From assembly GCA_011389735.1 (NCBI GenBank), contig JAABTS010000049.1, forward strand, positions 1 to 36,014: a stretch of DNA of 36,014 nucleotides, given 5' to 3'. This stretch comes from Desulfobacteraceae bacterium. Its GTDB lineage: Bacteria > Desulfobacterota > Desulfobacteria > Desulfobacterales > JAABTS01. The position numbers and the translations under genes were made by a program. Under the pieces are notes generated by a model, which was not told the origin of the DNA, did not search any database, and worked only from the letters and a program-made list of their open reading frames with translations. This document shows positions 1 through 36,014 of the stretch, one piece after another. Numbering within the stretch: the stretch's first letter is position 1; each line of letters begins with the position of its first letter.

Positions 1-1928
1 GGTACATGAAACTGCTCGAACTGATCCCGGGAGAAGATACAAAACCCGAGATTCTTGACTTCATGGCAGATTTTGGCGAAAGGGTTCTTGGCAAAGGGAT
101 TGTATGGGCGAAAGACACTCCCAATTTTGTCGGCAACCGGATCGGCGTTCACGGCATTGTGAAAGCGATGCAATTGATGATCGAAGAAGGATTGACAATC
201 GAGGAAGTTGATGCGCTGTTCGGCAAAGCCATGGGCCGCCCCAAAACAGCCATGTTCAAAACAACGGATCTGGTGGGGCTCGACGTCATGGCGCATGTAG
301 CTAAAAACACCTATGATCTGGTTCCGGACGATGAACAGCGGGAAAGCTTTAACATTCCGGAATTCGTCGATAAAATGATCGAGAAAAAACTTCTCGGCAA
401 TAAAACCAAAGCCGGTTTTTACAAGACGGAACTCACGCCTGAATTCAAAAAAGTAAGAAAAGTTATCGACCCGGATAGTTTGGAATACAAAGAAGCCGGA
501 AAGCCCGAGCTTCCTTGCCTCGAAGCGGCTAAAAAGGCCAAGGGACTTCCCGCCAAAATGAAAGCCATTGTCTACGGGGATGACAAAGGCGCGAAATTCG
601 CCTGGAAAGTGACCGCCAATGCATTGATCTATGCAGCGAACAGAATCCCGGAAATTTCCGACACCATTATCGAAATTGATAATTCCATGAAATGGGGATA
701 CAATTTTGAAATGGGACCGTTTGAAAGTTGGGACGCCATCGGGGTCAAGGAATCCGTCGAGAAAATGGAAAAAGAAGGATATCAGGTTCCGGAAAACGTC
801 AAAAAGATGCTGGCGTCAGGCGCCGCTTCCTTTTATAAAGATGAAAACGGCGTTCAATATTATTATGATTTTGCATCGGAAAGCTATAAAAAGACGCCCG
901 TCAGCGACAGAATGATCTCCCTTGATTCGCTGCGAAGCGCCGGTAAAGTGGTAAAAACCTGCAATTCCGCATCTCTCATCGATCTTGGAGACGGCGTTTA
1001 TAATTGCGAATTCCATACGAAAATGAACGCCTTGAACGGCGAAATCATCAATTTCATGGATGAAGCCCTGGATTGGGTCGAAGAAAACGGCGTCGGCGTC
1101 GTGATCGGCAACCAGGCAGGCGGCATGCCCGGCGCTTTTTCAGCGGGAGCCGACCTGACATATCTTGCGGGCCTTGTTATGGAAGGCAAGTTCGATGAAA
1201 TCGACGTATTTCTGGCCAAAGCGCAAAACACAATCCAGAAGGCCCGATACAGCTCCGTACCGGTCGTAGCCGCGCCTTACGGAATGACGCTCGGCGGCGG
1301 ATGCGAAGTCTGCCTCGGAGCCGACAGAATAGTGGCTCACGCCGAATGTTACATGGGTCTTGTCGAGATCGGCGTCGGCCTTCTGCCGGCGGGCGGCGGA
1401 TGCATGAACACCTGGAAAAAGTTCCTGAGCAATATCCCTGAACCTGTGACGGATTTTGATCTGGCCAAACTTTTCATTCCTGCGTTTATGAATATCGCCA
1501 TGGCCAAAGTGGCCACGTCTGCGGCGGAAGCCCGGGGCAACGGATATCTTGGCCCCAATGACCGGATCGTCTTCAACCGCGATCATCTGATCGGAGAAGC
1601 CAAAAAAGAAGTCTTGAGAATGGTCGATGATAATTACACCGCGCCTCTGAAGAAGAAGCTCAAAGTATTCGGCAATGCAGCGCAAGGCATGATCAACGGA
1701 GAATTGTTCAACATGCAAAGCGGTGGTTTTGTTTCGGAATACGATGTCTTTCTGGCGAAACGCATCGCCTATGTCATGAGCGGCGGAGACGTGAGAACGG
1801 GCAGTGAAATCGATGAAGACATTATCCTTAAACTCGAAAGAGACGCCTTTATCGACTTCTTGAAACAAGAAAAAACAATCGCCCGGGCGACTCACATGCT
1901 TCAGACGGGCAAACCCCTCAGAAATTAA
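1..1928 (+). CDS. fadN: 3-hydroxyacyl-CoA dehydrogenase / enoyl-CoA hydratase fusion (FadN-type), 5' partial
   Basis: The gene is cut by the left edge. The frame is open from the first complete codon at position 3, and the leading residues (YMKLLELIPG) match the interior of a 3-hydroxyacyl-CoA dehydrogenase NAD domain, so the ATG at 6 is internal. The order is end of NAD-binding domain, C-terminal dehydrogenase domain (TPNFVGNRIG), a second dehydrogenase-like helical repeat, then an enoyl-CoA hydratase/crotonase domain. In the last, LGGGCEV and GLVEIGVGLLPAGGG carry the two expected catalytic glutamates and SAGADL is the oxyanion-hole motif. Dehydrogenase-first order is that of Bacillus FadN (about 790 residues) and the reverse of E. 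coli FadB, so roughly 150 residues are missing. It would hydrate enoyl-CoA and oxidise 3-hydroxyacyl-CoA. The thiolase gene follows after 37 nt, completing the beta-oxidation cycle in one transcript. Confidence 0.93.
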   Translation, partial: YMKLLELIPGEDTKPEILDFMADFGERVLGKGIVWAKDTPNFVGNRIGVHGIVKAMQLMIEEGLTIEEVDALFGKAMGRPKTAMFKTTDLVGLDVMAHVAKNTYDLVPDDEQRESFNIPEFVDKMIEKKLLGNKTKAGFYKTELTPEFKKVRKVIDPDSLEYKEAGKPELPCLEAAKKAKGLPAKMKAIVYGDDKGAKFAWKVTANALIYAANRIPEISDTIIEIDNSMKWGYNFEMGPFESWDAIGVKESVEKMEKEGYQVPENVKKMLASGAASFYKDENGVQYYYDFASESYKKTPVSDRMISLDSLRSAGKVVKTCNSASLIDLGDGVYNCEFHTKMNALNGEIINFMDEALDWVEENGVGVVIGNQAGGMPGAFSAGADLTYLAGLVMEGKFDEIDVFLAKAQNTIQKARYSSVPVVAAPYGMTLGGGCEVCLGADRIVAHAECYMGLVEIGVGLLPAGGGCMNTWKKFLSNIPEPVTDFDLAKLFIPAFMNIAMAKVATSAAEARGNGYLGPNDRIVFNRDHLIGEAKKEVLRMVDDNYTAPLKKKLKVFGNAAQGMINGELFNMQSGGFVSEYDVFLAKRIAYVMSGGDVRTGSEIDEDIILKLERDAFIDFLKQEKTIARATHMLQTGKPLRN

Positions 1929-1965
1929 TCGACAGGTTTTTTATATAGTTAAGGAGGAATAAACT

Positions 1966-3144
1966 ATGAGAGATGCATATATTGTTACATCCGTAAGGAC
2001 GCCGGGTTGCCGCAGAGGCAAGGGGGCGTTCAAAGACACCCGCCCCGAGGATTTGTTGACGTTTATCATGAACGCCGCGATGGACAAAACACCGGGACTT
2101 GAAAAAAAGGACGTGGATGATATCATGATCGGCTGTTCGTTTCCCGAAGCCGAACAAGGATTGAATATCGGCCGTCTGGCTGCAAAAATCGCCGGATTTC
2201 CGGATGAAGTATCCGGCGCCACGGTAAACCGGTTCTGCGCATCCGGGCTGGAAGCCATCGCTTTGGCCTCGATGCGGGTAATGTCCGGATGGTCCGACAT
2301 CGTTATCGGCGGCGGAATAGAATCGATGACATTCGTGCCCATGGGCGGCAATATGCCTCGCCCTCATCCCGAGCATACCCGGGAACACGCCGATCTTTAC
2401 ACATCAATGGGAATCACGGCGGAAAACGTGGCGAACCGATACAATATTTCACGCGAAGACCAGGACGAGTTCGCATACAATTCCCAGATGAAAGCGTCCA
2501 AAGCCAAAGCTGAAAAATTGTTCACAGAAATCGTTCCCACGCCGGCGTCCAAATTTGTTCTGCAAGAAGATGGAACCTATAAAAACGAAACGTTTCTGAT
2601 GGATTACGACGATGGTATCCGAGAGGCTACGACCGTTGAAGGGCTGGCGAAACTGAGACCGGTTTTCGCCGCGAACGGTTCGGTGACCGCCGGCAATTCG
2701 TCTCAAACCACGGACGGCGCCGCTACATCGATCATCATGAGTGAAGACAAAGTCAAGGAATACGGGCTTACGCCGATTGCGAAGCTTAAATTCTATACGA
2801 CGGTCGGATGCAATCCTGATGAAATGGGAGTCGGCCCCCGGTATGCAATTCCCAAACTGATGAAAATCGCCGGCGTGAGCCTGGACGACGTTGGTCTGTT
2901 CGAGGTCAACGAAGCGTTTGCGTCTCAGGCCCTTTATTGCTGCCGCGAACTCGGCCTCGATCTTCAGAAAGTCAATATTCACGGCGGCGCCATCGCGCTC
3001 GGCCATCCCCTCGGATGCACCGGAGCCAAACTTTGCGCGACGCTTCTCGCCAATATGAAAAAACACGGCGTTAAATACGGTGTTGAATCCATGTGCATCG
3101 GCGGTGGAATGGGAGCAGCAGCGCTATTCGAATTGTGCGACTAA
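1966..3144 (+). CDS. fadA: Acetyl-CoA acyltransferase (thiolase, beta-oxidation)
   Basis: 392 residues, the usual length for a thiolase. The enzyme cleaves 3-ketoacyl-CoA to acetyl-CoA and a shortened acyl-CoA. All three catalytic positions are visible: nucleophile Cys91 (VNRFCASG), His347 in GHPLGCTG, and the second Cys377 in CIGGGMG. A strong ribosome binding site (AAGGAGG) lies 8 nt before the ATG. It is in one operon with the FadN-type fusion just upstream, and a bidirectional terminator follows. Family assignment is secure. Whether it is a degradative or a biosynthetic thiolase is inferred from the neighbour, which favours degradation. Confidence 0.95.
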   Translation: MRDAYIVTSVRTPGCRRGKGAFKDTRPEDLLTFIMNAAMDKTPGLEKKDVDDIMIGCSFPEAEQGLNIGRLAAKIAGFPDEVSGATVNRFCASGLEAIALASMRVMSGWSDIVIGGGIESMTFVPMGGNMPRPHPEHTREHADLYTSMGITAENVANRYNISREDQDEFAYNSQMKASKAKAEKLFTEIVPTPASKFVLQEDGTYKNETFLMDYDDGIREATTVEGLAKLRPVFAANGSVTAGNSSQTTDGAATSIIMSEDKVKEYGLTPIAKLKFYTTVGCNPDEMGVGPRYAIPKLMKIAGVSLDDVGLFEVNEAFASQALYCCRELGLDLQKVNIHGGAIALGHPLGCTGAKLCATLLANMKKHGVKYGVESMCIGGGMGAAALFELCD

Positions 3145-3165
3145 CACTGTAAGCTGCTGATCGCC

Positions 3166-3203
3166 TGTTTTTTTTAAGGCCGCCTGAAAAGGCGGCCTTT
3201 TTT
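3166..3203. terminator. Bidirectional rho-independent terminator between thiolase and glpK
   Basis: A perfect 9-bp stem AAGGCCGCC (3176-3184) / GGCGGCCTT (3191-3199) with a TGAAAA loop is preceded by a T run and followed by T5-A. Read on either strand it is a stem followed by U residues, which fits its position between two convergent genes. Confidence 0.9.
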
Positions 3204-3263
3204 ATTGCGTGTAGATATTCGGTAAGGCGAAGGCTCCGCCGCGATGTTGGAATCAAACCCTTT

Positions 3264-4766
3264 TTATTCGTCTTCCCAGTTCAATGTTCTTTCCACGGCT
3301 TTTTTCCATTTTCTAAATCCCGTGGATCTGACATCCTCAGCCATAAGCGGCGTCCATGTTTTGTCAATAGACCAGTTCTTGCACAATTCGTCCGTATCCG
3401 ACCAGAATCCCACAGCCAGGCCGGCCGCATAAGCCGCTCCCAACGCCGTCGTTTCAGCGACCTTGGGCCTAATCACAGGGACGTTCAGGATATCCGACTG
3501 GAATTGCATGAGAAGATCGTTATAAACCATGCCTCCGTCCACCTTCAGGCTGGTGAGATCCACGCCCGAATCTTTGTTCATGGCTTCGACTATATCCAGG
3601 GTCTGATATGCGGTGGCTTCCAGGACGGCCCGGGCCAGATGCCCTTTATTGGCGTATCGTGTCAGTCCCACGACCGTTCCCCGCGCATCCGAACGCCAGT
3701 ATGGCGCGAACAATCCTGAAAACGCCGGAACAAAATACACATCCCCGCTGTCTTCCACGGACGCGGCCAGGGCTTCAATATCCGGAGCGCTGGAGATAAG
3801 ACCTAAGTTGTCGCGCATCCATTGAACCAGTGATCCGGTCACGGCGATAGCGCCTTCCAGACAATAGACCGGTTTTTGGCCGCTGAAATGGTAGGCCATT
3901 GTGGTCAGCAGGCCATGCTTTGAAACAACCGGCGTTTCTCCGGTGTTCAAAAGTAAGAAACATCCGGTTCCGTATGTGTTTTTGGCCTCACCGACATTAA
4001 AACATGTCTGGCCGACCAGAGCCGCCTGCTGGTCTCCTAGAGCGCCGCAAACCGGAATTTCAGCTCCGAACGGGCTATTTTTCGATGTTCTCCCCCAAAA
4101 CCCCTTGTCGCTGGAGGGAACAATAGCCGGCAGCATAGCCCTGGGAATCCCCATCAATTTCAATATATCGTCGTCCCATGACAGGGTTTTCAAATCCATC
4201 AGCATGGTGCGGCTTGCATTGGTCGCATCGGTCACATGGGCGCCGTTGGTCATGTTCCAGATCACCCAGGTTTCCATCGTGCCGAACAGAGCGTTCCCTT
4301 TTTCCGCGGCGGATCTGATTTCAGGGGCGTTATCGATCAGCCACTTGATTTTCGGCCCTGAAAAATAGGTCGCCACCGGAAGCCCGGTTTTTTCCCTGAA
4401 ACCGTCCTGGCCGTGCGTCTTAATCAATTCAGAACAAATATTCCGGCTTCGGGTGCATTGCCATACAATTGCATTGTGATATGGTTTTCCGGTCAGCCTG
4501 TCCCATATCATCGTGGTTTCCCGCTGGTTGGTGATCCCCACGGCGGCCAGTTCGGAACCGGAAACGCCGGTTTTGTCAAGGGCGCCTTTGATAACGTCCA
4601 ACGTGTTAGTCCAGATTTCAATCGGGTCATGTTCCACCCACCCGGGCCCGGGAAAAATCTGTTCATGCTCCTTTTGATCGAATCCGACAATTTCACCGCT
4701 ATGGTTGAAAATAATAAACCGCGTACTGGTCGTTCCCTGATCGACTGCTCCGACGTACCTGGCCAT
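3264..4766 (-). CDS. glpK: Glycerol kinase
   Basis: 500 residues, full length for GlpK (FGGY carbohydrate kinase family). It phosphorylates glycerol with ATP to sn-glycerol 3-phosphate in the cytoplasm. The N-terminal DQGTTSTR (residues 9-16) is the ATP/phosphate loop; the [16 protein letters not shown] and [10 protein letters not shown] segments are typical of glycerol kinases, as is the C-terminal [18 protein letters not shown] region. A ribosome binding site (AAGGAGG) lies just upstream of the ATG. No glpF, glpD or glpR neighbour is in the window. The proposed promoter lies at 4900-4928, so the leader would carry the palindromic repeat at 4800-4903. Confidence 0.97.
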
Positions 4767-4799
4767 TCTTAACCTCCTTGATTATCGCGTTGGTTTAAT

Positions 4800-4903
4800 C
4801 TATCGGTTTTCAGAAATTAAATTTCACGAGCGTCAGGCCCGGGATCATACACTCGCATATCCCGGCCGACAACACAGTGAAATTTTGTTTCTGGAAAGCT
4901 ATA
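4800..4903 (-). repeat. Dispersed palindromic element, copy 1 (full length, 104 bp)
   Basis: The left arm (4800-4827) contains CAGAAATTAAATTTCAC. The right arm (4877-4903), read on the minus strand, begins TATAGC and contains AAAATTTCAC. Between them lies a GC-rich core with GGCCCGGGAT opposite ATCCCGGCC, so the whole unit can fold as one long hairpin. Related copies occur near 6577, 8601, 20098, 24125 and 32737, with single arms at 13711, 21909 and 33668. It is oriented here by the promoter reading into it toward glpK. Confidence 0.75.
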
Positions 4904-4928
4904 TATGAGTTTTGGAAAATGGAATCAA
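4900..4928 (-). promoter_or_regulatory. Putative sigma70 promoter for glpK, overlapping repeat copy 1
   Basis: On the minus strand TTGATT (4928-4923), a 17-nt spacer and TATATA (4905-4900) match the sigma70 consensus moderately well. The -10 box overlaps the end of the palindromic element, so the predicted transcript would start inside it. Predicted by eye only. Confidence 0.5.
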
Positions 4929-4950
4929 GCATTTATTCCAACCACGAAAT

Positions 4951-4973
4951 AAAAAAGGCCGCTTAACGCGGCC
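4951..4973 (-). terminator. Rho-independent terminator (minus strand) for the outer-membrane protein gene
   Basis: GGCCGC / GCGGCC stem (4957-4962 and 4968-4973) with a 5-nt loop, followed on the minus strand by six U. The only minus-strand gene upstream is the barrel gene at 5248-6249, about 275 nt away. The MITE-like insertion at 5076-5236 now separates the gene from this terminator. Confidence 0.8.
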
Positions 4974-5066
4974 GTTCCCAAACCCTCCCTATCCGACAAT
5001 CCTGATAAGGAATTTATGCTGAATTTTCTGTTTCGTTCATTCTTACATTTTTATATCTTATATTTG

Positions 5067-5245
5067 ACGCACAGGGCGTCTTTCAAAAAGGCGCCAAAGT
5101 AGTTTACACTTTACCAATACAGAAATCAGGATTAATCTCACACAAAGACACGAAGGCGCAAAGAAATGAAGACTTTGTGTTCTTTGTGCCTTTGTGTGAA
5201 AACCATAAAAGTGTAAACTGATCAATGAAGGACGCCACGCACAGG
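5067..5245. mobile_element. MITE-like inverted-repeat insertion with a 9-bp direct repeat
   Basis: The 9-mer ACGCACAGG occurs at 5067-5075 and again at 5237-5245, directly flanking a 161-bp palindromic segment; this is the signature of a target-site duplication. The termini are GCGTCTTTCA (5076-5085) and its near complement TGAAGGACGC (5226-5235). Inside are a perfect 12-bp inverted pair AGTTTACACTTT (5101-5112) / AAAGTGTAAACT (5208-5219), and an inner pair with the CACAAAG / CTTTGTG theme (5138-5165 against 5180-5199). It has no coding capacity, so a transposase would have to act in trans. It sits right after the stop codon of the barrel gene. Confidence 0.75.
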
Positions 5246-5247
5246 AA

Positions 5248-6249
5248 CTAAAAATTAATCGTCATTTCAGCGGCGATTTTCATCCATTCTTCTTCCGTAA
5301 GATTTTCAACCCCGGCAAGTCCGTTCAAAAGATGGCCCTCAAGTCTCAACACCCAACTATTGTTGATATCAATCCTCGAAGTGACCGCAAAGTCCTTTAA
5401 CCAGGCCTTGGCGGCTTTTTTTCCCATGGCGGACCATTCTTTTCCTTCCTTGTCGTCTTTATCTGCGTAATAAATGGAATAATATGATCCCAGCTCGAAC
5501 CATTCGCTGAACTGATAAACCGCTCCACCCAAATATCCTTCTCCGACGACCGCCTTTTGGGAGGCGTCCTTATGAATCGATGCTGACTTGTTTTGGATAT
5601 ATTCGGCCGTGAGCTTCAGGTTTCCGGTCAATTCTTCAGTGGATTCGACCGAAGTGCGTATTGAATTCAACCGGTATTCTTCCAGACCGCCCGCCTCTTC
5701 AGATAAGCCTTCGATATTTGAATTCATCCGTAAATTGTAGAGGCTTCCGCCCACCCTCAATCCGTCTCCCGGCGTAAGCCATTGAAAGCTTCCCATGTAT
5801 GCGTGCTCCACATCCAGATCATCCACATATATATCGTCTTCTTTCAGGTAAAGCCGGAGCAGGCCTTTAAAAACGGGTGTTTCCACGGTTCCGTACTGAA
5901 GCTGGTATGAAACGCCGGCCGGCAATTCTCCGAAAAAACCGACGCCTTTTATGCCGGCGAATTTATCTTGATTTGTTTCCTTGACTTCGGAATCCATCAT
6001 GATTTCCTGGGCCGGCAAGGTATACAGATATCCGTTTGCTTCAAACAAACCCGAATATTGTTTCATTTTTCCGATCTGAAGCTCAATGGTTCCCGAGGGT
6101 TGGGTGCTTCTTGCGATCTCCGGCGGTTCCAACGCTTCATCGAGGCTTTGCGCGCAAAGATATGGAACAGCGAACAGAAGCTGGATGAGCAGTACGACAC
6201 CGGCCGGAAAACCTGAACAGACCTTGAATTTTGAGTAAACAGATGTCAT
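5248..6249 (-). CDS. Putative outer-membrane beta-barrel protein
   Basis: 333 residues with no family I can name. A hydrophobic N-terminal segment (about residues 16-32, GVVLLIQLLFAVPYLC) followed by AQS looks like a Sec signal peptide. The remainder alternates polar and aromatic residues in short strand-like stretches (YQLQYG, LRLYLKED, AEYIQNK, YYSIYYAD) and ends in MTINF, the terminal aromatic residue typical of barrels recognised by the BAM complex. A porin-like or other outer-membrane role is inferred. No good Shine-Dalgarno sequence precedes the ATG at 6249, but the start fits the signal peptide. It is a single gene with its own promoter (6337-6365) and terminator (4951-4973). Confidence 0.7.
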   Translation of the reverse strand: MTSVYSKFKVCSGFPAGVVLLIQLLFAVPYLCAQSLDEALEPPEIARSTQPSGTIELQIGKMKQYSGLFEANGYLYTLPAQEIMMDSEVKETNQDKFAGIKGVGFFGELPAGVSYQLQYGTVETPVFKGLLRLYLKEDDIYVDDLDVEHAYMGSFQWLTPGDGLRVGGSLYNLRMNSNIEGLSEEAGGLEEYRLNSIRTSVESTEELTGNLKLTAEYIQNKSASIHKDASQKAVVGEGYLGGAVYQFSEWFELGSYYSIYYADKDDKEGKEWSAMGKKAAKAWLKDFAVTSRIDINNSWVLRLEGHLLNGLAGVENLTEEEWMKIAAEMTINF

Positions 6250-6336
6250 TTGACTTTACCGGGAAAGATAAATCATCCCTGTTTCAGTTGATTCGGAAAA
6301 CAGTTGCACTCTTGTATGGAATATATACTGAGATCG

Positions 6337-6365
6337 ACTATACACATTTTTCGAAGCAAGTTCAA
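6337..6365 (-). promoter_or_regulatory. Sigma70-type promoter for the outer-membrane barrel gene
   Basis: On the minus strand TTGAAC (6365-6360), exactly 17 nt, then TATAGT (6342-6337). It would give a leader of about 80 nt before the ATG at 6249. Confidence 0.65.
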
Positions 6366-6553
6366 TAAAAAACGTACTAAAAAATTTCATCGGCATAAAA
6401 AAATAATACATCGCCTGAATGCAGTATCAAAAAGAGCTTCACCGGTTTTCTGATTCGACATCGTTTCCCCGGAACCTGAAATCGACTTTCAAACAGCTCA
6501 TAAGAAAAAACCTGTAATATCATTTATGTTTTCATGTATTCCCGAATATGTTG

Positions 6554-6582
6554 TTTACACGATGAAGACGGAATGATATAGC
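6554..6582 (+). promoter_or_regulatory. Putative sigma70 promoter for archease-rtcB
   Basis: TTTACA (6554-6559), 17 nt, then TATAGC (6577-6582). The -10 box is the left end of repeat copy 2, and the arm palindrome GAAATTCAATTTT (6589-6601) falls at the predicted transcription start. Confidence 0.5.
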
Positions 6583-6680
6583 CTTTTAGAAATTCAATTT
6601 TACCGAGTTGGGGTTCGAAATATACGAATCGCATTATCACGGGCCCTCCGGTTTATTAAATCTAATTTCCGACAACCTGT
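6577..6680 (+). repeat. Dispersed palindromic element, copy 2 (104 bp, degenerate right arm)
   Basis: The left arm starts TATAGCC and carries GAAATTCAATTTT. The core includes ATATACGAATCGCATTATCA, closely related to the core of the copy at 24125. The right arm (TAAATCTAATTTCCGACAAC) is only partly conserved. It occupies the gap upstream of the archease start. Confidence 0.6.
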
Positions 6681-6706
6681 TTTAATTGAAGAAAAATAGA
6701 ACAAAT

Positions 6707-7132
6707 ATGATAAAATACCATACCATGGATCATGACGCGGATATCCGAATTCAGGTGTTCGGAACGGATATCAGCGACTTGTTCCAAAATGCGGCGATAG
6801 CTCTCTTTGATCTGGTCACGGAGAATACGGAGACGGATAAGCCGCTCGAATCCGAAACGCATCAGATATCGGTTTCCGGAGCGGACCGGCCTGATTTGAT
6901 GGTGAACTGGCTCCGCGAAATTTTATATTTGTGGACCGGCAAAGAGCTGATTGTGAAAGAGATCAAAATTCGTTCGGTCAGTGAATTCACGCTCGACGCC
7001 GTTGCCGAATGCGTTCATTTCGATCCGGAAGTACATTCAATCGGTACGGAAATCAAAGCGGTCACCTATCATATGGTGGAAGTTGTCGAAGAGACGTCCG
7101 GATGGTCCGCCAAAATCATATTCGACACCTGA
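6707..7132 (+). CDS. Archease (RtcB-activating protein)
   Basis: 141 residues from the ATG at 6707, typical archease length. The DHDADIRI motif near the N-terminus corresponds to the family DHTADIG motif with metal-binding acidic residues, and the C-terminal GWSAKIIFDT matches the conserved end. Archease speeds guanylylation of RtcB and multiple turnover; the rtcB gene follows 14 nt downstream, so context confirms the call. An in-frame TTG at 6686 would add seven residues but has no Shine-Dalgarno. The ATG start gives MIKYHTMDHDAD, which fits the family. The ribosome binding site is weak in either case. Confidence 0.92.
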   Translation: MIKYHTMDHDADIRIQVFGTDISDLFQNAAIALFDLVTENTETDKPLESETHQISVSGADRPDLMVNWLREILYLWTGKELIVKEIKIRSVSEFTLDAVAECVHFDPEVHSIGTEIKAVTYHMVEVVEETSGWSAKIIFDT

Positions 7133-7146
7133 ATATTAAGGATGAT

Positions 7147-8580
7147 ATGAATTTAAAACAGATTAGCCCATATACCTGGGAATTGCCCAAAACCGGCGAC
7201 ATGAACGCGCCCGGAATCATTTACGCCGACGAAGAGCTTCTGGCGCCGTTGAAAAAAGAAGAAACTCTTACACAAATCGCCAATGTGGCCAGGTTGCCCG
7301 GAATTGTGAAAGCGTCTATGGCCATGCCGGACTTTCATTGGGGATACGGATTTCCTATCGGGGGAGTAGCGGCCTTTGACGCCGATTCCGGTATTATTTC
7401 ACCCGGCGGCGTCGGATATGATATAAATTGCGGCGTCAGACTGGCGGTTACCCATATCGAGGCGGACGATGTTCTTCCGAAGCTGGGCGAGCTTGCCGCC
7501 GCGCTGTATCGCAATATCCCGACCGGCGTGGGATCCAAAGGGGATGTCAAAATCAGTTATTCCGAGGAAAAAAAAGTTATGGTACAAGGGAGCAGATGGG
7601 CCGTCAAGAAAGGATTCGGTGACGAATCCGACCTCCTGCACACCGAAGACGGCGGATGCATGCCAGACGCCGACCCCGACGCCGTCGGCAAACGCGCAAT
7701 GGAAAGAGGGCTAAATCAGCTCGGCACCCTCGGATCGGGGAACCATTTTCTCGAAGTCGGCGTTGTCGATACGATTTATGACGAAGTCACCGCCCGTGCT
7801 TTCGGCCTGTTCGAAAATCAAGTAACGGTGATGCTTCATACAGGATCCAGAGGATTCGGATATCAAATTTGTGACGATTATCTGGCGTTCATGACCAAAC
7901 ATATGAACGATCTGCCGGTTCAGCTTCCCGATCGCCAGCTAGTCTGCGCCATGATCCAATCGGAAAGGGGAAAACGGTATCTGAGCGCCATGGCCTGCGC
8001 CGCAAATTATGCATGGGCGAACCGGCAAATTATCATGAGCAGGGCGCGGGACACAATCATGTCCGTACTATCGGTAAGCCCCGGTAATTTAGGGATGACT
8101 CTTTTATACGACGTCTGCCACAATATCGCCAAGAAAGAGAAACATCTCGTCGATGGAAGGGAAAAAACACTTTATGTTCACCGAAAGGGTGCGACGCGGG
8201 CTTTTCCGCCGGGCCATCCTGACGTGTGTGAATCATATCGGAGCGTGGGCCAGCCGATCCTGATTCCAGGAGACATGGGAACGGCGTCGTATGTTTTGGC
8301 GGGAACTCAAAAAGCCATGGATGAAACCTTCGGATCGACATGCCACGGCGCCGGCCGGGCGATGAGCCGGAAGGCGGCGAAAAAAGCCGGCAAGGGAAGG
8401 TCGATTCATACGGAACTGGAAAAAAAGGGAATATTGGTCAGATGGACGGGAAGATCGACAATGGCCGAAGAAATGCCTGAAGCGTATAAAGATGTTTCAC
8501 GAGTGGTCGATGTGGCTCATAACGCCGGCATTTCGAAAAAAATCGCCAAATTGCGTCCAATGGCCGTTATAAAAGGATGA
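7147..8580 (+). CDS. rtcB: RNA-splicing/repair ligase RtcB
   Basis: 477 residues, close to characterised RtcB enzymes (about 480). RtcB joins RNA 2',3'-cyclic phosphate (or 3'-phosphate) ends to 5'-OH ends using GTP and Mn2+. The metal and catalytic residues are all present: Asp92 and Cys95 (GGVGYDINCGVR), Asn199-His200 (GSGNHF), His231 (HTGSRG), His325 (DVCHNIA), and the guanylylated His400 (TCHGAGRAMSR). The frame is open further upstream to 7009, but that stretch overlaps archease. The ATG at 7147 follows AAGGA and gives the family N-terminus. In bacteria this pair usually serves RNA repair after stress or ribotoxin damage. No RtcA or RtcR gene is beside it. Confidence 0.97.
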   Translation: MNLKQISPYTWELPKTGDMNAPGIIYADEELLAPLKKEETLTQIANVARLPGIVKASMAMPDFHWGYGFPIGGVAAFDADSGIISPGGVGYDINCGVRLAVTHIEADDVLPKLGELAAALYRNIPTGVGSKGDVKISYSEEKKVMVQGSRWAVKKGFGDESDLLHTEDGGCMPDADPDAVGKRAMERGLNQLGTLGSGNHFLEVGVVDTIYDEVTARAFGLFENQVTVMLHTGSRGFGYQICDDYLAFMTKHMNDLPVQLPDRQLVCAMIQSERGKRYLSAMACAANYAWANRQIIMSRARDTIMSVLSVSPGNLGMTLLYDVCHNIAKKEKHLVDGREKTLYVHRKGATRAFPPGHPDVCESYRSVGQPILIPGDMGTASYVLAGTQKAMDETFGSTCHGAGRAMSRKAAKKAGKGRSIHTELEKKGILVRWTGRSTMAEEMPEAYKDVSRVVDVAHNAGISKKIAKLRPMAVIKG

Positions 8581-8600
8581 AGATGATAACACTGAGCTAT

Positions 8601-8706
8601 TATAGTTTTTCAGAGGTGAAATTCCACTGCGTTGTCGGCCTGGAATATTCAAACAGTTTTATCCAGGGCCTGCCGCCCTGTAAAATTTAATTTCTGAAAA
8701 CCAAAA
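8601..8706 (+). repeat. Dispersed palindromic element, copy 3 (106 bp) abutting uppP
   Basis: The left arm begins TATAGTTTTTCAG with AAATTCCACTGCGTTGTCGG; the right arm (8680-8706) includes AAATTTAATTTCTGAAAACC. The core shows GGCCTGG opposite CCAGGGCC, so it is a long imperfect hairpin. Its right end is 9 nt before the uppP ATG. A -35 box for the left-arm TATAGT is not convincing here. Confidence 0.7.
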
Positions 8707-8715
8707 TTTCACGCC

Positions 8716-9525
8716 ATGACAATTTTTCAAGCCGTCATTTTAGGTATTGTTCAGGGACTGACCGAATTCCTGCCTATCAGCAGTTCCGGGCATCTTGTGA
8801 TTTTTCAACGCCTTTTCGGGCTCAAGGAACCGGAACTGTTTTTCGATGTGAGCGTTCACATGGGCACTCTGGCCGCCGTGGTCATTTTCTACCGCAAGGA
8901 TATCCGCCGGCTGTGCGTCGCTTTTTTTACGGGAATAATGCAATTCCGGTCTAACAATTTTCCGGAGCCAGCCGACAAGGCGGATTTTCAAACAGCGGTG
9001 TTGATTATCGTCGGATCCGTCCCGACCGCGATTATCGGTCTTTTGTTTAGGAACGTTTCGGGAAGCCTGTTTACGTCGATTCTTCTGGTGGGATTCGCAA
9101 TGATTGCGACGGGCGCCGCAATGTGGAGCGAACGATTTATTCCCGTGCGTGAAAGCATTCCCCTGACCGGAAAAAAAGCGTTATTAATCGGCACGGTTCA
9201 GGGGATCGCAATCATTCCGGGGGTGTCCCGGTCCGGGTCTACGATCGTTACAGGACTATTTATGGGCCTTAATCGTGAAAGCGCAGCGAAATTTTCATTT
9301 TTGTTGTCCATTCCGGCGATTATCGGCGCGGAAATATTGAGCTTGTCGCATATCGGAGCCCATTCGAACTTTGCCGCGGCGCTCTTTGGAACTCTCACCG
9401 CTGGAATTGTCGGTTTTTTTGCACTGAGGTTTCTGGTGTATATTGTCAAAATCGGCCGTTTACATTATTTTTCGATTTATTGCTGGCTCATTGGAGCCGG
9501 CCTTGTAATTTGGGGATTAACATGA
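8716..9525 (+). CDS. uppP: Undecaprenyl-diphosphatase
   Basis: 269 residues, typical of the UppP/BacA integral membrane family. It dephosphorylates undecaprenyl diphosphate to recycle the lipid carrier for peptidoglycan and O-antigen synthesis and gives bacitracin tolerance. Both signature motifs are visible: GLTEFLPISSSGHL (residues 14-27, catalytic Glu17 and His26) and PGVSRSGSTI with the essential Arg. About eight hydrophobic segments follow. No Shine-Dalgarno precedes the ATG; instead the arm of a palindromic repeat runs to within 9 nt of it, so initiation may be weak or structure-controlled. The algC-like gene starts 10 nt after the stop, suggesting an operon. Confidence 0.96.
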   Translation: MTIFQAVILGIVQGLTEFLPISSSGHLVIFQRLFGLKEPELFFDVSVHMGTLAAVVIFYRKDIRRLCVAFFTGIMQFRSNNFPEPADKADFQTAVLIIVGSVPTAIIGLLFRNVSGSLFTSILLVGFAMIATGAAMWSERFIPVRESIPLTGKKALLIGTVQGIAIIPGVSRSGSTIVTGLFMGLNRESAAKFSFLLSIPAIIGAEILSLSHIGAHSNFAAALFGTLTAGIVGFFALRFLVYIVKIGRLHYFSIYCWLIGAGLVIWGLT

Positions 9526-9535
9526 AAGGAGGCCT

Positions 9536-10885
9536 ATGAATCCGGGTATTTTCAGAGAATATGACATCCGCGGAATCGCGGGGGAAGACATGACGGACGA
9601 GGATGTGAACCTGATCGGAAAAGGCATTGGAACCTTCCTCGCCAACAACGGCTGCCAAACTATAAGCGTAGGCCGGGACTGCCGGCTGACATCGGAACGG
9701 TACACTCAAATTTTAACCGAAGGGCTGTTGTCCACCGGATTGAATGTGATTGATATCGGCGTATGCCCCACTCCGGTTCTCTATTTTTCAATCGTACACT
9801 TGAAACCGGACGGAGGAGTTATGGTGACGGCGAGCCATAATCCTAAAGAATACAACGGGTTTAAAATTTGCCTGGGGTTGGATTCCGTTCACGGAAAAGA
9901 CCTTCAGATCATTTTAGACATTATCAGGAGCGGATCGTTCGCCCGGGGGGCGGGCAAGCCGTCGTCTCAGGAAGTCATCTCCGCCTATCACGAGCATCTG
10001 TATGAAACCATCAAATTGAAAAAACCGCTTCGAGTAGGTGTCGACGCCGGAAACGGCACGGCGGGCGTGGTGGCTCTGCCCATTCTCAAAAAACTGGGCT
10101 GCACGGTTTACGACCTTTATTGTGAAATGGACGGAACATTCCCGAACCACGAAGCAGATCCCACAGTGCTTAAAAATATGACCGATCTGATCGAACTGGT
10201 CAAAAGAGAAAAACTGGACGCCGGCGTCGGATTCGACGGCGACGGCGACCGCATCGGCGTAGTCGATGAAAACGGGAACATTGTTTACGGAGACAAACTC
10301 CTTCTGATTTTCGCGCGTGAAATTCTGTCCCGGAAACCGGGAGCCACCTTTATTTCGGAAGTCAAATGCTCCAAAGTTATGTACGACGACATCGAAAAAC
10401 ACGGCGGCCGAGCCATTATGTGGAAAACAGGACATTCCCTTATAAAGCAAAAAATGAAGGAAGAAAAAGCCGAACTGGCCGGCGAAATGAGCGGGCATAT
10501 GTTCTTTGCCGACCGGTATTTCGGATTCGACGACGCAGTTTACGCATCGTTGAGACTGCTTGAAATCCTCTCCGAAACCGGAAAAACCGTATCCGAGCTG
10601 CTCGAAGGCGTTCCGGAAACCGTAACGACGCCCGAAATCCGGGTGGATTGTCCGGACGATCAAAAATTCGAGGTGGTCGCCAGAGCTACGGAATATTTCA
10701 AGCAGCATTACGATGTGATCGATATCGACGGCGTCCGGCTTTCGTTCCCCGACGGATGGGGGCTTGTCCGCGCATCGAACACTCAGCCCGCGCTGGTGAT
10801 GCGCTTCGAAGCCTTAACCGAGGAAAGGCTGAACGAAATCCGAAATCTGGTCGAATCCACGATTCAAAAGATACGATCGGCGTAA
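9536..10885 (+). CDS. Phosphomannomutase / phosphoglucomutase (AlgC/ManB type)
   Basis: 449 residues, alpha-D-phosphohexomutase superfamily. It interconverts hexose 6-phosphate and hexose 1-phosphate, supplying GDP-mannose or UDP-glucose for surface polysaccharides. The four active-site loops are present: phosphoserine loop TASHNP (Ser100), metal loop DGDGDR (234-239), sugar-specificity loop GEMSGH (316-321), and phosphate-binding loop RASNTQP near residue 416. GEMSGH is the form found in AlgC/ManB enzymes rather than GlmM. A good ribosome binding site (AAAGGAGG) precedes the ATG. It is transcribed with uppP upstream and the ATPase-OmpA gene downstream. Confidence 0.93.
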   Translation: MNPGIFREYDIRGIAGEDMTDEDVNLIGKGIGTFLANNGCQTISVGRDCRLTSERYTQILTEGLLSTGLNVIDIGVCPTPVLYFSIVHLKPDGGVMVTASHNPKEYNGFKICLGLDSVHGKDLQIILDIIRSGSFARGAGKPSSQEVISAYHEHLYETIKLKKPLRVGVDAGNGTAGVVALPILKKLGCTVYDLYCEMDGTFPNHEADPTVLKNMTDLIELVKREKLDAGVGFDGDGDRIGVVDENGNIVYGDKLLLIFAREILSRKPGATFISEVKCSKVMYDDIEKHGGRAIMWKTGHSLIKQKMKEEKAELAGEMSGHMFFADRYFGFDDAVYASLRLLEILSETGKTVSELLEGVPETVTTPEIRVDCPDDQKFEVVARATEYFKQHYDVIDIDGVRLSFPDGWGLVRASNTQPALVMRFEALTEERLNEIRNLVESTIQKIRSA

Positions 10886-10893
10886 AAAACAGG

Positions 10894-12417
10894 ATGTACT
10901 TAAAGCATTACCAGCTCTCGGAAATACCGTTCGACATCAGTCCCAATCCTAAATTTTTATGGATGGGGGAAAAGTACAAGGAGGCCCTTGCCACGCTAGA
11001 GTACGGCATACTCGAAAGCAAGGGCTTCGTGCTGTTGACCGGCGATGTGGGAACAGGAAAAACGACCCTTCTCAACATGCTCCTGAACGATTTGGGAGAT
11101 GAGGCGACCACCGTCAAAATTCCCGACCCTTCATTTACAAATCAAGAGTTTTATTATTACGTCGCAAAAAGTCTTCGAATCAAGGGACGATTCAACAACA
11201 AAGGCGTTTTTCTCGATGCGTTCGAGAAAATTCTGTACAGCAATCATCTCAAAGGCCGGAAAACTTTGCTGGTCGTCGACGAAGCGCAGCGGATAACCCA
11301 TGAACTGGCTGAAGAAATCCGAATGCTGTCGAATATGGAAAAAGAAAACGTCAAGCTCTTGACAATTATTCTCGCCGGCCAGAATGAGCTTGGGGATTTT
11401 TTGTGGAACGATAAAAATCGGGCCCTCAGACAACGCATTACAACTCAGTACACCATTTCTCCCCTTTCAAGGAATGAAACCCGTCAATATATCGAAACAC
11501 GGTTGCATATCGCCGGTGCAAACCACGAAATTTTCGACAGCCGGGCGATCAGGGAAATTTACGCTTTTTCAAAAGGATGCCCGCGACTCGTCAACATCAT
11601 TTGTGATCGTGCGTTATTGACAGGTTACAGCAAGGATGTGTTTACGATCGACAAGGGAATTATAAAAGAATGCGCAGCGGAACTCACCATCCCGAAATAT
11701 TCCATAAATCGCGGAAACCCCGAGGACACTCAAAAGCCCCGATCCAAACGATTGAAGCCTGTGTTGGCGGGGATTGCAATTATTGCGGCGCTTCTCGCCG
11801 GCCTGGCGGCCGCCGGATTTTTGGGGTTTTCTTTTACCCAAAACTCGTCTTCACAAAACACGACGTCTTCGACGGATTCCAAATCCATTACTCATAAATC
11901 GCCGGAACCACAGCACGTCAAGCCTTCCCCATCTCGGACCGCCGGCTCCGGCAATGGGAACACGGCGTCCGAATCCTTCGAACCAAAACAGGAAACCATC
12001 TCGAACAATTCGGCGGACCGCGTCGCTCCCATCATCTCCCCTGAAAAAATCGTGATACAATTCGGCCGCAATGCGGAAAGGCTTCCGGAAAAAGCGGTCA
12101 TGGAAATGGAACGCCTGATCCGGATCATGGGCGAACATCCGGAAGGCCGTGTAGAAATCAAAGGATACACCGATTCAAAAGGAGATTACAATTACAATAT
12201 GCAACTCTCCTTGACCAGGGCCAATATTGTGAAAAAATACCTGATTGAAAACGGATTGAAGGCAAGCGCCATCGAAACCGAGGGTCTGGGCCCGAACAAC
12301 CCCGTTGCATCCAATGACACGCCCCAGGGACGACAGGCCAACCGCAGAGTCGAAGTCGAGCCCATCTTCAACCGATCCGAACCACTCACCGATTCCGGAA
12401 CCAATACGAAACCATAA
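10894..12417 (+). CDS. ExeA/GspA-type AAA ATPase fused to a periplasmic OmpA-like domain
   Basis: 507 residues from the ATG at 10894. The frame extends upstream into the previous gene, but MYLKHYQLSEIPFDISPNP is the classic ExeA N-terminus. Order: cytoplasmic AAA ATPase (about 1-265) with Walker A GDVGTGKTT (50-58), Walker B LLVVDEAQ (125-132) and sensor segment SKGCPRLVN; one membrane helix (about 290-313); a Ser/Pro/Thr-rich linker (315-380); and an OmpA/MotB-like peptidoglycan-binding domain (about 384-492). Asp427 (GYTD) and Arg442 (SLTRAN) match the diaminopimelate-binding pair of OmpA domains. ExeA normally works with ExeB to insert the type II secretin through peptidoglycan. Here the wall-binding module is OmpA, and no secretion gene is adjacent. 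The exact role is unknown. The ribosome binding site is weak. Confidence 0.88.
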   Translation: MYLKHYQLSEIPFDISPNPKFLWMGEKYKEALATLEYGILESKGFVLLTGDVGTGKTTLLNMLLNDLGDEATTVKIPDPSFTNQEFYYYVAKSLRIKGRFNNKGVFLDAFEKILYSNHLKGRKTLLVVDEAQRITHELAEEIRMLSNMEKENVKLLTIILAGQNELGDFLWNDKNRALRQRITTQYTISPLSRNETRQYIETRLHIAGANHEIFDSRAIREIYAFSKGCPRLVNIICDRALLTGYSKDVFTIDKGIIKECAAELTIPKYSINRGNPEDTQKPRSKRLKPVLAGIAIIAALLAGLAAAGFLGFSFTQNSSSQNTTSSTDSKSITHKSPEPQHVKPSPSRTAGSGNGNTASESFEPKQETISNNSADRVAPIISPEKIVIQFGRNAERLPEKAVMEMERLIRIMGEHPEGRVEIKGYTDSKGDYNYNMQLSLTRANIVKKYLIENGLKASAIETEGLGPNNPVASNDTPQGRQANRRVEVEPIFNRSEPLTDSGTNTKP

Positions 12418-12441
12418 GCGGCCCCCCCAATCCATAATTCC

Positions 12442-13626
12442 ATGATTAAATCAGAACAAATCATATTTGGCGCACTATTTTTTTCCATGCTGGTGACACT
12501 GACAGGGGTCGGCATCGTGGTTCCGCTGTTGCCGATTTACGCTCATTCACTGGGAGCCGGAGGAGTTTATATCGGCCTGATATTTGGAGTTTTCTCAATT
12601 TCTAGAAGCTTTTTTCTGCCTGTTTTCGGTAAATTTTCGGATCAACTGGGCCGCAAACCTTTTATTGTTACCGGGCTTTTTTTCTACGCCGCTATATCGA
12701 TCGCATTCATCCTCTCATCATCCGTAAATTCACTGATAATGGTCCGCTTCTTTCAAGGGATCGCATCGGCAATGATCATGCCCGTTATCCTGGCTTATGT
12801 GGGCGATATCACGCCGCCTCGAAAGGAAGGGATCATGATGGGCGTTTTCAATATTTCGGTGTTTACGGGCTTAAGCATCGGCCCCCTTGCCGGCGGATTT
12901 GTAAACGACCGGTTCGGCCTCGACACGGCGTTCGCCTTCATGGGAATTTTATCGTTTATCGGCTTTTTATTGTGCATGTTCATTTTACCGCCCAGAAAAT
13001 CGGAACGGGGCATGGCCGCAGGCCGGAAAACCGCCGACTGGAAATATCTGATCAAAAACCGCATGATTGCCGGACTTTTCATGTATCGGTTCGCCTATAC
13101 ATCCTGTATCGCCATTATATGGGGCTTTTTACCCATTTATGCAAACATGAGGTTCGGCCTGTCCGCATCTCAGATCGGTATCCTGGTGACCCTCGGGATC
13201 CTCGTCAGCGGGGTGATTCAAATTCCCATGGGCTATATCGCGGATAAGTGGAATAAAAAAACCTTGATCCTCATCGGAAGCCTTTTATGCGCCGGCGCCG
13301 TATACGGCATACAATTGAGCGGTTCTTTTCGCGATCTTTTTATCGCCAATTTTTGTTTCGGCCTGGGCGGCGGTATTGCCACCCCCTCCCATATGGCCCT
13401 TTCAGTTCAGGCTGGAACCCGGACCAAATCATTGGGCAAGGTGATGTCGATCATCACTATGGGACACAGCCTGGGGATGATGTCAGGAGCCGTCATCGCC
13501 GGCGTCATGATGGACGTCTTCGAACTTCGCCATGCATTTTCATTCGGAAGCCTGTTTATGACAGCCGGATTTGCAGGGTTTTTCATCTGCGCAGGCGCGC
13601 CTGAAACCAATGAACAAAAAAATTGA
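12442..13626 (+). CDS. Major facilitator superfamily transporter
   Basis: 394 residues with about twelve hydrophobic segments, the usual MFS size. The loop between helices 2 and 3 has the MFS motif A form (GKFSDQLGRKPFIV), repeated in weaker form in the second half (GYIADKWNKKTLIL). The fold points to a proton-coupled exporter or a small-solute transporter; no substrate can be read from the sequence. It begins 24 nt after the ATPase-OmpA gene and may belong to that operon. No clear Shine-Dalgarno precedes the ATG, so the start is provisional. Confidence 0.88.
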   Translation: MIKSEQIIFGALFFSMLVTLTGVGIVVPLLPIYAHSLGAGGVYIGLIFGVFSISRSFFLPVFGKFSDQLGRKPFIVTGLFFYAAISIAFILSSSVNSLIMVRFFQGIASAMIMPVILAYVGDITPPRKEGIMMGVFNISVFTGLSIGPLAGGFVNDRFGLDTAFAFMGILSFIGFLLCMFILPPRKSERGMAAGRKTADWKYLIKNRMIAGLFMYRFAYTSCIAIIWGFLPIYANMRFGLSASQIGILVTLGILVSGVIQIPMGYIADKWNKKTLILIGSLLCAGAVYGIQLSGSFRDLFIANFCFGLGGGIATPSHMALSVQAGTRTKSLGKVMSIITMGHSLGMMSGAVIAGVMMDVFELRHAFSFGSLFMTAGFAGFFICAGAPETNEQKN

Positions 13627-13637
13627 TTCTTTTCATG

Positions 13638-13666
13638 TTGACACTTATGACGCACTGCGTTATAGT
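13638..13666 (+). promoter_or_regulatory. Near-consensus sigma70 promoter for the porin gene
   Basis: A perfect TTGACA (13638-13643), a 17-nt spacer, then TATAGT (13661-13666). It is the best promoter match I found in the window. The predicted start near 13673 implies a leader of about 290 nt before the porin ATG. Confidence 0.75.
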
Positions 13667-13710
13667 ATCTTCATTGAACGTCGAGTGGTTCATGACATCA
13701 ATTATATGGG

Positions 13711-13743
13711 TTTTCAAAATTTCAATTTATGAAAGACTATAGG
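13711..13743 (-). repeat. Single arm of the dispersed palindromic element, in the porin leader
   Basis: On the minus strand this reads CCTATAGTCTTTCATAAATT and continues with GAAATTTTGAAAA. It matches the outer arm of the full elements but has no recognisable partner arm. Confidence 0.45.
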
Positions 13744-13853
13744 TGTTACAAAGCGCAAATTTCGTTGACTTTAAAAGGTAGTGCTGTTAGCAAGGTTTTT
13801 CAGCTCTCTTATTCGGATTTTTTATTGAATTTTAGGAATTTATAGGATTTTTC

Positions 13854-13880
13854 AAAGGAGGTGAAGTGAAACCGTCGTAA
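13854..13880 (+). other. Possible four-codon leader mini-ORF with a strong Shine-Dalgarno
   Basis: AAAGGAGGTGA (13854-13864), almost the full anti-Shine-Dalgarno complement, lies just ahead of GTG AAA CCG TCG TAA (13866-13880). It sits inside the predicted porin leader about 85 nt before the porin ATG. It may be a leader peptide, a ribosome standby site or chance. Confidence 0.3.
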
Positions 13881-13965
13881 GAATCAGATTTAAAGTGTCA
13901 GGTCATTATCAGGTTTAACGTATCAGGTCATTTTTTAATTAATGTTTGTTAAGGAGGAAAATAAG

Positions 13966-15213
13966 ATGAAAAAATTTACGATTTTTGCTTTTTCGGCTCT
14001 GCTGCTGATGTCTTTCAGCCTGCCGGTGAGCGCCCTTGAAAATGATTTTGGGGGCTATTGGAGAACAAGAATGTTCTCTTATCGAGACATTTCAGGCAAC
14101 GATACGGAATCTATGGATTTCACCGCTGTTCAAACCAGAACGAATCTTTATTACACCGCTATTTTGAACGACAATGTGAAGTTCGTCAATAAGTTCGAAA
14201 TGAACGCCTATTGGGGCGATGAAGGCTACGGCGATATCGGAGCCGACGGGGTCGAGGTCAAGGTCAAGAATACCTATCTGGATTTTACAGTGGAACCGGT
14301 CAATGTAAAATTAGGAGTTCAAGGCGCTACGCTCGCAAGAGGGTTTATTTTTGATGATGATTTCGCAGGCGTAACAGCCACCATGAACAGTGAAACCATT
14401 TCCATTCCGTTTATCTGGATGAAAGCCTATGAGGGCAACAATGAAGGACCGGGGAGAAACGCGCGAGATGTTGATTATTATATAGTGGCCCCGACTTTCA
14501 AAGTCAGTGAAACATTCACCGTCAATCCTTATGTTCTTTACGCCATGTCGGACAATGCTCAGGATTGGGGTCCTCTCGAAGCTTATGAAGACGTCAGCAT
14601 TTATTTTGTAGGTCTTGATTTAGATCTCGACATGGATATGTTTTCATTCTGGTTTACAGGTATCTACGAAGGCGGGAGCGCGGATCTGGCTTCTGATAAT
14701 TCCAAGTCCCATGATTTTGCGTCATACCTCGGCGCTCTTGGCGGTTCAGCGCAAATAAGCGATATGTTCGGCGTTCATTTCCAGGGTTTTTACGCCAGCG
14801 GCGATGATGATAAGGCCGATGATGACTTTGAACAATTTTATGTTCCCTGTGGACAGTCTCACTACTGGGCGGAACTTATGGGTTATGGAATCATCGACGA
14901 AACCGTTTCCAACAATTCCCCCGCCGACCAAATCGGCGACATTATGGCTGCAAACGCCGGTATAAAACTGTCTCCGAGGGAAGACCTGTCCTTGACATTC
15001 GATCTATGGTACGCCGCTCTTGCCGAAGACGATGAAAACGGCGAAAACTACCTGGGCACTGAATTCGACGCCGTACTTAGCTATAAACTGCTCGAAAACA
15101 TCGACATCGATGTGGTCGGCGCTTATCTGCTGGCGGGCGACGCTACGACCGGGGGCGTGGACAATGACGCCGATCCCTATGAAATCGGCGCGCAATTCTC
15201 GATCAGCTTCTAA
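13966..15213 (+). CDS. Outer-membrane porin-like beta-barrel protein
   Basis: 415 residues from the ATG at 13966. A longer frame from 13942 exists, but AAGGAGG lies 8 nt before 13966 and that start yields a clean signal peptide (MKKFTIFAFSALLLMSFSLP, cleavage after VSA). The mature part is rich in Asp and aromatic residues with alternating strand-like segments (VKFVNKFEMNAYWGDEG, LDLDMDMFSFWFTGIYEG) and ends in FSISF, the C-terminal aromatic of BAM-dependent barrels. It is probably a general or anion/cation-selective porin of the type abundant in Desulfobacterales. The substrate cannot be told. The strong promoter, strong ribosome binding site and dedicated terminator suggest high expression as a single gene. 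Confidence 0.85.
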   Translation: MKKFTIFAFSALLLMSFSLPVSALENDFGGYWRTRMFSYRDISGNDTESMDFTAVQTRTNLYYTAILNDNVKFVNKFEMNAYWGDEGYGDIGADGVEVKVKNTYLDFTVEPVNVKLGVQGATLARGFIFDDDFAGVTATMNSETISIPFIWMKAYEGNNEGPGRNARDVDYYIVAPTFKVSETFTVNPYVLYAMSDNAQDWGPLEAYEDVSIYFVGLDLDLDMDMFSFWFTGIYEGGSADLASDNSKSHDFASYLGALGGSAQISDMFGVHFQGFYASGDDDKADDDFEQFYVPCGQSHYWAELMGYGIIDETVSNNSPADQIGDIMAANAGIKLSPREDLSLTFDLWYAALAEDDENGENYLGTEFDAVLSYKLLENIDIDVVGAYLLAGDATTGGVDNDADPYEIGAQFSISF

Positions 15214-15246
15214 TGATCTGAAATTCGACATAGCCTAAAATCGCTA

Positions 15247-15282
15247 AAAGCCGGAAGAAACACTTTCTTCCGGCTTTTTTTT
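15247..15282 (+). terminator. Rho-independent terminator of the porin gene
   Basis: A perfect 14-bp stem AAAGCCGGAAGAAA (15247-15260) / TTTCTTCCGGCTTT (15264-15277), a 3-nt loop, then a T run. Confidence 0.92.
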
Positions 15283-15345
15283 ATGTTTTAGATATGCTAT
15301 AAAAGTTTTCCATAATCAAGAACGTCTCAGCAAGGAGGGAGACAA

Positions 15346-15636
15346 ATGGCTGTAAAAGTTCTAATGACCCGGAAGGCCCCTGAAAAAAAGAACCAGGAGT
15401 TGACAAATCTGCTCAAGGAATTAAGAGGACTTGTAATCCATCAGCCGGGATACATATCCGGTGAGACATTTCGCAGGGTCGACGAGCCCGGCGAAATTCT
15501 GGTTATTGCAACCTGGCAAACCGTGGATGATTATATGAAATGGGTATTCAGCAAGGAAAGAGCCGAAATACAGGATAAAATCGACGATTTAACCGTATCG
15601 CCGACGGAATACAAGGTATATCGATACGATAGTTGA
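15346..15636 (+). CDS. ABM (antibiotic biosynthesis monooxygenase) domain protein
   Basis: 96 residues, the length of a single ferredoxin-like dimeric alpha/beta-barrel domain. The pattern VKVLMTRKAP, then QPGYISGETFRR, then EILVIATWQTVDDYMKW and a C-terminal EYKVYRYD strand fits the ABM/Dabb superfamily. Members include haem-degrading and quinone monooxygenases and many of unknown function; which this is cannot be decided. A strong ribosome binding site (AAGGAGGGAG) precedes the ATG. It stands alone between the porin terminator and a convergent gene. Confidence 0.85.
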   Translation: MAVKVLMTRKAPEKKNQELTNLLKELRGLVIHQPGYISGETFRRVDEPGEILVIATWQTVDDYMKWVFSKERAEIQDKIDDLTVSPTEYKVYRYDS

Positions 15637-15685
15637 ACGAACATTGATTCGTATTTTCAATACCCCGCAAATATCGGAACGGTCT

Positions 15686-15706
15686 GGCGGGAATCAGGCT
15701 CCCGCC
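15686..15706. other. GC-rich hairpin at the end of the small hypothetical gene
   Basis: GGCGGGA (15686-15692) / TCCCGCC (15700-15706) with a 7-nt loop overlaps the stop codon of the minus-strand gene. No U run follows, so it may only stabilise the 3' end. Confidence 0.35.
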
Positions 15707-15939
15707 GGTGTTGCGCAAACAACGTGTCTCTTGTTGATGAACATCACTTTCTGACCGTTGTCGCATTTGCACAGAATAATAAATCCATCGGGATCGCGCG
15801 TAAACAGTTCCGACAGCCGCTGGCAATTATTTTCAGCGATATTGACAATGCCGCAAATTTCCTTTCCGTTTGTCAACTGGACGCAGACTCTGTGAATCTC
15901 CACCACATAGCCTGAGCGGCTCACTTTTACATTATCCAA
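15694..15939 (-). CDS. Small conserved-looking hypothetical protein (81 aa, TTG start)
   Basis: The start is TTG at 15939-15937, chosen because GGAGG lies 7 nt upstream; no in-frame ATG gives a better start. The product is a compact beta-rich protein: VCVQLTNGKEICGIVNI, then a helix-like QRLSELF, then GFIILCKC and KVMFINKRHVV. This layout resembles small DUF6812-type proteins of Desulfobacterota, from memory only. It contains five Cys, two of them in LCKC, which might bind metal or be chance. It lies downstream of the MEMO gene on the same strand with a 76-nt gap. No function is proposed. Confidence 0.65.
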   Translation of the reverse strand: MDNVKVSRSGYVVEIHRVCVQLTNGKEICGIVNIAENNCQRLSELFTRDPDGFIILCKCDNGQKVMFINKRHVVCATPAGA

Positions 15940-16015
15940 TTCCGTACCTCCGGTTCATTATAATCACCTCATCAATGAACAAAGCCTATACCCCTTTTAG
16001 AACATTGTTTCAACC

Positions 16016-16870
16016 TCATTTTGACATAACGATTCCTGCATACCCGACAAAACTGCTTCCCGGATTTTTATCATAGCTTGTGGCGTATGCGATACAATCC
16101 GCCCGTGTTGCGCCGAGGGCCTTGCTCGTTTCAATGGCTGTCGCGGCTGCTCCGCTGCAACACGCATTATGATTCCGGAGGCCTTCGGACAACACCGCTC
16201 GGGTGTCCATTTCCACCATGGCGTCGATCACTTTCCGGTCATTTTCATTTCGAACCCACTCAACGGCCTCCGGGCCGGCGCCTTTCGGCGAAAATCCGTA
16301 ACCGGCGCCGTAATGCGTCAAATCCGTCGAACCGATAATCTTCATATTCAGCGAACGTTTTTTTGCGATATCGGCGATTGTTCTTCCTACAGCCAGGGAC
16401 TGGTCCGTCGGTGGAACCCCGATGGTCAAAAGTTTGGCGTCGTTGAAAAAATATCGAATGAAAGGCAGTTGAAGTTCGATTGTGTTATCTTGAACGAATT
16501 TCGTGGGTGTTTCGATATTGAAGGGATATTTATCGATCAGTTCCGCTGCGATCCCGTCTTCGATTTCAAGTTCACCGAAAGGCGTCTCCCAGGCGCCTTC
16601 GCTCATGATATACGCCGGAGAGGCGCTATGCAAATGCATTCCGAAAACCACGACAACATCGGCTCCGCCGCGGCTCAATTGATGAATCACATTGCAGGCG
16701 ATCTCGCCTGAAAAATACCATCCGGCGTGCGGTGTAATTCCGCCTAACGGAACGTCTCCTTCAGCCTTTCCGATCTTTTCGTTTTCCAAAAAGGATTCGA
16801 TCACCTGTTTACATTCCGAACTTTCACTCGGATACCATGCGCCTGCAAATTGGGGGAGTCTTGTCTTCAT
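16016..16870 (-). CDS. MEMO-family protein (AmmeMemoRadiSam system protein B)
   Basis: 284 residues from the ATG at 16870, which has GAGG 8 nt upstream; a GTG at 16885 would add five residues. The family signatures are present: FAGAWYP at the N-terminus, TPHAGWYFSG with His48, GMHLHS with His81, STDLTHYG, and a Cys in NACCSGAAA. The two histidines and the cysteine correspond to the metal-binding set of human MEMO1, a homologue of extradiol dioxygenases. In many bacteria and archaea this protein is encoded with an AMMECR1 protein and a radical SAM enzyme; neither is adjacent here. The biochemical role is unsettled. It is probably cotranscribed with the acyltransferase gene upstream. Confidence 0.92.
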   Translation of the reverse strand: MKTRLPQFAGAWYPSESSECKQVIESFLENEKIGKAEGDVPLGGITPHAGWYFSGEIACNVIHQLSRGGADVVVVFGMHLHSASPAYIMSEGAWETPFGELEIEDGIAAELIDKYPFNIETPTKFVQDNTIELQLPFIRYFFNDAKLLTIGVPPTDQSLAVGRTIADIAKKRSLNMKIIGSTDLTHYGAGYGFSPKGAGPEAVEWVRNENDRKVIDAMVEMDTRAVLSEGLRNHNACCSGAAATAIETSKALGATRADCIAYATSYDKNPGSSFVGYAGIVMSK

Positions 16871-16941
16871 AGGCCAACCTCGCACTTTCTCCCCGGCTCT
16901 CGAAAAAGGAATTGCCGGCCGTGTCCTCCGGGCGAGTCATA

Positions 16942-17859
16942 TCATTCCTCTCGGGGCCAGGGTCTGAATGATTTATTTTTCCATCGCCGATGCACCCAGA
17001 ACCATTGATCCGGGTATCTGCGAATGAACGCTTCTATACAATCCGTAAATATTTGCGTATTTTCCTCGATTTCACGGGTTTTATCCGGTGACTGAACCAA
17101 TGAAAGCGGATCGCCGAATTCGACTCGATATCCCCTTCCCTCCCGGGCGATAAACAGAGGTATCACCGGCGCTTTTGTTTTGGAGACCAGAAGCGCAAGT
17201 CCCTTGCTTGTGAACGCCCGACGATTGAAAAAATCCGTGATAACGCCGTCATACCAGTCTGCGCTTTGGTCCATCAAGGTCGCCACGGCGTCCCCGTTTC
17301 GCTGGGCCCTTAAAATTTTCCGCATGGAATTCGCTTTGGGGATCAATTTTGCGCCGAATCGGGTTCTCAAGTTTTCAATGAATGCGTTCAGAGGTTGGAA
17401 ATCCAGGGGGCGGTAAATAATACTGATGGGACATTTCATCATTTTTCCGGCGATCGGCAGCAATTCCCAGTTCCCCATATGAGCCGTCAGCAAGAAAACG
17501 CCCCGGCCTTTTCCGGCGTATTCCATCAAACGGGCGCCCCCGTAAATCGTAAAATAGGACTTGATTTTTTTTTCATTCAGCCTTAGAGACCAGCCCATTT
17601 CAAATGGAATATACGCGATATTTTTGAACGTTTGTTCCGCAACGGCGTTAATTTGTTCTTGAGATTTTTCATCTCCAAAGGCGCTGTTTAAGTTTTCCAG
17701 GGCGATTCTCCGATGCCTGGAATCCATCCGGAACCAGATCCTTCCTAATTGATCGGCCAGAAATCGACCGGGCCGCCGGGGCGTCATTCCGATCACATAA
17801 AAAAAAACGGTAATGAAAAAATACGATATTCGTTGAAATCGATTCATTTTCTTTATCAC
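16942..17859 (-). CDS. Lipid A biosynthesis (Kdo-dependent) acyltransferase, LpxL/LpxM family
   Basis: 305 residues, typical of the family. An N-terminal hydrophobic stretch (about 11-24) anchors it to the inner membrane. HMGNWE (His127 to Glu132) is the catalytic HX4E motif, and YRPLDFQPLN and ADWYDGV-type segments follow as in LpxL. It transfers a secondary acyl chain onto Kdo2-lipid IVA. The longest start is GTG at 17859; an ATG at 17847 (MNRFQR) is equally plausible, and neither has a strong ribosome binding site. It is divergent from waaA and kdsB, whose products make its substrate. LpxL and LpxM cannot be separated from sequence alone. Confidence 0.92.
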   Translation of the reverse strand: MIKKMNRFQRISYFFITVFFYVIGMTPRRPGRFLADQLGRIWFRMDSRHRRIALENLNSAFGDEKSQEQINAVAEQTFKNIAYIPFEMGWSLRLNEKKIKSYFTIYGGARLMEYAGKGRGVFLLTAHMGNWELLPIAGKMMKCPISIIYRPLDFQPLNAFIENLRTRFGAKLIPKANSMRKILRAQRNGDAVATLMDQSADWYDGVITDFFNRRAFTSKGLALLVSKTKAPVIPLFIAREGRGYRVEFGDPLSLVQSPDKTREIEENTQIFTDCIEAFIRRYPDQWFWVHRRWKNKSFRPWPREE

Positions 17860-18052
17860 ATATCCATGAATTATTGTTCAATCTTGGAATTTCGAAGTTA
17901 TCCCGTCCTGATAATCTATAAGCAGGAATCCATAGTGTCAAGCAGGATGTTGATGGAAAATTGAATTGACCGTGACCGGGAAACGTGCAAAAATGGAACA
18001 TTCATGCAATCAGGAAATAGTTTTTAAGCAACGGACGGGAAACCAACGAATA

Positions 18053-19339
18053 ATGAGATCCAGCCTCAACATAGAACTATCAATCTACGACGCCGCATGG
18101 AAGGCCGCCTTGCCGTTTTTGAAAAAAAACAGCCGTCTGAAAGGCCGTTTCCGCCAAAGAACGCTTCAGGAAAACGATCTCAAACCCGCCGATATCTGGA
18201 TTCAGGCATCATCTCTGGGAGAATCCAACCTGACGAAAAAGATAGTTGAAACCTATGAACCCTACCGGCCGGTACGGATATTAATGACTTCGGCGACCGA
18301 TCAGGGCCTTTCAGTTCTTGAAACGCACGATCGATGGAACCTTTCAGACAGGGTGAATGTTTATTCGGCCTGCTTTCCCTTTGACAGCCCCGCCGTCATG
18401 AAAAAAGCGACGGAAACCATAAAACCCAGGGTAATGGTGCTTCTGGAAACCGAAATCTGGCCCGGTCTGATTTCGGTATTGAAACAGAGGGGCGTGAAAA
18501 TTCTGATGCTCAACGGCAGATTGAGGGAAAAAAGTTTATCCCGGTACCGGTTATATTCATCGGCATGGCCTCTGTTAAAACCGGATCGTATACTCGCCGT
18601 ATCCGAAGAAAACGCCGGCCGGTTCAGGCGATTGTTCGGTAAAGGAAATATCGGCGTCATGCCGAACATTAAATTTGACCAGGTTTCAATCGATCATGAT
18701 TCCAATTCTGAAAACCCTCTCAAAACAGCGTTCGGTTCAAACTCCGTAATTACCCTGGGTTCCACCAGGCGGGAAGAAGAGTCTCAAATCGAACATATCA
18801 TCACCACGATAAGAAAACGACGCCCCGATACGGTCATCGCTCTTTTTCCCCGCCATATGCATCGTATCGCCCATTGGCAAAGCGTTCTAAACAGAATGAA
18901 CGCGGATTGGACCTTACGTTCCGAAACAGCTTCGGAAATCAGGCCGGGCCGGATCGTCCTTTGGGATGTGATCGGAGAGCTAACCTACGCTTATGCATTG
19001 TCTCACGCCGTGTTTATCGGAGGCAGCCTCGCACCGCTCGGCGGCCAGAATTTTCTGGAAGCCTTGAGCCGCGGGGTCATCCCGGTCATGGGCCCGTCGT
19101 GGGAAAACTTTGCATGGGTGGGGAAGGCGATCATCCGCCGCGGTCTTGTTCGACTCGCTACGGACGAGACCGACGCCGCGAATAAGCTCATAAAATACCT
19201 GGAAACGCCCGTTCCACGGAAGACCGTCAAAAAGGCCGCATTGAAATATTTCGAACACCGGCGGGGCGGGACGGTCATCGCCTGTGACACCGTCAACTCC
19301 CATTTACTTCAAAAAGACACCGAGTTAAGGAGTACCTGA
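18053..19339 (+). CDS. waaA: 3-deoxy-D-manno-octulosonic acid (Kdo) transferase
   Basis: 428 residues from the ATG at 18053; the frame extends upstream to 17966, but SIYDAAWKAALPFL aligns with the normal WaaA N-terminus, so the shorter start is preferred. The GT-30 signature ASSLGE (52-57) provides the catalytic Glu, and LLETEIWPGL and LNGRLREKS follow. The C-terminal half has the nucleotide-binding GGSLAPLGGQNFLEAL segment. It moves Kdo from CMP-Kdo to lipid IVA at the inner face of the inner membrane. The number of Kdo residues added cannot be predicted. kdsB, which makes CMP-Kdo, starts 3 nt after the stop. Confidence 0.95.
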   Translation: MRSSLNIELSIYDAAWKAALPFLKKNSRLKGRFRQRTLQENDLKPADIWIQASSLGESNLTKKIVETYEPYRPVRILMTSATDQGLSVLETHDRWNLSDRVNVYSACFPFDSPAVMKKATETIKPRVMVLLETEIWPGLISVLKQRGVKILMLNGRLREKSLSRYRLYSSAWPLLKPDRILAVSEENAGRFRRLFGKGNIGVMPNIKFDQVSIDHDSNSENPLKTAFGSNSVITLGSTRREEESQIEHIITTIRKRRPDTVIALFPRHMHRIAHWQSVLNRMNADWTLRSETASEIRPGRIVLWDVIGELTYAYALSHAVFIGGSLAPLGGQNFLEALSRGVIPVMGPSWENFAWVGKAIIRRGLVRLATDETDAANKLIKYLETPVPRKTVKKAALKYFEHRRGGTVIACDTVNSHLLQKDTELRST

Positions 19340-19342
19340 TCC

Positions 19343-20098
19343 ATGAATCTACTTCCCCCTTGTTACGGCATCATCCCCGCTCGATTCGGATCTCGGCGAT
19401 TTCCGGGAAAACCTCTGGCGAAAATTCTGGGCAAGCCCATGTTCCAGCATGTGGTCGAACGCGCCGGCCGATGCAAAGATTTGAAAGAAATAGCTCTGGC
19501 GACGGACGACGAACGAATTTTCAACACCGCGAAAAGCTTGAATGTAAAAGTGGTTATGACGCGGAAAGATCACGCCAGCGGAACGGACCGGGTTTTCGAA
19601 GCCGCTGAATTGTTGTCGGTTCCCGATAACGCCGTGGTCGTGAATATCCAGGGAGACGAACCGGCCCTCAATCCGTCGATGCTGTATGAACTCCTTCACG
19701 ATTTCCATCAGCCCGAAGTTCAGGTCACCACTCTGGCAAGACGGATCGCACCGGAAGAAGCCGAAAACCCCGACCGGGTCAAGGTCGTTTTCGCAAAAGA
19801 CGGAAAAGCCCTCTATTTTTCCCGATCGTTCATTCCGTTTTTTCAGAATCCCGAAGGAACTTGGATATATGGTCATATCGGCCTTTACGCCTTCAGAATG
19901 TCCGCATTGCGTAAATTTGTGGCGATGGGCCCGGGCCGCCTGGAGGAAACGGAAAAGCTGGAACAACTGCGCCTGCTCGAAAACGGCGTCCCGATTCATG
20001 TAACGGTTACGGAGCATAGAAGCATCGGGGTGGACAGACCTGAAGATATTGCATTCGTCACCGATATTCTGGCCGGGGATTCGGCGCCGCCATTATAA
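19343..20098 (+). CDS. kdsB: 3-deoxy-manno-octulosonate cytidylyltransferase (CMP-Kdo synthetase)
   Basis: 251 residues, standard KdsB length. It activates Kdo with CTP for WaaA. The N-terminal [20 protein letters not shown] loop binds the nucleotide; [20 protein letters not shown] and the GHIGLYAFR segment are family hallmarks, as is the C-terminal GVDRPEDI. The Shine-Dalgarno AAGGAG lies within the end of waaA, and the two genes are nearly contiguous, so they are surely one operon. It is convergent with lpxK. Confidence 0.97.
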
Positions 20099-20177
20099 TT
20101 TCCAGGCGTGAAACCACGCACCGCGTCCGGCCCGGAACAATACACTGTTCATATCCCGGCCCGGCGAAACGTTTTTT
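20098..20177. repeat. Dispersed palindromic element, core portion (copy between kdsB and lpxK)
   Basis: The segment GCGTCCGGCCCGGAACAATA, then CACTGTTCATATCCCGGCC, closely parallels the core of copy 1 (4828-4865). Arms are poorly conserved. It folds as a GC-rich hairpin followed on the plus strand by T6 at 20172-20177, so it may also serve as the kdsB terminator. Confidence 0.5.
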
Positions 20178-20187
20178 GGCCCTCCTG

Positions 20188-21333
20188 TCACAGCCGGTTC
20201 ATCCGCTGTTTGAGCAGCCGTTGTTCAATGAACCGGAGAAACGCCGCTTCTTCGGATTCGGTAAACGATATGGAAACATCAAGAACCATCAAATCAGCCG
20301 GCCATACAATGTTTCCGGATATTCGGGAATAATCCTTTTCCGTGGTCATCAGCAAATCAGGCGATGTTTCCATGACCGAACGTTGAATTTCTTGCATGTC
20401 ACGGGCCGAATAGGCATGGTGGTCAGGGAAAAAACGCGTTCCCACGATACATCCCCCCAATTTTTCTACGGTTTCCTTGAAACGGGAGTTGTCAGCAATT
20501 CCGGAAAACAAAAACACCCGTTTCGAAGATATATACGCCGGCCCGATCAATTGGTTTTTCACTGAAGCTCCGACCGGTGAAAGCGTGTTTTTCTCGATAT
20601 ATCTCCGGATCGTCGGTTCATGTCGAGATTTAAAAACAGGACGATTGGGAATAAGATTCGCCGGCGCGTAACCCCCTTTTTGTATAGCCGTATCAGCCCG
20701 GGTAAAAATAACTGCATCCACGCGACTAAGGCCGGCCGGCGATTCTCGAAGCGGCCCCCGCGGAAGCAAATGGTTATTGCCGAAAGGTTTTTGATAATCC
20801 AGAAGAAGAAGGTCGATATCCCGATTCAACCGGATATGTTGAAAGGCGTCGTCGAGGATAATCACCTGGGGATCGAATTCGCGCACCGCCAGCATACCGG
20901 CGGAATAACGGTCCGCTCCGATAACCACGGGAATATTGCGCAGTCTACGAGCCATCATGTAAGGTTCGTCTCCCGATCTTTTCGAATCCATCAAAACCGA
21001 TACCCCGTCGCTGACAATTCCTCCGGTCTTTTCCGCCGCTCCGCCGTATCCGCGGCTTACAACAGCGGCTTTGTAGCCCATTCGCCTTACCTGTTCAGCC
21101 AGATAGATCGTCATAGGCGTTTTTCCGACGCCCCCCGCCGTGATATTGCCAACGGATACAACGGCGCAGGGCAAGCGTTTAGTTTTAAGGACGCCCCGCC
21201 TGTACAGAGCGCGCCTGACGCCCACTCCAGCCCCATAGGCCAAAGCGGCGCTTTGCAGAAGCGCCGCCAGAAATCGCAGATCATTACCGCCGTCACCATA
21301 AACAACTGTATTTACATACTTTTCAATTTTCAA
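20188..21333 (-). CDS. lpxK: Tetraacyldisaccharide 4'-kinase
   Basis: 381 residues, a little longer than the usual 330-350. It phosphorylates the 4' position of the lipid A disaccharide. The P-loop GNITAGGVGKTP (62-73), VSRGYGG, and ILDDAFQHIRL (family DDxxQH) are all present; an N-terminal segment with hydrophobic helices provides membrane contact. The start is TTG at 21333 with GGAAGG 7 nt upstream; the next in-frame ATG is far inside the protein and would lose the P-loop. It is convergent with kdsB, separated only by a repeat core of about 80 bp. Confidence 0.94.
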   Translation of the reverse strand: MKIEKYVNTVVYGDGGNDLRFLAALLQSAALAYGAGVGVRRALYRRGVLKTKRLPCAVVSVGNITAGGVGKTPMTIYLAEQVRRMGYKAAVVSRGYGGAAEKTGGIVSDGVSVLMDSKRSGDEPYMMARRLRNIPVVIGADRYSAGMLAVREFDPQVIILDDAFQHIRLNRDIDLLLLDYQKPFGNNHLLPRGPLRESPAGLSRVDAVIFTRADTAIQKGGYAPANLIPNRPVFKSRHEPTIRRYIEKNTLSPVGASVKNQLIGPAYISSKRVFLFSGIADNSRFKETVEKLGGCIVGTRFFPDHHAYSARDMQEIQRSVMETSPDLLMTTEKDYSRISGNIVWPADLMVLDVSISFTESEEAAFLRFIEQRLLKQRMNRL

Positions 21334-21862
21334 TCGACCGCCTTCCTTTTCTCTGAAATGTTGACATCTTCAGGGCGTCCGGTGTAGCTCAGGCCCGGCT
21401 TCATTCAATCTTGAGCGGATCAGCGAAAACCGTCTTTTAACACGCTCCCTCCCCTTGCACAATAGCGTTCGTCAAAAACACCTTGAAAACAAACCGCCTC
21501 CTATAGACTTTCGGAGGGTTTAGTTTAAAAAACCGGCCGCTTATAATTCAAAATATACTATGAAATATAGGCATCCTTCATTTCTTGTTTACAGTTTCAT
21601 CAAAATCGGGATCGGGATCGGGATCGGGATCGTAATAATTCGATACCGATGCCGATTTCGATACCGGGTTTGGAAGTGTAAACTATTTATCAGCATTTAT
21701 GAAAGATGCCGAAATATACGGAAATTGTTTTCGTGTTTTTTCGTGTTTTTCGTTGTTCCGAACGTTTGTTGAAGCACGGGCGACTCGGATTTTCACGATA
21801 AAAATCAGATTCAATTTTAAGATTCAATTTTAAGGTTCGAACGAAAAATACCGGCGCTCAAC
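21334..21862. other. Non-coding intergenic region upstream of lpxK
   Basis: No convincing gene. It holds a CCTCC / GGAGG hairpin near 21510-21530, the ATCGGG hexamer array with its facing inverted partner (21605-21668), and short TTTTCGTG repeats around 21727-21750. A 70-codon frame at 21560-21772 is a low-complexity read-through of the hexamer array and is not accepted. Confidence 0.6.
21605..21668. repeat. ATCGGG tandem hexamer (about 4.7 copies) with facing inverted partner; possible G-quadruplex
   Basis: ATCGGG is repeated four times plus ATCG (21605-21632), giving four GGG tracts with 3-nt loops, the canonical G-quadruplex pattern. The stretch 21641-21668 is an imperfect complement (CGATACCGATGCCGATTTCG, then ATACCGG), so a long hairpin is the alternative fold. 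Confidence 0.75.
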
Positions 21863-21891
21863 TTGCAATCCCTTTTTTCACGGAATATAAT
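21863..21891 (+). promoter_or_regulatory. Putative sigma70 promoter for the CHAT-like gene
   Basis: TTGCAA (21863-21868), a 17-nt spacer, then a perfect TATAAT (21886-21891). The predicted start is near 21898, about 90 nt before the ATG. Confidence 0.6.
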
Positions 21892-21908
21892 TCGACTGTT
21901 CACTATCG

Positions 21909-21936
21909 TTTTGTGAAATTCAATTTCTGAAAACTT
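21909..21936 (-). repeat. Single arm of the dispersed palindromic element; operator-like palindrome
   Basis: It contains the perfect palindrome GAAATTCAATTTC (21915-21927) with the flanks GTG and TGAAAAC typical of the repeat arms. It lies just downstream of the predicted transcription start of the CHAT-like gene, a common operator position. Confidence 0.5.
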
Positions 21937-21985
21937 GCAGCGTCTGAATGATTTTTCGAAAATAAGGAAGCAAGGAATCCGTAAT

Positions 21986-24067
21986 ATGAACTACGACTCG
22001 GCTAAAAACGCCGAACCGGAAATGACGAATCATGTATCCCGGCTTGTATTTGAAGTTTATATGGAAAACGGCCGGATAAAAACCGATGTTTATGAAACGG
22101 GCAAAACCTTTCGAGCCGCCCGGGAAGCCCCTGGAACCGTTGATATGGTTCGGAAGCTGGGCGCTCATATTCGGGCGTGTACGTCCGGCGTCCCCATGGC
22201 GGAAACCGGAGCCAAAGCCTCCGGCGATCAATTTTTGCGCCTTTGCAAAGCTTTGGGTGACCAGGTGTTGCATCCGGGCGCGCGAGCCGTTCTCGCAATG
22301 AGCGCATCGGAGCATATCCTATTTCACATCGATCCTTCATTGGCCGATATTCCCTGGGAATTCATCTGCGACGAAGGCGGCTGTTTTTACCGGCGGTATG
22401 GCGCCGGCCGCCGCATCAGGTCCCTGATCCCGCTTAGAAGCCGTCACAACGATGTTTTGAAGGCGCCTGTAAAAATCTGGTTTTTATCCGCCGATTCAAT
22501 CCCGGATTCCGGTCCGGTCCCTCTGTTTTTGGAACAACTGGATAAATCCCGTTTTTCGATAACCATTTCGTCCGCCGGCGACCTGACGGTGAATGAGGCG
22601 ATATCCAAATTAAACGATTACGATCTGGTTCACTACAACGATATGACGCCGGCCGTGCCGGAAATTCCGGAACAGGCGGGGTGGCGATTTTCAGACGGGC
22701 GGCTAACGCCGGCGGCCGTCCGGAAAATAGGCGAACGCGCGAAAACGCCTTCCCTCGTGATTTCCAGCGGCCGGTCTGGAGCGCACATCGGCGGTTCCCT
22801 GGAAACGGCCGCAGCCTTCCTTTCGTCAGGCTCCGGGCATTACATCGCCGTACCGGCGTTATCGCCGTATCCGGAGATCGAACGGTTCTTTGAAGTTTTT
22901 TACAGGCGGTTCGCATCGGCTGAATCGATCGGCCGCGCTCTTCACGGCGCCGCAGTGGAAACCGGCGGAAAACCGGAAGAACCGTCCATGTTCGTTCCAT
23001 ACGCCATGTACGGCGATCCCTGCGCCCGCCGCCTGGAAACGCCCGCCGCCGGGCCCGAAAAAGCCCTGAAAACCCAACCGCAAGCTCAATTGGACATCCC
23101 TCCCCGGAACGAAAAACAGCCGGACATGTTTCCGAATAATGAATCGGAAACCTTATTCCAGGAAATGATGACCGGTATAGGAACTGAAAAAAAGTCAACA
23201 TTCGCTTACCGAAGCATAGGATCCGTATTGGGTTTGTTATTGGCCGCCTTTCTTTTGGCCTTGTGTTATTATCTGTTCGGGCCCCACAGAACTCCGGATC
23301 AAACGATGGACAGGGCGATTCGAGGCTATTCGGCTCAGTCCGCAATAAAACAAAACCAATTGGCGCCCCTGTTGGCGGATGTTCAGCGATTTAAGCAACG
23401 GCTGAACGGTTCGTCCGAATCAACAACCGAATACCCGGCGCCGGAAAAACGTCCCGCTATCGCCATCGACGTCTCTTCAGCGCGTGTCACCCCTTTAAGC
23501 GAAAGTGATTTCCTGGCGTCGGAAATTATCGGATCGGAATTAGTAAAAAAATCTCATATCAACCTCCTCGACCCCTTATCCCTGGCCAATATCATGGAAT
23601 CCATGGGGAACACCAACAACAGGAGACTTGAAAACGCATGGACGTCAAAGCTTGAACAGCTCAGGCTCGTCATTTTTTTGGAAATCGGGGGAAAAGGAGC
23701 CCGGCGCGGGGTATTTGCCCATCTGGCGGATATCCGAACAGGATCGATTCTCGAAACCGCGACCGCTCCCTTGATCAATGACGCCTCCATTGTCAAGGCC
23801 AGGGAAAGATTGGCCGGGCCGTTGTTGAAAACAATCAAAACGCTGTTTCCTCTGAAAGGAACCCTGATTGAAATAGTGGATAAGGACAATGCGGTCGTAA
23901 ATATCGGCGGCGAGCACGGACTCCGTTTTGAACAGCGCCTGACCAGCATGAACCAAAAAAACAGATTCGATATTATTTCCATGCAAAAAAACACCTGCGC
24001 GGTCGAACGAATCAAAGGGACGGATCCTTTGACCGAGGGGCTGAAAGTTATTCCGGTTCCCGATTGA
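21986..24067 (+). CDS. Membrane protein with a degenerate CHAT-like domain and a FlgT/CsgG-like C-terminal region
   Basis: 693 residues from the ATG at 21986 (AAGGA 9 nt upstream); a TTG at 21935 lies in the repeat arm and is less likely. Residues about 85-345 follow the CHAT (caspase-like) plan: DIPWEFICDEGGCFYRRYG (121-139), DYDLVHYNDM (211-220), SLVISSGRSG (256-265) and FFEVFYRRFASAESIGRALH. Active CHAT proteases have GHG after the strand and an N-x-C motif; here these are NDM and SSG, so both the catalytic His context and the Cys are gone. One membrane helix (about 412-432) follows a polar linker. Residues about 488-690, predicted periplasmic, resemble CsgG/FlgT-type domains (SESDFLASEIIGSELVKK; a final domain with AVVNIGGEHGLRFEQ). 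No partner gene is recognisable. A sensor or scaffold role is a guess. Confidence 0.7.
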   Translation: MNYDSAKNAEPEMTNHVSRLVFEVYMENGRIKTDVYETGKTFRAAREAPGTVDMVRKLGAHIRACTSGVPMAETGAKASGDQFLRLCKALGDQVLHPGARAVLAMSASEHILFHIDPSLADIPWEFICDEGGCFYRRYGAGRRIRSLIPLRSRHNDVLKAPVKIWFLSADSIPDSGPVPLFLEQLDKSRFSITISSAGDLTVNEAISKLNDYDLVHYNDMTPAVPEIPEQAGWRFSDGRLTPAAVRKIGERAKTPSLVISSGRSGAHIGGSLETAAAFLSSGSGHYIAVPALSPYPEIERFFEVFYRRFASAESIGRALHGAAVETGGKPEEPSMFVPYAMYGDPCARRLETPAAGPEKALKTQPQAQLDIPPRNEKQPDMFPNNESETLFQEMMTGIGTEKKSTFAYRSIGSVLGLLLAAFLLALCYYLFGPHRTPDQTMDRAIRGYSAQSAIKQNQLAPLLADVQRFKQRLNGSSESTTEYPAPEKRPAIAIDVSSARVTPLSESDFLASEIIGSELVKKSHINLLDPLSLANIMESMGNTNNRRLENAWTSKLEQLRLVIFLEIGGKGARRGVFAHLADIRTGSILETATAPLINDASIVKARERLAGPLLKTIKTLFPLKGTLIEIVDKDNAVVNIGGEHGLRFEQRLTSMNQKNRFDIISMQKNTCAVERIKGTDPLTEGLKVIPVPD

Positions 24068-24100
24068 TTTCATCCGAATAAAACCTTTTTCCAATAGATA

Positions 24101-24130
24101 TTGAAAAATGATCCATGTTGTGGTTATAGT
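24101..24130 (+). promoter_or_regulatory. Putative sigma70 promoter for ispA-dxs-tlyA
   Basis: TTGAAA (24101-24106), an 18-nt spacer, then TATAGT (24125-24130). The -10 box is the left end of a palindromic element, and its GAAATTAAATTTC palindrome (24137-24149) falls at the predicted start of transcription. Confidence 0.5.
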
Positions 24131-24228
24131 CTTCCGGAAATTAAATTTCACTACGTTTTCGGCTCGGGATATACGAAAAGTATTATCACAGGCGAATGCG
24201 AATTCAACATAACTAAACTCCTGTCGGC
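24125..24228 (+). repeat. Dispersed palindromic element, copy upstream of ispA (right arm degenerate)
   Basis: The left arm TATAGTCTTCCGGAAATTAA continues into ATTTCACTACGTTTTCGGC and a core with GGGATATACGAAAAGTATTA. The left half matches copies 2 and 3 well. The right boundary is set by analogy with the 104-bp copies and is uncertain. Confidence 0.6.
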
Positions 24229-24263
24229 AAACAGCATATTGATTTGCCTCATTCGTGCGCCCG

Positions 24264-24316
24264 GGGGATTTGCAATCCCAGTTGGCCACGAGAAGAATAC
24301 CCGGGTTACAAACCCG
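24264..24316. repeat. REP-like pair of small hairpins in the ispA leader
   Basis: Two similar hairpins face each other: GGGATT TGC AATCCC (24265-24279) and CGGGTT ACA AACCCG (24302-24316), separated by 22 nt. Each has a 6-bp stem and a 3-nt loop. The paired layout recalls REP/BIME elements moved by RAYT transposases, although no such gene is in the window. It ends 20 nt before the ispA ATG. Confidence 0.6.
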
Positions 24317-24336
24317 CTCAGGGCAGTGTATTGATA

Positions 24337-25224
24337 ATGTTCGACCTTTATGGTTATCTCGAAAATACAAGTCAAAGGATAGAGGCTCTCTTTCAGGAAA
24401 TCCTGCCGGATGACGGATCGAGAATCGTCAAAGCCATGCGGCATTCAATGTTGAGCGGAGGCAAGAGAATCCGGCCGGGGCTTTGTATTGCGGCGTCCGA
24501 GGCCGTGGGAGGAAAGGCGGACGATGTCTTCCAGGCCGCCTGCGCCATTGAAATGATTCATACCTATTCCTTGATCCACGACGATCTTCCGGCGATGGAT
24601 GACGACGAGCTGAGAAGAGGCCGGCCCACATGCCATATCGCCTTTGATGAAGCGACCGCGATTTTGGCGGGCGACGCTTTGTTGACCCTGGCTTTTGAAA
24701 CGCTCTCAGCGATTGGATGCGCCGGTAGTAAGTACGCTCATAAAGAAATTGCCGCCGTAATACGAATGATTGCCGGAGCCGCAGGATTCAAGGGCATGAT
24801 CGGAGGCCAGATGAAAGATATCGCATCGGAGGGCGTTATTCTGGAACCGGCCGATCTTCAGGAAATGCACGCCATGAAAACCGGGGCTCTGATCGAAGCG
24901 GCGGTTTTTTCCGGATCCGTCCTCGGAGGTGGAACCATCGAGCAAACGCAAGCCTTGACGAATTACGCCCGGCGCATCGGACTGGCGTTTCAAATCGCCG
25001 ACGACCTGCTGAATGTCGAAGGCGACCCGGCGTTGCTCGGTAAAGCGGTGGGCACGGATGAAAAACGACGAAAAAGCACATATCCGGGAGTCATGGGAAT
25101 GGAAAAAGCAAAACATTTCGCGGAAAACATGGTCGAACAAGCGCTTGAAAACCTGGAAACGTTCGATGAACGGGCCGAACCGCTCCGCGCCATTGCAACG
25201 TTTATCATCGAAAGGAAACATTGA
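24337..25224 (+). CDS. ispA: Polyprenyl (geranyl/farnesyl) diphosphate synthase
   Basis: 295 residues from the ATG at 24337. The frame is open to 24244, but that extension is a translation of the REP-like repeats, and MFDLYGYLENTSQRIEALF is a normal IspA N-terminus. The first Asp-rich motif is DDLPAMDDDELRRGRPT (82-98); the second is in FQIADDLLNVEGD. SGGKRIRP binds isopentenyl diphosphate. It condenses isopentenyl diphosphate units to C15 (possibly C20) diphosphate for quinones and undecaprenyl carrier. No strong ribosome binding site is visible. The stop overlaps the dxs start. In many relatives xseB precedes ispA; here it does not. Confidence 0.94.
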   Translation: MFDLYGYLENTSQRIEALFQEILPDDGSRIVKAMRHSMLSGGKRIRPGLCIAASEAVGGKADDVFQAACAIEMIHTYSLIHDDLPAMDDDELRRGRPTCHIAFDEATAILAGDALLTLAFETLSAIGCAGSKYAHKEIAAVIRMIAGAAGFKGMIGGQMKDIASEGVILEPADLQEMHAMKTGALIEAAVFSGSVLGGGTIEQTQALTNYARRIGLAFQIADDLLNVEGDPALLGKAVGTDEKRRKSTYPGVMGMEKAKHFAENMVEQALENLETFDERAEPLRAIATFIIERKH

Positions 25225-27134
25225 ATTTGGATTTGCTAAGTAAAATCAATTCTCCCGGGGATCTTAAAAAAATGTCCAGAACCCGGCTGCCGGCTCTGGC
25301 GGACGAGATCCGGAATATGATTGTCGACGTTATATCGGTCAACGGCGGCCACCTTGCTTCCAGCCTGGGGTCGGTCGAACTGGCGATCGCCCTTCATTAT
25401 GTGTTTGAAACGCCGCTGGACAAAATTATCTGGGATGTTGGCCACCAATCCTACGCGCATAAAATCCTTACCGGCCGGCGGGATCAGTTTCCATCGATTC
25501 GCAAGATGGGCGGCCTGAGCGGGTTTACCCGGATGAGCGAAAGTCCTTATGACGCCTTCAGCACCGGCCACAGCAGCACCTCCATTTCGGCCGGTCTGGG
25601 GATGAGCTGCGCCAAAGCCGTGAAGCATGAGCAAAGAAAAGTCATTTCGGTGATCGGGGACGGCTCCATGACGGCCGGAATCGCATACGAAGGGCTGAAT
25701 CAGGCGGGGGACAGCAACAGAGACCTGATCGTCATCCTCAATGACAACGACATGTCCATTTCCAAAAATGTCGGCGCTCTGTCGTCGCTACTCAGCCGGG
25801 CCTTTTCAGGAAAAAAAATGCAGGATCTCAGAAAAGAGGTCGGCGAATTTCTAAAATCCCTGCCCAAAATCGGCGACGATATTTATCAACTGGTAAAACG
25901 GTCCGAAGAATCGTTCATGACATTTATCAGTCCCGGAATGCTGTTCGAAGCCTTTGGATTTGAATATTTCGGCCCTATCAACGGCCACAATATAGAGCAT
26001 CTTGTGGATATTTTGAACAACATCAAAATGTTGAACGAACCGGTGCTGCTTCACGTAGCCACACGCAAAGGAAAAGGGTACGAGCCCGCGGAAAAAAACC
26101 CGGTCTATTTTCACGGCGTCGGCTCGTTCGAAATAAAAACCGGACATCTAACATCGAAAAAAAGCCTCGTGCCTACATACACTCAGGTTTTCGGCGAAGC
26201 GATGATCCTGCTAGCGAAAAAAGACAAACGGATTGTGGCGGTTACGGCGGCCATGCCCGAAGGAACCGGGCTGACCCGGTTTGCGGAACGTTATCCGGAT
26301 CGGTTTTTCGATGTGGGTATCGCGGAACAGCACGGGGTAACTTTCGCCGCAGGCGTGGCGGCCGAAGGGTTGAGACCCGTCGTGGCGATCTATTCCACCT
26401 TTCTGCAACGCGCCTATGATCAAATTTTACATGACGTATGCCTTGAATCCCTGCCGGTGGTTTTCGCACTGGATCGCGGCGGCGTCGTAGGCGCCGACGG
26501 CCCCACCCATCACGGCGTTTTCGATCTGTCCTATCTCAGAAGCATGCCCAACATGACCGTAATGGCTCCTAAAGACGAAAACGAACTTTGCGCCATGCTG
26601 AAGACCGCGATAAACCATGACGGGCCTATCGCCATACGATACCCGAGAGGAACGGCCGTGGGCGTCGAAATAAAAGAACCTTACGAAGCCATTCCCATCG
26701 GCGCCGGCGAACTGCTCGCGGACGGAAACGATGTCCTGATCATCGCCGCCGGATCATCGGTTCAAGAAGCCCTTGACGCATGTCCGATACTTGAAAAAAA
26801 AGGGATTTCCGCAGCGGTTGTGAACGCCCGGTTCATAAAACCCCTGGATAGCGAATTAATCCTTTCCCTGGCCGAACGAATCCCCCGTATCATTACGGTC
26901 GAAGAAAATGCGCTTCAGGGCGGATTCGGGTCGGCGGTTCTGGAATGTCTTTGCGATGCTGGACACACAGGAGCCCAAATCAAGCGGATCGGCGTTCCGG
27001 ATAAATTCATTGAACACGGAGACCAAACGGAACTACGAGCCAAATATGAGATCGATAAAGCCGCGATCGTTGCCGCGGCCGAAGGGTTGGTGCATGAAAC
27101 GCCGCGGCCGTCTTCCAATCCGGGCCGCATGTAG
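25221..27134 (+). CDS. dxs: 1-deoxy-D-xylulose-5-phosphate synthase
   Basis: 637 residues, standard length. It condenses pyruvate and glyceraldehyde 3-phosphate using thiamine diphosphate, the first step of the MEP isoprenoid pathway. GHLASSLGSVEL (43-54), DVGHQSYAHKI, the cofactor motif GDGSMTAG (147-154) with NDNDMSIS (174-181), and DRGGVVGADGPTHHG in the pyrimidine-binding domain are all present; a transketolase C-terminal domain follows. The start is TTG at 25221, overlapping the ispA stop as TTGA with AAAGGA just upstream, so translation is probably coupled. This implies the organism uses the MEP route. Confidence 0.97.
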   Translation: MNLDLLSKINSPGDLKKMSRTRLPALADEIRNMIVDVISVNGGHLASSLGSVELAIALHYVFETPLDKIIWDVGHQSYAHKILTGRRDQFPSIRKMGGLSGFTRMSESPYDAFSTGHSSTSISAGLGMSCAKAVKHEQRKVISVIGDGSMTAGIAYEGLNQAGDSNRDLIVILNDNDMSISKNVGALSSLLSRAFSGKKMQDLRKEVGEFLKSLPKIGDDIYQLVKRSEESFMTFISPGMLFEAFGFEYFGPINGHNIEHLVDILNNIKMLNEPVLLHVATRKGKGYEPAEKNPVYFHGVGSFEIKTGHLTSKKSLVPTYTQVFGEAMILLAKKDKRIVAVTAAMPEGTGLTRFAERYPDRFFDVGIAEQHGVTFAAGVAAEGLRPVVAIYSTFLQRAYDQILHDVCLESLPVVFALDRGGVVGADGPTHHGVFDLSYLRSMPNMTVMAPKDENELCAMLKTAINHDGPIAIRYPRGTAVGVEIKEPYEAIPIGAGELLADGNDVLIIAAGSSVQEALDACPILEKKGISAAVVNARFIKPLDSELILSLAERIPRIITVEENALQGGFGSAVLECLCDAGHTGAQIKRIGVPDKFIEHGDQTELRAKYEIDKAAIVAAAEGLVHETPRPSSNPGRM

Positions 27135-27148
27135 ACAGAGGAGTTCTC

Positions 27149-27886
27149 GTGACGAAAAAACGGCTCGATCTGGAGCTTGTGGAACGATCCCTGGCGGAAT
27201 CCAGGGAACGGGCCCGAGCGATTATCATGGCGGGAGACGTTCTCGTAAACGATTTTCCCGTCGATAAGCCGGGAGTGAAAATAGCTCCAACAGACAGGAT
27301 TGCCGTCAAGGGAAACCGGATACCCTATGTCGGCCGCGGCGGATTGAAACTAAAGGGGGGGATCGACGCTTTCCACCTGAACGTTCAAGGCTGCGTATGC
27401 CTGGATGTGGGCGCTTCGACCGGCGGATTCACCGATTGTCTGCTCCAACACGGCGCCCGCAAAGTCTACGCCGTGGACGTAGGATACGGCCAGCTCGCCT
27501 GGTCCCTGCGGCGGGACGACAGAGTCGCAGTGATCGAGCGCACCAATATCCGGTATATGCCCGATGAAAAAGTTCCCGAGCCTGTCGATTTGATCACGAT
27601 CGACGTATCGTTTATTTCTCTTACGATCGTTGTGCCGGCGGTTCTTCGTTTTATGAAACCGGAAAGCGAAATTCTGGCGCTTGTAAAGCCCCAGTTTGAA
27701 GTCGGGAGGGGTAAGGTGGGCAAAGGCGGAGTGGTTCGGGACGCGGCGCTGCATCAGGAAGTGGTCGCCCGGTTGACGGAATTCTTCTTGTCGGTTGATC
27801 TGGAGCCGTCTGATTTTATCCCATCGCCCGTTCTGGGCCCCAAAGGGAACAAAGAATATCTGGCTCTTTTGAAACCGGCGTGGTAA
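27149..27886 (+). CDS. tlyA: TlyA-family rRNA (cytidine-2'-O)-methyltransferase (hemolysin A family)
   Basis: 245 residues: an S4 RNA-binding domain (about 4-64: KKRLDLELVERSLAESRERA) followed by a FtsJ-type Rossmann methyltransferase with SAM motif DVGASTGGFTDCLL (86-99), acidic VDVGYGQLAW, and DLITIDVSFISL. Mycobacterial TlyA methylates 16S and 23S rRNA and confers capreomycin sensitivity; the haemolysin label is historical. The start is GTG at 27149 with GAGGAG upstream. It closes the ispA-dxs-tlyA operon, an arrangement common in proteobacteria and Gram-positives. Confidence 0.94.
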   Translation: MTKKRLDLELVERSLAESRERARAIIMAGDVLVNDFPVDKPGVKIAPTDRIAVKGNRIPYVGRGGLKLKGGIDAFHLNVQGCVCLDVGASTGGFTDCLLQHGARKVYAVDVGYGQLAWSLRRDDRVAVIERTNIRYMPDEKVPEPVDLITIDVSFISLTIVVPAVLRFMKPESEILALVKPQFEVGRGKVGKGGVVRDAALHQEVVARLTEFFLSVDLEPSDFIPSPVLGPKGNKEYLALLKPAW

Positions 27887-28053
27887 AGCGCCGTAAATGG
27901 ATTGATGCGGGAAAACGGGTATCGAATTTTAAAGGCGACCCGGATTTTGACTTGATTTTTTTTAGTTAAGCGGATAAAAACTGAAAATTTCGAATATGCG
28001 TCATTGTTATGATTATGCGGAATTCGACAATTCGAGTTTAGAGAGGAGTTTAA

Positions 28054-30126
28054 ATGACTGAAATGGTGGAAAAATTAAGAACGATCGCGTTAGTTGGCCA
28101 CGGCGATTCGGGTAAAACCTCCCTTGCCGAGATCATGCTGTTCAAAGCAGGCGTTACCACCCGGGTAGGCCGGGTTGAAGACGGAAACACGGCGATGGAT
28201 TTCGAACCGGAAGAGTTGAAACGGCAGATCAGCATCAGCAGCAGCTTTCATCAGTTTGAATGGAAAAAAAACACTGTAAGCATCATTGACACCCCCGGAG
28301 ACCAGAATTTCTTTTCTGACACCAAAGCCTGCATGATCGCGGCGGAAGGGGCCGTCATATTGATCGACGCGGTGGACGGGGTGAAAGTTCAAACCGAACT
28401 GGCGAGCGATTTCGCCGCAGATTTTAACATCCCTTGCTGCATATTCATTAACAAGATCGACCGTGAGCGGGCGGATTTTTCACGGGCGGTGGAAGACGCT
28501 GAAAAATGTCTGTCCCCGAAACCGATAAGGGCTCATTTTCCGTTCGGGCCCGAATCCGGCGTCAACGGGATTGTTGACCTGATTTCCATGAAAGCCTATA
28601 TCTATGACGAAAACGGCCAGGCCACGTCAGTGAACATTCCCGAGGATATCAAAGAAACCGTGGAAGTGGAACGGGAAGAATTTATCGAAAACGTGGCGGA
28701 AGCTGACGACAAACTATTAGAAAAATATCTCGAAGGCGAAAGCCTCACCGACGACGAAATCCGTTCGGCGCTTCGTAAAGGAACCATTGAGCGAACCTTT
28801 GCGCCGGTGCTGTGCGGTTCCGCGATTCAGGACATCGGCGTGGATCTGCTGGCGAACTTCATTGTGGACGTCATGCCTTCTCCTCTGGATATCGGCCCCC
28901 GAAAAGGGACCGTCCCGGATAAGGATGAAGAAACCGAACGGGCGCCCGATCCCAACGAACCATTTTCAGCATTTGTATTCAAAACGGTCGCGGATCCCTA
29001 TTCCGGCCGCCTTTCCATTTTCAAAATCGTATCCGGTCAACTGGCGGGGGACGGAACCTTTTACAACAGCGTCAAGGAAAAACGGGAACGGTTCACCCAA
29101 TTATTGAAGATTACGGGAAAAGAGCAAAAACCATCCAGCGGCGCCGGGCCCGGAAGCATCGTGGCCGTGGCCAAACTGAAAGAAACCGCCACAGGCGACA
29201 CCTTGTGCGACGAATCCAATAAAATCGTTTATAAAACCGCGGAGCCCATTCCGTCGATCATTTCTTTTGCGCTTGAATCCAAAAACAAAGGGGAAGAAGA
29301 CAAAATATTCACATCCCTGACCAAAATCCTCGAAGAAGATATCGCGTTGAAGTTGACCCGGAATTCGGAAACCAAGCAAATACTGTTGTCGGGCGCCGGC
29401 CAGGTGCATATCGAAGCGACCATCGAAAAACTGAAACGAAAATTCAATGTCGAAGTATTGCTGAAACCGCCCAAGATTCCATACCGGGAAACTATTACAA
29501 AGAAAGTCCGGGTTCAAGGAAAACACAAAAAACAATCCGGGGGACACGGCCAGTACGGTGACTGTTGGGTTCAGATGGAACCCCTTCCCAGGGGAGCCGG
29601 TTTCGAATTTGTGGACGCCATCGTCGGCGGCTCGATTCCCCGGCAGTATATCCCCGCGGTTGAAAAAGGCATATACGAAGCCAGTCTCAAAGGAGTACTC
29701 GCCGGGTATACGTGTATCGATTTCAAGGCGACTCTCGACGACGGATCTTACCATACGGTCGATTCGTCTGAAATGGCCTTCAAAATCGCCGGCTCCATCG
29801 CTTTCAAAAAGGGGGTGGAAAGCGCCAACCCCGTTCTGCTCGAACCCATCATGAAAATCTCCGTGACCACTCCGGATGATTATATGGGAGATATCATGGG
29901 GGATTTGAACGGAAAACGGGGCCGGGTTCTGGGCATGGAAAGTAAGGGAAAAAATCAGGTCGTATCGGCTCATGCGCCCATGGCCGAATTTCTGATGTAC
30001 GCCCCGGATCTCCATTCTATGACCGGCGGCAGAGGAATGTACACTATGGAATTTTCACATTATGAGGAAGTCCCCGCGCAAATCGCTCAAAAAATCATCG
30101 AGGCGGCGAAAAACGAAAAGGAGTAA
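28054..30126 (+). CDS. Elongation factor G-like protein (EF-G-2 type translational GTPase)
   Basis: 690 residues with the five-domain EF-G layout. G1 is GHGDSGKT (15-22), G2 region RQISISSS, G3 DTPGDQNF (79-86) and G4 NKID (133-136); domain IV includes KKQSGGHGQYGDCWVQ and domain V DLNGKRGRVLGME. Differences from housekeeping EF-G (HIDAGKTT, RGITI, DTPGHVDF) place it in the EF-G-2/FusA-like branch. Notably the catalytic His after DTPG is Asp83, so GTP hydrolysis may be slow or differently triggered. It is a separate gene away from rpsL/rpsG/tuf. GAGGAG precedes the ATG. Its function in translocation, recycling or stress is not established. Confidence 0.92.
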   Translation: MTEMVEKLRTIALVGHGDSGKTSLAEIMLFKAGVTTRVGRVEDGNTAMDFEPEELKRQISISSSFHQFEWKKNTVSIIDTPGDQNFFSDTKACMIAAEGAVILIDAVDGVKVQTELASDFAADFNIPCCIFINKIDRERADFSRAVEDAEKCLSPKPIRAHFPFGPESGVNGIVDLISMKAYIYDENGQATSVNIPEDIKETVEVEREEFIENVAEADDKLLEKYLEGESLTDDEIRSALRKGTIERTFAPVLCGSAIQDIGVDLLANFIVDVMPSPLDIGPRKGTVPDKDEETERAPDPNEPFSAFVFKTVADPYSGRLSIFKIVSGQLAGDGTFYNSVKEKRERFTQLLKITGKEQKPSSGAGPGSIVAVAKLKETATGDTLCDESNKIVYKTAEPIPSIISFALESKNKGEEDKIFTSLTKILEEDIALKLTRNSETKQILLSGAGQVHIEATIEKLKRKFNVEVLLKPPKIPYRETITKKVRVQGKHKKQSGGHGQYGDCWVQMEPLPRGAGFEFVDAIVGGSIPRQYIPAVEKGIYEASLKGVLAGYTCIDFKATLDDGSYHTVDSSEMAFKIAGSIAFKKGVESANPVLLEPIMKISVTTPDDYMGDIMGDLNGKRGRVLGMESKGKNQVVSAHAPMAEFLMYAPDLHSMTGGRGMYTMEFSHYEEVPAQIAQKIIEAAKNEKE

Positions 30127-30168
30127 CCCTCAATTTTCGGCGCCGTGCGGTTTATTGTAATGAAATGG

Positions 30169-30212
30169 AAAAACCTGGTTACGATTCTCAAGAACGAACA
30201 ACCGGGTTTTTT
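30169..30212 (+). terminator. Rho-independent terminator after the EF-G-like gene
   Basis: AAACCTGGTT (30171-30180) pairs with AACCGGGTTT (30200-30209), followed by T residues; the loop of 19 nt can form a smaller inner stem. Confidence 0.7.
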
Positions 30213-30293
30213 CATCTTCAATTCCAGTGCATGGACTGAAGCCGCCTGATCTCGACATATGAAACAATTTCAGCACTTTGAAAGGGCGTTGGT

Positions 30294-32735
30294 ATGAATT
30301 GGACAATTGGTAGAAGGATATCTTTATTCGTTCTGGTCATCGTTATCGTGATGGGCCTGCTGGCGGGAAGCGCCTTTCATACCAATATTTCCATTCAGGA
30401 GGCGTCCCATGTTTCCCATGAACGGAACCGTCAGCTCGAAATGATCGGCAAAGTCAAGCAGTCGCTGTTTCAGTTGATGCAGGCGGTCATGAAATCCCTT
30501 GTCGATAAAGACAAAGGATCGATCAGTGATAACATCGCCAATGATATCGAACAGAACCTGTCCATTATCAAAAACCGGTTGAAAGATCTTTCCGGATTCG
30601 CTGAAACCAAACAAGAAAAAGAGCATATCTCTCGAATCATCGAAGATTTTCCTGAACTTGAAACCATTGTCAGTAAAGATCTGTTTCAATTAATCGAACG
30701 TAGGGCCATAGAGAACCAGAAAATTGAATCGGCCTTTGAAAGGCTCTACAGCAATATTGCAAAATCCGGGCGCGCCGTCGAGCAGGCGTTAAATGTCATA
30801 TTCAAGTCAATCCAGCAGGAACAGATCAATGCATCGGATATCTCGCTCTTCCGAAGCAAACAAATTTCCGTGCTGAATAACCTTATGCGTATCCTGACCA
30901 ACCTGAACACCGCTTGTGAAACCTTGTCCTCGGCCCTGGACGAAGAACAGGCGGATGAATATAAAGAAACGATCAAAAATGGCGTTGCGGCGTTCGAAGA
31001 AAATCTCGACACCCTTCCGGAACTGGTCGAAAGCGGGGAAGAACTTGCGTCCGTAAAAATCGTATTGAACGAGTTTCCCCTTCTTTCGAAGGAAATTGTC
31101 GAAACATTAATCCCGTCGATAGAAAACTTCGGGGACGATGACGAAGCCGCTGACGCCGTTATGACCCCGATCAAGGATAAAATCGCCGGCCATCGAGAAA
31201 TAATCGACAAGGAGCTGAACACATTGTTCGATTCCATTCAGAAAGGCCAAAAAGATGCGTCCAACCGTTCGGTGATGCGAAATGACCAGATGGCTATGCT
31301 GAACACCTTGATGCTCACACATTCCAGGTTGCTTCTGGCCGCGATGGAATCGATCATTGACAGAGATCTCGGAAAGATAACCAAAACGAGAATGGAGATC
31401 ATCACGGAAAACATCGAATTTTTCCAGGAAAACATGGAGGCGTTGGAAAAAATGGTGGACACGGCGGAAGAAAAAGAAGCCATGGAAACCATCCTCACCT
31501 TGTTTCCCGACCTTCAACAAGCCATTCTGACGGATCTGGCGGAACTCGTGAAAACAGGGGCGGCCGTGTCGGATAAGTTCGAATCGAATTTCAAGAGAAT
31601 CAACGACGATATCGGCCGGCTGGGAGCCCGTATCGGCGAAAGCCTCCTGGCGGTGTCGGATTCCATTGAACAAAAGCATTCCAAAGCCATGAACGCGGCT
31701 TCGAACGTCATATCCCAATCAAGCAGAACCATCATGACCATGTTCGCCATCGCCTTTCCGATCATTCTGATCATTTTTTATATTATCAGCAAATCCGTTA
31801 CAAAGCCGTTGAACCAGGTGATCGAAGGATTGAGCGACGGGGCCGGCCGAGTATCGACAGGCGCGGACCAAATTTCACTGGCTAGCCAGTCCCTGGCGTC
31901 GGGGTCGTCTGAGCAGGCCGCAAGTATCCAAGAAACATCCTCGTCGCTCGAAGAAATGTCCGCCATGACCAGCCAGAACGCCGATAACGCCAATCACGCC
32001 AATAAGCTAGTCAAGGAATCCCAGAACGTTATCGAAAAAGCCAATACCTCCATGACGGAACTTTCCAGCTTTATGCAGGACATCTCAAAGACAAGCGAAG
32101 AGACCTCCAAAATTATCAAATCCATTGATGAAATCGCTTTTCAAACCAACCTGCTGGCTTTGAACGCATCCGTGGAGGCGGCGCGGGCCGGAGAAACCGG
32201 TTCAGGATTCGCGGTCGTGGCCGAAGAAGTTCGAAATCTCGCCATGCGAGCCGCCGAATCCGCAAAAAACACAGCGGACCTGATCGAAGGCACGATCCGC
32301 AAAATTAAGGACGGCGTGGAAATCGCCTCCAAAACCAACGCCGCTTTTGTTGAAGTATCCGGGCAATCCGGAAAAGTGGAAGAGCTTGTGGCGGAAATCG
32401 CGGCGGCCTCAAATGAACAGGCTCAAGGCATCGAACAGGTCAACAAAGCGGTTTCCGAAATGGATAAAGTCATGCAGCAAAATGTTATCGATGCTGAGAA
32501 ATCCGCCTATGCTTCACAGGAAATGAGCGCCCAGGCGGAACAAATGCAACGGTTTGTGGATAAGCTGGTGACCCTGGTCGGAGGCCGGGTGAAAACGTCG
32601 TCCCGGAGGCCGCCGGCGCCCGGCGACAGAGCGAAACAAAAAAAAATCCCGGCCCGCTCCCCCAGGCAAAAAGAACAGAAAACGATTTCCCATAAAATGA
32701 CCAGAATGACCGAAGACGATTTTGACGAATTCTAA
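30294..32735 (+). CDS. Methyl-accepting chemotaxis protein with a triplicated helical sensor region
   Basis: 813 residues. TM1 is about 9-27 and TM2 about 481-499; between them lies a 450-residue periplasmic region made of three tandem modules of about 142 residues (about 48-190, 190-332, 332-470). Each has the landmarks FPEL/FPLL/FPDL (residues 119, 261, 404) and the first two end in near-identical SIQ..Q..AS..S..R segments before an NxLM-type helix. The cytoplasmic signalling domain contains the invariant tip [20 protein letters not shown] (615-634) and [11 protein letters not shown] basic Pro-rich tail ends DDFDEF; it is not the classic NWETF CheR tether. The ligand is unknown. A HAMP domain is short or atypical. 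No che genes are nearby. Confidence 0.93.
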
Positions 32736-32736
32736 A

Positions 32737-32845
32737 CTACAGGTTTGCAGATATTACATTTCAGAGAAGGATAGAGGGAAGAGATAACACAAGTCGCATA
32801 TCTCCGACCGATAACGCACTGAAATTTATATCTGAAAGGCTATAG
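32737..32845. repeat. Dispersed palindromic element, copy between MCP and mazG (109 bp, full length)
   Basis: Inverted arms: 32737-32764 (CTACAGGTTTGCAGATATTA, then CATTTCAG) and 32819-32845, which on the minus strand reads CTATAGCCTTTCAGATATAA, then ATTTCAG. The core segment GCATATCTCCGACCGATAAC matches the right half of copy 1. It starts 2 nt after the MCP stop and ends 10 nt before the mazG stop, filling the convergent gap. Confidence 0.75.
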
Positions 32846-32855
32846 CGGGTTTAGA

Positions 32856-33638
32856 TTACACATTCTCCTTGGCCTCCTCCCATAACCGATCCGCTTTTTC
32901 AGGGTCTTCGAACGCCGACGCCAATGGCTCGTTCAGATCGGAGGCGCGTTTTTCCATATATCGAAACCGCTTTTCAAATTTTCGAGTCGAATCCGCAAGA
33001 GCCGTTTCAGGATGAATATGAGCGAAACGCGCCACATTCACCATCGTAAAAAGCACATCCCCGAATTCCAGGGACGCCTCCTTCGAGGCGCGCGCGCCAT
33101 CCGATTCAGCGCGTAATTCTGTTTTCAATTCCGACCATTCTTCTTCCACTTTTTCCATGACCCCGTTTATGTCATCCCAGTCAAACCCGGCGCCGGCGGC
33201 TCTCTCCGCAATCCGGTAGGCCCTCATGAGCGCAGGCGCGGACAGGGGAACGGAATCCAGAATAGATACTTCCCGCCCCGCTTTCTCTTCCTGTTTAATG
33301 ATCCGCCACCGCCGTTTGACCTCCTCCGCCGAATCCAGTTTTTTTTCGCCGAACACATGAGGGTGCCGGCGCACCATTTTGGCTTCGATCCCCCGGATTA
33401 CGTCGTTCATGTCAAATGCGTCCTTTTCTTCAAACAGCCGGGCGATAAATACAATTTGGAAAAGCACGTCTCCAAGCTCTTCGCATATCGAATCAGGATT
33501 GCCGGAACTCAAAGCGTCAGCCAGCTCATACACCTCTTCGATCAGATAATTCAAAATGTCTTCGCCGGTTTGTTTTCTGTCCCAGGGACATCCATTGTCG
33601 CTCCTCAGCCTGCGAACAAGCCGAATTAGAGATTCCAT
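32856..33638 (-). CDS. mazG: Nucleoside triphosphate pyrophosphohydrolase MazG
   Basis: 260 residues from the ATG at 33638, chosen for the GAGGAG 6 nt upstream; a TTG at 33674 would add twelve residues. MazG hydrolyses NTPs to NMP and pyrophosphate, cleaning aberrant nucleotides and, in E. coli, lowering ppGpp. Two tandem MazG domains are visible: the first with GCPWDRKQT, LIEEVYELADAL and EELGDVLFQIVF, the second with VEEEWSELKTEL and LEFGDVLFTMVNVAR. Both keep the EExxE and ExxD metal-ligand pattern. It stands alone on the minus strand after dnaK; a repeat arm lies in its upstream region. Confidence 0.95.
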   Translation of the reverse strand: MESLIRLVRRLRSDNGCPWDRKQTGEDILNYLIEEVYELADALSSGNPDSICEELGDVLFQIVFIARLFEEKDAFDMNDVIRGIEAKMVRRHPHVFGEKKLDSAEEVKRRWRIIKQEEKAGREVSILDSVPLSAPALMRAYRIAERAAGAGFDWDDINGVMEKVEEEWSELKTELRAESDGARASKEASLEFGDVLFTMVNVARFAHIHPETALADSTRKFEKRFRYMEKRASDLNEPLASAFEDPEKADRLWEEAKENV

Positions 33639-33667
33639 ATTTTTCTCCTCGATCGTCCGATTATCGA

Positions 33668-33702
33668 TTTTCAAAAGTTTGATTTCTGGAAGGCTATAAA
33701 TG
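33668..33702 (-). repeat. Single arm of the dispersed palindromic element upstream of mazG
   Basis: On the minus strand it reads TTATAGCCTTCCAGAAATCA and continues AACTTTTGAAAA, resembling the outer arms of the full copies and the solo arm at 13711. TAGTCA lies 16 nt upstream of TATAGC, a weak possible -35 box. Confidence 0.45.
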
Positions 33703-33745
33703 ATTCGAACCGTCTGACTATCGCGAATGCATATTGGAGGTCAAC

Positions 33746-33781
33746 AAAAAAGCCGGGGGTTTCCTTGAAAAAACCCTCGGC
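33746..33781 (-). terminator. Rho-independent terminator of dnaK
   Basis: The 11-bp stem GCCGGGGGTTT (33752-33762) / AAACCCTCGGC (33771-33781), with one G-T pair, is followed on the minus strand by a U run (33751-33746). Confidence 0.9.
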
Positions 33782-33825
33782 CTCGTTCGTCAATTGTCAA
33801 GTCGGCTGCTTATTCGCCGGCTGAA

Positions 33826-35757
33826 TTACGCAACTTCCTGATACTCGGCGTCCACCACGTCGTCATCCTGTCCCGAACCTCCGTTATCGCCGGAATAACC
33901 CTGACGTTCGCCGCCGCCGGCGTATCCGTCAGCCGTTTGTTGGCCCTGAGACGCCTGCTGGCCGTACGCCGCTTGCGACATCTTATGAGAAACCGCCGTC
34001 AGCGCCTGGGACAACCGTTCGATCTCGTTTCGGTCATCGCCTTTCATGGCTCGCTTCAGATCTCCGATTGCATTCTCGACTTCCATGCGCATCGACCCGT
34101 CAATCCGGCCGCCAAGCGATTCAAGCGTGTTTTCCGTTGAATAAATCAATGCGTCAGCTTTGTTTCGGGCTTCAACATAGGCTTTCTTCTCCCTGTCCGC
34201 TTCCGAATGCATTTCCGCATCTTTCACCAGTCGGTCGATTTCTTCTTGCGACAGTCCCGACGACGCCGTTATTCTTATGGACTGCTGCTTGCCTGTGGCG
34301 CTGTCTTTAGCCGATACTTCCACAATCCCGTTCGCGTCGATATCGAAGGTCACTTCGATCTGAGGCGTTCCTCTTGGCGCCGGAGGAATTCCGACAAGTT
34401 CAAACCGCCCCAATGTCTTGTTATCGCCGGCCATTTCCCGTTCTCCTTGAAGAACGTGAACCGAAACCGATGTCTGGTTGTCTTCGGCGGTCGAAAACAC
34501 TTCGCTTTTCCGAACCGGGATGGTCGTATTCTTATCGATCAGTTTGGTCATCACGCCGCCAAGGGTTTCGATCCCCAGAGACAGGGGATTCACGTCCAAC
34601 AACAGGACGTCTTTGACGTCTCCTTTGAGGACGCCGCCCTGAATCGCCGCTCCCAGCGCGACCACTTCATCCGGATTGACGCTCTTGTTCGGCGCTTTTC
34701 CAAAAATCTTCTTCACTCTTTCCTGCACCGCGGGCATTCTCGTCATACCCCCCACAAGAATGATTTCCTTGATATCGCCGCTGGTCAGTCCGGCGTCCTT
34801 CAACGCCGTCCGGCAAGGCGCTTCAAGATTGTCCAGAAGATCCGAAATCAAGGATTCCAGTTTGGCCCGGGTGATCTTGACGTTCAAATGCTTCGGACCG
34901 CTGCTGTCCGCTGTGATGAACGGCAGATTCACATCGGTTTCCATCTGCGAGGAAAGTTCCATTTTAGCTTTTTCAGCAGCTTCTTTCAGCCTCTGAAGCG
35001 CCATTTTGTCGGATCGCAAATCAATCCCGGAATCCCGCTTGAATTCATCGGCGATATAGTCGATAATCCTGAGATCGAAGTCTTCTCCTCCCAGATGCGT
35101 GTCTCCATTGGCGGCCTTGACTTCGAACACCCCGTCCCCGATATCGAGTACCGAAATATCGAATGTTCCGCCGCCCAAATCGAACACCGCGATTTTTTCA
35201 TCGTTCTTTTTGTCCAGACCGTAAGATAAAGACGCCGCAGTCGGCTCGTTGATAATACGAAGCACGTTCAGACCCGCAATTTTGCCGGCGTCCTTCGTGG
35301 CCTGCCTCTGGCTGTCGTTAAAATACGCGGGAACCGTGATAACAGCGTCCGTAACCGGTTCTCCAAGATATTCTTCCGCAGATTGTTTGATATCCCTCAG
35401 GATAAAAGACGAAATTTCCGCGGGACTGTAAGTTTTTTCACGGATCTTGATCCGCACGTCGCCGTTTTCCGCTTTTTCAATCTGATAAGGCAGGTTTTTA
35501 ATATCCGCCTGAACTTCCGGTGAATCAAACTTTCGTCCAATCAGTCTCTTCACCCCGAAAACAGTGTTTTGCGGATTGGTGACCGCCTGCCGTTTGGCGA
35601 TCCGCCCGACAATCCGTTCGCCTTTATCGGTGATCCCTACAATGGACGGCGTGGTTCTGTCGCCTTCCCTGTTAGTAATAACGTTTGCATCCCCGCCTTC
35701 CATAATGGAAACACACGAATTGGTTGTTCCTAAATCAATACCTAAAATTTTTGACAT
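33826..35757 (-). CDS. dnaK: Molecular chaperone DnaK (Hsp70)
   Basis: 643 residues from the ATG at 35757, which has AAGGAGG just upstream and gives [17 protein letters not shown]; the frame extends 17 codons further without support. The actin-like ATPase domain shows [35 protein letters not shown] and LVGGMTRMP. The substrate-binding domain follows, with a helical lid and a Gly/Gln-rich tail ending DAEYQEVA, close to the EEVD-like ends of bacterial DnaK. It works with DnaJ and GrpE, neither of which is in the window. No CIRCE element and no clear sigma32 promoter are visible in the AT-rich upstream 250 bp. Confidence 0.98.
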
Positions 35758-35898
35758 ATCTAATTCCTCCTTATTTTTTTTGTATTCACGAATTATATTT
35801 ATGATCAATTAAAACCAATCATTTTTCGTTAAAACTAAATTAATCATATATTTTTCTTATGCAAGTTTTTTGTCATTACTTTTTTGAATTTCTACTTT

Positions 35899-36014
35899 TT
35901 AATCATAACGCTTGCCGTATCTTCCCCAGCCAGTTCGCCCATACGGCGGCGGGCGCCGGAGCCGGCGTGCGCCGCAGCGGCTATCATCATCGATCAAAAT
36001 CAAATCGTAAGGGA
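35899..36014 (-). CDS. Possible C-terminal end of an upstream gene (partial)
   Basis: On the minus strand one frame is open from the window edge to TAA at 35901-35899. It encodes about 37 residues beginning YDLILIDDD and ending in an Arg/Gly/Tyr-rich tail (YGRTGWGRYGKRYD). The higher G+C here compared with the AT-rich 35760-35900 suits coding DNA, but the stretch is too short to identify. It does not resemble the end of GrpE or HrcA. Confidence 0.3.
   Translation of the reverse strand, partial: PYDLILIDDDSRCGARRLRRPPPYGRTGWGRYGKRYD

Follow-up and report, generated by a model that had tools for sequence, protein, structure and literature searches.

A highly diverged, catalytically inactive by sequence and orphaned paralogue of a membrane-anchored CHAT protease family in a Desulfobacteraceae genome

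The window analysed was a 36,014-nucleotide stretch of a Desulfobacteraceae genome, which carries on its forward strand a gene for a 693-residue protein (Table 1). The gene stands alone between lpxK on the opposite strand and the same-strand series ispA-dxs-tlyA-fusA; these names were assigned by reading the translations, by which lpxK would presumably be a lipid A gene and ispA and dxs isoprenoid genes. No sigma factor, zf-HC2 anti-sigma or lipoprotein gene was found among the neighbours of the gene, and no RNA families were found at the locus. All 693 codons are open, the codon-position GC pattern (a coding signature) and the hydropathy are normal, and a plausible ribosome-binding site could be recognized by eye at the start of the gene. 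The original prediction had given the gene its own promoter, TTGCAA-17-TATAAT, and a repeat-arm palindrome just after the start. Both hexamers are present, but the promoter scan revealed six sites of this kind where chance alone would give 3.3 ± 2.0, placing their frequency at chance level, while the palindrome was not recovered, as only trivial inverted repeats occur near the start codon. An array of ATCGGG hexamers on the upstream side (window 21605–21632) belongs to a genome-wide dispersed repeat; a 23-mer beginning with GATCGGG had 734 matches in the genome (up to two mismatches, overlaps counted) versus 0 in the reversed control, and copies of this repeat often lie near contig ends. A two-copy 25-base tandem repeat was also observed at window 13883–13932.

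Table 1. Features of the window gene and its upstream region, in window coordinates.
Feature	Position	Strand	Basis
Promoter-like match TTGCAA-17-TATAAT	21863..21891	+	Hexamers present, not above chance
Whole gene: predicted inactive CHAT, membrane helix, FlgT/CsgG-like protein, 693 aa	21986..24067	+	ATG at 21986, stop ends 24067
Residues 20–84: N-terminal beta strands and helix of the family CHAT unit, weakly conserved in the window copy	22043..22237	+	Model, divergence
CHAT domain, residues 85–350, predicted catalytically dead	22238..23035	+	Pfam, fold
Met220 codon at the catalytic His position (family HFAGH, here HYNDM)	22643..22645	+	Alignments
Arg263 codon at the catalytic Cys position (family FSNAC, here ISSGR)	22772..22774	+	Alignments
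Disordered linker, residues 358–407	23057..23206	+	pLDDT about 40–47
Single membrane helix, residues 408–431	23207..23278	+	Hydropathy, model helix
Long post-membrane helix, residues 437–476	23294..23413	+	Model
CsgG/FlgO/FlgT-middle-like domain, residues 488–622	23447..23851	+	FlgT structural match, lipoprotein homology
FlgT C-terminal-like small barrel, residues 623–693	23852..24064	+	Model pLDDT about 95, FlgT alignment, weak FlgT_C match in paralogue

The AlphaFold2 model of the protein (54 sequences; mean pLDDT 80.3) revealed a caspase-type alpha/beta CHAT fold at residues 20–350, an isolated helix at 408–431 and two compact C-terminal domains at 488–693. Against the Pfam CHAT profile PF12770, with its cut-off of 24 bits, residues 1–350 scored 26.0 bits, above the cut-off, and the whole protein scored 23.2 bits, slightly below it. 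Among solved structures, comparison placed the CHAT fold of residues 1–350 closest to Csx29 of Craspase (Foldseek E 4e-9; VIA Z 22.3), to separase (VIA Z 22.1) and to the CHAT domain of DdvA (VIA Z 18.4); folds absent from the VIA list were not counted as negative evidence. Residues 488–693 matched FlgT (3w1e) with a Foldseek E of 3.8e-8 and a VIA Z of 11.2 at 8% identity over the match. FlgT and CsgG profiles gave no match to these residues and matched the relatives weakly only. The Csx29 profile NCBIfam NF041237 (cut-off 300 bits) gave no match to the window protein and reached 16.5 bits with an intact member of the family, and the defence-system library contained no match to the window protein. 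The CHAT-like N-terminal half, the single membrane helix and the FlgT/CsgG-like C-terminal region proposed in the original prediction could all be supported: the N-terminal half by Pfam, by the caspase fold of the model and by the three structural matches, the helix by hydropathy and model, and the C-terminal region by its FlgT-like fold, though not by sequence profiles. The order of CHAT domain, one membrane helix and FlgT/CsgG-like end is that of the family described below.

Single-sequence search revealed full-length homology to other proteins at E 1.6e-42 and 1.3e-33, and the best full-length matches in the samples of the order and class shared 24–25% identity and had an intact catalytic dyad. 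No orthologue of the window copy could be found among about 500 genomes of the order, and a single-protein pattern scan of genome contigs revealed no close orthologue; within the taxonomic family, in which the window genome was the only one examined, none was found. In the phylogenetic tree, the terminal branch of the window copy exceeded the median length by a factor of more than 20, and the tree gave no resolved placement for it. The membrane helix was seen in 41 of the 43 members of the family, the remaining two being truncated at contig ends; throughout the family, a membrane helix and an FlgT-like region belong to the normal architecture. A membrane-spanning pseudo-protease had been considered unusual, and the window copy does span the membrane, but the helix is common to the intact members. 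The idea that the membrane helix marks a pseudo-protease could be ruled out, since active family members carry the helix too.

Alignment against the homologues obtained from the whole-genome homology search, in which the dyad was not a criterion, revealed GH and Cys in the aligned columns of all 42, and among the aligned sequences the window copy alone carries NDM and SSGR at the dyad positions. This count rests on the homology-based set alone; a second contig scan used dyad-containing patterns, and its 79 loci are biased to intact members. Seeming exceptions in a later count were variants of the motif (FANAC) in which the Cys is retained. The replacement of the catalytic His and Cys, read in the original prediction as NDM and SSG, was thereby confirmed at Met220 and Arg263, and the dyads of the homologues align exactly at the positions that had been named as lost. 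The missing dyad is not universal, as each homologue examined retains it. Because all 42 homologues keep His and Cys in the same columns, the loss appears specific to the window copy, and on these alignments the window protein is a true pseudo-protease whose dyad loss is private to it. The window copy further lacks the conserved NPxGDLxxAxxEG loop and has a shortened loop behind the Cys position. The window copy retains 30 of 83 near-invariant columns and loses 53, against a family median of 96%; the retained residues include PWE, GR, GW and YGDP, which read as scaffold residues.

The intact relatives usually lie in an operon with the order lipoprotein, ECF-type sigma factor, soluble zf-HC2 protein and CHAT-TM-FlgT protein. 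Among 34 loci with a CHAT gene from the homology search and at least three upstream ORFs, a sigma or zf-HC2 gene adjoins the CHAT gene in 33, the sole exception being the window copy, and a lipoprotein gene is present at 31. The contig set from the pattern scan, which overlaps the homology-search set with several genomes common to both, revealed an adjoining sigma or zf-HC2 gene at 56 of 62 loci; the pattern-scan loci occur in Desulfobacterales, Omnitrophota and one Planctomycetales genome. The sigma factor of the operon matched TIGR02937 of the ECF superfamily (E 1.1e-21). The zf-HC2 protein, the anti-sigma candidate, had the HxxxCxxC motif in 29/29 sequences and no membrane helix. The lipoprotein consists of TPR, Ig-like and CsgG-like parts; 17 of 33 sequences have a lipobox pattern close to the start (some of the others may be cut or mis-started). 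Its C-terminal end is homologous to that of the CHAT protein (hhalign probability 98.2). The window genome itself contains three complete operons with intact dyads (L049, L050 and L051), and a search of this genome for an orphan partner found no zf-HC2 proteins beyond those of the three operons and generic ones. A survey of genome context, as proposed with the original prediction, thus revealed conserved sigma, anti-sigma and lipoprotein partners in the family which are absent beside the window copy. No description of the operon was found in the literature searched, though one may exist; only the Craspase papers were directly relevant.

Several other observations were made around these operons. 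Large C13-like (legumain/caspase clan) peptidase proteins adjoin two of the window-genome operons (L049:4539-7655 and L050:2-2044), and one of these proteins also has Ig-like repeats. Two relatives of the lipoprotein in the window genome, L186:3363-5360 (G000:C206:33362-35359) and L199:2-1516 (G000:C443), the latter cut by the contig end, occur without adjoining sigma, anti-sigma or CHAT genes. In the Omnitrophota loci and the one Planctomycetales genome (L143-L167), the CHAT gene follows the sigma and zf-HC2 genes, and a lipoprotein gene is mostly absent nearby.

Since the operon partners are a sigma factor and a candidate anti-sigma factor, the operons suggest a switch of gene expression that spans the cell envelope and is controlled by a protease. 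By analogy with Csx29, which cuts Csx30, the CHAT protease of the intact members probably cuts the anti-sigma factor. In these members, the CHAT domain would be cytoplasmic and the FlgT/CsgG-like part periplasmic, where it could meet the operon lipoprotein with its homologous end. An envelope signal, sensed or carried by the lipoprotein and the FlgT-like part, would be relayed through the membrane helix and activate the CHAT protease; cutting of the zf-HC2 protein would then release the sigma factor, following the Csx29/Csx30 logic. The signalling role across the inner membrane put forward in the original prediction is judged likely; that prediction did not include the sigma/anti-sigma operon to which the family is tied and which the window copy has lost. 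The window gene itself can be identified from its sequence as a highly diverged, catalytically inactive and orphaned paralogue of this membrane-anchored CHAT protease family. It is not expected to cut, while the fold, the membrane anchor and the periplasmic part appear to be kept; if functional at all, it would most likely be a non-cutting competitor or regulator, binding lipoproteins or anti-sigma factors that belong to the three active systems in the same cell.

The window copy may be such a binding decoy or regulator, or a decaying relic. Its periplasmic domains keep about 0.63–0.66 of the usual family identity versus 0.47 for the CHAT domain, and this milder divergence is weak evidence for the decoy role, as conservation rates may differ between domains. 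Decay is a serious prospect, though somewhat short of an even chance: a duplicated CHAT gene would have been split from its operon and be drifting, its frame still open by chance. The loss of both catalytic residues together with 53/83 near-invariant columns argues for this, and the very long branch, the lack of an orthologue among the roughly 500 genomes from the order and the loss of the sigma, anti-sigma and lipoprotein neighbours fit it as well. However, an open frame of 693 codons with normal codon-position GC and a ribosome-binding site plausible by eye, and a model well formed across both domains, point the other way, and long neutral drift would hardly be expected to yield protein divergence of this extent without any stop.

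It is improbable that the protein has taken on a new structural or sensing function in the envelope that has nothing to do with sigma control, such as tethering an outer-envelope assembly with the CHAT domain as a cytoplasmic binding platform only. The FlgT/CsgG-like part is kept and has diverged less than the CHAT domain, and the gene lies between lpxK and the isoprenoid genes (as named above); however, no conserved neighbours support such a role, and active family members have the same periplasmic part. It is very improbable that the protein is still an enzyme with an alternative catalytic pair: His216 is kept and His267 is close in sequence to the lost Cys position, but the alignment shows no Cys near the site, and the NPxGDLxxAxxEG deletion and the shortened post-Cys loop described above also argue against it. 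The reading preferred here, an inactive orphaned paralogue of an anti-sigma-cutting CHAT protease that is possibly a decoy or regulator of the three active systems, is given about an even chance of being correct. The further proposal of a non-CRISPR Craspase-like switch in Desulfobacterales and Omnitrophota, in which a membrane-anchored CHAT protease would sense the envelope and cut a soluble zinc-finger anti-sigma factor, with the window copy as a regulator that is itself inactive and dedicated to the three active copies, is doubtful.

The sigma/anti-sigma operon of the family is of larger interest than the single window gene. The Craspase CRISPR system provides a known case of sigma factor control by a CHAT protein, and a widespread operon of membrane CHAT protein, anti-sigma factor and sigma factor, found in the order to which Desulfonema belongs, is a candidate source type for a Craspase-like module. 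The operon makes control of sigma factors by caspase-clan proteases directly testable outside CRISPR, and the predicted dead window copy offers a natural control for functions of the fold without cutting.

Among known systems, Csx29 of Craspase, the TPR-CHAT protease of type III-E CRISPR, cuts Csx30, the inhibitor of CASP-sigma (PMC10028731). It resembles the window family in the CHAT fold (Z 22.3) and the intact family in having sigma factor and inhibitor genes in the same locus; the studied Craspase system is from Desulfonema ishimotonii, and members of the window family occur in Desulfonema magnum. However, Csx29 is joined to TPR, works with Cas7-11 and is active, whereas the window copy is without the dyad, and the family has a membrane helix and an FlgT-like part with no CRISPR effector seen. 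The inhibitor candidate in the family is a zf-HC2 protein, where Craspase has Csx30. DdvA (PDB 8rot and 8rw5, titled 'transmembrane anti-sigma factor DdvA') likewise links CHAT to a membrane protein and to ECF sigma control, but combines the anti-sigma function and CHAT in one chain, whereas the window family has separate proteins and an FlgT-like far end. The fold of residues 488–693 resembles FlgT (3w1e) and CsgG/FlgO/TolB-type domains; it differs from FlgT in its 8% identity, and no flagellar genes were seen near the window gene, the domain being common to the operon lipoprotein instead. Bacterial pseudo-orthocaspases (PMC6426788) are similar to the window protein in having a caspase fold with both catalytic residues replaced, but they are members of the p20/C14 family and fall into conserved clades, whereas the window protein is of the CHAT type and stands as a singleton.
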